DNA from: Candidatus Saccharimonadota bacterium
GTDB lineage: Bacteria > Patescibacteriota > Saccharimonadia > Saccharimonadales > Saccharimonadaceae
Reading direction: 5' to 3'
Length of the DNA: 42,977 bases
Assembly: GCA_017418275.1 (NCBI GenBank)
Contig: JAFONX010000018.1
Coordinates: 1 to 42,977 of the forward strand
The notes under the pieces were generated by a model. The model was not told where the DNA came from. It made no database searches and saw only the letters and a program-made list of their open reading frames with translations. Positions 1-42,977 of this stretch are shown one piece after another. A program made the translations under genes and the position numbers. Within the stretch, counting starts at the first letter, position 1. Every line of letters starts with the position of its first letter.

Positions 1-59
1 CATTATACCAGAACTACTATGCTTGGTCAAACGCGCCAAAATATATTAAAATAAAGCTA

Positions 60-1016
60 ATGCTTATAAATATCATCCTCCTTGCAATCGGTCTTTTTGC
101 ACTGGTCAAAGCATCAGATGTTTTTGTTGATTCTGCATCTTCGTTCGCCATAAGCATGCGCGCGCCAAAAACTCTTATCGCGCTCACAATAGCCGCATTC
201 GGTACCTGCGCGCCAGAATTAGCCATTTCCTTTAATTCGATTGCCGCACACAACTACGACATGACCCTCGCGAATGTCATTGGTTCTTGTATTGTAAACA
301 TCCTGCTCATAGTCGGCATCGCTACAATTGTTAATCCAATAAAAGTCAAAAACAAAATTATCAAAAACGAGCTCCCGCTCCTTGTTATTACGTCTTTGGC
401 ATTCTGTGTCGCCCTCAATGACTCGCTCTTTGGCAATTATAAAAACGGTCTCTCTCGTCTCGAAGCCGGCGCTTTCTTGTTTATCTTCGCTGCCTTTTTA
501 CTTTATATCGTCATAGCATACATTAAAAACAAGCCAAAGCCACGTGGCCGTCCACCAAAAGCCAAATACAGCCTATTCCGCTCTACGATATACATTATCA
601 TTACAATTTTCGTCATCGCTATCGCAAGCGACCTAACCGTAGATAATGCTGCTGCTTTAGCCGAAAAAATCGGCATCAGCGAAAAAATCATTTCTATGAC
701 CGTAATCGTTATAGGAACCTCATTACCAGAGCTAGTCATGACGGCCGGCGCCGCTAAAAAAGGCGAATTCGAGCTCGCTGTGGGTAACATTATCGGAACA
801 AATATCTTTAATATCTGCATCGTACTTGGCCTGCCAATTATGCTCTATGGTGGCTTCGAATCTGAAAATTTCAACATCGTAGACTCAGTAGCCGTATTAC
901 TCGCCGCACTAACATATTACGTTTGTAGCCGCAGTGGTCAAAAACTCATTCGCGCCGAAGGCGTACTAATGGTTACAATCTTCCTCTGTTACTATGTTTA
1001 CGTGCTTGCAAGCTAA
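60..1016 (+). CDS. CaxA/YrbG-type sodium/calcium exchanger family membrane protein
   Basis: Predicted inner-membrane cation antiporter (Na+/Ca2+ or K+/Ca2+ exchange), 318 residues with about ten hydrophobic segments. Two inverted alpha-repeats are visible: GTCAPELAISFNSI followed by NVIGSCIVNILLIVG in the first half, and GTSLPELVMTAG followed by NIIGTNIFNICIVLG in the second. The paired G-T-x-x-P-E and N-x-I-G-x-x-x-x-N motifs are the ion-binding signature of the family. A Lys/Arg/Pro-rich loop (about residues 155-170) separates the halves, as expected for a cytoplasmic loop. The start is the ATG at 60, 7 nt after a TAAAAT box (47-52) with TTGGTC at 23-28; there is no Shine-Dalgarno, so translation is probably leaderless. 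The transported ion cannot be told from sequence. Confidence 0.9.
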   Translation: MLINIILLAIGLFALVKASDVFVDSASSFAISMRAPKTLIALTIAAFGTCAPELAISFNSIAAHNYDMTLANVIGSCIVNILLIVGIATIVNPIKVKNKIIKNELPLLVITSLAFCVALNDSLFGNYKNGLSRLEAGAFLFIFAAFLLYIVIAYIKNKPKPRGRPPKAKYSLFRSTIYIIITIFVIAIASDLTVDNAAALAEKIGISEKIISMTVIVIGTSLPELVMTAGAAKKGEFELAVGNIIGTNIFNICIVLGLPIMLYGGFESENFNIVDSVAVLLAALTYYVCSRSGQKLIRAEGVLMVTIFLCYYVYVLAS

Positions 1017-1038
1017 AAACAGAAAAAGCATAACAATC

Positions 1039-1067
1039 TTGCATAATTAGTCAAAATATGATATAAT
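1039..1067 (+). promoter_or_regulatory. Sigma70-type promoter of the 1117 gene
   Basis: TTGCAT at 1039-1044, 17-nt spacer, extended -10 TGaTATAAT with TATAAT at 1062-1067. It predicts a 5' UTR of about 40 nt carrying the GGGGAGAGG Shine-Dalgarno. Confidence 0.75.
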
Positions 1068-1116
1068 CTACTCTGTTTTTCGCACTTTATAAAAAAAATA
1101 GAAAGGGGAGAGGTAA

Positions 1117-1890
1117 ATGAGCAAAAATCGCTCAGATCCAATTAATTTTGGTGACCTTTCAGAGTTCAAAGAGACAGAAACCCTTAACGATGATTATGGG
1201 GACGGTTATTACGAAGAAGCATATGAAGATGATGCTTTATCAAAAAAAGCAAGCAGAGATGTTCTTGCACTCACAATAGCTTTTCTCGTTATCATTGTAT
1301 TGTGTTTTGTAGCCGTAATAACCCTAAACACGCTGAGGGGCGGCTATAAGCCTCCCGTACTTGATATAAGCACTATAATAATAGGCACAGAAAGCTCAAA
1401 ATCAAGTTCTACGCCACCAGAGTCAAAGGTAGCACCAAACAACCCGACAGAATCCAAGCCAGAAACCGAGACGGAAACTACAAGCTCAGATTCCGAATCT
1501 GACGCAGAGTCCAGTTCTTTGACCGAAGAGTCTAAAGAAGACTCGAAAAAGCCAGAATCCAGAGAAGAGACTATAGTTTCAAAGCCCGAGTCCTCCACGG
1601 AAAACAGTCAGGAGCTTACGAGCTCCACAATCGAGCCTGAACCCTCGGCCGAGACGAGCTATTTCGAAGCCGAGTCCTCAGCCGAGACAAGCTATTTTGA
1701 ACCAGAGCCTGAAGAAGAGAGCTTAATAACAAACTCCGAATCAGGATACACAAACATCAGTCAGGAGCCTGATTTTTCCGAAGAAAACAATCCGGAAGAA
1801 GAAAGTTCAATGATATCTGAGACGGAGCCGACTTTCGACGAAGGCGTCATAGATCTGGACCCCGAGATTCCTGGAACTCAGGCGCCTTAA
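1117..1890 (+). CDS. Acidic Ser/Glu/Thr/Pro-rich protein with one membrane anchor
   Basis: Unrecognised 257-residue protein. Residues 1-45 are acidic (DDYGDGYYEEAYEDD), residues 48-71 form one strong transmembrane helix, and the remainder (about 185 residues) is low-complexity Ser/Glu/Thr/Pro with imperfect repeats such as SAETSYFE and ESSAETSYFEPE. The composition suggests an extended, probably surface-exposed stalk, but nothing identifies a function. The start is supported by a strong Shine-Dalgarno (GGGGAGAGG, 1106-1114). It is a single-gene unit with its own promoter and a terminator immediately downstream, unlike the leaderless genes on either side. Repeat-rich low-complexity coding like this is prone to length variation. 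Confidence 0.75.
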   Translation: MSKNRSDPINFGDLSEFKETETLNDDYGDGYYEEAYEDDALSKKASRDVLALTIAFLVIIVLCFVAVITLNTLRGGYKPPVLDISTIIIGTESSKSSSTPPESKVAPNNPTESKPETETETTSSDSESDAESSSLTEESKEDSKKPESREETIVSKPESSTENSQELTSSTIEPEPSAETSYFEAESSAETSYFEPEPEEESLITNSESGYTNISQEPDFSEENNPEEESSMISETEPTFDEGVIDLDPEIPGTQAP

Positions 1891-1902
1891 TAATCCCCTC
1901 AC

Positions 1903-1934
1903 AAAAATCCCGCACGAAAGTACGGGATTTTTTA
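1903..1934 (+). terminator. Intrinsic terminator after the 1117 gene
   Basis: Stem of AAAAATCCCG with CGGGATTTTT, a short interruption, and a GAAA tetraloop, ending in a U-run. Confidence 0.85.
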
Positions 1935-1965
1935 TTACTCAAATTACCTAACAAAAAATGAATGC

Positions 1966-1994
1966 TTGTGCTTCTTAAAAACCTATGGCATAAT
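1966..1994 (+). promoter_or_regulatory. Promoter of the trpS leader ORF
   Basis: TTGTGC at 1966-1971, 17-nt spacer, extended -10 TGgCATAAT with CATAAT at 1989-1994. The ATG of the leader ORF follows after 6 nt, the same geometry as the leaderless housekeeping genes here. Confidence 0.65.
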
Positions 1995-2000
1995 ATAGAC

Positions 2001-2045
2001 ATGAATAATAATACTGCTATCTACGAAATCTTCACATGGCGTTAA
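2001..2045 (+). CDS. Candidate leader peptide upstream of trpS (Trp-Arg-stop)
   Basis: A 14-codon ORF reading MNNNTAIYEIFTWR. It begins 6 nt after a -10 box, so its mRNA would start at or next to the AUG. The only Trp codon (TGG, 2037-2039) is the penultimate sense codon, which is the usual layout of attenuation leader peptides. The ORF lies inside a terminator-like hairpin (2010-2060), and the next gene is tryptophanyl-tRNA synthetase. The layout is seen directly; the regulatory role is inference. It is too short to be scored by coding statistics. Confidence 0.55.
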   Translation: MNNNTAIYEIFTWR

Positions 2046-2060
2046 GCCTGCAGTATTTTT
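2010..2060 (+). promoter_or_regulatory. Candidate transcription attenuator before trpS
   Basis: Arms AATACTGC (2010-2017) and GCAGTATT (2050-2057) are perfectly complementary, with the second arm running into a U-tract (2056-2060). The 32-nt loop holds the end of the leader ORF including its Trp codon and stop, plus a small inner GGC/GCC stem. A ribosome halted at the Trp codon would cover or approach the 3' arm and could prevent the hairpin, giving readthrough into trpS when charged tRNA-Trp is scarce. That mechanism is inferred. Confidence 0.5.
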
Positions 2061-2147
2061 CTTGACTTATATTTTACGATTATCACTAACCATCAGCCAT
2101 TCGATTAAATCTTGCTCGTCTACAAAAATACGCGACAACAAACCGAA

Positions 2148-2156
2148 TGATATAAT
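2148..2156 (+). promoter_or_regulatory. Second, proximal trpS promoter
   Basis: Extended -10 TGaTATAAT (TATAAT at 2151-2156), 19 nt before the trpS ATG. It would give a short UTR with an AAGGAG Shine-Dalgarno and would bypass the upstream attenuator. Confidence 0.6.
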
Positions 2157-2174
2157 ATCCCTTAAGGAGTATCT

Positions 2175-3254
2175 ATGAAAACAATTCTTACCGGCGTACG
2201 TGCCAACGAAGAACCTACAATCGGAAATTTCCTCGGCGCCTACATGCCAATGATTAATCTTGCGAAAAAATATGCAAATAATCCCGACTATCGCATCAAT
2301 ATGTTTGTGCCAGATTTGCATTCTTTCACAACACCAATCGACCATACTAAACTTTATAGCCAAGTTATTAAAGGTATCAAGTACTATCTAGCTGCGGGTT
2401 TGCCAATCGAAGCGGACAATGTCCATATCTACCGTCAGTCGCATGTGCCAGCCCACAGCGAGCTTGCTTGGATATTAGATTGCTTCACGCCCTTCGGCGA
2501 AGCTAGCCGTATGACACAGTTTAAAGAAAAATCCGAAGAACACCGCGATGCTGTTTCGGTCGGACTCTTCAACTATCCTGTCCTTATGGCCGCAGATATC
2601 TTGTTGTATGACGCCAATTATATCCCCCTTGGCGAAGACCAATTTCAACACCTCGAACTCGCACGCAACATCGCCATCCGTATGAATAATAAGTTCGAAA
2701 AAGAACTATTCACGATTCCAGAAGACGAGAAATCCCAGGTAAAATTCATGGGACTAGATAAAAGTCTCAATATTCCTTCGCAAGACGATTCAACCATAAT
2801 GATAGGCAAAGGCCTTCGCATTCGCTCACTCACTGAACCGACCAAGAAAATGAGTAAAAGTAGTGCTAATGCGAAATCTAAAATTTGCTTAAACGACGAT
2901 CCAAAAGTCGCAATGAAGAAAATCATGAGCGCTACCACGGATAGCGATGGCGTTATCCGCTTCGACATGGTCCTCAAGCCAGGCATTAGTAATCTTATGC
3001 TAATCGAAGCTCTTATCAATAACCAGAAACTGCAAGATATCATTTCGGATTTTGCGGGCCAAACCATGTATGGAGACCTCAAAAAGAGAGTTGCCGACAG
3101 TATTTTCCACTTCCTCAGTGATTTTCAAGAAAAAGTTGCAAAAATTAGCGACGAGGATGTCGAGAAGATTCTCGAAGATGGCGAAAACTACGCCAGAGAA
3201 GTATCCAATCAGAAGCTTCGCACCGTACAAAAAGCCGTTGGCTTACGCAAATAA
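2175..3254 (+). CDS. trpS: Tryptophanyl-tRNA synthetase
   Basis: Cytoplasmic class I aminoacyl-tRNA synthetase that charges tRNA-Trp; 359 residues, normal for the bacterial family. The HIGH-equivalent is the TIGN of PTIGNFLGAY (about residues 14-23), a variant common in bacterial TrpRS. The KMSKS loop is KKMSKSSANAKSK at about residue 225, followed by an intact C-terminal helical anticodon-binding region. The start is supported by AAGGAG 6 nt upstream, in contrast to the leaderless genes around it. Two promoters appear to feed it: a distal one through the Trp-ending leader ORF and a proximal one at 2148-2156. A rho-independent terminator follows, so it is a single-gene unit. Confidence 0.96.
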   Translation: MKTILTGVRANEEPTIGNFLGAYMPMINLAKKYANNPDYRINMFVPDLHSFTTPIDHTKLYSQVIKGIKYYLAAGLPIEADNVHIYRQSHVPAHSELAWILDCFTPFGEASRMTQFKEKSEEHRDAVSVGLFNYPVLMAADILLYDANYIPLGEDQFQHLELARNIAIRMNNKFEKELFTIPEDEKSQVKFMGLDKSLNIPSQDDSTIMIGKGLRIRSLTEPTKKMSKSSANAKSKICLNDDPKVAMKKIMSATTDSDGVIRFDMVLKPGISNLMLIEALINNQKLQDIISDFAGQTMYGDLKKRVADSIFHFLSDFQEKVAKISDEDVEKILEDGENYAREVSNQKLRTVQKAVGLRK

Positions 3255-3292
3255 CTACAAAAGCGCCGCACACTGAACGGCGCTTTTTGTAG
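3255..3292 (+). terminator. Intrinsic terminator after trpS
   Basis: Long stem CTACAAAAGCGCCG with CGGCGCTTTTTGTAG around a short loop. The A-tract/U-tract symmetry is compatible with action in both directions. Confidence 0.85.
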
Positions 3293-3315
3293 TGAAAATA
3301 TGATAAAATCTGCTT

Positions 3316-4164
3316 ATGATAAGCCTCGATTTTGTCGCCGATATCATTATCACTTTTTTCGTTTTTTCATTTTGTGGCTGGCTTTTCGAGTGTGCCATTA
3401 GCCTCTTTCGCGATCACGAGCTAGTCAACCGTGGCTTTTTGAATGGCCCGTATTGCCCGATTTACGGCTGCGGCGCAATGCTTTTCTTGCTCATCATGCT
3501 CTGGACAGACCGCCCACTCGAGCTTTTCTTCTTTGGCGGACTTTTTGCCTGCACCTTGGAGTATATCACCTCATGGTTCATGGAGAAAATCTACAAAGCA
3601 CGTTGGTGGGATTACAGCAACTGGCCTTTTAATATTAACGGCCGCGTTTGCCTCTATGGATTCTTAACCTTCGGCGCTTTTTCTGCACTCATGCCTTTTA
3701 TTAAAAAGGGAATAGACTGGCTGGTCGCTCTCATTCCAGACAATCATCACATCACGATCGCGTTAATATTACTTATCATTTTCATTATTGATTTTATCTA
3801 TTCCAACCATGTCATCGCGAAATTCAACCGCACCCTGCGTAAAATTCAAAAACAGCTCAATGCAAACTTCCCAATCAATATTATTAACCGAGGCAAACGT
3901 CGCGTACTTTATCTTAAGCTAGGCAAAAACAAGGTTAGCCTTCTCACTTGGCAACAACGCCGCCTTCTGAACGCGTTCCCAGACTTCAAATCAAAATATG
4001 ACAAAGCCCTTAAAGCAGTTACGACCAAGAATAAAGAGCGCATAGATCGTTTCCAGAAAAATCGCTTTAAACCAATCACAAACGAAGAACTTTCTCGCGC
4101 CAAAGCCAAGGCAAAACGCGAAGGCAAAAAATATATCGACGAGCGTAAAAGTAATAAATACTAG
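3316..4164 (+). CDS. CmpB-type putative ABC transporter permease (DUF1113-like) membrane protein
   Basis: 282-residue integral membrane protein resembling the 'ABC_trans_CmpB' family. Diagnostic stretches are SFCGWLFECAISLFRDHELVNRGFLNGPYCPIYG near the N-terminus and TLEYITSWFMEKIYKARWWDYSNWPFNINGRV in the middle; these G-W-x-x-E, N-R-G-F-L-x-G-P and W-W-D-Y motifs are the family's conserved core. About five or six membrane segments are followed by a Lys/Arg-rich cytoplasmic tail of about 100 residues (to YIDERKSNKY), longer than I expect for the family. Despite the family name no transported substrate is established. Leaderless start: TGaTAAAAT (-10 at 3304-3309) lies 6 nt before the ATG. 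Confidence 0.8.
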   Translation: MISLDFVADIIITFFVFSFCGWLFECAISLFRDHELVNRGFLNGPYCPIYGCGAMLFLLIMLWTDRPLELFFFGGLFACTLEYITSWFMEKIYKARWWDYSNWPFNINGRVCLYGFLTFGAFSALMPFIKKGIDWLVALIPDNHHITIALILLIIFIIDFIYSNHVIAKFNRTLRKIQKQLNANFPINIINRGKRRVLYLKLGKNKVSLLTWQQRRLLNAFPDFKSKYDKALKAVTTKNKERIDRFQKNRFKPITNEELSRAKAKAKREGKKYIDERKSNKY

Positions 4165-4213
4165 ATAATATTTTCGCCTAGCCGTCAAACCAAAAATAAG
4201 GTATAATATCTGC

Positions 4214-5104
4214 ATGAGCAAAAAGTTCAGTAAACCAGAATTATCCCGCAAGATTAATGGCGACATTCCTTTTGATGAGCCAAAAAATCAAAAAACTGAA
4301 ACCAATACCGAACGCCTAGATATCGCTTTGTTGAACTTTTACCCTTATACACGCGGCGAACTACAAAAGTTTATCAAACTCGGTCTCGTTAAAGTAAATG
4401 GCAAAGTCCAAACCATCGCCAGCACGCCAGTTGCCGAAGAAGACGAATTAATTCTCGAAGAGCCTAAAACCACAACCGAAAGACCGCCAGTCATTTACGA
4501 AGACGACAACGTAATTATCTTTAATAAACCTGCTGGTATGCTCTCTATGAAAAAGGGTGCGTATCTTCCAGAAACGTCAATTGATGATTTTGGTGAGCTC
4601 GCGCATCGTCTCGACCGCGACACATCCGGCGTCATTGCTGTCGCCAAAAACCCTGAGGCAAAAGGTTTTTTGCAAAAGCAATTCCAAGAGCGTCACGCGC
4701 ATAAAATATATTACGCTATCGTCGAAGGCGAACCGAAACAATCGCACGCTATTATTAGCGTTCCCCTCACACGCAATCTCAAATATCCGACCACCTTCAT
4801 TCCGGGCCCAGACGGCAGGGAAGCTATTACAGAATATAAGGTGCTCGAAAGTAAAAACGGTCTATCCCTTATAGAACTAAAGCCAAAAACTGGTCGCACC
4901 CACCAGCTCCGCATTCATATGAATTACATCGGTTGTCCAATTCTTGGCGACAAAGTTTACAACCCAAAAGGTCGCAAAGCCGACCGCATGTATCTACACG
5001 CCGCCAGCCTCGAAATCACTATTCCGGGCAAACCACACAACGAACGCAAAATTTTCAAAGCAGACCTACCAAACGAGTTCAATAAATACTTCGAGACGAA
5101 ATAA
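4214..5104 (+). CDS. RluA-family rRNA pseudouridine synthase with S4 domain
   Basis: RNA-modifying enzyme that isomerises uridine to pseudouridine in rRNA; 296 residues. An S4 RNA-binding domain (about residues 33-80: ERLDIALLNFYPYTRGELQKFIKLGLVKVNGK) precedes the catalytic domain. The catalytic motif is HRLDRDTSGV at 131-140, with D134 the expected nucleophile, and GRTHQLRIHM near residue 230 is the conserved C-terminal motif. Which U is modified (RluC- or RluD-like) cannot be decided. Leaderless start: TATAAT at 4202-4207, 6 nt before the ATG. The stop overlaps the start of the next gene (TAATG), so the two are co-transcribed and probably translationally coupled. Confidence 0.92.
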   Translation: MSKKFSKPELSRKINGDIPFDEPKNQKTETNTERLDIALLNFYPYTRGELQKFIKLGLVKVNGKVQTIASTPVAEEDELILEEPKTTTERPPVIYEDDNVIIFNKPAGMLSMKKGAYLPETSIDDFGELAHRLDRDTSGVIAVAKNPEAKGFLQKQFQERHAHKIYYAIVEGEPKQSHAIISVPLTRNLKYPTTFIPGPDGREAITEYKVLESKNGLSLIELKPKTGRTHQLRIHMNYIGCPILGDKVYNPKGRKADRMYLHAASLEITIPGKPHNERKIFKADLPNEFNKYFETK

Positions 5105-5769
5105 TGCATTTTGATGGCGTAGATAAAATCAAGAAACTCGCGCTTGCTAGCGGTTTTAGCATTTTTACACTTCCAACCACCATCGACCAGACCACAATTT
5201 TACCAAAGGCTGTCCACATCGCTCCGCTCAAAGACGAGAACAGCATTAAAATCGAACAGGTCAAAGAAGTTAACGAGCTTACAAGCTCCAAACAAACAAA
5301 CGAGTTCTTTTTAGTTGTCGAACAATCAGAGCTGCTCACAACTAGCGCCGCCAACTCTTTGCTCAAGCAACTCGAAGAACCAGGAAACAAGCTCCACTAT
5401 ATTTTTCTCACAACGAATCCAAACCTTATTTTACAAACCATTAAATCCCGTGCTTTTTGCTACGTTTTAAACACGCCTCCATTCAATCCAGAATCTATCG
5501 ATATCAAAATGCGCGCCAAAGTTAAAGAGCTAATTCAAGCTCAGCCAAAAGACCTCAAAGACATTATTGATCCATACACTAAAGACAAGAAAACCGGTCG
5601 CCTCAAGGCTATCGAGTTTACTCGTTGCGCGTCACAACTTTGTCTCGAAAGCTATTACAAAACTGGCAATAAAATCTTCCTAGATAAAGCACAAAAGGCC
5701 GCCGCCGCCTGCCAGGCCATAACAGAGAACGGCAACATTCGCATCCAGTTCATTGCGAATATGCTTTAA
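5104..5769 (+). CDS. holB: DNA polymerase III delta'-like clamp-loader subunit (short)
   Basis: 221-residue protein resembling delta' (HolB). The recognisable core is EQSELLTTSAANSLLKQLEEP followed by YIFLTTNPNLILQTIKSRAFCYVL, matching the A-N-x-L-L-K-x-L-E-E-P and S-R-(C/A) sensor region of clamp-loader AAA+ proteins. There is no Walker A loop; delta' normally does not bind ATP, so that is expected. It is shorter than the usual delta' (about 320-330 residues), with an abbreviated N-terminal domain and a short collar. It overlaps the RluA-type gene by one base, which explains the lack of its own promoter. A DnaX-type protein is encoded at 22782. The family call is firm; the gene symbol is by analogy. 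Confidence 0.75.
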   Translation: MHFDGVDKIKKLALASGFSIFTLPTTIDQTTILPKAVHIAPLKDENSIKIEQVKEVNELTSSKQTNEFFLVVEQSELLTTSAANSLLKQLEEPGNKLHYIFLTTNPNLILQTIKSRAFCYVLNTPPFNPESIDIKMRAKVKELIQAQPKDLKDIIDPYTKDKKTGRLKAIEFTRCASQLCLESYYKTGNKIFLDKAQKAAAACQAITENGNIRIQFIANML

Positions 5770-5794
5770 GCTCGGAGTATGATATAATAAACCT

Positions 5795-6730
5795 ATGTTA
5801 GCAGCAGTGCTTATTCTTATTTTATGTTTGTTCGTAGCTTTTTTCATTCCAAATTATCACGACATGAAGCGCGAAAAAGAAGCTGAAGCCAGCAATCAGA
5901 CCAAGAAGCTTTGGCGCGTCGTCCAAACCTCACTCCGCGAGAAAAAACCAGCTCGTGCCGAAAAAGCCCTCCTTACAATTTTGAAGTTCGATGAAAAGAA
6001 CGCCGCCGCATACAACCGCCTCGGTATTATTTACGCCAAAGACAAACATTTTGACGAAGCGATTGAGTGTTTCGAGATTGCACAGAGTCTAGACAATAAC
6101 GCATCCAGCCTTCATAACGTTGGCCTCATTTATTACGAAACAGGTAACTTCGAAAAAGCCGTTCAGGCCTTTGAGCATGCTATCGAAATTGACGGTGGCG
6201 AACCAGCACGCTACATCGCCTATGCCAAGGCTCTCGAAAAAGTAGGCAAGCGTAGTAAAGCCGTCGAATCTCTCGAAAGTGCCTTCGAGCTGAATCCAGA
6301 CGAAAATGTACTTAAGCATTTGCTAGAACTGTACGAAAACGCCGGCGACGAAGAAAAGATCAAAGCTACAAAGCAGCGCATCACGAGACTTATGAACAAG
6401 AAGCGTACTTTGCTTGGTTATAATATCGACGACACTAGCGCCAAAACCGTTAAGAGCGCACGCTCAGATAAAGAAAACGCCCGTGCCTCAGCACGCGCCG
6501 CTAAGATTCTTGCGCAAGCCGAAGCCAAGAAACGCAAAGCCGAAGAACAAGCCGCCAAGCGTCAAAAAGCCAACGAAATCGCAGTAAAAAAGAAAGCCGC
6601 CGCAGAACAAGCCAAGCAAAAGAAGCTAGCCGCCAAGAGCGAGAGAAACGCTTCGCGTGCTGCAAAAAAGCTCGCAACCAGCAATACGCAGAAAGCACGA
6701 CTAAAAAACTTTTCAAAAACAAAAAAATAG
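5795..6730 (+). CDS. Membrane-anchored TPR protein with Lys/Ala-rich tail
   Basis: 311 residues. One N-terminal transmembrane segment (2-19) is followed by tetratricopeptide repeats from about 55 to 195; the clearest are AAYNRLGIIYAKDKHFDEAI and SLHNVGLIYYETGNFEKAV, with a third degenerate copy. From about residue 215 to the end the protein is a long, highly basic Ala/Lys/Arg/Glu region, probably a coiled coil or nucleic-acid/envelope-binding tail. TPR domains mediate protein contacts; the partner is unknown. Leaderless start: TGaTATAAT (5783-5788), 6 nt before the ATG. The tRNA-Thr gene begins 18 nt after the stop and has its own -10. Confidence 0.8.
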   Translation: MLAAVLILILCLFVAFFIPNYHDMKREKEAEASNQTKKLWRVVQTSLREKKPARAEKALLTILKFDEKNAAAYNRLGIIYAKDKHFDEAIECFEIAQSLDNNASSLHNVGLIYYETGNFEKAVQAFEHAIEIDGGEPARYIAYAKALEKVGKRSKAVESLESAFELNPDENVLKHLLELYENAGDEEKIKATKQRITRLMNKKRTLLGYNIDDTSAKTVKSARSDKENARASARAAKILAQAEAKKRKAEEQAAKRQKANEIAVKKKAAAEQAKQKKLAAKSERNASRAAKKLATSNTQKARLKNFSKTKK

Positions 6731-6748
6731 GGTAGAATATACCCATAC

Positions 6749-6824
6749 GCCGCAATAGCTCAGTTGGTAGAGCAGCCGCCTTGTAAGCGGCAGGTCATCA
6801 GTTCAAGTCTGATTTGCGGCTCCA
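6749..6824 (+). tRNA. tRNA-Thr (TGT)
   Basis: Complete cloverleaf: acceptor GCCGCAA/TTGCGGC, D-arm GCTC...GAGC, anticodon stem CCGCC/... with loop TTGTAAG (anticodon TGT), T-arm ATCAG-TTCAAGT-CTGAT, discriminator T and an encoded CCA. A TAGAAT box at 6733-6738 sits at promoter distance. Confidence 0.95.
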
Positions 6825-6841
6825 GAGGATTAATACAAGCA

Positions 6842-6870
6842 AACCCGCACGCAAGTGCGGTTCTTTTTAG
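6842..6870 (+). terminator. Intrinsic terminator after tRNA-Thr
   Basis: AACCCGCAC, GCAA loop, GTGCGGTT with one bulged C, then a U-rich tail. Confidence 0.8.
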
Positions 6871-6871
6871 G

Positions 6872-7006
6872 CCTAAAAATCTTTGAGGAATATTTATATT
6901 TCAAAAAGGTTTTTAGGGTTAAAAAGAATGGCGATGCTTTGCATCGCGGAGTTTGTTTTGTATTAAATCCGAGTTGCACGCAAATATCTGCAAAGCGGAT
7001 ATTTGC
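6872..7006. repeat. Three consecutive palindromes in a gene-free stretch
   Basis: No gene is seen between 6871 and 7207. It holds an imperfect palindrome at 6872-6917 (CCTAAAAAT ... TTTTTAGG), a perfect 7-bp stem with a 3-nt loop at 6931-6947 (GCGATGC/GCATCGC), and a 9-bp perfect inverted repeat at 6980-7006 (GCAAATATC/GATATTTGC). Their function is unknown. Confidence 0.6.
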
Positions 7007-7022
7007 TCTATGATTTTACCCC

Positions 7023-7050
7023 TTGACTTTTTATATATAAATGCTACAAT
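7023..7050 (+). promoter_or_regulatory. Promoter of the 7208 gene
   Basis: TTGACT (7023-7028), 16-nt spacer, extended -10 TGcTACAAT (TACAAT 7045-7050). The predicted transcript starts near 7057. Confidence 0.75.
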
Positions 7051-7056
7051 AGGTTT

Positions 7057-7207
7057 ATCGCACCTTAAGAATCAGGTTTTTAGACAATCTACGACTCGTC
7101 CTGGACGGTTATATACTTTTCAGAACGAGTCGCAGATTACCTTACGAAAGGGTACGGCGGCCACTATTCTACGATCGCGAGATCTAAAAGAGCAGGAGGA
7201 CTTCATC
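7057..7207 (+). promoter_or_regulatory. Long structured 5' UTR of the 7208 gene
   Basis: About 150 nt without a credible ORF. It has a strong hairpin at 7086-7138 (AATCT-a-CGACTCGT paired with ACGAGTCG-c-AGATT, 25-nt loop) and a small GATC-gcga-GATC hairpin close to the AGGAGGA Shine-Dalgarno. Possibly regulatory; no known riboswitch is recognised. Confidence 0.45.
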
Positions 7208-7774
7208 ATGAAAGATCCTAAAAACAGCACAAACCCCATCCGCCCCAGCTATGCAAAGCCCGAACTCGTCAGAGACGTCTCCACGAGCGAAGTCTACAAG
7301 CGCTATGTCGAGAACAGAATGAACTGGGATTTTGAACCGCGCAAGTTCATAGTAAAAACACTTAGCAGCGGTCGAATCTCTACTCTCTCAGCTCTGAAAT
7401 GCTTCAATTATCTAACAAATGGCTACCTCGACTGCGTCAATGTAGTCGAGGGCACAATGAACCCCAAAGTGAGCGAGGAGAAACTCCTCTACATGGAGGA
7501 GCACATAGCAGACACCTTCGACTTCACAAACAGACTGGTTGAAGAGCTCAGCATAAGCCGGCTGGCCAGAATGCATCCGATCATCATCCTTACCATCAAC
7601 GACATCTACGGCCGTTATGGCGAGAAGGACTTTGACGGCGGGTACGCAGTCGAGCTCAAAGAAAGACTCGGCCACTTCGCGGAAATTCTTAAGACTCACG
7701 ATTGGGAGTCAGAGTTCCCCAATGCTTCAAAAGAAGCTAGAGGGCTCTTTGCTTACCTTACTTCAGAAACCTGA
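7208..7774 (+). CDS. Hypothetical helical protein, Shine-Dalgarno-led
   Basis: Unrecognised 188-residue soluble protein, mostly predicted helix with no signal peptide or membrane segment. The start at 7208 (MKDPKNSTNP) is chosen because AGGAGGA lies 7 nt upstream; the reading frame is open further upstream, but that part overlaps the promoter and UTR and is not convincing coding. Notable segments are MNWDFEPRKFIVKTLSSGRISTLSALKCFNYL and ARMHPIIILTINDIYGRYGEKDF. It belongs to the second gene population here: -35/-10 promoter, long UTR, single-gene unit and its own terminator, with AGA Arg codons more frequent than in the housekeeping genes. Confidence 0.7.
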   Translation: MKDPKNSTNPIRPSYAKPELVRDVSTSEVYKRYVENRMNWDFEPRKFIVKTLSSGRISTLSALKCFNYLTNGYLDCVNVVEGTMNPKVSEEKLLYMEEHIADTFDFTNRLVEELSISRLARMHPIIILTINDIYGRYGEKDFDGGYAVELKERLGHFAEILKTHDWESEFPNASKEARGLFAYLTSET

Positions 7775-7779
7775 TCCAA

Positions 7780-7808
7780 AAGATCCCCCGACATCGTTCG
7801 GGGGATTT
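7780..7808 (+). terminator. Intrinsic terminator after the 7208 gene
   Basis: GATCCCCCGA and TCGGGGGATT around a short loop. The U-run is weak, but the GC-rich stem is strong. Confidence 0.75.
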
Positions 7809-7825
7809 ATATTTGGTGCGAACAC

Positions 7826-7853
7826 TTGACAATATATTCTTTCGTTTTATAAT
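7826..7853 (+). promoter_or_regulatory. Consensus promoter of the 7886 gene
   Basis: TTGACA (7826-7831), 16-nt spacer, TATAAT (7848-7853). Both hexamers are perfect. Confidence 0.85.
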
Positions 7854-7885
7854 ATATACATTATTTCCTTAAGGGGGCATGCAAA

Positions 7886-8758
7886 GTGAAAAATTGCACT
7901 TTAAAAATCTCAGGCTATTTACTCAAGGAGGAAATCCATATCCAATGCTTTGACATGGGGCTCTTCTCTGAGCGACAAGAAGCAAACAAAAAGTGGCTTA
8001 TATGCTTCGATTCGGAAACCAACACGGCTACAATAGATCACGCTATGCCGAACTGGTACGCCAAGCTCGCCATCCTTGCAGAAGCCGCCGCAGAAGGCAT
8101 GGTCCGTAGGCGCGATCTCGACTGCCTTATAAATAGCAGTAGCTCAAAACGAGTCGCGGCAGAAAAATACTGCCTCACAAAAACCGAAAAGCACCGCAAA
8201 ATTTGGCTCGAAGCCAGAAAGTACTATTACAACTTCTTGCTCAACCAAAAATCAAGCGAGCAAAGCAAAGCCGAGTATGAAGAAGCCCTGCGCTATATCG
8301 AAGACCGCTTAGCAAAGGACGGCGACGATGTTGTCACCGAATATCCGTACTCTTCCAGCAAAGCATACGAAACCAACTACAGCTTAACGTCTTTCGAAAA
8401 GTTTGCTAAACACGAAAACCGCAAGTGGCTGGTCTATTATGCAACCGATGGTAGAGTATTCTTGGACGAAACGTCGCCAAAATGGTATCGCCGGATCGCA
8501 AGCCTCTCGGAGGAAATCTGCATGGCAGAAAAATATCCAGAACTCATGGAGGGGTACAGTTGGACAGACAGTGACCATTTCGATGCAGCAGTCGAGGCAA
8601 TGATTATCGACAGATTCACAAGCAGACTGACTCGCAAAAACTATATCGAAGCCAGAATCCAGATGTTTACCCTGATTCGCGACACTAAGCTCAATACCAT
8701 ACCTGCTATCCAAATCGCACTCGATTATCTGATTGAGCAGCAAAAAGCCGAAGCCTGA
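7886..8758 (+). CDS. Hypothetical protein with two copies of a KWL...W-Y module
   Basis: Unrecognised 290-residue soluble protein starting at GTG (AAGGGGG Shine-Dalgarno about 8 nt upstream; the ATG at 7879 is out of frame). It contains an internal duplication: NKKWLICFDSETNTATIDHAMPNWYAKLAILAEA (about 34-68) aligns with NRKWLVYYATDGRVFLDETSPKWYRRIASLSEE in the second half. Each copy is followed by a helical stretch containing (K/R)-(I/N)-W/Y-x-E-A-R. No catalytic motif is seen. The perfect consensus promoter suggests strong expression, and it is a single-gene unit ending in a GCAA-loop terminator. Confidence 0.7.
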   Translation: MKNCTLKISGYLLKEEIHIQCFDMGLFSERQEANKKWLICFDSETNTATIDHAMPNWYAKLAILAEAAAEGMVRRRDLDCLINSSSSKRVAAEKYCLTKTEKHRKIWLEARKYYYNFLLNQKSSEQSKAEYEEALRYIEDRLAKDGDDVVTEYPYSSSKAYETNYSLTSFEKFAKHENRKWLVYYATDGRVFLDETSPKWYRRIASLSEEICMAEKYPELMEGYSWTDSDHFDAAVEAMIIDRFTSRLTRKNYIEARIQMFTLIRDTKLNTIPAIQIALDYLIEQQKAEA

Positions 8759-8764
8759 GAAACC

Positions 8765-8790
8765 AAGCCCGCAGCAATGCGGGCTTTTCT
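8765..8790 (+). terminator. Intrinsic terminator after the 7886 gene
   Basis: AAGCCCGCA, GCAA tetraloop, TGCGGGCTT, U-rich tail. Confidence 0.9.
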
Positions 8791-8835
8791 TTTACTCTTT
8801 ATTTTTATCCAAATCTTTGTTAAAATAGTTCTATC

Positions 8836-8921
8836 GCTGGGATAGCGAAGTGGTCAAACGCATCAGACTGTAAATCTGCCGGCATACGCCTTCGTAGGTT
8901 CGACTCCTACTCCCAGCACCA
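8836..8921 (+). tRNA. tRNA-Tyr (GTA)
   Basis: Class II tRNA: acceptor GCTGGGA/TCCCAGC, anticodon loop containing GTA, long variable arm (CCGGCATACGCC region), T-arm with GTTCGAC, discriminator A and encoded CCA. An extended -10 TGtTAAAAT (8821-8826) precedes it. Confidence 0.95.
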
Positions 8922-8936
8922 TTTTGGAAATAAAAT

Positions 8937-8958
8937 GACTCCGAAAGGAGTCTTTTTT
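8937..8958 (+). terminator. Intrinsic terminator after tRNA-Tyr
   Basis: GACTCC, GAAA loop, GGAGTC, six U. Confidence 0.9.
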
Positions 8959-9132
8959 AGTTTCAAAACCATGTTAGGAGTAGGAGGCGAACCGAGGTTC
9001 GGACGAAGCAGGAGCCGAGCGAAAACAGAGAAGTATTCATGCTTCGGATTTTCCGAGGCGACACCCTGAGTCTAGCAAAATTTCTTTAGAAATTTTGCGC
9101 TCTCCTACTCCCAGCACCATTTTGAAAAAATC

Positions 9133-9154
9133 GGCTCCGAAAGGAGTCTTTTTT
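9133..9154 (+). terminator. Second copy of the tRNA-Tyr terminator
   Basis: CTCC-GAAA-GGAG stem followed by TC and six T. It is part of the duplication at 8904-9157. Confidence 0.75.
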
Positions 9155-9220
9155 AGTCACAAAAACCAATTGCCGAATATTACTATAATAATTACAACAA
9201 CAATAGCAAATACTATAAAA

Positions 9221-9445
9221 ATGGAAATTCCAAACAAAAGCAAGAAGACGGTCATAACAATTCAATATTCAATACTAGTAATGGTAGCGATTATAGTTTT
9301 TGTGCTTTTTATGAGCACATTATTAAATATAGATCTATCGCGTTATCAAACTAGCATAAATAATGTAATCAAAATAATTGCCGCCATCCGTATTGCTACT
9401 TGCTATAATAAAATCATAAGCAGGAAGAATCATGGACAAGAATGA
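9221..9445 (+). CDS. Possible small membrane protein
   Basis: 74 codons from the ATG at 9221 (MEIPNKSKKTVITIQ), containing one hydrophobic segment (YSILVMVAIIVFVLFMSTLL). The frame extends upstream into the duplicated tRNA fragment, which cannot be genuine coding. There is no Shine-Dalgarno, and the only -10-like boxes (9184-9189, and a poor one just before the ATG) do not fit the leaderless spacing well. The 3' end overlaps the promoter and start of the better-supported 9432 gene. AT-rich chance ORF is a real alternative. Confidence 0.25.
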   Translation: MEIPNKSKKTVITIQYSILVMVAIIVFVLFMSTLLNIDLSRYQTSINNVIKIIAAIRIATCYNKIISRKNHGQE

Positions 9446-9779
9446 AGCCTTGAAGAAGATCAATTCGCGCCTTATTGTAGAATATTTTTTATTCGCCATA
9501 ACAATCATCGATACCTTAATATACGCCTACAGTGCATCCGTAGCCAAAGGACCATTCTTTGGTTCTCAAGGGAATGGCTGGTTTGGCGTAGCTATAATAT
9601 CAATGGTTTTAACTATACCTTTAACCATAATCTCTTGCGTAATCACACCAATAATCGTTCGTGTTATATCAAAAAAAGAATTCAAAGTACTCGACAAGAA
9701 GACACAAAATATTGCAGAGCTAAAAATCGCCGTACCAACTATAGCGCTCGTGATAATCTTAGCAGTCTTAAACCTATAA
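9432..9779 (+). CDS. Small membrane protein with three predicted helices
   Basis: Unrecognised 115-residue integral membrane protein: hydrophobic segments at about 14-36, 52-78 and 95-114, with a short charged loop (SKKEFKVLDKKTQN) before the last. Supported by an extended -10 TGcTATAAT (9404-9409) and an AGGAAG Shine-Dalgarno (9422-9427) before the ATG. A weak terminator follows at 9793-9826. No function can be assigned. Confidence 0.6.
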   Translation: MDKNEALKKINSRLIVEYFLFAITIIDTLIYAYSASVAKGPFFGSQGNGWFGVAIISMVLTIPLTIISCVITPIIVRVISKKEFKVLDKKTQNIAELKIAVPTIALVIILAVLNL

Positions 9780-9792
9780 CAAACCCAAACAC

Positions 9793-9826
9793 AACCTCAC
9801 CTATATTGCATATCGGCGAGGTTTTT
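9793..9826 (+). terminator. Probable terminator after the 9432 gene
   Basis: AACCTC and GAGGTT arms, with further partial pairing and a 5-U tract. Confidence 0.55.
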
Positions 9827-9841
9827 CGCTAAAATAACCCT

Positions 9842-10555
9842 ATGCACGCAATAATTCGTCTCGGTAACGGCAAATACTACACCTCCGCTATTTTTGGTCG
9901 CTACAAAGGAGAAGGCGACAATTACGGTACGGATATTTTTATCGTGTATAACCAAGCCAAAGACAAACTCATTGCCTTACCCCAAATCAGCTATGGCGAA
10001 GACAATATTATTCATACCAATCTAATCATCTTCGACACACATGACATTTCTTGGAAATTCAGCTATGGAGCCAGACGTTATGGTTTCGTAAGCTTTTTAA
10101 ACCGCGAAAAAGCAATGCAAATCATCCAAACTGGTAGATTTCCGTCAGGTACAAATATCGAATCGCGCTGTAGGCAAGAAGACGAATCGCTGCAATACAA
10201 AAAGTGGCACAAGATTCGTACTACCGCCGACATTAAAAACCTCATGGAAGCCACTGGCGGTTTTCATGACGCCTATGTCAAAGAATGTAAAAAAGAAAAA
10301 CAGACTGGCGATATCTTTGTAAGATTCAGCGGTATCTGGGGAACGGACCTCGAAATGGTTTTTCAAGGCGAAGCAAAATGTCATCTGCACGACCCAGAAG
10401 AATCCGAGCCATGGTGGTTTGACGCAAAACTCCAAAAATTCCAAGGTAAATATTATTTATTTGATTCTGCCGATGCTTCTATTACAGAATTCGACAATTG
10501 GAGCACAGATTGTTTTTGTGCTAAAGAAGTTTATTATCACATCGTTCCAAGATAG
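9842..10555 (+). CDS. Hypothetical cytosolic protein
   Basis: Unrecognised 237-residue protein without signal or membrane segment, rich in aromatic residues and predicted beta strands. Visible stretches: HAIIRLGNGKYYTSAIFGRY at the N-terminus; GGFHDAYVKECKKE followed by FVRFSGIWGTDLEMVFQGEA in the C-terminal half; a C-terminal SITEFDNWSTDCFCAKEVYYHIV. The F-H-D-(A/S) plus Trp-Gly strand pattern resembles small conserved hypothetical families of Firmicutes, but I cannot name one. Leaderless start: TAAAAT at 9830-9835, 6 nt before the ATG. Confidence 0.65.
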   Translation: MHAIIRLGNGKYYTSAIFGRYKGEGDNYGTDIFIVYNQAKDKLIALPQISYGEDNIIHTNLIIFDTHDISWKFSYGARRYGFVSFLNREKAMQIIQTGRFPSGTNIESRCRQEDESLQYKKWHKIRTTADIKNLMEATGGFHDAYVKECKKEKQTGDIFVRFSGIWGTDLEMVFQGEAKCHLHDPEESEPWWFDAKLQKFQGKYYLFDSADASITEFDNWSTDCFCAKEVYYHIVPR

Positions 10556-10612
10556 TTGACATTTTGCAAAAAAAGTGCAAAAATAGTACTCGTGTTGCTC
10601 GACAATAGTCGA
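10556..10612 (+). promoter_or_regulatory. Promoter region with operator-like inverted repeats (10641 gene)
   Basis: TTGACA at 10556-10561 is followed by an inverted repeat TTTTGCA (10562-10568)/TGCAAAA (10576-10582) placed where the spacer and -10 would be, then a perfect TCGAC-aata-GTCGA hairpin (10599-10612). The -10 is unclear. The arrangement suggests a regulated promoter; this is inference. Confidence 0.4.
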
Positions 10613-10640
10613 AAACATGCTATTTTGAGGAGGTGAAAGT

Positions 10641-10835
10641 ATGAAGAAGCTTATCGTTACAATCTTTGCAGGCATAGCCTGTGCCGCAGCCGTAGTATGT
10701 ATCGCCATGAAGCTTCAGGACATCTACTATATGTGTAAGTGTCTCGGAGTCGAAGACGAAGATGCCGAAGCCGGCACACCCAAATACAGCCCCAAAGAAG
10801 AAACACCCGACAATCCCCCCAGCGAAAAAAGCTAA
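10641..10835 (+). CDS. Small secreted or membrane-anchored protein
   Basis: 64 residues: N-terminal MKK plus a hydrophobic stretch (LIVTIFAGIACAAAVVCIAM, about 4-23), then a Cys-containing segment (DIYYMCKCLG) and a Pro/Glu/Ser-rich acidic tail. It could be a signal-anchor protein or a cleaved export signal. The start is fixed by a strong GAGGAGGTG Shine-Dalgarno. It has its own upstream control region and two downstream hairpins, so it is a single-gene unit. Function unknown. Confidence 0.65.
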   Translation: MKKLIVTIFAGIACAAAVVCIAMKLQDIYYMCKCLGVEDEDAEAGTPKYSPKEETPDNPPSEKS

Positions 10836-10854
10836 GCATAAGCCCACCACACAA

Positions 10855-10915
10855 ATCCTCTAATTTGCCCTCAATTTATAGAGGATCGCCATCCCCCAGC
10901 CCTTGGGGGATTTTT
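10855..10915 (+). terminator. Hairpin plus intrinsic terminator after the 10641 gene
   Basis: An 8-bp stem ATCCTCTA/TAGAGGAT (10855-10886) is followed by ATCCCCCA/TGGGGGAT with a U-run (10891-10915). The second is the likely terminator. Confidence 0.8.
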
Positions 10916-10934
10916 CTTGCTATAATAATAATAT

Positions 10935-11657
10935 ATGCTTAAGCTTGTAAAAGATATTAAAGACCTACCCAAGGCCGACGGACGTTGGCTTTTGATTTGG
11001 TTCATAATATATCTCAGTTTTCTTTTGCTCGACACTTTTATTCCAAATTACCAAGGCACCGCCATTATAAAATATGTAGGTATATTTCTCTGTATTGTAT
11101 ATGCCTATCAAAAATATCACAGCGATACCGCTCTAATTCTTGCCTTATTATTTACCTTTCTAGCCGACACAATCTTAGTATGGACCCGCTACGAGATTAT
11201 GGGCGTTTTCTGTTTTTGCATCGCCCAAACTGCGCATCTTATTCGTCTAAATCGCCGCTACGCCGCAAATATTAAACTGCTCGTTTTAATTCTATCGGCC
11301 ATCCTTCTCTTAGCACTCATCCTTAAATCACCACCAATTTACGCGATTTCCTGTGTTTACATTATTTTGCTAGTCACAAATTTCATTCTAGCCATCAAAG
11401 ATTATCACAAGAATAAAGCAAACGTTCATTCGCGCTATGGTTTCTATGGTTTTCAACTTTTCATTTGTTGTGACATTTGTGTAGCGCTACGGCACCTCAT
11501 GATGGATGGCCTCCTAGGCAACGCTATGCTACCTCTAATTAATTATCTTATCTGGGTCTTTTACTATCCTTCACAAGTTTTAATCGCCAACAGCTCAGAC
11601 AAGAAACCGACACCCCTAAAACGCGCCTCTACGAAATTGCAAAAAGAACCAGAATAG
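10935..11657 (+). CDS. YhhN/TMEM86-like membrane protein
   Basis: 240-residue polytopic membrane protein with about seven or eight helices. It resembles the YhhN family (lysoplasmalogenase-like): ALLFTFLADTILVW, MGVFCFCIAQTAHLIRLNRRY and ICCDICVALRHLMM correspond to the conserved F-x-x-x-x-A-D-x-x-L, G-x-x-x-F-x-x-A-H-x-x-Y and D-x-x-x-A/L motifs. Family members cleave vinyl-ether lysophospholipids in animals; the bacterial role is unclear. The C-terminus is a basic tail. Leaderless start: TGcTATAAT (10921-10926), 8 nt before the ATG. The match is by eye and moderately secure. Confidence 0.6.
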   Translation: MLKLVKDIKDLPKADGRWLLIWFIIYLSFLLLDTFIPNYQGTAIIKYVGIFLCIVYAYQKYHSDTALILALLFTFLADTILVWTRYEIMGVFCFCIAQTAHLIRLNRRYAANIKLLVLILSAILLLALILKSPPIYAISCVYIILLVTNFILAIKDYHKNKANVHSRYGFYGFQLFICCDICVALRHLMMDGLLGNAMLPLINYLIWVFYYPSQVLIANSSDKKPTPLKRASTKLQKEPE

Positions 11658-11677
11658 AGTAAACTCAATATATATAT

Positions 11678-12181
11678 ATGAACGGGAAGTCAAAGCCTTA
11701 CGCTATCTTAGTTTTCGGCGCTCCAATGAGCGGTAAGACTACTTTTGCAGAAAAATTCAGCGAAAAATTCAACGCACCATTTCTTAACCTTTCAGAGCTC
11801 CACGAGCAATACCGTCTCAGCCGTAAAGTAGCTCAAATCTTGATAACCCAAATCGCAAAGTGCAAGCAAACCCTGATTATCGAAGGCGCCATCGACAGCG
11901 AACGCCAGCGCAACGAAATCCGTGAACTTCTCGTCAAATCTGGCTATCAACCAGTCTTAGTCTGGGTCCAAACCGATCTCAACGCTATTAAAAGCCGTAT
12001 GCGTCGCAAATATACTAAAGCTTCAGAAGCCAAGGCTGCTCTCGAAGAGTCTTATCGCAAAATCGAAGCTCCAGCAGATTACGAAGACCCTATCGTGATT
12101 TCCGGCAAGCACATGTTCCAGACACAGTGCCGCAATATCTTAACCGGCATCTCGGACCGCCGCAAAAACACAAGCAGATAA
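11678..12181 (+). CDS. P-loop kinase-like ATP-binding protein
   Basis: 167 residues with a Walker A loop GAPMSGKTTF at 14-23, a middle strand TLIIEGAID (Walker B-like position), and LVWVQTDLNAIKSRMRRKY, which resembles the lid/Arg region of small nucleotide or zeta-type kinases. The substrate cannot be identified. The start at 11678 lacks a clear Shine-Dalgarno; TAAACT at 11660-11665 is a weak -10. The stop overlaps the ATG of the metallopeptidase gene (TAATG), so the two form an operon. Confidence 0.7.
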   Translation: MNGKSKPYAILVFGAPMSGKTTFAEKFSEKFNAPFLNLSELHEQYRLSRKVAQILITQIAKCKQTLIIEGAIDSERQRNEIRELLVKSGYQPVLVWVQTDLNAIKSRMRRKYTKASEAKAALEESYRKIEAPADYEDPIVISGKHMFQTQCRNILTGISDRRKNTSR

Positions 12182-12726
12182 TGTCTATAGTTGACCCCGA
12201 GTTCGGAGAAATCAAAATCCGAAAAAGCGCGTGGGCAAAATACATCAAGTTTTCAATTGATACTTCTGGCAAATTAGCAATCTCTACGCCCACTAATTGT
12301 AGCGAAAAATATGTCAAAAAAATCCTAGAAAAAAATCGCACAAAGATTCGTGATTCTTTACCAGTCAAAGATCCTAATTTACAACGCGCACGAGATGCAC
12401 AAAAGAAAATCCTCACCAAAAAAGCGAAGGAGTACCTGCCGTACCGCCTGGATTTTTGGGCCAAAAAATTCGGCTACGAATATAAACAATTAAGGTTTTC
12501 GCACGCTAATACACGTTGGGGAAGCCGATCAAGTTCTGGCACCATTTCGCTCAATATCGGACTTATGAAACTCCCCGAAGCACTCAGAGATTATGTCATT
12601 ATTCATGAACTAGCACACATTAATCATATGGACCATTCCACCGCATTTTGGGCAGAGGTAGGCGCGCACGACCCGCATTACAAATATCACGAAAAAGCTC
12701 TAAAACACTATACGCCAGGAGTATAA
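12181..12726 (+). CDS. YgjP-type (M48-like) zinc metallopeptidase domain protein
   Basis: 181 residues of the YgjP/SprT-like metallopeptidase family. The zinc-binding motif HELAHINHMDHS lies at 142-153 (H142, E143, H146, with H152 as a plausible third ligand), preceded by the family's TRWGSRSSSGTISLN motif (111-125) and DYVIIHELAH. The N-terminal half (KIRKSAWAKYIKFSIDTSGKLAISTP) matches the beta-rich YgjP start. Length is a little below the usual 220-240. It overlaps the preceding P-loop gene by one base. The natural substrate is unknown. The start at 12181 is preferred over the alternative at 12127 because of the coupling. Confidence 0.85.
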   Translation: MSIVDPEFGEIKIRKSAWAKYIKFSIDTSGKLAISTPTNCSEKYVKKILEKNRTKIRDSLPVKDPNLQRARDAQKKILTKKAKEYLPYRLDFWAKKFGYEYKQLRFSHANTRWGSRSSSGTISLNIGLMKLPEALRDYVIIHELAHINHMDHSTAFWAEVGAHDPHYKYHEKALKHYTPGV

Positions 12727-12783
12727 CCCTATCATTTCACCACGAAAATAGGTAAATATGTTCACCCGTGCTACAATATAAGC

Positions 12784-13140
12784 ATGAACACGATTTCGGA
12801 TCTTATTGGCCCGTTATATCAAAAACTTCTTGCAATCTGCAGCAAATATGACATCTCTTTAGATTTAGATATCCAAGATCCATCGCTGGCTTTCGATGAT
12901 CTTTCGCAGGTTAGTGAATTTTTGCGTTTACAACTGTTACGCGCAATCAAAAATTGTACACCAGGCGACAAAATTACAATTACTGAACAACATAACGACA
13001 AGCAGGTACGCTTTAGTGTCAAAGATAGCGGCAAAACCCTAGACGCAAAAACCCAACAAGAATTACGCGACCAAGATTACGAAGTACGCTCGCGCTACGG
13101 TTACGATAACATCGTCACGATTAAATTTGACATCGTTTAA
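12784..13140 (+). CDS. Orphan GHKL-like (histidine-kinase-type) ATPase fragment
   Basis: 118 residues resembling the first part of a histidine-kinase ATP-binding domain: VSEFLRLQLLRAIKNCTPGDKITITEQHNDKQVRFSVKDSGKTLD, where AIKNC stands at the N-box position and VKDSGKTL at the G1 box (D-x-G-K/x-G). There is no dimerisation/His domain, no membrane segment and no evident G2 box. It could be a degenerate anti-sigma or partner-switch type protein, or a non-catalytic sensor. Leaderless start: TGcTACAAT (12772-12777), 6 nt before the ATG. The gene is intact rather than an obvious remnant. Confidence 0.5.
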   Translation: MNTISDLIGPLYQKLLAICSKYDISLDLDIQDPSLAFDDLSQVSEFLRLQLLRAIKNCTPGDKITITEQHNDKQVRFSVKDSGKTLDAKTQQELRDQDYEVRSRYGYDNIVTIKFDIV

Positions 13141-13271
13141 ATTAAGAAGTCCGGATAAAGCATCCGCCCTACAAAACGCACACAACGCCACACTTTTAGC
13201 GCACCACCACAAGCTGCAAAACTCAAAATAATTAGCAAAACACAGGCTAATCTAATTTTTAAACAATTCAT
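13137..13271 (-). CDS. Possible 44-residue membrane peptide or lipoprotein-like small protein
   Basis: Reads MNCLKIRLACVLLIILSF, then AACGGALKVW and a basic Tyr/Pro tail. The hydrophobic stretch followed by S-F-A-A-C-G-G is reminiscent of a lipobox. AAGGAG lies 7 nt before the ATG, which is the main support. It is convergent with, and overlaps by 4 nt, the ATPase-like gene. The rest of 13141-13450 (about 310 bp) is AT-rich and shows nothing else convincing. Confidence 0.4.
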   Translation of the reverse strand: MNCLKIRLACVLLIILSFAACGGALKVWRCVRFVGRMLYPDFLI

Positions 13272-13450
13272 TAAAGTCTCCTTTTTATTAGTAATTATTT
13301 TTTGATAAGAAAAATAAAAACAAACTTTGTAAAATTTTACAATCATAAGCGAGCAAAAATAAAAATCTTTAACAAAAAATTAAAAAAATGCTACAATAGC
13401 GATTAACTCAAAAAGCTACGTATCTGGAACCGCGCCGCCCGATGAGTAAA

Positions 13451-15418
13451 TTACATCTTGCGCACTTCGAGCGCAAAACCACCGCCAGGCGCCATATAAA
13501 TCTCTAGACGATCGCCCTTACGCACGACGATTTCTTCTACAACATGCCCCAACTGATTATCGCGATAATGCGCATCATCTGAATCGCGATATAACTTTGC
13601 CTTATAGTTTGCACCTTCCTCAAGAAAATCAAAACTCAAAACTATCCGCCTACCATTTTCATCGGTTACACCACCGATATACCAATCCGAACGATTCCAA
13701 GCTTGCCTTGCAACGACATAATACTTTCCAATCTCGCCCATCAGGGGCAAAGTCTTTTCCCAACTTACTGGGACATTCCTGATAAATTCAAAGAGGTCAG
13801 GGAAGTTTTCTTCATAAAATCTCGGTCGATCCGCTGCCATTTGCATTCCAGAATAAATCGTGACATAATACGCAATCTGACGCGTAATGGTTGTAGCTAC
13901 ACGTTTCGTCGGATTACAAACATCAAACAAACCACTCGTATAATCCATACCGCCCGCTAAAAGCCTGGTGTATGGCAAGAAACAAGTATGCGAAGGAGAC
14001 AAAGCTCCGCCTTCATACTCCTGACCGCGCGCCCCTTCACGCGTCAGCAGATTCGGCCAAGTACGCTCAATACCCGTACTCTTAATCGGCTCATGAACAT
14101 CAAGCATAATACCATAACTAGCTGCCAACTCTAGCGCATACTGATAATGCATCACGCCAAGCTGTGAATGATGATACTCACGCTTATCATTAATCATCAT
14201 ATGCGAGCCCGCATAACCAGATTTGATATACTTTACACCATGCTCAAGCATGTATTTGTAAGCATCATCAATCTGACGCTCATAATTATCAATAAAACCG
14301 ACCGTTTCGTGATGACCAACAATCTCAACGCCTTTCTCGCGCGCATAGCGACAAACTTCATCCATATCAAAATCCGGCGTTGGATCCATAAACTTATTGT
14401 TTACGCCATTTTGCAACCAGTCACCTTCCCAAGCATCATTCCAACCTTCAATCAATAGCCCCGGAATGCCCAACCTTTCGCAATAATCGATGTACTCCTT
14501 GGCGTGCTCAGTTGTAGCACCATGACGATCGCTCGGCGCCCAAGTCCACTCACCCACAAACATCGCCCACCAAATACCAAGGAATTTTATCGGCTTTACC
14601 CAAGAGAAATCCTCGCGCGGTGCCGGATTTAAATTCAACATCAAACGGCTCGTCGTAAGCTCGATTGCGCTATCCGCTACAATAAGCATGCGCCACGGCG
14701 TATTGAACGGCAAACTCACATGTGCGCGCGTACCGTCCGACAGCGGCGTAATATCCGCTTGAAGAGCACGATTATTCATCTTTACATTCATGCCGCCATA
14801 GTTATACAGACAAGCCTCATGCACGGCCACAAAGAAACCCGCAGTTGTCTGAATTGTAAGTGGCGTATGTACCGAATCACGTAACTCAAAAACCGGCTTC
14901 TCCAGATAACAATACTCATAACGATCCGGCTGATAGGCGTTAATACTCCAAGAACGATCATTCGAATTAAAGGCAAACTCTGTCAATTCATCCGTAATCA
15001 CCATCTTAGACATCAAAGGTTGCGCTGGCACTTCATAGCGAAAAGCCACACCATCATCATATGCGCGAAAACGCAAAGTCAAAAGACGTGCAGGCTTGAT
15101 TACTTCTTCGAGATAAATTACCGTCTCAGTATAATTATCACGAATAAAATGCTCCTCGCCCCAATACGCTTCCCAGGTTTCATCCTTCTGCTTCGTAAAC
15201 GCCCGCACCACGCTCATACCACGGTCAAGCGAAGCACTATCGCGTAAATTTAAACCAAGTCGAGAATTATGCACGACAGGCTTACCATCTTTGGCGACAG
15301 AGTAGAACATCTCGCCTCGGCTCAACACAAAAGTAATAACCAGGCGACCATTTGGAGAAGTCGTCTCAAAAACAGCATCCGTTTTAGCTTTCTTGAAGAT
15401 TTTATTCAGAAGCCCCAC
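13451..15418 (-). CDS. Glycoside hydrolase family 97 (SusB-like alpha-glucosidase/galactosidase)
   Basis: 655 residues, the normal GH97 length: N-terminal beta-sandwich (about 15-265), a TIM barrel starting near KFLGIWWAMFVGEWTWAPSD (278-297), and a C-terminal beta domain. Conserved stretches include GIPGLLIEGWNDAWEGDW, GHHETVGF, DVHEPIKSTG and REGARGQEYEGG. E443, E461 and E467 are spaced 18 and 6, like SusB Glu508, Glu526 and Glu532 as I recall them, and E371 sits near the Glu439 position; this favours the inverting, alpha-glucosidase-like subgroup (inference). No signal peptide is seen (MGLLNKIFKKAK), so it may act inside the cell. GTG start with AAAGGAAG Shine-Dalgarno; upstream in-frame codons hit a stop. 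It is divergent from the DMT transporter. Confidence 0.92.
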   Translation of the reverse strand: MGLLNKIFKKAKTDAVFETTSPNGRLVITFVLSRGEMFYSVAKDGKPVVHNSRLGLNLRDSASLDRGMSVVRAFTKQKDETWEAYWGEEHFIRDNYTETVIYLEEVIKPARLLTLRFRAYDDGVAFRYEVPAQPLMSKMVITDELTEFAFNSNDRSWSINAYQPDRYEYCYLEKPVFELRDSVHTPLTIQTTAGFFVAVHEACLYNYGGMNVKMNNRALQADITPLSDGTRAHVSLPFNTPWRMLIVADSAIELTTSRLMLNLNPAPREDFSWVKPIKFLGIWWAMFVGEWTWAPSDRHGATTEHAKEYIDYCERLGIPGLLIEGWNDAWEGDWLQNGVNNKFMDPTPDFDMDEVCRYAREKGVEIVGHHETVGFIDNYERQIDDAYKYMLEHGVKYIKSGYAGSHMMINDKREYHHSQLGVMHYQYALELAASYGIMLDVHEPIKSTGIERTWPNLLTREGARGQEYEGGALSPSHTCFLPYTRLLAGGMDYTSGLFDVCNPTKRVATTITRQIAYYVTIYSGMQMAADRPRFYEENFPDLFEFIRNVPVSWEKTLPLMGEIGKYYVVARQAWNRSDWYIGGVTDENGRRIVLSFDFLEEGANYKAKLYRDSDDAHYRDNQLGHVVEEIVVRKGDRLEIYMAPGGGFALEVRKM

Positions 15419-15480
15419 GCATCTTCCTTTTCATATTTACATTATTATACCATAATCTTGCTTATGCTATATTTATATCA

Positions 15481-16395
15481 ATGCAGTGGATAGTTTTTTG
15501 CTTAATTGCAGCCTTCGTGTTTTCAATCAGCGTTTTTATCGATAATTATCTTACCGATGTTATTTTTAAAGGCAGAACTCCCCAAGCCATTAAGGCTATC
15601 GATTGCGTCTTATATGCAGTCCTGGCCATCATTATTGCTGCCGTTTTCGGGATAGAATCAGCCCCACTCCCAATTATCGTACTAGCCCTCGCTTCCGGTA
15701 TGATTACCTCTTTTTCGTCAATTTTTTATTATCTTGCACTCCGCGACGAAGAAGCTACTACTGCCTCAATATTCTTCCAGGTTATCCCAGTTCTATGCAT
15801 TATTGCCGACTTTGTTATTCTGGGTCATTCTATTACGATTCAACAAATCTGCGGTTTTATTCTAGTTCTTCTTGCGCCTATTATCATAACAATAGCTAGG
15901 CGTCACAAAAAATCACGCAAACTCGAGCTAAAAGTCTTCGGCTTTTTCATGCTTTATGTGATTTTGCATACAATTGGAAACATCGGCTACGCAAAAGCCG
16001 AGCAATATAATCCAGATGCAATGACCTTGTTCTTCTGGTTTATCGTCGGGCGTGCTATCTTTGACACTATCTGTACATTTTTCATACCAAAATTCCGCAA
16101 ACGCCTCAAACAAGTTATCAAAAAAGACGGAGCAAAATTCGTTCTGCTCGCCGCAACTACCCTCGGTCTTACTGCCCTTGGCGACTTCCTCGTACGCTAT
16201 AGCTACAACTTTACAACCACGTCGCTAGCGACCGCTCTATCTAATGCTTCAGAGCTAATCGTCACTTTTATCTTAGGTATCATCCTTACAATCATCTGGC
16301 CGAAGTTCGGCAGAGAAAAACTAAACCGCCATATTGTCATATCTCACCTTATAGCCGTCATTCTAATTGTAATCGGTATAATTTTGGCTAACTAA
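15481..16395 (+). CDS. EamA/DMT-superfamily transporter
   Basis: 304-residue membrane protein with ten predicted helices in two EamA-like halves; YYLALRDEEATTASIFFQVIPVLCII and RYSYNFTTTSLATALSNASELIVTFILGIIL are the equivalent C-terminal parts of each repeat, typical of drug/metabolite transporters. The substrate is unknown. It is transcribed divergently from the GH97 gene across only 62 bp, so a link to sugar-derived products is conceivable but unproven. Leaderless start: TGcTATATT (15468-15473), 7 nt before the ATG. Confidence 0.85.
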   Translation: MQWIVFCLIAAFVFSISVFIDNYLTDVIFKGRTPQAIKAIDCVLYAVLAIIIAAVFGIESAPLPIIVLALASGMITSFSSIFYYLALRDEEATTASIFFQVIPVLCIIADFVILGHSITIQQICGFILVLLAPIIITIARRHKKSRKLELKVFGFFMLYVILHTIGNIGYAKAEQYNPDAMTLFFWFIVGRAIFDTICTFFIPKFRKRLKQVIKKDGAKFVLLAATTLGLTALGDFLVRYSYNFTTTSLATALSNASELIVTFILGIILTIIWPKFGREKLNRHIVISHLIAVILIVIGIILAN

Positions 16396-16422
16396 TTTTT
16401 CTTATGTTAAACTAAAACTATC

Positions 16423-16974
16423 ATGCAAATAGCGAACGTTTTCGTGCCAGGAGCAATCATTTCAATCATCTTAGGATTATTGGTCTGCTTCTTTGGGTAC
16501 AAAATTAAAAAAATCGCCTTCTTTATTATAGGCTTCATTATCGGCTATAATCTTGGACTCAAAATACCACCAGAATGGTATGTAGGCAACGACATTATTA
16601 CGGCAATTTTGCCGTTCTTGACCGGTATTTTCCTATCGCTAATTGCGCTCACGGCTGAAAAAATCTGCGTTTCGCTCATTGTGGGAATATTTGTATTCTT
16701 CGCCGCAATTAATTTTCAGGGCGGCATTTTCTCGGCACAAACAATTATAATCGCTGCTATTGCCGCCGCCATCGCCGGATGCATTGCGGGCTTCATGGTT
16801 AAACCTGCCTCAATTATCGCGACCGCCATTATTGGTGCGTATTATGTCGGCATCAATAGCGTGGGTCTTAATATTCCATATGTTACCTATATACCGTTTT
16901 CCTATATAATCACCAGCATCCTTGCTGTGCTTGGCATGATATTTCAATTCAAGAAAAACAAAGGACTGGAATAA
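16423..16974 (+). CDS. DUF4203/TMEM198-like membrane protein
   Basis: 183 residues with about seven short hydrophobic segments. The pattern ILGLLVCFFGYKIKKIAFFIIGFIIGYNLG (G-x-x-x-x-F-G-Y-(K/R)-x-x-K...G-F-x-x-G) and a later Gly-rich IIGAYYVG repeat are typical of the DUF4203/TMEM198-like family, whose role in bacteria is unknown. A -10-like TGtTAAACT (16408-16413) lies 9 nt before the ATG and no Shine-Dalgarno is present. A strong bidirectional terminator follows. Confidence 0.65.
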   Translation: MQIANVFVPGAIISIILGLLVCFFGYKIKKIAFFIIGFIIGYNLGLKIPPEWYVGNDIITAILPFLTGIFLSLIALTAEKICVSLIVGIFVFFAAINFQGGIFSAQTIIIAAIAAAIAGCIAGFMVKPASIIATAIIGAYYVGINSVGLNIPYVTYIPFSYIITSILAVLGMIFQFKKNKGLE

Positions 16975-16978
16975 GTCA

Positions 16979-17012
16979 AAAAGAAGCTCCCCTAAAAGGA
17001 GCTTCTTTTTTA
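16979..17012. terminator. Bidirectional intrinsic terminator
   Basis: AAGAAGCTCC and GGAGCTTCTT around CCTAAAA, with A-tract and U-tract. It lies between convergent genes and can serve both. Confidence 0.85.
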
Positions 17013-18089
17013 ATTATTAACTCTTAATGTAGCTTCGCCTATTCGATCCGCACAACTTTTAATCACATCAAGCAAGAGCTTGCGCGTATCTTCAGCTACC
17101 GAATTGATATTCGATATTACTTTTACTACTTTTTTCGGATCGCGGAAATCTATAGTCTTGTTTATGTCACATTCATAAAGAAAGTCAAAACATTCATTCA
17201 CGAAAGCTAAGCGTTCCTCATCAGTATGTTGGTCCAACCATTCAACGATCGCATCATTTAAGGCCCTAGAGCGAGGCGTTAAAACCGAACGACGAAACTT
17301 ATCATCTATCACTTCCCACGTTGTTGGAATATGTGCAAACACGCCTACCTGATTAGAGCGAATTACAAAATCCTCATCTTGCCGAAGCATCATCCCGACA
17401 ATACTATTCTGTGGCACAATATGCTTGTATTTCGCACGAATTGATTTGTATTCTTTTGACAGAAGCTCTCGCTTACGCAGACCAGGCCCATCGTTGCTAT
17501 AAATCAAACGAATCTTCTTGCGGCGCATTGGTGTAGTCATTAGGGCAGAGACGAGCGCAGTATTGCCACCCTTCGAATGTCCACCCAAGATTACCGACGG
17601 CCCAGAAAGCTTGATATGCTTCTTTAGATAATCTGCGGCCAAGACATGCGATGAAACAGGATAATAACAAGCTAGCAAAGCATCCTCTTTCCAACCACCA
17701 ATCGAATGATCTGTACCCTCAAAACATATATAATCCAAAAGACTAGTAATATGAAAAATCATCGCGCCAAACTGCGTATCTTCGTCAGCTAAATAGACAT
17801 AATCGGACACGGTAATATTCGCAAAGCGCGGCGCGTCGATTAATTCTTTCGCCACGGAATAAACACCTTTCATAGCAAGACCGTAGCGGCTAGCTTGCTT
17901 ATATGTCATAGATTTTAAGAATTCCGACAAGGCGTCCGCCAAACGAACCCCTTCGGAAGACTCTGCACCATATTTACCTAAATCAATATAGGCAAGAAGC
18001 GACAAAATAGCATTATCCACGTCATTGAAACGCTTCTTCGAAAAACTAACGCCACCATATTTATGGATATAATCAACTATTGTTGCCAT
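17010..18089 (-). CDS. Mbeg1-like (DUF2974) alpha/beta hydrolase
   Basis: 359 residues. The nucleophile elbow is GGHSKGGNTA at 169-178 (S172), the form typical of Mbeg1-like proteins; FNDVDNAILSLLAYIDLGKY near the N-terminus and IRLIYSNDGPGLRKRELLS after the elbow are also family-like. The C-terminal half carries the family's IVPQNSIVGMML and ALNDAIVEWLDQHTDEER segments. The physiological substrate is not known. Leaderless: on the minus strand TGgTATAAT ends 7 nt before the ATG at 18089. It is followed upstream on the same strand by rlmH, which has its own promoter. Confidence 0.85.
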   Translation of the reverse strand: MATIVDYIHKYGGVSFSKKRFNDVDNAILSLLAYIDLGKYGAESSEGVRLADALSEFLKSMTYKQASRYGLAMKGVYSVAKELIDAPRFANITVSDYVYLADEDTQFGAMIFHITSLLDYICFEGTDHSIGGWKEDALLACYYPVSSHVLAADYLKKHIKLSGPSVILGGHSKGGNTALVSALMTTPMRRKKIRLIYSNDGPGLRKRELLSKEYKSIRAKYKHIVPQNSIVGMMLRQDEDFVIRSNQVGVFAHIPTTWEVIDDKFRRSVLTPRSRALNDAIVEWLDQHTDEERLAFVNECFDFLYECDINKTIDFRDPKKVVKVISNINSVAEDTRKLLLDVIKSCADRIGEATLRVNN

Positions 18090-18108
18090 ATTCTACATAT
18101 TATACCAC

Positions 18109-18537
18109 TTAGGCATGATGATAAGGGTGCCCCAGATAAATCTCCTGCGCACGATAGATTTGTTCCGCAAGAATTAGACGACAAATTTGATGCGGGAAGA
18201 CAAGTTTCGAAAAACTCCAAACCAAATCCGCCCGCGCCTGCATTTCTGGCGAGAAGTGCCCAAAAGCACCACCAATTACAAAAACAATTGTTTTTGCCGA
18301 TTCGAGAGCTATAGACATTTTTTCAGACAATTCTGGCGAACTCAAGATTTTACCACGCTCATCAAGTAAGATTACATAGTTATCTTTATCTAGCGCCAAA
18401 ACTTTTGAATCCAGCTCCGATTCCTCGACAAACTGCCAAGTAAGATCAAAAGGCTTACGCAAGCGCTTCTCGTATTCCACACATGCTTCTTGGAGCCAAT
18501 CTTTATTTTTCTTACCGCCAGCAATAATCCTAATCAT
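18109..18537 (-). CDS. rlmH: 23S rRNA pseudouridine-1915 N3-methyltransferase RlmH
   Basis: SPOUT-class methyltransferase that uses S-adenosylmethionine to methylate pseudouridine 1915 in helix 69 of 23S rRNA on the assembled 70S ribosome. 142 residues, close to the usual 155. Motifs: VILLDERGKILSSPELSEK, the trefoil-knot FVIGGAFGHF, and the C-terminal FPHQICRLILAEQIYRAQEIYLGHPYHH. Leaderless: TGtTATACT precedes the ATG at 18537 by about 6 nt on the minus strand. Confidence 0.95.
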   Translation of the reverse strand: MIRIIAGGKKNKDWLQEACVEYEKRLRKPFDLTWQFVEESELDSKVLALDKDNYVILLDERGKILSSPELSEKMSIALESAKTIVFVIGGAFGHFSPEMQARADLVWSFSKLVFPHQICRLILAEQIYRAQEIYLGHPYHHA

Positions 18538-18603
18538 ACCAACAGTATAACATCGAGCACCCCGAAGGCAGCCAGTGAAACGCCAAAATGCTATACTAAA
18601 ACT

Positions 18604-19269
18604 ATGAAAAACGCAAATCCACTACTAGCAAAACTCTTTATTTTTACGGCCTTCTTGCTCGGTTTCTCCGTCGTTTTAAATATCTGGGTTAGTACTGAGT
18701 TTGCCCACCTCAGCAAAGAGTATCAGGCAATCCGGTATGGCACCAAAGCCGAAGGCGAGAATCAAGGCGACGAAATCGAACGCAAATGGCTCGTTAAACG
18801 CGAAAACATTCCATATAATCTTGAGAAAAAGGCCGATATTTTCGAAATCACCCAAACTTATCTAAACTATTCGCCAGAAATCCGCGTGCGGAATATTTCA
18901 GACCAACGATATATGATGGCTATAAAAACCGGCCTTACCGAAGAGCAGGGCTTAACGCGCGACGAACGTCAGTACGACCTCACAAAAGAAGAGTATGAGC
19001 ATCTACTTAGTAAGCAAGAGGGCAACACGATTTACAAAACCCGTTACCAAATCAAAGTAGATAATTACCAATACGCCTTCGACTACTTTCATGAGCAACT
19101 TGACGGTCTAACTTATATCGAAATTGAGTTCCCGAGCGAAGAAGAAGCCAATAACTTCCAGACCCCAGACTGGTTTGGTAAGGACGTCACAAACGAAAAG
19201 AAATACAAAAACCAAAGCCTCGCTCAATATGGCATTCCAGCTAGCTTCGTAGAAGATAATAAAGAATAA
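18604..19269 (+). CDS. Membrane-anchored CYTH-domain protein
   Basis: 221 residues: an N-terminal transmembrane helix (about 8-29), a short linker, then a CYTH/triphosphate tunnel metalloenzyme domain opening with EIERKWLV (about 57-64), the diagnostic E-x-E-x-K signature. Further Arg/Lys/Glu strands (EIRVRN, MMAIKTG, TRDERQYDL, YKTRYQI, YIEIEFPSEEEA) line the tunnel. The family hydrolyses or binds triphosphates (tripolyphosphate, thiamine triphosphate, cAMP synthesis in some), and the reaction here is undetermined. A membrane anchor is unusual for a CYTH protein. Start at 18604, 6 nt after TGcTATACT (18592-18597): leaderless. Confidence 0.82.
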   Translation: MKNANPLLAKLFIFTAFLLGFSVVLNIWVSTEFAHLSKEYQAIRYGTKAEGENQGDEIERKWLVKRENIPYNLEKKADIFEITQTYLNYSPEIRVRNISDQRYMMAIKTGLTEEQGLTRDERQYDLTKEEYEHLLSKQEGNTIYKTRYQIKVDNYQYAFDYFHEQLDGLTYIEIEFPSEEEANNFQTPDWFGKDVTNEKKYKNQSLAQYGIPASFVEDNKE

Positions 19270-19351
19270 ACAAACTACCAGAATTACCCCCATTATTATC
19301 TTCTTTTACGCAACCCTATCTATAAAAGCCACCCAAAGGAAATTCTTTCTG

Positions 19352-19380
19352 TTGCATTTTACGACCTTATCTGTTATAAT
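19352..19380 (+). promoter_or_regulatory. rplJL promoter
   Basis: TTGCAT (19352-19357), 17-nt spacer, extended -10 TGtTATAAT (TATAAT 19375-19380). Confidence 0.85.
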
Positions 19381-19387
19381 AACCTCA

Positions 19388-19530
19388 GTTACCAAAGACA
19401 GCGGCGGTCTGAAAAGACTTAATCATGCCGCCGAGGATCATATCTTGTATATATTCTTGGTGACGTTCTGTAGAATTCCATTTTGCAGTTTTAACAATCT
19501 GGCTACAACTAAACCAAAAGGAGATTTCTA
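19388..19530 (+). promoter_or_regulatory. Ribosomal protein L10 leader RNA
   Basis: The roughly 145-nt leader contains the characteristic ACCAAAGACAGCGGCGG ... CTTAAT ... CCGCCGAGG element: outer CGGCGG/CCGCCG pairing, an inner GTCT-GAAAA-GACT hairpin and the CTTAAT internal loop. In other bacteria the L10(L12)4 complex binds this structure to repress rplJL. The downstream genes agree with this call. Confidence 0.85.
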
Positions 19531-19533
19531 TCT

Positions 19534-20058
19534 ATGGCAATTAGCAAAGATAAGAAACAACAATTGGTTGCCGACTTAAACGAGCTTCTCAGCGACGCTA
19601 AGATGACAGTTTTTGCAAAGTATCAGGGCCTTACGGTCGCCGAAATGCAAGAACTTCGCAAGGCCGCTCGCGAGAACGACGTAAAAATTAAGATTGTCAA
19701 AAACCGCCTCGTCCGTGTCGCCATGGGCGAAATCGCAGTTTACAAAGACACCGACACAAGCGCACTTGAAGGTCAGCTTCTTTACGCCGTTTCTAACAAC
19801 GACGAAGTTGCTCCAGCTCAGGTTCTAGCAAAGTTCGCCAAGGACCACGCTGCTCTCGAGCTCAAAGGTGCTTTCTCTGGTGATGGTAAAGCTCTCAACG
19901 AACAGGATGTCGTTGCGCTCTCCAAGCTCCCAAGCAAGGAACAGCTCATCGGTCAGGTCGTCGACATGCTTCTCAGCCCAGTCAACGATGTCACGAATGC
20001 ACTTTCTGGCAATCTTCACGCCTTGCTCGACGGTATCGCCGACAAAGCAACCAATTAA
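19534..20058 (+). CDS. rplJ: Ribosomal protein L10
   Basis: Large-subunit stalk base protein that binds 23S rRNA and anchors the L7/L12 dimers; 174 residues, normal length. N-terminal KDKKQQLVADLNELLSDAKMTVFAKYQGLTVAEMQELRKAARENDVKIKIVKNRL is typical, and the C-terminal helix (VVDMLLSPVNDVTNALSGNLHALLDGIADK) is the L12-dimer binding platform. Shine-Dalgarno AAAGGAG before the ATG. Transcribed from a strong promoter through the L10 leader, together with rplL. Confidence 0.97.
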   Translation: MAISKDKKQQLVADLNELLSDAKMTVFAKYQGLTVAEMQELRKAARENDVKIKIVKNRLVRVAMGEIAVYKDTDTSALEGQLLYAVSNNDEVAPAQVLAKFAKDHAALELKGAFSGDGKALNEQDVVALSKLPSKEQLIGQVVDMLLSPVNDVTNALSGNLHALLDGIADKATN

Positions 20059-20122
20059 TTGTATTTATACAAATTCCCGGGTGGGAACTAAATAACAAAT
20101 TTTAACTATAAAGGAGTCTAAA
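20056..20122 (+). promoter_or_regulatory. rplJ-rplL intergenic hairpins
   Basis: Two small perfect hairpins lie in the 64-nt gap: TTGTAT-tt-ATACAA (20059-20072) and TTCCC-gggt-GGGAA (20074-20087), followed by the AAAGGAG Shine-Dalgarno of rplL. They may adjust the rplL:rplJ ratio or act as a processing site; this is inference. Confidence 0.4.
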
Positions 20123-20500
20123 ATGGCTGCTGATGTAAAGAAATTAGCAGAGGAATTGGTTAAGCTCACCGTCCTCGAAGTTAACGAGCTTAAGAACGTC
20201 CTTAAGGACGAATATGGCATCGAGCCAGCTGCTGCTGTTGCTGCAGTTGCTGCTGCCCCAGCTGAAGGTGGCGCTGCCGCCGAAGAAAAGAGCGAATTTG
20301 ATGTTGTCTTGAAAGACGCCGGTACACAGAAGATCGCCGTCATCAAGGCCGTCAAGGAAGCTACTGGTCTTGGTCTTGGTGAGGCTAAGGCTATCGTTGA
20401 TGGTGCTCCAGCTACCGTCAAGGAAAAGGTTGCTAAGGATGAAGCCGAAGCTCTCAAGAAGAGCCTCGAAGAAGCCGGCGCAACTGTCGAACTCGCTTAA
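20123..20500 (+). CDS. rplL: Ribosomal protein L7/L12
   Basis: Multicopy stalk protein that recruits translational GTPases; 125 residues, normal. N-terminal dimerisation domain ([31 protein letters not shown]), Ala-rich hinge, and C-terminal domain [71 protein letters not shown], all canonical. Strong Shine-Dalgarno; a terminator follows at once. Confidence 0.98.
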
Positions 20501-20533
20501 GTTATCAAACATTAGCCAGATTGTTACAAAATC

Positions 20534-20556
20534 GAGCCCAAGCGGGCTCTTTTTTG
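20534..20556 (+). terminator. rplJL terminator
   Basis: GAGCCC/GGGCTC stem and a six-U tract. Confidence 0.9.
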
Positions 20557-20575
20557 CGCTTTACCAAAGTGATAG

Positions 20576-20604
20576 TTGACAAAAATAAGCATATGTGCTA
20601 TAAT
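20576..20604 (+). promoter_or_regulatory. Perfect consensus promoter of the 20663 gene
   Basis: TTGACA (20576-20581), 17-nt spacer, TATAAT (20599-20604) with an extended TGc. One of the strongest promoters by sequence in the window. Confidence 0.9.
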
Positions 20605-20662
20605 ATAATTCATACGTGACGACTGCGTTCTCAGCCGAATTTAATCCGAGGAGGCATTTCAG

Positions 20663-21142
20663 ATGCTGACTAGTTACTTTGAAGAAATGAAAAAGACCCC
20701 CGTATCGTACGTCAACGGCAAGAGATTCGATGATAGTGAAGACAAAAGCGGGCTCGTAATCGCACCCGAAGATAACCATTTTTGCGGTTCGTTCGATCCG
20801 GAACCTGCGAAGTTCGAAACCGACATCGACGGCAAAGAAGGAAACATTTACCACCTTCGCCACATTGAAGCTACCGTTATCGGTGAATTCGTGGTATTTA
20901 ACCACCTGTTCAAAACAGGTGGAGCTGTCTATAAGATCAACAAGAAGGGCAATACACTGGTAACCTACCAGTATGCCGCATGCAGTATATTTGGTCTTTC
21001 AGGCTCTAAACCTATCGCGATCGAGCAGGACGACAGAATACAGGTGGACAACAAGGAAGAATGGGAGACCTTCGTAGCCGTGCTTGCATCAAAAAACATA
21101 GCTGACGAAAAGGTCGCAATGGCGGCCAAAGCACATGACTAA
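20663..21142 (+). CDS. Hypothetical soluble protein behind a very strong promoter
   Basis: Unrecognised 159-residue acidic protein, no signal or membrane segment. Recognisable stretches are SYVNGKRFDDSEDKSGLVIAPEDNHFCGSFDPEP, then a beta-rich core (HLRHIEATVIGEFVVFNHLFKTGGAVYKI) and a C-terminal EWETFVAVLASKNIADEKVAMAAKAH. The start is set by GAGGAGG 9 nt upstream. It is a single-gene unit between the rplJL terminator and its own terminator. The perfect promoter implies abundant expression, so the protein should be easy to see in proteomes even though its role is unknown. Confidence 0.72.
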   Translation: MLTSYFEEMKKTPVSYVNGKRFDDSEDKSGLVIAPEDNHFCGSFDPEPAKFETDIDGKEGNIYHLRHIEATVIGEFVVFNHLFKTGGAVYKINKKGNTLVTYQYAACSIFGLSGSKPIAIEQDDRIQVDNKEEWETFVAVLASKNIADEKVAMAAKAHD

Positions 21143-21148
21143 TCCCCA

Positions 21149-21173
21149 GCCCCGCATCGCGCGGGGCATTTTT
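21149..21173 (+). terminator. Intrinsic terminator after the 20663 gene
   Basis: GCCCCGC/GCGGGGC stem, 5-nt loop, U-run. Confidence 0.88.
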
Positions 21174-21275
21174 CTTGCCAAAAAATAAAATAAAATAGTT
21201 TTCGTCAATAGTATAATTTACAACGATATTCACGCTACCCCCGTTAATTCTGTGGAAAACGGCTAAATCTTTTTA

Positions 21276-21304
21276 TTGACAATGCTTAGCTAAAAATATA
21301 TTAT
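21276..21304 (+). promoter_or_regulatory. Promoter of the 21341 gene
   Basis: TTGACA (21276-21281), 17-nt spacer, TATTAT (21299-21304). Confidence 0.75.
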
Positions 21305-21340
21305 AGACTCAGTAATATTAATACAGACAGGATGCGAGGT

Positions 21341-21859
21341 ATGTCTGATCTACCAGAAAAACAAATAAAGCGTCTGCGCAGTCTTTTGACCGAAGCAGAA
21401 ACCAATCTTTCAGCCGCTAAAGAATTGCTTACTTCAATGTTGGGCGATGGCGGCACGATTACTGCGCCTTCACGTACGGTCGCAGATAGCCCAGAAGGGA
21501 AAATCATCGAGGGTGTCTTTGATGGTCAAATCATGATTGGTCCAGATGGTAAAAACTATCCAGTACCAGCCAACTACGCCAGCAAATCTAAACTTGTCGA
21601 AGGCGATATTCTCAAACTTACCATTGGCGACACTGGCAAATTCCTATACAAGCAAATTGGTCCAGTCGAACGTAAAACCGTTATTGGTACGCTTACTAGC
21701 CACGACGATCAATACTTTGTCGAAGTCAACGGTCGCGAGTTCAAGATCCTATACGCCTCTGTTACCTATTTCCGTCTCAAGGTCGGCGATCAGGTCACGG
21801 TCATCATTCCTGCCGACAACGAAGACGCCACTTGGGCAGCAGTCGAAGCAGGCTTGTAA
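21341..21859 (+). CDS. Conserved hypothetical protein, coiled-coil plus beta-barrel-like domain
   Basis: 172 residues from the ATG at 21341 (MSDLPEKQIKRLRSLL), preceded by a GCGAGG Shine-Dalgarno; an in-frame codon 9 nt earlier is less likely. Residues 1-35 form a helix, then a disordered linker, then IIEGVFDGQIMIGPDGKNYPVPANYASKSKLVEGDILKLTIGDTGKFLYKQIGPVERKTVIGTL, a beta-rich domain with repeated strand-turn units, and a final similar unit (YFVEVNGREFKILYASVTYFRLKVGDQVTVIIPADNEDATWAAVE). The ending resembles OB/S1-like or TRAM-like small barrels. I believe similar proteins occur widely in CPR genomes, but cannot name a family. Confidence 0.7.
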   Translation: MSDLPEKQIKRLRSLLTEAETNLSAAKELLTSMLGDGGTITAPSRTVADSPEGKIIEGVFDGQIMIGPDGKNYPVPANYASKSKLVEGDILKLTIGDTGKFLYKQIGPVERKTVIGTLTSHDDQYFVEVNGREFKILYASVTYFRLKVGDQVTVIIPADNEDATWAAVEAGL

Positions 21860-21875
21860 AATATTTCAATTTACA

Positions 21876-21909
21876 ACAAAAACTCACACGCCAATCCGTG
21901 TGAGTTTTT
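21876..21909. terminator. Bidirectional terminator between convergent genes
   Basis: AAACTCACACG/CGTGTGAGTTT stem with A- and U-tracts on either side. Confidence 0.85.
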
Positions 21910-21917
21910 CTATACTA

Positions 21918-22676
21918 TTAAACCCTTTTGCAGTACCGAATAATATTCTTGCTTTCTGAAGTCACTTTAACATTAATACTATCCTGATATTCAAACAAAT
22001 AGCTCGTCTCATTAAAGCCCCGATTATCATCTTTCGCTTCGTTTCTCTTAATAATCGCTTTGAGACGACGTATATTTTCGCCGGATTCAAGCACACCATA
22101 ACTGCCAACCACAGCATCTTTTTCGTCATTATAATCAGAGATTAAGAATTCCTTGTCACTCAAATAAATCTTGGAAGAAAATTCCTTTTTGTCTCTTTTT
22201 TCTTCGGAGCTCGCACAATTGTACTGACCAACAATACTACGATCAGAATCCTCCACCTTTTTAAAAGCATGCGGCGCAATCAACGAATACAGCAACTCTA
22301 CACAAAAAATCCCACCCGTTACCGCTAGGAGCACCAAACCAATCCAGAAATCACGTTTAATCGCAAAGTATTTTTTACGATTTTCGTAAGAGACACACAT
22401 ACTCAAGAACGCAAGTAGTGGTGCACACACAAACAACAATAAGTTAATATCATCCCAACCGCCATTAATAATCAGGGAAATGTTAAAGATTTCCACAACC
22501 ACCGAGAACAACATCAGTATATGATTGATCAGGCGGCGAAAATGCAAAATCTCACGCACACGCGTCTTAGTCAACTTCTTAGTCTTTTTCGGCTTTGAGA
22601 GACTTTTTTGCTCCTTCTTCGAAGCAACAGACTTTTTACCCGTAGTAGCTACTCGGCTTTTAAAATATCTTGGCAT
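21918..22676 (-). CDS. Membrane protein with basic N-terminus and C-terminal extracytoplasmic or cytosolic domain
   Basis: 252 residues from the ATG at 22676 (MPRYFKSRVATTGKK), chosen because TGgTATAAT lies 7 nt before it on the minus strand; the frame extends 15 codons further but across the promoter. A very basic first 45 residues precede three hydrophobic helices (about 52-72, 78-98, 112-136). The C-terminal 110 residues are polar and beta-rich (SIVGQYNCASSEEKRDKKEFSSKIYLSDKEFLISDYND). No family is recognised. Confidence 0.65.
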   Translation of the reverse strand: MPRYFKSRVATTGKKSVASKKEQKSLSKPKKTKKLTKTRVREILHFRRLINHILMLFSVVVEIFNISLIINGGWDDINLLLFVCAPLLAFLSMCVSYENRKKYFAIKRDFWIGLVLLAVTGGIFCVELLYSLIAPHAFKKVEDSDRSIVGQYNCASSEEKRDKKEFSSKIYLSDKEFLISDYNDEKDAVVGSYGVLESGENIRRLKAIIKRNEAKDDNRGFNETSYLFEYQDSINVKVTSESKNIIRYCKRV

Positions 22677-22781
22677 TTTTATTATTATACCATAAGCATT
22701 TCGAGACAATTCCGACGACAATTCTGAATATCACCCTGAGACAGAGTGCAACAGGGTAGAAATAATGCTAAAATAAAAAAT

Positions 22782-24263
22782 ATGAAAGCGTTGTATCGGA
22801 GGTATCGCCCTAAAAAGCTTGATGAGGTTGTCGCGCAACCTCAAGTCACTAAGCCACTCATCTCGTCACTTAAATCCGGCAAGATTGGCCATGCTTACCT
22901 ATTCGTCGGTCCACGTGGCTGTGGTAAAACTTCCGTTGCACGCATTCTTGCGCACGAAATCAACCAATTCGATTACGAACTCGAAGACAGCTATCTGGAC
23001 ATTATCGAAATTGACGCCGCCAGCAATACTAGCGTCGAAAACATTCGCGACCTGCGCGAGCGCGCCATTGTCGCCCCCGTCGAAGGCAAACACAAGATTT
23101 ATATTATCGACGAGGTGCACATGCTCTCGAAATCAGCCTTCAATGCACTTCTTAAAACCCTCGAAGAACCGCCGGAACACGTAATTTTTATCCTCGCCAC
23201 CACAGAGCTCCAAAAAGTCCCTGCCACCATCGTTTCTCGTTGTCAAAAATACCAGTTTAAACTCGCCGATCCAAGCGAGATGCTCGAATATATCAAGAAA
23301 ATCTGCAAAGCCGAAAAGATCAACATCGAAGACGAAGCTCTTAAGGTTATTATCAGTCGTGGCGGTGGCTCTTTTCGTGATACCTTATCTCTTCTCGACC
23401 AAATCTCGACCATTAGCGAAGCCAAGAAAATCACCGAAGACAATGTTCGCGAAATCCTCGGTTTACCCAGCGAGCAGATCATCCAAAATCTTATCACGGC
23501 TTATCGTGCACAAGATTTAAAAACTATAAAAGACGAGTGCTTTAAACTGCGCGAAAATAACATCGAACCAAAATACATCGCCGAGCTTCTCATTACAACT
23601 ATTATCGAGACTATGGATGTCCAGTTACTACCGCTCATCGAACCGCTTAGCACAGTCAGCGGCTCGCCATTCCCAGAGATAAAACTTCTAACTAGCCTAA
23701 TTAATACTCAAGCACTCGCGATTCAGCAACCGGTAGTTGTACCAAAAATCGCAGCCGCGCCAGTCACAGAACCAAAACCCGTGGCAAAAACCAAAGAATC
23801 AATTAAGACACCAGAACCGACTTCGCTACATACCGAAGAAAAAACTCAAACCACAGTAGCACCAACCGAGATACCTAAACCAGAGCCAAAACAAGAAGCA
23901 CCAGAGCCAGCTGAAAAAGAAGCGAAAAAGGAAGAAGAGTCCGCAACTCCGCCCGTCAACACCAGTTTTTCAAACCCCGAAGAGCTATGGCAAAACATTT
24001 TAAATCACGTCGCGAAAAACGCCCCAACTATCAATAAACCACTCAGCGACAGTGAATACAAACTCGAAGGTACTCATCTCACTATTTATGCCAATGGGGG
24101 CTTTCATAAAAAACAGCTCGACGGTAAACTTGCAATCATCTCAGCCGCTTGTCCACCAGAAATCGATATTGAAATCAGCGCCGATTCGCTCCGCAGCGAC
24201 GACACCATGGCAAACATCGCCGAGCTAATGGGCGGAGGCCAAGAAATAAGTATTGAGGAATAA
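22782..24263 (+). CDS. dnaX: DNA polymerase III gamma/tau subunit, zinc module absent
   Basis: AAA+ clamp-loader ATPase that loads the beta clamp; 493 residues from MKALYRRYRPKKLDEVVAQ. Walker A GPRGCGKTS (43-51), Walker B IYIIDEVHMLS, sensor LATTELQKVPATIVSRCQ, then an EPKYIAELL collar region, a Pro/Glu/Lys/Thr-rich linker (about 325-405) and a C-terminal domain (NPEELWQNILNHVAKNAPTINKPLSD). The four-cysteine zinc module normally between Walker A and DLIEIDAAS is replaced by NQFDYELEDSYLDIIEIDAAS. Start: leaderless, 7 nt after TGcTAAAAT (22769-22774). dnaB begins 1 nt after the stop. Confidence 0.95.
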   Translation: MKALYRRYRPKKLDEVVAQPQVTKPLISSLKSGKIGHAYLFVGPRGCGKTSVARILAHEINQFDYELEDSYLDIIEIDAASNTSVENIRDLRERAIVAPVEGKHKIYIIDEVHMLSKSAFNALLKTLEEPPEHVIFILATTELQKVPATIVSRCQKYQFKLADPSEMLEYIKKICKAEKINIEDEALKVIISRGGGSFRDTLSLLDQISTISEAKKITEDNVREILGLPSEQIIQNLITAYRAQDLKTIKDECFKLRENNIEPKYIAELLITTIIETMDVQLLPLIEPLSTVSGSPFPEIKLLTSLINTQALAIQQPVVVPKIAAAPVTEPKPVAKTKESIKTPEPTSLHTEEKTQTTVAPTEIPKPEPKQEAPEPAEKEAKKEEESATPPVNTSFSNPEELWQNILNHVAKNAPTINKPLSDSEYKLEGTHLTIYANGGFHKKQLDGKLAIISAACPPEIDIEISADSLRSDDTMANIAELMGGGQEISIEE

Positions 24264-24264
24264 T

Positions 24265-25641
24265 ATGTCAGAAGATAGCAATAATTCAAACGCGCGAGGC
24301 GAACGCATTCCGCCACAAAATCTAGAGGCTGAGAAATCTCTCATCAGTGCTATTCTAATTTCTGAAGATTCTTTGCCGGACATCACCGAAATAGTCAAAC
24401 CAAGCGATTTTTACGACGAGCGCCATCGCCATATTTATAATGCGATGTGGACGCTATATTCCAAGCATCAGCCCGTCGACCTTTTGACAGTCTCTAACGA
24501 GCTCAAGCGTCACAAACTCACTGCCAAGGCCGGTGGCGCCGCTTATCTTTCCGAGCTTTCAAGCTACGCGCCAACCGCCGCCCATTCCAAAGCTTACGCA
24601 GAATTGATCGCCAATACAGCCATTCGTCGACGCTTAATATCCGCCGCCGTAGATATCACAGAAGCTGCCTACGACGAATCTACCGAAACCGACCGCCTCT
24701 TAGGCGATGCCGAGCGCTCGCTTTTTGATGTATCTGAGCAGAATACAAAAGGGCAGATGATTTCAATTTCCGACCTCCTTTCGGCGACCTGGGATCACCT
24801 CGAAGAACTCCACGAAAACAAGGGTTCCATCGCAGGCTTTAAAACTGGTTTTCCAGATCTCGACCGTATCACGGCAGGCTTCCATAAATCCGATCTCGTC
24901 ATTCTCGCCGCGCGTCCTGCAATGGGTAAAACCGCCCTCGCCCTAAATTTCGCGCAAAACGTCGCCAACATCAACAAGAAAGCCGTCCTAATCTTCTCGC
25001 TAGAGATGGGCAAGGAACAGCTCATCAACCGCATGCTTGCCGATGCTTCCGGGGTCGATTCATTCAAGCTCGAAACTGGTAATTTTAACACCGAAGATTT
25101 CGCTCAGATCTCCGACGCTATGTCCGAACTCAGTCAATCAGATATTTTCATTGACGATACGCCAGGCCTCACAGTCATGGATATGCGCACCAAAGCGAGC
25201 CGCGTCGCGCACGATCATGAGCTCGGTCTAATCATCGTAGACTATCTACAGCTCATGAGTAGTAATTCAAAGAAAGCCCAAGACAACCGCGTCCAAGAGG
25301 TCTCTGAAATTTCCCGTGGTCTTAAGCTTATCGCGCGCGAATTAAACGTGCCCGTAATTGCCTTGTCTCAGCTTTCACGTACCGTCGAATCCCGCCAGCC
25401 ACAAATCCCAATGCTATCAGACTTGCGCGAATCGGGTTCCATCGAGCAGGATGCAGATATCGTTATGTTCTTATATCGCGAAGATTATTACAATCCAGAC
25501 ACCGACCGTCAAAACATCACGGATTTAATTCTTGCCAAGCACCGCCGTGGCGCCGTCGGTTCAATCGGACTCTACTTCGATAAAGCTCGCGTACGCTTCA
25601 TGTCTCTAGACACTAAGCATAGCGACGAAGATATGATGTAG
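24265..25641 (+). CDS. dnaB: Replicative DNA helicase DnaB
   Basis: Hexameric 5'-3' helicase of the replication fork; 458 residues, normal. N-terminal domain RIPPQNLEAEKSLISAILISEDSLPDI, linker helix, RecA-like core with Walker A ARPAMGKTALALN (216-228), the SLEMGKEQLINRML motif, Walker B LIIVDYLQLM, ALSQLSRTVE, and the LRESGSIEQDADIVMFLYRE Arg-finger region. No intein. The start at 24265 is chosen (TTGAGGA Shine-Dalgarno, 1 nt after the dnaX stop) over an in-frame TTG at 24253 inside dnaX. Co-transcribed with dnaX. Confidence 0.97.
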   Translation: MSEDSNNSNARGERIPPQNLEAEKSLISAILISEDSLPDITEIVKPSDFYDERHRHIYNAMWTLYSKHQPVDLLTVSNELKRHKLTAKAGGAAYLSELSSYAPTAAHSKAYAELIANTAIRRRLISAAVDITEAAYDESTETDRLLGDAERSLFDVSEQNTKGQMISISDLLSATWDHLEELHENKGSIAGFKTGFPDLDRITAGFHKSDLVILAARPAMGKTALALNFAQNVANINKKAVLIFSLEMGKEQLINRMLADASGVDSFKLETGNFNTEDFAQISDAMSELSQSDIFIDDTPGLTVMDMRTKASRVAHDHELGLIIVDYLQLMSSNSKKAQDNRVQEVSEISRGLKLIARELNVPVIALSQLSRTVESRQPQIPMLSDLRESGSIEQDADIVMFLYREDYYNPDTDRQNITDLILAKHRRGAVGSIGLYFDKARVRFMSLDTKHSDEDMM

Positions 25642-25704
25642 TAAAAACACTAAGCTCAAGCGAAAAATTAGCATAAGTAAAAAATATATGCTAAAATATT
25701 TTTA

Positions 25705-27174
25705 GTGAAAAACAAAATAACAGATCTTTTTCTTTTCCGCCACCGCTTCATTATTGGCTATATTTTAATAGGTATTATTTTTCTTGCATTACTATTTTTC
25801 CTACCTTCAATTGCACCAGAAGGTCTAAGTAATAAAGAAATGATGGCTGCAGTTAACGCTAATCAAACCAATTCGCACTTTATACGAGATGGCCATGTCG
25901 TAGATTTACCATACTACGGCATACAAAAACTCTGCCTCAAAATCTTTGGCCTGACACTTTATTCTATAAAATTACCATCAATTATTTTTGGCGTCTTCGC
26001 CGCATTCTTCCTTGTATTGCTATTAAACCGCTGGTTTAAATCAGACGTCGCTTTAATCGGCTCAGCACTCACTACACTTTCAACTGCTTTTTTGTGTCTA
26101 GCAAACTTCGGCACGCCAAGCATTATGTATGTATTCTGGCTCGCATTTATTCTCTGGCTAGGCAGTAAAATTGTAGGGAATAGAAGTATTCGCCCATTCT
26201 TTGTAATTCTATTTACTAGCGCTATTGCATTTTCGCTATACACGCCTTACCTCTGTTATGTTGCATTAATCATCCTTATTGCCGGGCTAGCGCATCCGCA
26301 TTTACGCGCTTCGATTAAAAGACTTAAGACTTACCAATTAATCATCGCGATTATTATCTTTATCCTCGCAATTTCACCACTCATGGTATCAGCTTCCTTC
26401 CACCTCGACCTTTTCAAAACCTTAGCCTTTACAAACGATTTTAGTTTCAATAGTTTCAGAAGAAACATCAATGAAGCCTTCGCGCCGTTCTTTTCTTTCG
26501 CACTAGCCTACGATAGCGTATACCTAGCACCCCTCTTTGGCTTAGGTACCGTAGCTTTAATTGTAATTGGCGCCATTTCATCCTTAGATAAAATGTTTAC
26601 GTCTAGAAATACCGTCACCCTAGCCGTGACAGTCTTTGCGATTATTGTTTCTGGCCTTAGCTCAGAAACTGCAGTCATTATCCTCGTGCCAATCGCAATC
26701 CTAACCGCTGCAGCCATCGACACTATGACTAACCACTGGAGAACCATCTTCCCAAGAAATCCTTACGCACACGTCGTAGGGGCTATCCCTCTCGTTGCCA
26801 TCTTGGGCCTAATGTTATTCTCAGGCCTTTCACACTACGTTCGTGGCTATCATTACACCCCACGCGTCACCAAAAACTTCAATTCAGACATCATTATTAT
26901 TGGCAACGAATTAGAATCAGGAGACATCTTGATTGTAGAAAGCGACAATCAAAACCTAGAATTTTACAAGCTTTTCGAGAATTATAACAATTTAACAGTC
27001 GTAACCGAATTACCAGAGAATTTTAATAGCAAAGTCGCCGTACTAGGCAATACGAAAACCGACGATAAGCTCGAGCTCACCAAGATAGCAGTATCGTCAA
27101 AAAGCCGAAACTCTGATAGACTATACATATATACCAAAGCTACTGAAAAAGAAGAGAAAACGGGAGAAGAATAA
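25705..27174 (+). CDS. GT-C fold glycosyltransferase-like membrane protein (GT39/PMT_2-like)
   Basis: 489 residues with about eleven hydrophobic helices and a small C-terminal extracytoplasmic domain (about 400-489). The layout resembles PMT/ArnT-type dolichol- or undecaprenyl-linked sugar transferases: first helix, then a periplasmic loop SIAPEGLSNKEMMAAVNANQT corresponding to the usual D-E-x-x-Y region (here an E is retained but the Asp is not), then DLPYYGIQKLCLKIFGLTLYSIKLPSIIFG, matching the P-x-x-x-x-x-x-x-x-G-x-x-x-x-x-x-R-L/P-S stretch. Donor and acceptor are unknown; glycosylation of surface proteins is possible. Leaderless GTG start 7 nt after TGcTAAAAT (25692-25697). Overlaps ybaB by one base. 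Confidence 0.7.
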   Translation: MKNKITDLFLFRHRFIIGYILIGIIFLALLFFLPSIAPEGLSNKEMMAAVNANQTNSHFIRDGHVVDLPYYGIQKLCLKIFGLTLYSIKLPSIIFGVFAAFFLVLLLNRWFKSDVALIGSALTTLSTAFLCLANFGTPSIMYVFWLAFILWLGSKIVGNRSIRPFFVILFTSAIAFSLYTPYLCYVALIILIAGLAHPHLRASIKRLKTYQLIIAIIIFILAISPLMVSASFHLDLFKTLAFTNDFSFNSFRRNINEAFAPFFSFALAYDSVYLAPLFGLGTVALIVIGAISSLDKMFTSRNTVTLAVTVFAIIVSGLSSETAVIILVPIAILTAAAIDTMTNHWRTIFPRNPYAHVVGAIPLVAILGLMLFSGLSHYVRGYHYTPRVTKNFNSDIIIIGNELESGDILIVESDNQNLEFYKLFENYNNLTVVTELPENFNSKVAVLGNTKTDDKLELTKIAVSSKSRNSDRLYIYTKATEKEEKTGEE

Positions 27175-27470
27175 TGGGACAGACCATGGACCAGATGAAA
27201 ATGCTCAACGAGCTTCGCAAAGCCCAGAAGAGTCTTAAAAATGAAATCGTAGAAGTTGAAGCCGGCGACGGCGCAGTCGTAATTCAGATTACTGGCGAAC
27301 TTAAAATCAAGAAAGTCACCCTCGACCCAGAAAAGATTGATCTTGACGACATTCACGAAACTGAACGTTGGATTGAGAACGCACTACGCGACGGCTATGC
27401 TAAAGCTCAGGAAATCGCCACCGACAAAATGAAGCCACTCATGGGCTCACTCGGCAACTTCGGCATGTAA
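27174..27470 (+). CDS. ybaB: YbaB/EbfC-family nucleoid-associated protein
   Basis: 98-residue dimeric DNA-binding protein. Typical features: N-terminal helix MDQMKMLNELRKAQKSLKNEIVEVEAGDGAVVIQITGELKIKKVTLDPEKID, then the C-terminal helix ERWIENALRDGYAKAQEIATDKM. Its usual position between dnaX and recR is retained, with dnaB and a glycosyltransferase gene inserted. Translationally coupled to the preceding gene (TAATG). A strong terminator separates it from recR. Confidence 0.92.
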   Translation: MGQTMDQMKMLNELRKAQKSLKNEIVEVEAGDGAVVIQITGELKIKKVTLDPEKIDLDDIHETERWIENALRDGYAKAQEIATDKMKPLMGSLGNFGM

Positions 27471-27474
27471 GTCA

Positions 27475-27527
27475 AAAATAGTCTTCTATTTAAGACACAA
27501 AACGGTCTTAAATAGAAGCTATTTTTT
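27475..27527 (+). terminator. Long intrinsic terminator between ybaB and recR
   Basis: A 14-bp perfect stem (27483-27496 with 27505-27518) extended by AATAG/CTATT with one mismatch, then a six-U tract. Confidence 0.9.
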
Positions 27528-27575
27528 GTTGAAAGGAATATAAGCCATAGCTATTCCTCTGATATAATATTAATT

Positions 27576-28181
27576 ATGTTACCTTCCGCCCTCAACGACG
27601 TTATTGAAACTCTCGGTCGCCTTCCTGGTGTTGGTCCGCGCACCGCAGAACGCTATGCCTATTACCTACTCAAAGCCGACGAAAGCATCTCGCTAAATAT
27701 CGCAAAATCCCTCGCCAAACTTCACTCAGAAGTCAAAACCTGCCCGATCACCTTTGCACTCATCGATAGCGAAAATACCGTTTCGCCGCTCTATGACGAT
27801 CCATCCCGCGACAAAGACACTATCCTCGTAGTCGAAGAGCCTCTGGATATTTACGCAATCGAACACACCAAATCCTACCATGGCACTTATCATGTGCTAG
27901 GAGGTGCTATTTCGCCAATGGATGGTATTACAGCCGACCAACTACACATCAAAGAGCTTATCGATAGGGTCGAAAAAGACAACGTTACAGAGATCATTAT
28001 TGCTACAAACCCTAGCGTCGAAGGCGAATCAACCGCAGTACTTCTCGAAAAGCTCTTGCATGAAAAATACCCAGATTTGCAGATCACTCGCCTTGCACGC
28101 GGCCTCCCACTCGGTATTTCGCTTGAATATGCCGACCAAATTACGCTAACTTCGGCGCTTAACAACCGCACAAAAATTTAA
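27576..28181 (+). CDS. recR: Recombination protein RecR, zinc finger lost
   Basis: RecFOR-pathway mediator that forms a tetrameric clamp with RecO; 201 residues, normal. The N-terminal helix-hairpin-helix LGRLPGVGPRTAERYAYYLL and Toprim domain (TILVVEEPLDIYAIEHTKSYHGTYHVLGGAISPMDGI, IIIATNPSVEGESTA, ITRLARGLPLG) are intact. The zinc finger, normally four Cys, keeps only C56 (VKTCPITFALIDSENTVSPLYDD), so it cannot bind zinc in the usual way. Leaderless start: TGaTATAAT (27563-27568), 7 nt before the ATG. Confidence 0.95.
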   Translation: MLPSALNDVIETLGRLPGVGPRTAERYAYYLLKADESISLNIAKSLAKLHSEVKTCPITFALIDSENTVSPLYDDPSRDKDTILVVEEPLDIYAIEHTKSYHGTYHVLGGAISPMDGITADQLHIKELIDRVEKDNVTEIIIATNPSVEGESTAVLLEKLLHEKYPDLQITRLARGLPLGISLEYADQITLTSALNNRTKI

Positions 28182-28226
28182 GAAAAACAGCCTTCAAACA
28201 AAAACAAAAATTGCATAATAATATAG

Positions 28227-28255
28227 TTGACATACAATAAATGTTGTGTCATTAT
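28227..28255 (+). promoter_or_regulatory. Promoter of the flotillin gene
   Basis: TTGACA (28227-28232), 17-nt spacer, CATTAT (28250-28255). The UTR of about 80 nt ends in TTTGGAG. Confidence 0.65.
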
Positions 28256-28343
28256 AAGTCAGTCGAGGGTGGTGTACATTTAGATTTTGTGAGTTTTTTC
28301 TGAGTCGCATCCCCCGAATAATCTTTATTTGGAGTGAAGTATC

Positions 28344-29978
28344 ATGCCCGAAATTTTGATTCCTATCATTATAGGTGCCGCAATAGTTATTGTCGTCATC
28401 ATAGCGCTCTTCGCCATGATTAAGACTGCAAACGGCAACGAAGCCCTCGTTGTATCCGGCGTAGGCGCTACCGACAAATATGGCAACCCGAAAATTAAAC
28501 GCGCAGGCGGAAGAATAGTTATTCCTTTTATCCAAAGAGCAAAAACATTTGACCTCTGTGTCAGAACCGCAAAAGTCAAAGCCGATGTTACAAAGACAAT
28601 GTCTGGTGTTCCGGTCCGCATCGACTGGGCCGTCGCCTATAGTCCGGACATCTCGAGCGCAGAAAGCCTTCAGCGTGCGGTCTGCAACTTTCTTGACAAG
28701 AACGACGAAGATCTACAGAGAGTTATTCTCGACGTAGTATCAGGCGGCGTACGTGCAGTCATAGCTAAAATGACCCCAGAAGAGGTCATGAATGGTAAAG
28801 ATAAGCTTGACGATCAAGTTAAAGCATCAATTGCTGCACAGATGAAAGATCTCGGCTTTAACGCAATATTATCCATACATGAAGTCGATGACGCCCCTGA
28901 AGGTACTTACTATAGAGACCTGGCAGCAAAAGACAGGGAGACTGTTCGCAGAGAGGCAGCCAACATAACAGCCGAAAACGAACAGTCCATACGCGAAAAG
29001 AAAGCTAAAACCGACCTCGCCGCACAGCAAGCCGAGCTTGACGCGCAGGTCGCAATCGCCGAACGCCAGCGCGACACGGACGTCAAGAAGGCTCAGTTCA
29101 AAGCTGAAACCGCCAGAGAACAAGCCAAATCCGCGATGGCTGGCGAACTCGAACAGCAGCAAATAAACCAAGAGCTCGAGCAGAAGAAGGGCGCCGTCGC
29201 AGTTATGCAAGCAGAGCAGGCCAACCTTGCCGCCATCAAACAGCAAGAAGTAGCCGTTACTCAAGCCGAAACTGCTAAAAAGACGACTATCATCAATGCT
29301 CAAGCCGAAGCCGCACGCCAAAAAGAACAGGCTACCGGCGAAGCGGAAGCCCTCAAGGTATCATCCGCTGGTCAGGCCGAAGCTAAAAAACTGACCGCCA
29401 ACGGTGAAGCCGAAGCAGCCGCAATCCGCAAAACCAGAGAAGCCGCCGCAAGCGCTGAAGCACGCAAAACCGAAGCGGACGCCGAAGCTGCGGCTGTTAA
29501 ACTGAAAGCCGAAGCTGATGCGACTGCTATCCGCACAACCAGTGAAGCTGAAGCTGCTGCTATATCCGCAAAGGGTAAGGCAGAAGCTGAAGCAATAGAA
29601 GCCAAGGGTAAGGCAGAAGCTGAAGCAGCCAGAGCCCTCTCTGACGCTCAAGCCGCTAACGACAAAGTCAACTTCGAGCTCAAGAAAATTGAAATCGAAC
29701 AGAATACTCGCGTTCAGGTAGCTACAAATGTAGCAACCGTCATGGCTGAAATTGGCAAAAATGCAAAATTCTACGACTTTGGTGGCGCTGATAAATCCGA
29801 AGGCGGCAGCGATCTGCTGACAAGCGTACTGAGCCGTATTCCACAGATTTTCGCTCAGGCCGACGCTAAAAATCAGGCTCTGAATGACGAAAATCTTACA
29901 GATACAGTCAGGAAGCTCGTCGCTTCTGTTGCGGACCCAATCAAAGCTAAGCCCGAACAGGAAAATACCGATAGCTAA
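28344..29978 (+). CDS. Flotillin-like SPFH/band 7 protein
   Basis: 544 residues: N-terminal membrane anchor (about 4-26), SPFH domain (about 27-190: NEALVVSGVGATDKYGNPKIKRAGGRIVIPFIQRAKTFDL, DKNDEDLQRVILDVVSGGVRAVIAKMTPEEV, MKDLGFNAILSIHEVDD), then a very long Ala/Glu/Lys coiled coil (about 195-480) and a C-terminal tail FYDFGGADKSEGGSDLLTSVLSRIPQIF. Flotillins scaffold membrane microdomains. The coiled-coil part contains near-repeats (KGKAEAEAIEAKGKAEAEAARA; AEAAAIRKTREAAASAEARKTEADAEAAAVK). Shine-Dalgarno TTTGGAG before the ATG, single-gene unit with terminator. AGA/AGG Arg codons are frequent compared with dnaX or recR. Confidence 0.9.
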   Translation: MPEILIPIIIGAAIVIVVIIALFAMIKTANGNEALVVSGVGATDKYGNPKIKRAGGRIVIPFIQRAKTFDLCVRTAKVKADVTKTMSGVPVRIDWAVAYSPDISSAESLQRAVCNFLDKNDEDLQRVILDVVSGGVRAVIAKMTPEEVMNGKDKLDDQVKASIAAQMKDLGFNAILSIHEVDDAPEGTYYRDLAAKDRETVRREAANITAENEQSIREKKAKTDLAAQQAELDAQVAIAERQRDTDVKKAQFKAETAREQAKSAMAGELEQQQINQELEQKKGAVAVMQAEQANLAAIKQQEVAVTQAETAKKTTIINAQAEAARQKEQATGEAEALKVSSAGQAEAKKLTANGEAEAAAIRKTREAAASAEARKTEADAEAAAVKLKAEADATAIRTTSEAEAAAISAKGKAEAEAIEAKGKAEAEAARALSDAQAANDKVNFELKKIEIEQNTRVQVATNVATVMAEIGKNAKFYDFGGADKSEGGSDLLTSVLSRIPQIFAQADAKNQALNDENLTDTVRKLVASVADPIKAKPEQENTDS

Positions 29979-30004
29979 ACCAAACTCTCTAAAAACTCAC
30001 AAGC

Positions 30005-30033
30005 TCCTCCAGAGCAATCTGGAGGACTTTTTA
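30005..30033 (+). terminator. Intrinsic terminator after the flotillin gene
   Basis: TCCTCCAGA, GCAA tetraloop, TCTGGAGGA, U-run. Confidence 0.9.
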
Positions 30034-30079
30034 TTGCGCTACAAACCCAAAGCGTTTCAGACACACCCGTAACGCTCCC

Positions 30080-30108
30080 TTGACTACTCGCGTAAAACGT
30101 GTTATTAT
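30080..30108 (+). promoter_or_regulatory. Promoter of the 30167 gene
   Basis: TTGACT (30080-30085), 17-nt spacer, TATTAT (30103-30108). The short UTR contains a CATCGC/GCGATG hairpin. Confidence 0.7.
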
Positions 30109-30166
30109 TTTTCAACAATCCGCCATCGCGACATGCGATGAGTTCTTTAGAAAAGGAGTGGTTCTC

Positions 30167-30658
30167 ATGAAAGAGAACTCGCAAGTCATAATGATGAGCG
30201 TCTGCCTATACGCTCTAATAACCATCCCGCTCGACGGGGCGGCATGCGAAGGCGTAATAATAGCCGCAAACAGAGGGTTAAACAATAACTGGTTCTTTGG
30301 CATGGATTATGCCATACAATCCTCAATCGTGGCCATCGTTCCAACATTCTTCGGCATCATCTTTCTTATAATCATGAAAAAGCTTGAAGCCGAACCAAAG
30401 GACGAAACAATTGTTTTACAGGCAGTCTTTGTAGCTGCGGCCGTTCTTATGTTCATCGTTGCTGGTTGCGATTTCCTGAGCCTCGCAGCAGAAAACAGGG
30501 GCCCGCTTGATACTACCACGACCGAAAACCTCATAATATCGTCAGCCCTACTTGGCCTAATAGAAGGCGCAGGCGTTGCCATTATCGGCATAACACCTTG
30601 CTATGCAATTATTAGAAAAATCCGCCAAGACCTTCTTGATGAGAGAGAGGAAACTTAG
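30167..30658 (+). CDS. Four-helix membrane protein of unknown function
   Basis: 163 residues from the ATG at 30167 (MKENSQVIMM), fixed by AAAAGGAG 9 nt upstream. Hydrophobic segments at about 7-33, 49-70, 84-108 and 121-148 with short loops; the loop after the third contains ENRGPLDTTTTEN. The end is charged (RKIRQDLLDEREET). No family recognised; the size and spacing resemble small-subunit or DUF membrane proteins. Single-gene, Shine-Dalgarno-led unit next to flotillin, in the same orientation but with its own promoter and hairpin. Confidence 0.65.
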   Translation: MKENSQVIMMSVCLYALITIPLDGAACEGVIIAANRGLNNNWFFGMDYAIQSSIVAIVPTFFGIIFLIIMKKLEAEPKDETIVLQAVFVAAAVLMFIVAGCDFLSLAAENRGPLDTTTTENLIISSALLGLIEGAGVAIIGITPCYAIIRKIRQDLLDEREET

Positions 30659-30663
30659 TGTAT

Positions 30664-30690
30664 ACCCCCGAGGAAACTCGGGGGTCTTCC
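30664..30690. terminator. Hairpin between convergent 30167 gene and glyA
   Basis: ACCCCCGAG, GAAA, CTCGGGGGT: a very stable stem but with a poor U-tract. Confidence 0.6.
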
Positions 30691-30701
30691 ATTACTTAAT
30701 T

Positions 30702-32042
30702 TTATCTTGCACTCGGGAGCGGATGCGCAAGCGCCATCTTGCGAACTTCTTCGCGCAGTCTGCCTTCTGTTACGCCATCTTGGCGCTTTTCGGCGCAAAT
30801 CTTCGCGATTGTTTCCATCCAATCCGCAATCTTTACCATATCTTTTTCGTTTAGACCACGCGAAGTAATTGCTGGCGTACCAAGACGCACGCCGGAAGGA
30901 GTAAAACGTGGCATCGTATCATTTGGAATCGCATTCGCATTCAAAGTCAAACCAATCTTATCCAAGGCACGCTCATAAGTTTTACCATCAACTTTAAACG
31001 AAGCCATCATATCAACCAGAATAAGATGATTATCTGTACCATCACCAACTAATTTAAAGCCGCGTTCTTTCAGAGCATCTGCAAGAACCTTTGCATTCTT
31101 TACAATGTTCTTTGCATATTCCTTAAACTCTGGCTGTTCTGCCTCATAGAAAGCCACCGCCTTCGCCGCAATCACATGCATGAGCGGACCACCTTGCGTA
31201 CCAGGGAAGACCGAGCGATCAATCAAGGTCGGAATATTCTCAAGGGTATGCTCAGGCTTCTTCAAAGGATTCGATACTTTACCCTTAGTCAAAATCAAGC
31301 CACCGCGTGGACCACGCAAAGTCTTATGCGTGGTAGTAGTCATAACATTAAAACCAAAATCAAGCGGATTTGGGTGTACGCCGCCCGCAATTAAGCCAGC
31401 CACGTGCGCCATATCAGCCATCAATAAACAATCTGGAATATCCTTTGCAATCTTAGCAATGCGCGCAAAATCCGGCACCTTCATAAAAGCCGAATAGCCA
31501 ACCAAGATGATTTTTGGGCGATACTTCTTCGCCTTAGCCTCAATATCCTCATAGTCTAAATCGCCAGTCTTTGGATCTGTGCCATACGATACAAAGTTAT
31601 AAATTTGAGCACTTTGAGTAACCTTAGCGCCGTGCGTCAGATGACCACCTTGCGCCAAATCCATACCTAAAACCGTATCGCCAGGTTCTAACCAAGCGTT
31701 ATAAACAGCATTGTTCGCCTGAGCGCCGCTATGAGGCTGAACATTAGCATGATCAGCATGAAAGAGCCTGCGCGCTCGCGCAATTGCCAAACGTTCAACT
31801 TTATCCGTATTTTGCTGACCACCATAATAGCGATAATCCTCAGACGTTGCCACGACTACATAATCGTCATCCTTATCAAGACCAGCAAAGTTAGGGTAGC
31901 CTTCAGAATATTTATTCGTGAAGACAGAACCCATTGCATCTAAGACACCACGTGACACACAGTTTTCGCTCGGAATCAATTCCAAGCCTTCACTCTGGCG
32001 CTGTTCCTCCGCAGATATTAAATCAAAAATCTTTTTATCCAT
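30702..32042 (-). CDS. glyA: Serine hydroxymethyltransferase
   Basis: PLP enzyme interconverting serine and glycine with tetrahydrofolate, the main source of one-carbon units; 446 residues (family 415-430, slightly long at the C-terminus). N-terminal QSEGLELIPSENCVSRGVLDAMGSVFTNKYSEGYP, then the PLP-lysine motif TTTTHKTLRGPRGG, and NAIPNDTMPRFTPSGVRLGTPAITSRG at the C-terminal domain. On the minus strand AAGGAG lies 7 nt before the ATG and an extended -10 TGcTATAAT covers 32106-32114, so it has a UTR of about 55 nt and is not leaderless. Confidence 0.97.
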   Translation of the reverse strand: MDKKIFDLISAEEQRQSEGLELIPSENCVSRGVLDAMGSVFTNKYSEGYPNFAGLDKDDDYVVVATSEDYRYYGGQQNTDKVERLAIARARRLFHADHANVQPHSGAQANNAVYNAWLEPGDTVLGMDLAQGGHLTHGAKVTQSAQIYNFVSYGTDPKTGDLDYEDIEAKAKKYRPKIILVGYSAFMKVPDFARIAKIAKDIPDCLLMADMAHVAGLIAGGVHPNPLDFGFNVMTTTTHKTLRGPRGGLILTKGKVSNPLKKPEHTLENIPTLIDRSVFPGTQGGPLMHVIAAKAVAFYEAEQPEFKEYAKNIVKNAKVLADALKERGFKLVGDGTDNHLILVDMMASFKVDGKTYERALDKIGLTLNANAIPNDTMPRFTPSGVRLGTPAITSRGLNEKDMVKIADWMETIAKICAEKRQDGVTEGRLREEVRKMALAHPLPSAR

Positions 32043-32157
32043 TCAAAAACTCCTTCAATTATTTGGTATATATTTGCGGAAAAACTTACACTAGATCATG
32101 GCTTGATTATAGCATGCTAGAGCTATCTGAAAAAACGTAATCTCAAAACTCCACCTC

Positions 32158-32186
32158 TTGAAAATTTAAGTAAAATGTGCTATAAT
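32158..32186 (+). promoter_or_regulatory. Promoter of the Gly-rich protein gene
   Basis: TTGAAA (32158-32163), 17-nt spacer, extended -10 TGcTATAAT (TATAAT 32181-32186). Confidence 0.75.
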
Positions 32187-32231
32187 TAACGTGTACGTAA
32201 TTAGCCATCAGCCCTTAAGGAGGTGATTTAA

Positions 32232-32798
32232 ATGATGGTTACGGTAGCTCATTTCATGTTCATGTTTGTTACGCTCATGCTGCTCTATATAATTTCGTAT
32301 ACGAATAGCATGCAAACAAACAGCTCCGAATCTTATGTAGCAGGCACAGATGCAACCGCCATATCCGAAAAAGTCATTAAGATCACCGATATCCTGCAAA
32401 ACCTTATGTTTGCATTTGGTGGTCCCGGAGGTCCCGGCGGCCCCGGCGGTCCTGGTGGTCCTGGTGGACCTGGTCCGTTTGGCGGTCCTGGCGGTCCTGG
32501 AGGTCCTGGTGGACCAATGGGTTACGGTGGCCCCGGACCCGGATACGGCCCATTTTATGGCGGCGGCTACGGCGGCCCTTACGGCGGCGGCGGCTACATT
32601 GGACCTTATGGCCCATGGGTTGGCGGCCCCGGCGCTGGAGGATACGGCCAGTACAACCCGTACTACGGACCAAATGGCTTTGGTCCAACGGGTAACAGTG
32701 CCGCCGGTCACGGCTCCATGCCGAAGGTACCTGGAAGACCCGAAAAATACGGGTTCTTTCAAAGGCTCCGCGCATTCGTGGAGCACTGGTTCGGATAA
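32232..32798 (+). CDS. Membrane-anchored Gly-Gly-Pro repeat protein
   Basis: 188 residues: N-terminal hydrophobic signal-anchor (about 5-22), a polar helical linker (23-60, with ISEKVIKITDILQNLMFAF), then tandem GGP triplets (63-95), a Gly/Tyr/Pro-rich region (YGGPGPGYGPFYGGGYGGPYGGGGY...), and a basic amphipathic end (KYGFFQRLRAFVEHWFG). The period-3 Gly/Pro pattern is compatible with polyproline-II or collagen-like packing. A full AAGGAGGTGA Shine-Dalgarno precedes the ATG. Long open frames on the opposite strand here are a by-product of the GC-rich repeat. Function unknown; surface structure or adhesion is a guess. Confidence 0.75.
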   Translation: MMVTVAHFMFMFVTLMLLYIISYTNSMQTNSSESYVAGTDATAISEKVIKITDILQNLMFAFGGPGGPGGPGGPGGPGGPGPFGGPGGPGGPGGPMGYGGPGPGYGPFYGGGYGGPYGGGGYIGPYGPWVGGPGAGGYGQYNPYYGPNGFGPTGNSAAGHGSMPKVPGRPEKYGFFQRLRAFVEHWFG

Positions 32799-32805
32799 CT
32801 AAATC

Positions 32806-32836
32806 TGCCCCTCGCAGCAATGCGAGGGCATTTTTT
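32806..32836 (+). terminator. Intrinsic terminator after the Gly-rich gene
   Basis: TGCCC(C)TCGCA, GCAA tetraloop, TGCGAGGGCA, six U. Confidence 0.9.
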
Positions 32837-32853
32837 ATAAAAACTCTATTTTA

Positions 32854-32949
32854 TTGTCATTCTATGACATAATAGCTTATACTTATAATTAACAATGCTT
32901 AAGCATTCTATGCGATAACTGCGAATCGCAAGAAAAGGAGTTAGAGTTA
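32854..32949 (+). promoter_or_regulatory. Promoter and conserved hairpin leader, copy A
   Basis: TTGTCA (32854-32859), 18-nt spacer, TATACT (32878-32883; an overlapping TATAAT at 32884). The leader has a perfect 14-nt palindrome AATGCTTAAGCATT (32894-32907), a GCGAT/ATCGC hairpin (32912-32929) and AAAAGGAG. From 32871 to 32949 it differs from copy B at only two positions. Confidence 0.7.
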
Positions 32950-35649
32950 GTGAGCAAAATAACGCTTAATATCGTAGAGCCTGGAAGCTCTACGCCGGTA
33001 GCACCAAATACTGGCCTATTCATGAATGGCATAGGTACACCAGAAGCCACCGCCATTATTAGCGCCGTAATAATACTAGGCATAATAGCCACTTACATAT
33101 ATAAAAAATACAAAAAAGCGGGCAAAACTAGCAAACTAGCCTACATTATAGAACGAATCAAAACAGCCCGAAGCAATAAGAAACGCGTCGTTACGGGCAT
33201 GGCAGTCATCTCTCTCCTAGTATTAGGCTGTACTTTTACGGCTTTTCTATTAAAAGCTAGCGCTACTAACGCCGACGGAAACCTAACAGTAAATGTTTCC
33301 GACGAAGAGTATACGATTGAGGTAGCAGACGAACCAGTTTTCGCGGTCTTTCCGGTAGAAGTAACAGTAGAAGAGGCTACCGAAATCGGTTATACTCTCA
33401 CGGCTTATACAGACAGTACCGACTTCGTGTCGACCACTAATCCAGACAATGTTATTCCTATGATAACCCTAGGGGATAACGAACTAGCCGCTCTTTCCGA
33501 CAATACTTGGGGCTTAGCCCTAGAAGGTGAACCAACATCAAAAGATGACACCTTATATACCATTCTCTCTACAGACCAAAACAATCCAACTATTCTAAAG
33601 ACGACAGATAACTATACGGCCACTGAAGCCAATGATACTACTACCATTTACTACGGCTTCTATATTACTCCAGATATACCTTATGGCATCTATACTGGCG
33701 GAGAAGTGGAATATCAGGCTAAAGAAAACAGTGCAGCTAAAGTAATCTTCGATGGTAATGGCCTATATTTCAATAACGACTCATCTCAAACCAAAAACAT
33801 CGTATATTACAATCCGGGTAGTCACAGCGAATACCGCTACTCCCACACTCCTAACGTCAGCGATGACGGACAACGCAACAGCGAATACGGCATCAACCTA
33901 GCCAAAACTACCGTATATGACTTTTCAGATTACGAACAAATCTACCTCAATATCGTTAAGTCACAAGAAGATGTTTGCTGGGGTAGCTATAACGATTTCT
34001 TTGCCATGTGGACAGGCAATCATCCAGAATATACTGCGGAAAACAACTGGGACGATGAAGACAGCATTACAGAATATGCCGTCAATAAGAAATATCCATT
34101 CGCGAAAAGATACAAAAATAAGACAATCAATATTTCAGACAACATCATTACAATCGCCTACTATACCGATTCCCAAGAACCTGCTTGCGGTATGGATGCT
34201 TATGGTTACTATGTTAAAATGATTGGCTATACACCTAATATAATAGCTTCTGGCGAGTATTTATTCCCTGACTATGAAAAATCGTTCCGCTTATTAGGTT
34301 GGAGCGAAGACAAAAACGCTACCATACCAACCTACACAAACGAAGAAGCCATTGAACGCGAGCTAAGCTTATCGATGAATGAAACCGTTACGCTCTATGC
34401 AGTTTGGGAGCCAGCCGTAGCTCTGTATTACAATGGCAATGGCGCAGACGGAACTACCGACATGAATAGAGTAGTGCAATACACTGCTAATTTGAACGGT
34501 GACAGCCAAGTAGACCTTCTTGCTTCCAACTTTAAGAAAGCGGGGTATGGTTTTGTGGGTTGGAGCACAGATTCAGACGCTTGGGATAAGCTCACGGACA
34601 ACGACACGAGCAACGATTCCGCTATCTATGGTCCTAATCAAATGATAACCATCGATAATGACCTTATAGCCAAGGCAGGCGAGAATCGCAAGTTAACCCT
34701 CTACGCCGTTTGGGCGCCAGCCGAAAAGGATTCACAGGGCAATCCAGTATATCTTCAAAACTGGACAGGCTGCAGTAATCTTAGCATGGCTACGTATAAT
34801 TCCACGACAAACGATTTCACGGTAGGAAACAACACTATTACGGCTCTTACTGACAGTAGAGACGGTAATATCTATACCATAGCCAGATTAGCCGATGGCA
34901 ACTGTTGGATGACCGAAAACCTCAGAATAGCCGACACGTATGTTAACCCAAATGGCGAAACAGAAACAACCATCCTAACCCCACAAGATACCAACAAACC
35001 TCACACGGAAAATGGTGTGGTTGCCCTAATAAACAATAACGGCACGATCAATAATCACTTATCGCCGAGTAGCGATGACTGGTGCTTCGAGTACGAGGCG
35101 CAATGTTATGATCAGGCTTACATTAATACCAGAAATACAACCGATACAACCGTATCTCCGTCATTCTCTCAAGACTTTACCGATAACCCACACGATAATG
35201 AACTCAGTAACTTATCCGATAATATCTACTCTTACGGCAATTACTACAACCTCTACTCCGCTACGGCCGGCACTGCAACTTCCGATTCCTGGTCTGGCAT
35301 TGCAGATGGCGATATTTGTCCTTCAGGATGGAATCTTCCTATAGCTGGTTACGACAGGGAGCTAAACGGATCACTGCCTCATCTCGGCTACCTAATTGGT
35401 AGTAGCCAGCAAGGCAGCGGAGTAGACGCCTCAAACGCTTGGCGCTCCTTCCCAAACAATTTCATCTATTCAGGCGTCGGATACAATTCAAACCGTTGGG
35501 GTCGCGGCAAACAAGGATACTATATAACTTCGACTATCGGCGGGAACAGCATTAATGCGCTTAGTCTCGAAATACAATATGTATACCCAGGAAACTCTGG
35601 TACAACCTCATATACTCCTGCTTCTGTACGATGCATTCTTACACAATAG
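32950..35649 (+). CDS. Large surface protein with InlB-type repeats and C-terminal FISUMP domain (copy A)
   Basis: 899 residues from a GTG with AAAAGGAG upstream. The N-terminus is Pro/Ser/Thr-rich with APNTG (18-22), TM helix 1 (32-50), a Lys/Arg-rich loop (51-79), TM helix 2 (80-102), then a large extracellular part. Two Listeria/Bacteroides-type (InlB B) repeats are visible: RLLGWSEDKNATIPTY...TLYAVW and GYGFVGWSTDSDAW...LTLYAVW. The C-terminal quarter is a FISUMP (TIGR02145-like) domain: YTIARLADGNCWMTENLRI ... GDICPSGWNLP ... PASVRCILTQ, with paired cysteines. Likely displayed on the cell surface for attachment to host bacteria or surfaces (inference). A terminator follows. Confidence 0.85.
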   Translation: MSKITLNIVEPGSSTPVAPNTGLFMNGIGTPEATAIISAVIILGIIATYIYKKYKKAGKTSKLAYIIERIKTARSNKKRVVTGMAVISLLVLGCTFTAFLLKASATNADGNLTVNVSDEEYTIEVADEPVFAVFPVEVTVEEATEIGYTLTAYTDSTDFVSTTNPDNVIPMITLGDNELAALSDNTWGLALEGEPTSKDDTLYTILSTDQNNPTILKTTDNYTATEANDTTTIYYGFYITPDIPYGIYTGGEVEYQAKENSAAKVIFDGNGLYFNNDSSQTKNIVYYNPGSHSEYRYSHTPNVSDDGQRNSEYGINLAKTTVYDFSDYEQIYLNIVKSQEDVCWGSYNDFFAMWTGNHPEYTAENNWDDEDSITEYAVNKKYPFAKRYKNKTINISDNIITIAYYTDSQEPACGMDAYGYYVKMIGYTPNIIASGEYLFPDYEKSFRLLGWSEDKNATIPTYTNEEAIERELSLSMNETVTLYAVWEPAVALYYNGNGADGTTDMNRVVQYTANLNGDSQVDLLASNFKKAGYGFVGWSTDSDAWDKLTDNDTSNDSAIYGPNQMITIDNDLIAKAGENRKLTLYAVWAPAEKDSQGNPVYLQNWTGCSNLSMATYNSTTNDFTVGNNTITALTDSRDGNIYTIARLADGNCWMTENLRIADTYVNPNGETETTILTPQDTNKPHTENGVVALINNNGTINNHLSPSSDDWCFEYEAQCYDQAYINTRNTTDTTVSPSFSQDFTDNPHDNELSNLSDNIYSYGNYYNLYSATAGTATSDSWSGIADGDICPSGWNLPIAGYDRELNGSLPHLGYLIGSSQQGSGVDASNAWRSFPNNFIYSGVGYNSNRWGRGKQGYYITSTIGGNSINALSLEIQYVYPGNSGTTSYTPASVRCILTQ

Positions 35650-35681
35650 ATCGCACGCAATCAAAAAAATACAAAAAAATA

Positions 35682-35709
35682 AACTAAGCCCAAAAGGGCT
35701 TAGTTTTTT
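35682..35709 (+). terminator. Intrinsic terminator after surface protein copy A
   Basis: AACTAAGCCC, AAAA loop, GGGCTTAGTT, U-run. Confidence 0.9.
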
Positions 35710-35762
35710 AATATAAGGCAAGTCGCATCTATACTGCCTATTATATAGCCCTGCTATATCTA

Positions 35763-35791
35763 TTGACAGAGCATGCTATTTGTGCTATAAT
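35763..35791 (+). promoter_or_regulatory. Perfect consensus promoter of the 35993 gene
   Basis: TTGACA (35763-35768), 17-nt spacer, TATAAT (35786-35791) with an extended TGc. Confidence 0.9.
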
Positions 35792-35797
35792 ATAGCG

Positions 35798-35992
35798 GTT
35801 GGATTTGAAAAATATTCATTTTTGAACAGTATATTAACAAATCGGAGTTTGATTTGCTCTTGAGCAGCGTCAAGCTAATCATGATCCATGATTGGTTTAA
35901 TGCTGCCCAAGAGAAGCAGTGTTGTCAATGTGGGAAAATCCCTTAATTCTACAGAACATTGACATTTCCCCGGTGGGAAGGAAAGGAGCATT
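35798..35992 (+). promoter_or_regulatory. Long structured 5' UTR of the 35993 gene
   Basis: About 195 nt from promoter to ATG. Element 1 (35857-35913): CTCTTG-a-GCAGC with GCTGC-c-CAAGAG, enclosing AATCATG/CATGATT. Element 2 (35923-35964): TGTCAATGT with ACATTGACA, enclosing GGGA/TCCC. Element 3 (35966-35979): TTCCC/GGGAA right before the AAAGGAG Shine-Dalgarno. The GGGAAA at 35932-35937 could pair instead with TTTCCC at 35965-35970, so alternative folds are possible. No known riboswitch class is recognised. Confidence 0.55.
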
Positions 35993-36580
35993 ATGCTTTA
36001 TACAAATCAGAAAAAAGCCGTGAAAGAAATAGACATGTCTTTCGGCACCATAACAGGCATTACCATTGGCGAGTATGGTCGTGGTCGTCGCGAGGTTTTT
36101 CTGCCCACTCCTAAAGGAGTCGAAGGCGAGATTGACGGACTTCGCGAAGACCTGACTATCGGTGTATCTAAGTCGGGCCGCCCGCGCATTAACCGCGCAA
36201 ACGACGGAGAACTCTACGTAATCCTCACTTCAGAGCGCGGCTATACGCGCAGAGGTTGCGGATGCATCAAAATCCCAAAAGCCCAGGAAATCGAGCTGAT
36301 CGCTCGCGGAAATGGCGCCGATGGAGATGCAGGACGCATCGGAAGCTGGGATGTAGTCATCCTTAAGGCTCACGAAGGAGACGTTTTTCGCGTCACGTGG
36401 GGAGGATTTAACTATGGGTATCCCGCAACGTTCTATGTAGTCCACCAAGGAAAGATCTACGCAGCTGACCAACCGGAAGTCGAGGATCTCTATGAAAACC
36501 TCGGCATAGAAATCCCTTTCAGCCTCACCTTTAACGGTGACCGTCTGGTTGTCGATCTCGACGAATGGGCAGAGGTATAA
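35993..36580 (+). CDS. Hypothetical soluble protein between the two surface-protein genes
   Basis: Unrecognised 195-residue protein without signal or membrane segment, predicted mainly beta. Features: MSFGTITGITIGEYGRGRREVFLPTPKG near the N-terminus, TSERGYTRRGCGCIKIPKAQEIELIARGNGADGDAG in the middle with a Cys-Gly-Cys pair, VFRVTWGGFNYGYPATFYVVHQGKIY, and an acidic C-terminus (DRLVVDLDEWAEV). The start is well supported by AAAGGAG 6 nt upstream. The perfect promoter and very long structured leader imply strong but conditional expression. It sits exactly between the duplicated surface-protein cassettes and would be lost by recombination between them. Confidence 0.72.
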   Translation: MLYTNQKKAVKEIDMSFGTITGITIGEYGRGRREVFLPTPKGVEGEIDGLREDLTIGVSKSGRPRINRANDGELYVILTSERGYTRRGCGCIKIPKAQEIELIARGNGADGDAGRIGSWDVVILKAHEGDVFRVTWGGFNYGYPATFYVVHQGKIYAADQPEVEDLYENLGIEIPFSLTFNGDRLVVDLDEWAEV

Positions 36581-36626
36581 TACTAACTCCGATATTAAAC
36601 TGGTTTTACATCTATCATCCAACATC

Positions 36627-36658
36627 AACCCTCGAGCTACAGCACGAGGGTATTTTTT
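36627..36658 (+). terminator. Intrinsic terminator after the 35993 gene
   Basis: ACCCTCG/CGAGGGT stem, 10-nt loop, then A and a six-U run. Confidence 0.85.
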
Positions 36659-36673
36659 ATGTCGTGTATCCAT

Positions 36674-36810
36674 AGGCAAGACGGTGAAATATTAATATAA
36701 AAAATAGCTAATCTATTGTCTTGCCGTTACAAAATAGCTTATACTTATATTAACAATGCTTAAGCATTCTATGCGATAACTGCGAATCGCTAGAAAAGGA
36801 GTTAGAGTTA
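36674..36810 (+). promoter_or_regulatory. Promoter and conserved hairpin leader, copy B
   Basis: TTGTCT (36717-36722), 17-nt spacer, TATACT (36740-36745). The -35 overlaps one arm of an inverted repeat GGCAAGAC (36675-36682)/GTCTTGCC not present in copy A, which could be an operator. The leader repeats the AATGCTTAAGCATT palindrome (36755-36768) and the GCGAT/ATCGC hairpin (36773-36790). Confidence 0.65.
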
Positions 36811-36881
36811 ATGAGTAAAATAACTATTAATGTCGTGGACCTGGAGGCTCTACGCCAGTAGCACCAAATACTGGCCTGTTC

Positions 36882-39551
36882 ATGAATGACATAGGTACGC
36901 CAGAAGCCATCGCCATTATTAGCGCCGTAATAATACTAGGCATAATAGCTGCTTTTGCATATAAAAAGTTCAAGAAATCAGACAAAACTAGCAAACTAGC
37001 GCATATCATAGAACAAATCAAATCAACCAGGAGCAACAAAAAGCACGTCGCTACTGGTATTGCTGTTATCTCTCTCCTGATATTAGGCTGTACTTTTACC
37101 GCCTTTTTGCTAAATGCTAGCGCCATGGATGGCGAAAACAACCTTACCGTAAATACCTCCGACCAGGAATTCACCGTTGAAGTCGCAGACGAGCCAGTCT
37201 TCGCAGTCTTTCCAGTCGAAGTGTCCATAGAAGAGGCTACCGAAAACGGCTATATCCTTACCGCCTATGCAAATAATGCAGATTTCGTATCTACCACCAA
37301 CCCTAACGACATTATCCCTATGATAACTCTAGAAGGTAATGATTTAGCCGCCCTTTCAGACAATACTTGGGGCTTAGCTCTAGAAGGTGAGCCATCATCA
37401 AAAGACGAGGCTACTTATACTACATTATCTACAAGCGAGAATAATCCTACCATTCTAAATAACACTGATGATTATTCGGCAACCGAAGCGAACGACACTA
37501 CTACTATCTATTATGGCTTCTATATTACTCCAGACATGCCTTACGGCACTTATACTGGCGGAGAAGTAGTATACGAAGCAATCCCAAACCGATCAGATTT
37601 GGCCACAGTTACTTTTGACGGGAATGGACTATATTTTAACGATGATCCAAACCAAACACAGAACACGATAAAATTTTTACCAAATACGGAAACCTCAAGA
37701 ACCGTTGCATATACACATACCCCAAACGTAGACAACGACGGAATTCAAGATGGATATTATACAAATAATCTAAATATCACTAACGTTTATAGATTTGCCG
37801 ATGAAGCTACCAAAGTACACGTAAAAGCCATAAGGTCTGGCAGCGACAAATGGTGTGCACCGCCAGATAGTGGAGATTATTTTAGCTTTTGGAGTGGCAG
37901 CCATCCAGAATATACGGCACTGAATGATTATTCTACCGCCATACAAGCCTTTGGCAGCACGGATGGAAAAAACGTTTTCAAGAACTACAGCACCGATATA
38001 AACGAAGAAGTCGATTTACCAGATCAAAATAGCGTAACATTCGCATACACTACGAATGATTCAGACACTTACGCTTGGTGCAAACAAAATATGTCTGGTT
38101 ATGGCTACTACGCCATAATTACCGCCTACGATAGCAATAATGACGAAGTGGCCCTCATTGGTAATGAACCGTACGCTGGAGACTATCTAGTCCCTGACTC
38201 GACTAAGAAAAATAAACTGCTAGGCTGGAGCACAGACAAAGATGCCACTACACCAAGCTACCGCAACGAACAAGATATCGCTCTTGAATTATCTTTAGAG
38301 CCAAACAAAAAAATGACACTTTACGCTGTATGGCAAAGAGGCATAGGAATAACCTACAACGGCAATAATGCAGATAGCAAGACAAATATGGATGGCGCAG
38401 AACAAGAAGCTTATGCAATGGATTTAGCATCATCTAACTTACAAGTAGACCTCCTCGCCTCCAACTTCCAAAGAAAAGGCTACGGTTTTGTAGGTTGGAG
38501 TGCAGATCCAGATGCATGGAACAAACTCACAGATGACGACGACAGTAACAACCCTACTATCTATGGCCCTAATCAAACCATAACCATAGATGGAGATTTA
38601 GTAGCGATAGCAGGAGAAAACGGGAACCTAGTACTAAATGCTATCTGGGCACCAGCTGAAAAAGATTCACAAGGCAATCCAGTATATCTCCAAAGCTGGA
38701 CAGGATGCAGTAGTTTAGATAGAACTGTATATGATTCAACCACCGATACTCTTATCGCAGGCAAAAATACCGTAACAGCGCTTACGGATAGTAGGGACAA
38801 TGGCGTATATACTATCGCAAGACTAGCAGACGGCAATTGCTGGATGACAGAAAACTTAAGATTAGACAACTCTATGAGCAACGAGACTACTACGTCAGAG
38901 TTCACAGCAGAGAACACTAATAGCCCATCAGTGCCATTTACTAACGATTATTCAAGCAATACAAGATCAAATAGATTATCCACTTCATCAGAAGATTGGT
39001 GCGACGTATCTAGTGTCTCGTGCGCCGATCAATCCAGATTCAATAATAGTAATACAATCAATACCGCTTCCACAGTGACATTTAATCATAATTTTACATG
39101 GGGGGAGTCCGTCAATGCACTAGATGATAGTATATACCTTTACGGCAATTACTATAACTTATATTCTGCGACGGCTGGCAATAGTAGATATTATGATACG
39201 GAAGGCAGAATTATAACTGGAGATATTTGCCCAACTGGATGGCATATCCCGATACATCTCGGAGATACTTCTGGCTCATTCTACTATCTCGACTCACAAA
39301 TGGGAGGCGGAGATAACTTTGATAGTTCTAACCGTTGGCGATCATTCCCAAGTAACTTCGTGTATTCTGGCAAAAAAGGTGGTAACGGTTATCAATATCG
39401 CGGCTTAATAGGACACTATTGGACGACTACCGCTAATAATGGCAATTACACATATACCTTCAATGTGCACCAAGGCTATTTGCTTCTCTATGAAGGAGTT
39501 AATGTAGTTAAGCACGAAGGAGCATCCGTACGCTGCATGGCTGAGGTTTAA
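36882..39551 (+). CDS. Large surface protein with InlB-type repeats and FISUMP domain (copy B, 5' frameshift)
   Basis: 889 residues from the internal ATG at 36882 (MNDIGTPEAIAIIS). The same order as copy A: TM helix, Lys-rich loop, second TM helix, long extracellular part, two InlB-type repeats (KLLGWSTDKDATTPSY...TLYAVW; GYGFVGWSADPDAW...LNAIW) and a C-terminal FISUMP domain (YTIARLADGNCWMTENLRL, GDICPTGWHIP, ASVRCMAEV). The conserved Shine-Dalgarno and start lie at 36811, but that frame reaches TAG at 36859 because one base is missing relative to copy A. Either the protein starts at 36882 without a Shine-Dalgarno and without the APNTG segment, or the gene is switched off, or the base is a sequencing error. 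Confidence 0.75.
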   Translation: MNDIGTPEAIAIISAVIILGIIAAFAYKKFKKSDKTSKLAHIIEQIKSTRSNKKHVATGIAVISLLILGCTFTAFLLNASAMDGENNLTVNTSDQEFTVEVADEPVFAVFPVEVSIEEATENGYILTAYANNADFVSTTNPNDIIPMITLEGNDLAALSDNTWGLALEGEPSSKDEATYTTLSTSENNPTILNNTDDYSATEANDTTTIYYGFYITPDMPYGTYTGGEVVYEAIPNRSDLATVTFDGNGLYFNDDPNQTQNTIKFLPNTETSRTVAYTHTPNVDNDGIQDGYYTNNLNITNVYRFADEATKVHVKAIRSGSDKWCAPPDSGDYFSFWSGSHPEYTALNDYSTAIQAFGSTDGKNVFKNYSTDINEEVDLPDQNSVTFAYTTNDSDTYAWCKQNMSGYGYYAIITAYDSNNDEVALIGNEPYAGDYLVPDSTKKNKLLGWSTDKDATTPSYRNEQDIALELSLEPNKKMTLYAVWQRGIGITYNGNNADSKTNMDGAEQEAYAMDLASSNLQVDLLASNFQRKGYGFVGWSADPDAWNKLTDDDDSNNPTIYGPNQTITIDGDLVAIAGENGNLVLNAIWAPAEKDSQGNPVYLQSWTGCSSLDRTVYDSTTDTLIAGKNTVTALTDSRDNGVYTIARLADGNCWMTENLRLDNSMSNETTTSEFTAENTNSPSVPFTNDYSSNTRSNRLSTSSEDWCDVSSVSCADQSRFNNSNTINTASTVTFNHNFTWGESVNALDDSIYLYGNYYNLYSATAGNSRYYDTEGRIITGDICPTGWHIPIHLGDTSGSFYYLDSQMGGGDNFDSSNRWRSFPSNFVYSGKKGGNGYQYRGLIGHYWTTTANNGNYTYTFNVHQGYLLLYEGVNVVKHEGASVRCMAEV

Positions 39552-39577
39552 TAATTAGTTCCTACCCGAGCACAATA

Positions 39578-39654
39578 GAGTCAATTCAAACTTGCCCGAA
39601 TTGACTCTTGGTAGACAATCGAACATCCACCGGCTTAACCGGTGAATGTTTTTT
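39578..39654 (+). terminator. Two successive hairpins after surface protein copy B
   Basis: GAGTCAATTC/GAATTGACTC (39578-39607, weak U-tract) then AACAT-c-CACCGG/CCGGTG-a-ATGTT with six U (39622-39654). The second is a convincing terminator. Confidence 0.8.
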
Positions 39655-39709
39655 GAAACCAATCCCGACTAAAGCGCATAGACTTGCTAATAGCATATAT
39701 AATAAAAAC

Positions 39710-40180
39710 ATGAGTGGCGAACGAATACCGAACCATAAAGAAAAAGCCGACACTAGCAATGATTCATCACCTCAAACGAAGTGGGACGATTTATCCAGCG
39801 TTGTTTTCGCTAAAGACATAAAAAACCAACACGAAACCAGTATTGAAGAAATCCATCAAAATGTCGAGAATCCACTCACTACCGATAATCTTAAAACTAT
39901 TATGAGCCTATATTCCGAAAGCTCAAATTCTTCAATATACCACTGCTTAGAAAAAGCCAACGCAGAAAATAAGAATTATACTAAAAATACAGAAGACGAG
40001 AAAAGTTTTCGGGAATCCTTGTACGCAGATTGGCTAGAATCTCTAAGAAAAATACCAAAAGAAGAAATCCAAAAGTCCGGCAAAGCCTTTTATGTAATGG
40101 GGGAATACGCCCTCTCTCATCCAGAAGTAAAAAACCCGACAACAACTAACCGAATTAATCGATTCGAATCAAAGCTTTAA
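39710..40180 (+). CDS. Hypothetical protein, probably the 5' part of a frameshifted gene
   Basis: 156 residues from the ATG at 39710 (MSGERIPNHKEKADTSND), leaderless by the local rule: TATAAT at 39698-39703, 6 nt before the ATG. The frame extends upstream to 39608 but only across the preceding terminator. Polar, helical, no membrane segment; SSIYHCLEKANAENKNYTKN and ADWLESLRKIPKEEIQKSGKAFYVMGEYALSHPEVK are visible. After VK the frame gives only NPTTTNRINRFESKL before a stop, while the +1 frame from the same A6 run continues openly into the next ORF. I read this as the first third of one gene. Confidence 0.6.
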   Translation: MSGERIPNHKEKADTSNDSSPQTKWDDLSSVVFAKDIKNQHETSIEEIHQNVENPLTTDNLKTIMSLYSESSNSSIYHCLEKANAENKNYTKNTEDEKSFRESLYADWLESLRKIPKEEIQKSGKAFYVMGEYALSHPEVKNPTTTNRINRFESKL

Positions 40181-40208
40181 CTCGAAACAAAAAGAAGTAT
40201 TAATAGAT

Positions 40209-41234
40209 TTGGTTGACGATAAATGCTACGACCACGCAAGCAGTATAGGTTGGGATTTTGCCAGAAATTGCCAGATTAAACCAAAACATCGTCTATACAT
40301 GAACGTTCCGCAAGACGAGGTTTATCATTTTGCCCAACTAGTAAAAGCCGGCTGTGATCAATCAGACGTCAAATACGACTTCAAACTCGAAGACACGGAA
40401 GCCCGCACTGACAGTTTTATGATGTATTTAACCGACGAAATGCTTAACCCCACCATCGAAGTACTAAAATCAATTGTATCTAACCATCCCGAGATAATTA
40501 AACGACTAGGCAAACCACCTATATTGTCTGGAAAAATAAACGCCTGGCTTGGCTATGGCAGCGAACCGAAAGGTAGCAGAGAATCCTTTAATGGAGTTAG
40601 GGCAGAGATCATACAAAAAGTAGTTGATGAGCATATCGTAAATTATGCTAAACTTCATGGGCATGATCCGACAAATGCAAGCTACCGAGGTAAAAAACTT
40701 AACCTTAATCAGTATATAGCCATTCAGGAAACAAATGCCTACATGCAAACCCTAGCCGACGATTATAAAAGAGTAAAACGGCGAAACGAAATACAGGGCA
40801 ATCCAGATAAAAGCGTAGAGGAAGAATTAGGCTACACTGCCGAGCAAATGAAAGTCGGCTCACCACTATACAATACCTTGGCTAATTTTTATGTCACTCG
40901 ACGCGAAATTGGCGACACGGACGCTCTTAAATATCTTCACAAAAAAGGATCGACCGCCCTCGAACACCCAAGCGAATACTCTTCGAATATCAAACTAACT
41001 ATTGGAGACGGAAACAGTCGTATCGTTCGAGACAGGAGACCAGTTTCAAGTCCCCATGGTAGTTTTGGAATAGGTCCAGAAAACACGACTTTTAGACATA
41101 TCATCCTGAAAGGTATGATAAACGATACGGCAGAAATCAAATCGATACAAGAAGAAATCTTAAAAGCTTGCGAAACTAAAGGGATTGATCCCGAAACATT
41201 CTGTTTCGATAAATATGTACTAGAAAAAGCGTAA
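40209..41234 (+). CDS. Hypothetical protein, faint HopA1-like pattern; probably the 3' part of a frameshifted gene
   Basis: 341 residues if begun at TTG 40209, with no convincing Shine-Dalgarno or promoter. The frame is already open from 40131 and reads TRQQLTELIDSNQSFNSKQKEVLIDLVDDKCYD, which looks coding. KPKHRLYMNVPQDEVYHFAQLVKAGCDQSDVKYDFKLEDTEARTDSFMMYLTDE resembles the R-(L/F)-Y-x-N ... K ... R-x-D-x-x-x-x-Y-L pattern I associate with HopA1-type effector-family proteins, followed by GKPPILSGKINAWLGYGSEP. That is a weak, by-eye resemblance. Helical C-terminus; no signal peptide. Likely one polypeptide of about 508 residues with the upstream ORF if the A6 run were A5. Confidence 0.6.
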   Translation: MVDDKCYDHASSIGWDFARNCQIKPKHRLYMNVPQDEVYHFAQLVKAGCDQSDVKYDFKLEDTEARTDSFMMYLTDEMLNPTIEVLKSIVSNHPEIIKRLGKPPILSGKINAWLGYGSEPKGSRESFNGVRAEIIQKVVDEHIVNYAKLHGHDPTNASYRGKKLNLNQYIAIQETNAYMQTLADDYKRVKRRNEIQGNPDKSVEEELGYTAEQMKVGSPLYNTLANFYVTRREIGDTDALKYLHKKGSTALEHPSEYSSNIKLTIGDGNSRIVRDRRPVSSPHGSFGIGPENTTFRHIILKGMINDTAEIKSIQEEILKACETKGIDPETFCFDKYVLEKA

Positions 41235-41287
41235 TTAATTTTACTGCTCGCCAAATTGTTCTGGATATTAATAGATAATTGCCATTT

Positions 41288-41309
41288 AAAAATCGGCGAA
41301 ATTGCCGAG
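41288..41309 (-). terminator. Terminator of tRNA-Phe
   Basis: On the minus strand CGGC/GCCG stem followed by ATTTTT. Short but correctly placed. Confidence 0.55.
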
Positions 41310-41321
41310 TTGTACAAAAAA

Positions 41322-41397
41322 TGGTGGTTCCGGCTGGACTTGAACCAGCGACACGCGGCTCTTCAGGCCGCTGCTCTACCAACTGAGCTACAGAACC
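41322..41397 (-). tRNA. tRNA-Phe (GAA)
   Basis: Minus-strand cloverleaf: acceptor GGTTCTG/CGGAACC, D-arm GCTC...GAGC, anticodon stem GCGGC/GCCGC with loop CTGAAGA (anticodon GAA), T-arm GCTGG-TTCAAGT-CCAGC, discriminator A and encoded CCA. Confidence 0.95.
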
Positions 41398-41497
41398 ATC
41401 AATACAGATATATTAACACATCTGACAGATATTAGCTAGACTAACTTTCAAGAAGGGCAACTTTTACTGTCCGTTTCTTATCTGTTATAATATCTAC

Positions 41498-42796
41498 ATG
41501 AAAAAATTTAATACGTCGCCACTTTCTGGCATGCAAGAACTCCTACCAACTGAGCAGGTCGTTTTTGACAAGCTCAAACAACAAATTAGCGACGTATATC
41601 ACCATTATGGCTTCCAGAGTATCGAAACCCCCCTGATTGACCGCACCGAAATTCTTTTTGCCAAAGCCGGTGGCGATACAGAAAAACAGATTTATCGCGT
41701 CATGAAGACCGCTGAATCTGCCGATTCTGCTGATCAAGCCCTCCGCTTCGACCATACCGTGCCTCTCGCACGCTACGTCATCGAACACAACAATGATCTC
41801 GCTTTTCCGTTCAGCGTTACACAGATTAACCGCAACTTCCGCGGCGAACGCGCCCAACGCGGTCGCTTTCGTGAATTCTATCAATGTGATGCCGACATTA
41901 TTGGTCGCGACAAGCTCCCAATCGCTTATGATGCTCAGGTTATTGTCTGTATCTACGAAGCCCTCAAAGCCTTCAAGCTACCAAACATGCAAGTTCGCAT
42001 TAGTAACCGTAAAATTCTTTCCGGCTTCTTATCCGCGCTAAATCTTACCGAGCAGAGCGGGACGGTTTCTGAAATCATCGACCACATCGAAAAAGTTCCG
42101 CTAGATATCACACGCGAAAAACTCGCAAAGCTCAATATTGACGCCGAAAACATCGAAAAAATCATCAAATTCACCGAGATTAACGGCGATTATATTACTG
42201 TCGCGCAAAAACTCGGCGACATCCTTGGCGACACCACGCCAATTCAAGAAGGTCTCGAAGAGCTTAAGACCGTCTTCGAGCTTCTAAACGCGCAATCCAA
42301 TCTCGATGACGTTATTATCGACCTCATGATTATCCGTGGCCTAGATTACTATACCGGCACCGTATTCGAGACTTTCATTACCGACCACCGCGACCTCGGC
42401 AGCATTTCGAGTGGCGGTCGCTACGATAACCTGGCTAGCAATTTCTCAAACCAAAGCTATCCTGGCGTTGGTGGCAGTATTGGTCTGACGCGCCTCTTCT
42501 TCGTACTTAAGGAATGCGGTCTACTTAACTTCGACGAAGAAAAGAAGCCAATCGACATCTGCCTCTTGCCGCTCAGCGAAAACGAATTCAAATTCACCAT
42601 GCAAGTTGCAGACCAACTCCGCAAGCAGGGTAAGACCATCGATATAGATTTCGACACGCGCAAACTTGGCGCACGCATGAACCGCGCTAGCAAAATCGCC
42701 GAAGGCGCCATTGTAATCGGCGACAACGAAGCCGCATCAGGTACACTTGAACTTAAAGACCTCAAAACCGGCGAAAAGACTACTATCAATCTCTAG
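41498..42796 (+). CDS. hisS: Histidyl-tRNA synthetase
   Basis: Class II aminoacyl-tRNA synthetase charging tRNA-His; 432 residues, normal. Motif 1 region SGMQELLPTEQVVFDKLKQQI...YGFQSIETPLID, motif 2 RNFRGERAQRGRFREFYQCDADIIG, the HisA signature LDYYTGTVFE and YDNLASNF, motif 3 VGGSIGLTRLFFVL, then the anticodon-binding domain (DICLLPLSENEFKFTMQVADQLRKQGKTIDIDFDTRKLGARM). Leaderless start: extended -10 TGtTATAAT (41486-41491), 6 nt before the ATG, with TTTACT at 41463-41468. Terminator directly downstream. Confidence 0.97.
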   Translation: MKKFNTSPLSGMQELLPTEQVVFDKLKQQISDVYHHYGFQSIETPLIDRTEILFAKAGGDTEKQIYRVMKTAESADSADQALRFDHTVPLARYVIEHNNDLAFPFSVTQINRNFRGERAQRGRFREFYQCDADIIGRDKLPIAYDAQVIVCIYEALKAFKLPNMQVRISNRKILSGFLSALNLTEQSGTVSEIIDHIEKVPLDITREKLAKLNIDAENIEKIIKFTEINGDYITVAQKLGDILGDTTPIQEGLEELKTVFELLNAQSNLDDVIIDLMIIRGLDYYTGTVFETFITDHRDLGSISSGGRYDNLASNFSNQSYPGVGGSIGLTRLFFVLKECGLLNFDEEKKPIDICLLPLSENEFKFTMQVADQLRKQGKTIDIDFDTRKLGARMNRASKIAEGAIVIGDNEAASGTLELKDLKTGEKTTINL

Positions 42797-42801
42797 AACA
42801 C

Positions 42802-42832
42802 AAGCCAAGCGAACAATCCTGCTTGGCTTTTT
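42802..42832 (+). terminator. hisS terminator
   Basis: AAGCCAAGC/GCTTGGCTT stem, 10-nt loop, five-U run. Confidence 0.88.
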
Positions 42833-42842
42833 GCCGCCTTAG

Positions 42843-42977
42843 AGGGGTCAGCACCTTTGCAACATTTGCATAGGAGTCATTCTTAAAGTTGTATGTATTC
42901 TAGCATAGTTGTAATAGATTAGGTATTCTTGAATGCTCTTAGCAACTTCAGGCAGCGTTCTTGCGGTATATGGACCA
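42843..42977 (-). mobile_element. Left end of an insertion sequence (partial)
   Basis: Inferred from the transposase 3' end at 42848-42976, placed directly after the hisS terminator. The boundary at 42843 is a guess based on the AGAGGGGTCAGC sequence. Confidence 0.5.
42848..42976 (-). CDS. IS3/IS481-type transposase, C-terminal part (cut by window edge)
   Basis: The minus strand reads 42 codons to a stop at 42848, ending RTLPEVAKSIQEYLIYYNYA then RIHTTLRMTPMQMLQRC. The Y-Y-N-Y-x-R-x-H-T-T-L-R-x-T-P pattern is the C-terminal end of DDE (rve-type) transposases of the IS3/IS481 group. The rest of the element lies beyond the window. The GAGGGGTCAGCACC next to the stop may be near the IS end, but no terminal inverted repeat can be confirmed here. 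Confidence 0.75.
   Translation of the reverse strand, partial: GPYTARTLPEVAKSIQEYLIYYNYARIHTTLRMTPMQMLQRC

Follow-up and report, generated by a model that had tools for sequence, protein, structure and literature searches.

The structured 5'-UTR motifs collected in Rfam are covarying leaders, found across species between promoter and start codon, and the leader described here is of the same general kind; it differs from them in that no model matches it, its downstream genes (its cargo) are unrelated and mostly unknown, and it carries a long, conserved duplex of 25 bp. The ribosomal protein L10 leader (RF00557) is also a covarying leader and is read in trans by a protein, as we infer for the new leader. 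However, ribosomal protein leaders such as L10 belong to one operon type and are autoregulatory, whereas the new leader precedes at least eight gene types. The mRNA-stabilizing leaders of Escherichia coli ompA, Bacillus subtilis aprE, and T7 gene 10 combine a strong promoter, a 5'-end hairpin, and a structured leader ahead of a good Shine-Dalgarno (SD), as does the present locus. To our knowledge, these leaders have neither a sequence conserved across unrelated genes nor a three-way junction. In the open-access full texts searched, we found no description of a cis-regulatory RNA from Saccharibacteria.

Results

The window, i.e., the whole 42,977-nucleotide stretch of DNA that was analyzed, is contig G000:C17, which belongs to the 813-kb Saccharibacteria-like genome of a tiny gut epibiont; an L10 leader (RF00557, 57.3 bits) lies within it at 19374-19504. 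A first-pass annotation, made from the letters alone, had pointed to a perfect promoter, an untranslated leader of about 195 nt, and an unknown gene. All three were found on the + strand, where every feature of this locus given below also lies: a sigma-70-type promoter at 35763-35791 (TTGACA-N17-TATAAT, with the TG of an extended -10; 12/12 match), a leader at 35798-35992, and a 195-aa open reading frame (ORF) at 35993-36580. Transcription probably starts near 35798. For 13 of the 21 best leaders, a 12/12 promoter lies no more than 90 nt from P1, the long hairpin described below. Upstream, at 35744-35756, TATAGCCCTGCTA is a weak copy of the DNA motif TYTACCYCTGTTA (10/13 match, p = 0.015) and stands at -19 from the -35 hexamer of the leader promoter. 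The TYTACCYCTGTTA motif recurs at fixed distances ahead of many related promoters and is enriched about 4-fold genome-wide compared with its reversed control, and we infer a role for the window copy TATAGCCCTGCTA. A DNA motif, TTTACCCCTGTTA, lies above leader promoters at other loci (e.g., L065 8895, L076 8627 and 10813, and L075 8247). In many cases it stands about 36 bp upstream of the -35 hexamer with TTTCGACAAA ahead of it; in reversed orientation it is found at -27 or -16. Allowing one mismatch, we counted 116 copies of TTTACCCCTGTTA in 12 genomes versus 31 for the reversed control, and copies also occur away from leader promoters.

The predicted fold of the leader begins with a 5'-terminal hairpin region, H0 (35798-35827), which is weak in the window and stronger in the folds of relatives. 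Between the promoter and P1 lies a single-stranded box, ATATTAACAA (35831-35840), matching ACATTAACAA at 9/10 positions; similar boxes occur in several leaders, and over all leaders the box averages 7.35 matches compared with 6.50 for shuffles, too modest an excess to count as a strong signal. P1 is a 25-bp hairpin (35857-35913) with the conserved core GAGCAGCGU / AUGCUGCUC. It is followed by a three-way junction (35924-35963) made of P2 (35924-35931 with 35956-35963), P3 (35932-35935 with 35939-35942), a nearly invariant unpaired UUAA linker (35943-35946), and the mini-helix P4 (35948-35949 with 35954-35955). A variable hairpin, UUCCC-CGGU-GGGAA (35966-35979), ends 3 nt before the SD AAGGAG (35983-35988), which stands 5 nt upstream of the ATG and is invariant among close relatives of the 195-aa gene. 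The three hairpins had been proposed beforehand, and each appears in both the MFE and the centroid fold at its proposed position, the middle one as 35924-35963 instead of 35923-35964. A sequence scan detected no intrinsic terminator in the window leader. No conserved leader peptide or short ORF was found when the window leader was compared with that of the nearest relative, L003. The one candidate, from TTG at 35854 to a TAA, was rejected by eye: L003 has no start codon in this frame, and its P1 differs in length by one base.

To more quantitatively assess the fold, we compared it with 200 dinucleotide shuffles. For the leader (35798-35992), the folding energy was -60.8 kcal/mol, compared with -42.9 ± 4.1 kcal/mol for the shuffles (z = -4.32), of which 0/200 were as stable. 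We then used an alignment of 20 leaders (A5), which is a plain MAFFT alignment of members that had been found with a structure-aware model. Over the full structure (P1, P2, P3, P4, and the SD-adjacent hairpin), 91.1% of cells were paired and 33 of the 44 pairs had changed on both sides, so that the stems vary with compensation, as the first-pass annotation had suggested looking for. The covariation score was 0.525, compared with 0.275 ± 0.013 for shuffled alignments; slid versions of the structure did not exceed 0.162. By element, P1 was paired in 90.6% of cells over the 20 sequences, with both-side changes in 19/25 pairs; the corresponding count for the junction was 11/14, with 92.3, 96.1, and 97.2% of cells paired in P2, P3, and P4. 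The SD-adjacent hairpin was paired in 84% of cells where present, was absent in about one-quarter of the 20 leaders, and varied in form by gene family. An unconstrained consensus fold (RNAalifold) recovered P1, P2, and P3 de novo, with 26/33 pairs compensated.

Cells with G.U outnumbered those with A.C by 82:34 overall, by 53:23 in P1, and by 32:13 in P1 with 12 representatives, the cells being nonindependent and p-values therefore indicative. Since a DNA palindrome would not produce such an excess, this asymmetry points to selection on the transcribed mRNA strand, and we rejected a DNA palindrome reading of the stems. The order and spacing of leader and gene do not vary, and the leader holds a fixed position ahead of the start codon. 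The leader thus shows what is expected of this general kind of element, namely, compensatory changes beyond those of shuffled and slid controls and a structure on the mRNA strand. The junction is missing in L024 and in the weaker matches L035 and L049, where P1 stays, so one mechanism for all members is not assured. Together, these sequence comparisons make it almost certain that the leader is a conserved structured leader RNA.

We also compared the conservation of the leader with that of its surroundings. In a comparison of the window with L003, identity over the last 140 nt of the leader is 89%, while only 38 of 83 fourfold-degenerate sites of the two genes are identical, and identity is 43% in the 200 nt upstream of the promoter. 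Likewise, L004 and L005 share 98% of this part of the leader, compared with 57/87 fourfold sites and 44% of the upstream DNA. The leader is therefore more strongly constrained than silent sites, and this holds in several gene families.

The 195-aa protein itself offered no route to a function: no match was found in Pfam, PDB sequences, PHROG, or NCBIfam, and the AlphaFold2 model (pLDDT 84), which predicts an all-beta fold, had no fold match in the PDB. The gene is flanked by two paralogues of about 890 aa (window 32950-35649 and 36882-39551), both with weak matches to Listeria-Bacteroides repeats (Flg_new) and the second also with a weak Fib_succ_major match.

We next turn to the distribution of the leader. 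Matches to the 195-aa protein occurred in 13 of 394 family genomes, the source genome included. The leader was present in 3/3 genomes whose protein is 68 to 79% identical and also in a relative at 31% identity (L013, one and the same locus as L024); other distant relatives of the protein lack it. Three of the leader-bearing relatives bear the name Candidatus Saccharibacteria and come from ruminant small intestine. Close relatives of the gene thus carry the leader, and the case against a conserved element that the first-pass annotation had envisaged, a gene kept without its leader, did not arise among them. A covariance model built from five leaders (R1) located the same RNA ahead of quite different genes. 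A second model built from 20 leaders (R2) was run over order, genus, phylum, and the set of genomes with matches, and this search, of the kind proposed in the first-pass annotation, recovered 21 loci scoring at least 54 bits, spread over 19 genomes from four genera, all in one Saccharibacteria family, the surveyed genomes being a sampled subset and mostly draft assemblies. Most genomes have one copy, and two have two neighboring copies. In a 20th genome (G136), a weaker relative scored 31.6 bits (L234); it has the same promoter, and the gene after it reads like the 121-aa cargo family.

Weaker matches were treated with caution. The reverse complement of a true match scores 23 to 48 bits merely from being a long hairpin. 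Since L200-L203 (other families) and the weak L049 and L051-L053 reach only 29 to 41 bits, within that range, we rejected them as members and kept them as similar architecture only, even though L200-L203 are in the right position. We also left out L037, L038, and L050. The window itself holds a second, putative leader with the same architecture (7023-7774): the promoter TTGACT-N16-TACAAT, a 21-bp hairpin (7086-7138) unrelated in sequence to P1, an SD, and an orphan 188-aa ORF (7208-7774), which the rest of the 394 family genomes lack.

Known families did not account for the leader. In Rfam 15, no family reached its gathering score, either for the window leader or for those of 20 related loci, in keeping with the earlier remark that it matched no recognized riboswitch. 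A relaxed scan returned only miRNA and snoRNA models, weak matches that reflect chance matching of a long hairpin. Pattern and protein scans confirmed no phage, viral, or plasmid relative, and a viral or plasmid origin was set aside. With its covarying fold and no Rfam match, the proposal of a new structured cis-acting leader RNA stood. The leader family is real and previously unlisted, with Saccharibacteria as the only group in which it has been demonstrated to date.

At least eight unrelated gene types, mostly unknown, follow the leader: the 195-aa, ~520-aa, 615-aa, and 121-aa families, a MYG1-like protein (PF03690, E 1e-64), a 199-aa protein, a 235-aa protein, and a 38-aa basic peptide. The 195-, ~520-, 615-, 121-, and 199-aa types had no Pfam match above the curated cut-off, and the 235-aa protein had none in PHROG. 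No downstream gene resembles a gene for transport or biosynthesis, and these genes, of which one is MYG1-like, are not tied to one metabolite. With so many gene types, the leader is neither the private leader of one gene nor an autoregulatory site, and an autoregulatory leader of the ribosomal protein type, which would precede one family encoding the ligand of the RNA, was rejected. Leaders of the same gene family are alike even at different genomic places; leader and gene thus travel together. Their distribution is patchy, and different cargo occurs beside the same conserved neighbors, namely, F6/F7/F8 in L065, L077, and L078 and F9/F20/F21 in L071, L075, and L076. Judged from this gene order, the recurring neighbors suggest exchange of leader genes.

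Two further features of these neighborhoods were recorded. At L067, L068, L069, and L070, the ~520-aa leader gene adjoins genes for a MYG1-like protein and a P-loop-like protein, with a RelA/SpoT-HD-like gene also beside it in three of the four, and several of these neighbors have their own near-perfect promoter. A larger conserved noncoding 5' RNA (~230 to 320 nt, 79 to 93% identical between copies) follows near-perfect promoters in arrays at L076 (10777-6045), L071 (5770-7060), and L075 (9972-9715), inside which the leaders L027 and L030 lie. In L076, a repeated element of about 145 nt (CGTCCAACCCACGACGCTAAAATGGGC...) separates small genes, and this locus had no Rfam match.

It had been proposed that the leader forms mutually exclusive folds gating ribosome access. 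The complementary stretches GGGAAA (35932-35937) and TTTCCC (35965-35970) are indeed present. However, the alternative helix that they could form had standard pairs in 81.0% of cells, compared with 78.6 ± 2.0% after shuffling, and a covariation of 0.161 compared with 0.145 ± 0.018, so that this part of the proposal did not rise above shuffles. For the gating itself, energy-model estimates over 21 leaders gave a mean unpaired probability of the SD of 0.43 versus 0.46 for shuffles, and we rejected systematic SD hiding. The wider ribosome site (-15 to +13) was slightly less open (0.45 versus 0.49, p = 0.02; same leaders and estimate), which in these models leaves room for translational control by occlusion. 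In the leaders of the MYG1-like and 615-aa genes, the SD lies inside the SD-adjacent hairpin.

Discussion

Overall, the best explanation, to which we give slightly better than even credence, is a new cis-acting 5'-UTR RNA family with a reader that acts in trans. Transcription from the near-perfect promoter would put the leader, ~195 nt long, at the head of the message; the leader folds into a 5'-end hairpin, P1, usually the UUAA three-way junction, and a variable SD-adjacent hairpin. A shared reader, either a protein that binds RNA or an RNase acting on the long duplex (e.g., RNase III), would determine, for accessory genes that are highly transcribed, how long the message lasts and/or how well ribosomes load onto it. 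Since the cargo has no recognizable common trait and no systematic hiding of the ribosome site is seen, such a post-transcriptional mode of action through a shared trans-acting reader may apply, with chances that we judge to be about even. Neither autoregulation nor a single metabolite fits well with unrelated cargo, intrinsic termination as a means of attenuation is at odds with the lack of a terminator, and a conserved duplex and junction before unrelated genes point to a shared reader.

RNase III could also account for the leader by cutting P1 and leaving a matured message with a junction-protected 5' end or releasing P1 as a small RNA. P1, whose 25-bp duplex is near-perfect and whose loop is short and variable, is a plausible substrate, and the enzyme is present in 8/8 leader-bearing genomes tested. 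However, RNase III needs less sequence conservation than the P1 core shows, which suggests a contact more specific than that of RNase III, and we regard processing of this kind as unlikely. A metabolite or ion riboswitch, with the junction as aptamer and the SD-adjacent hairpin as expression platform, is possible but not favored. The junction is compact, its conserved unpaired UUAA together with the sequence conservation of P1 would also suit a ligand-binding RNA, most members have a hairpin near the SD, and two cargo types have the SD within it. Against this, the downstream genes are unrelated and none is transporter- or biosynthesis-like, several members lack the junction while keeping P1, and Rfam offers no match. 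A riboswitch working through the proposed competing helix was rejected, since that helix is no better than shuffles and the leader has no terminator; the search for expression platforms covered chiefly this helix and terminators. We consider a riboswitch quite unlikely.

A translational gate through mutually exclusive folds, as in the first-pass annotation, would draw on the complementary stretches and the slightly less accessible ribosome site. However, the alternative helix and the unpaired probability of the SD equal those of shuffles, and the SD-adjacent hairpin is the most variable part of the leader, which makes the gate very unlikely in our estimation. Finally, the patchy distribution and the different leader genes near the same conserved genes would be expected of a DNA-level element of mobile gene cassettes, such as a site of recombination or the end of a transposon, in which case the RNA fold would be a by-product. 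Such a reading is hard to credit, given the excess of G.U over A.C, unlike a strand-symmetric DNA palindrome, the fixed order and spacing of leader and gene, and a junction that covaries.

Under the preferred reading of a trans-read leader RNA, promoter and leader may form a portable unit on orphan or accessory genes, recognized by a common RNA-binding factor and making up a shared regulon in Saccharibacteria that is controlled post-transcriptionally, an extension that we offer only tentatively and with some doubt, and that would possibly hold in Patescibacteria more widely. Gene regulation in Saccharibacteria is little known, and the leader defines a candidate regulon while highlighting gene families without known fold or function. 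The leader RNA may be used as bait to fish out the reader factor, and it could serve as an expression part for Saccharibacteria that are in culture and can be genetically manipulated.
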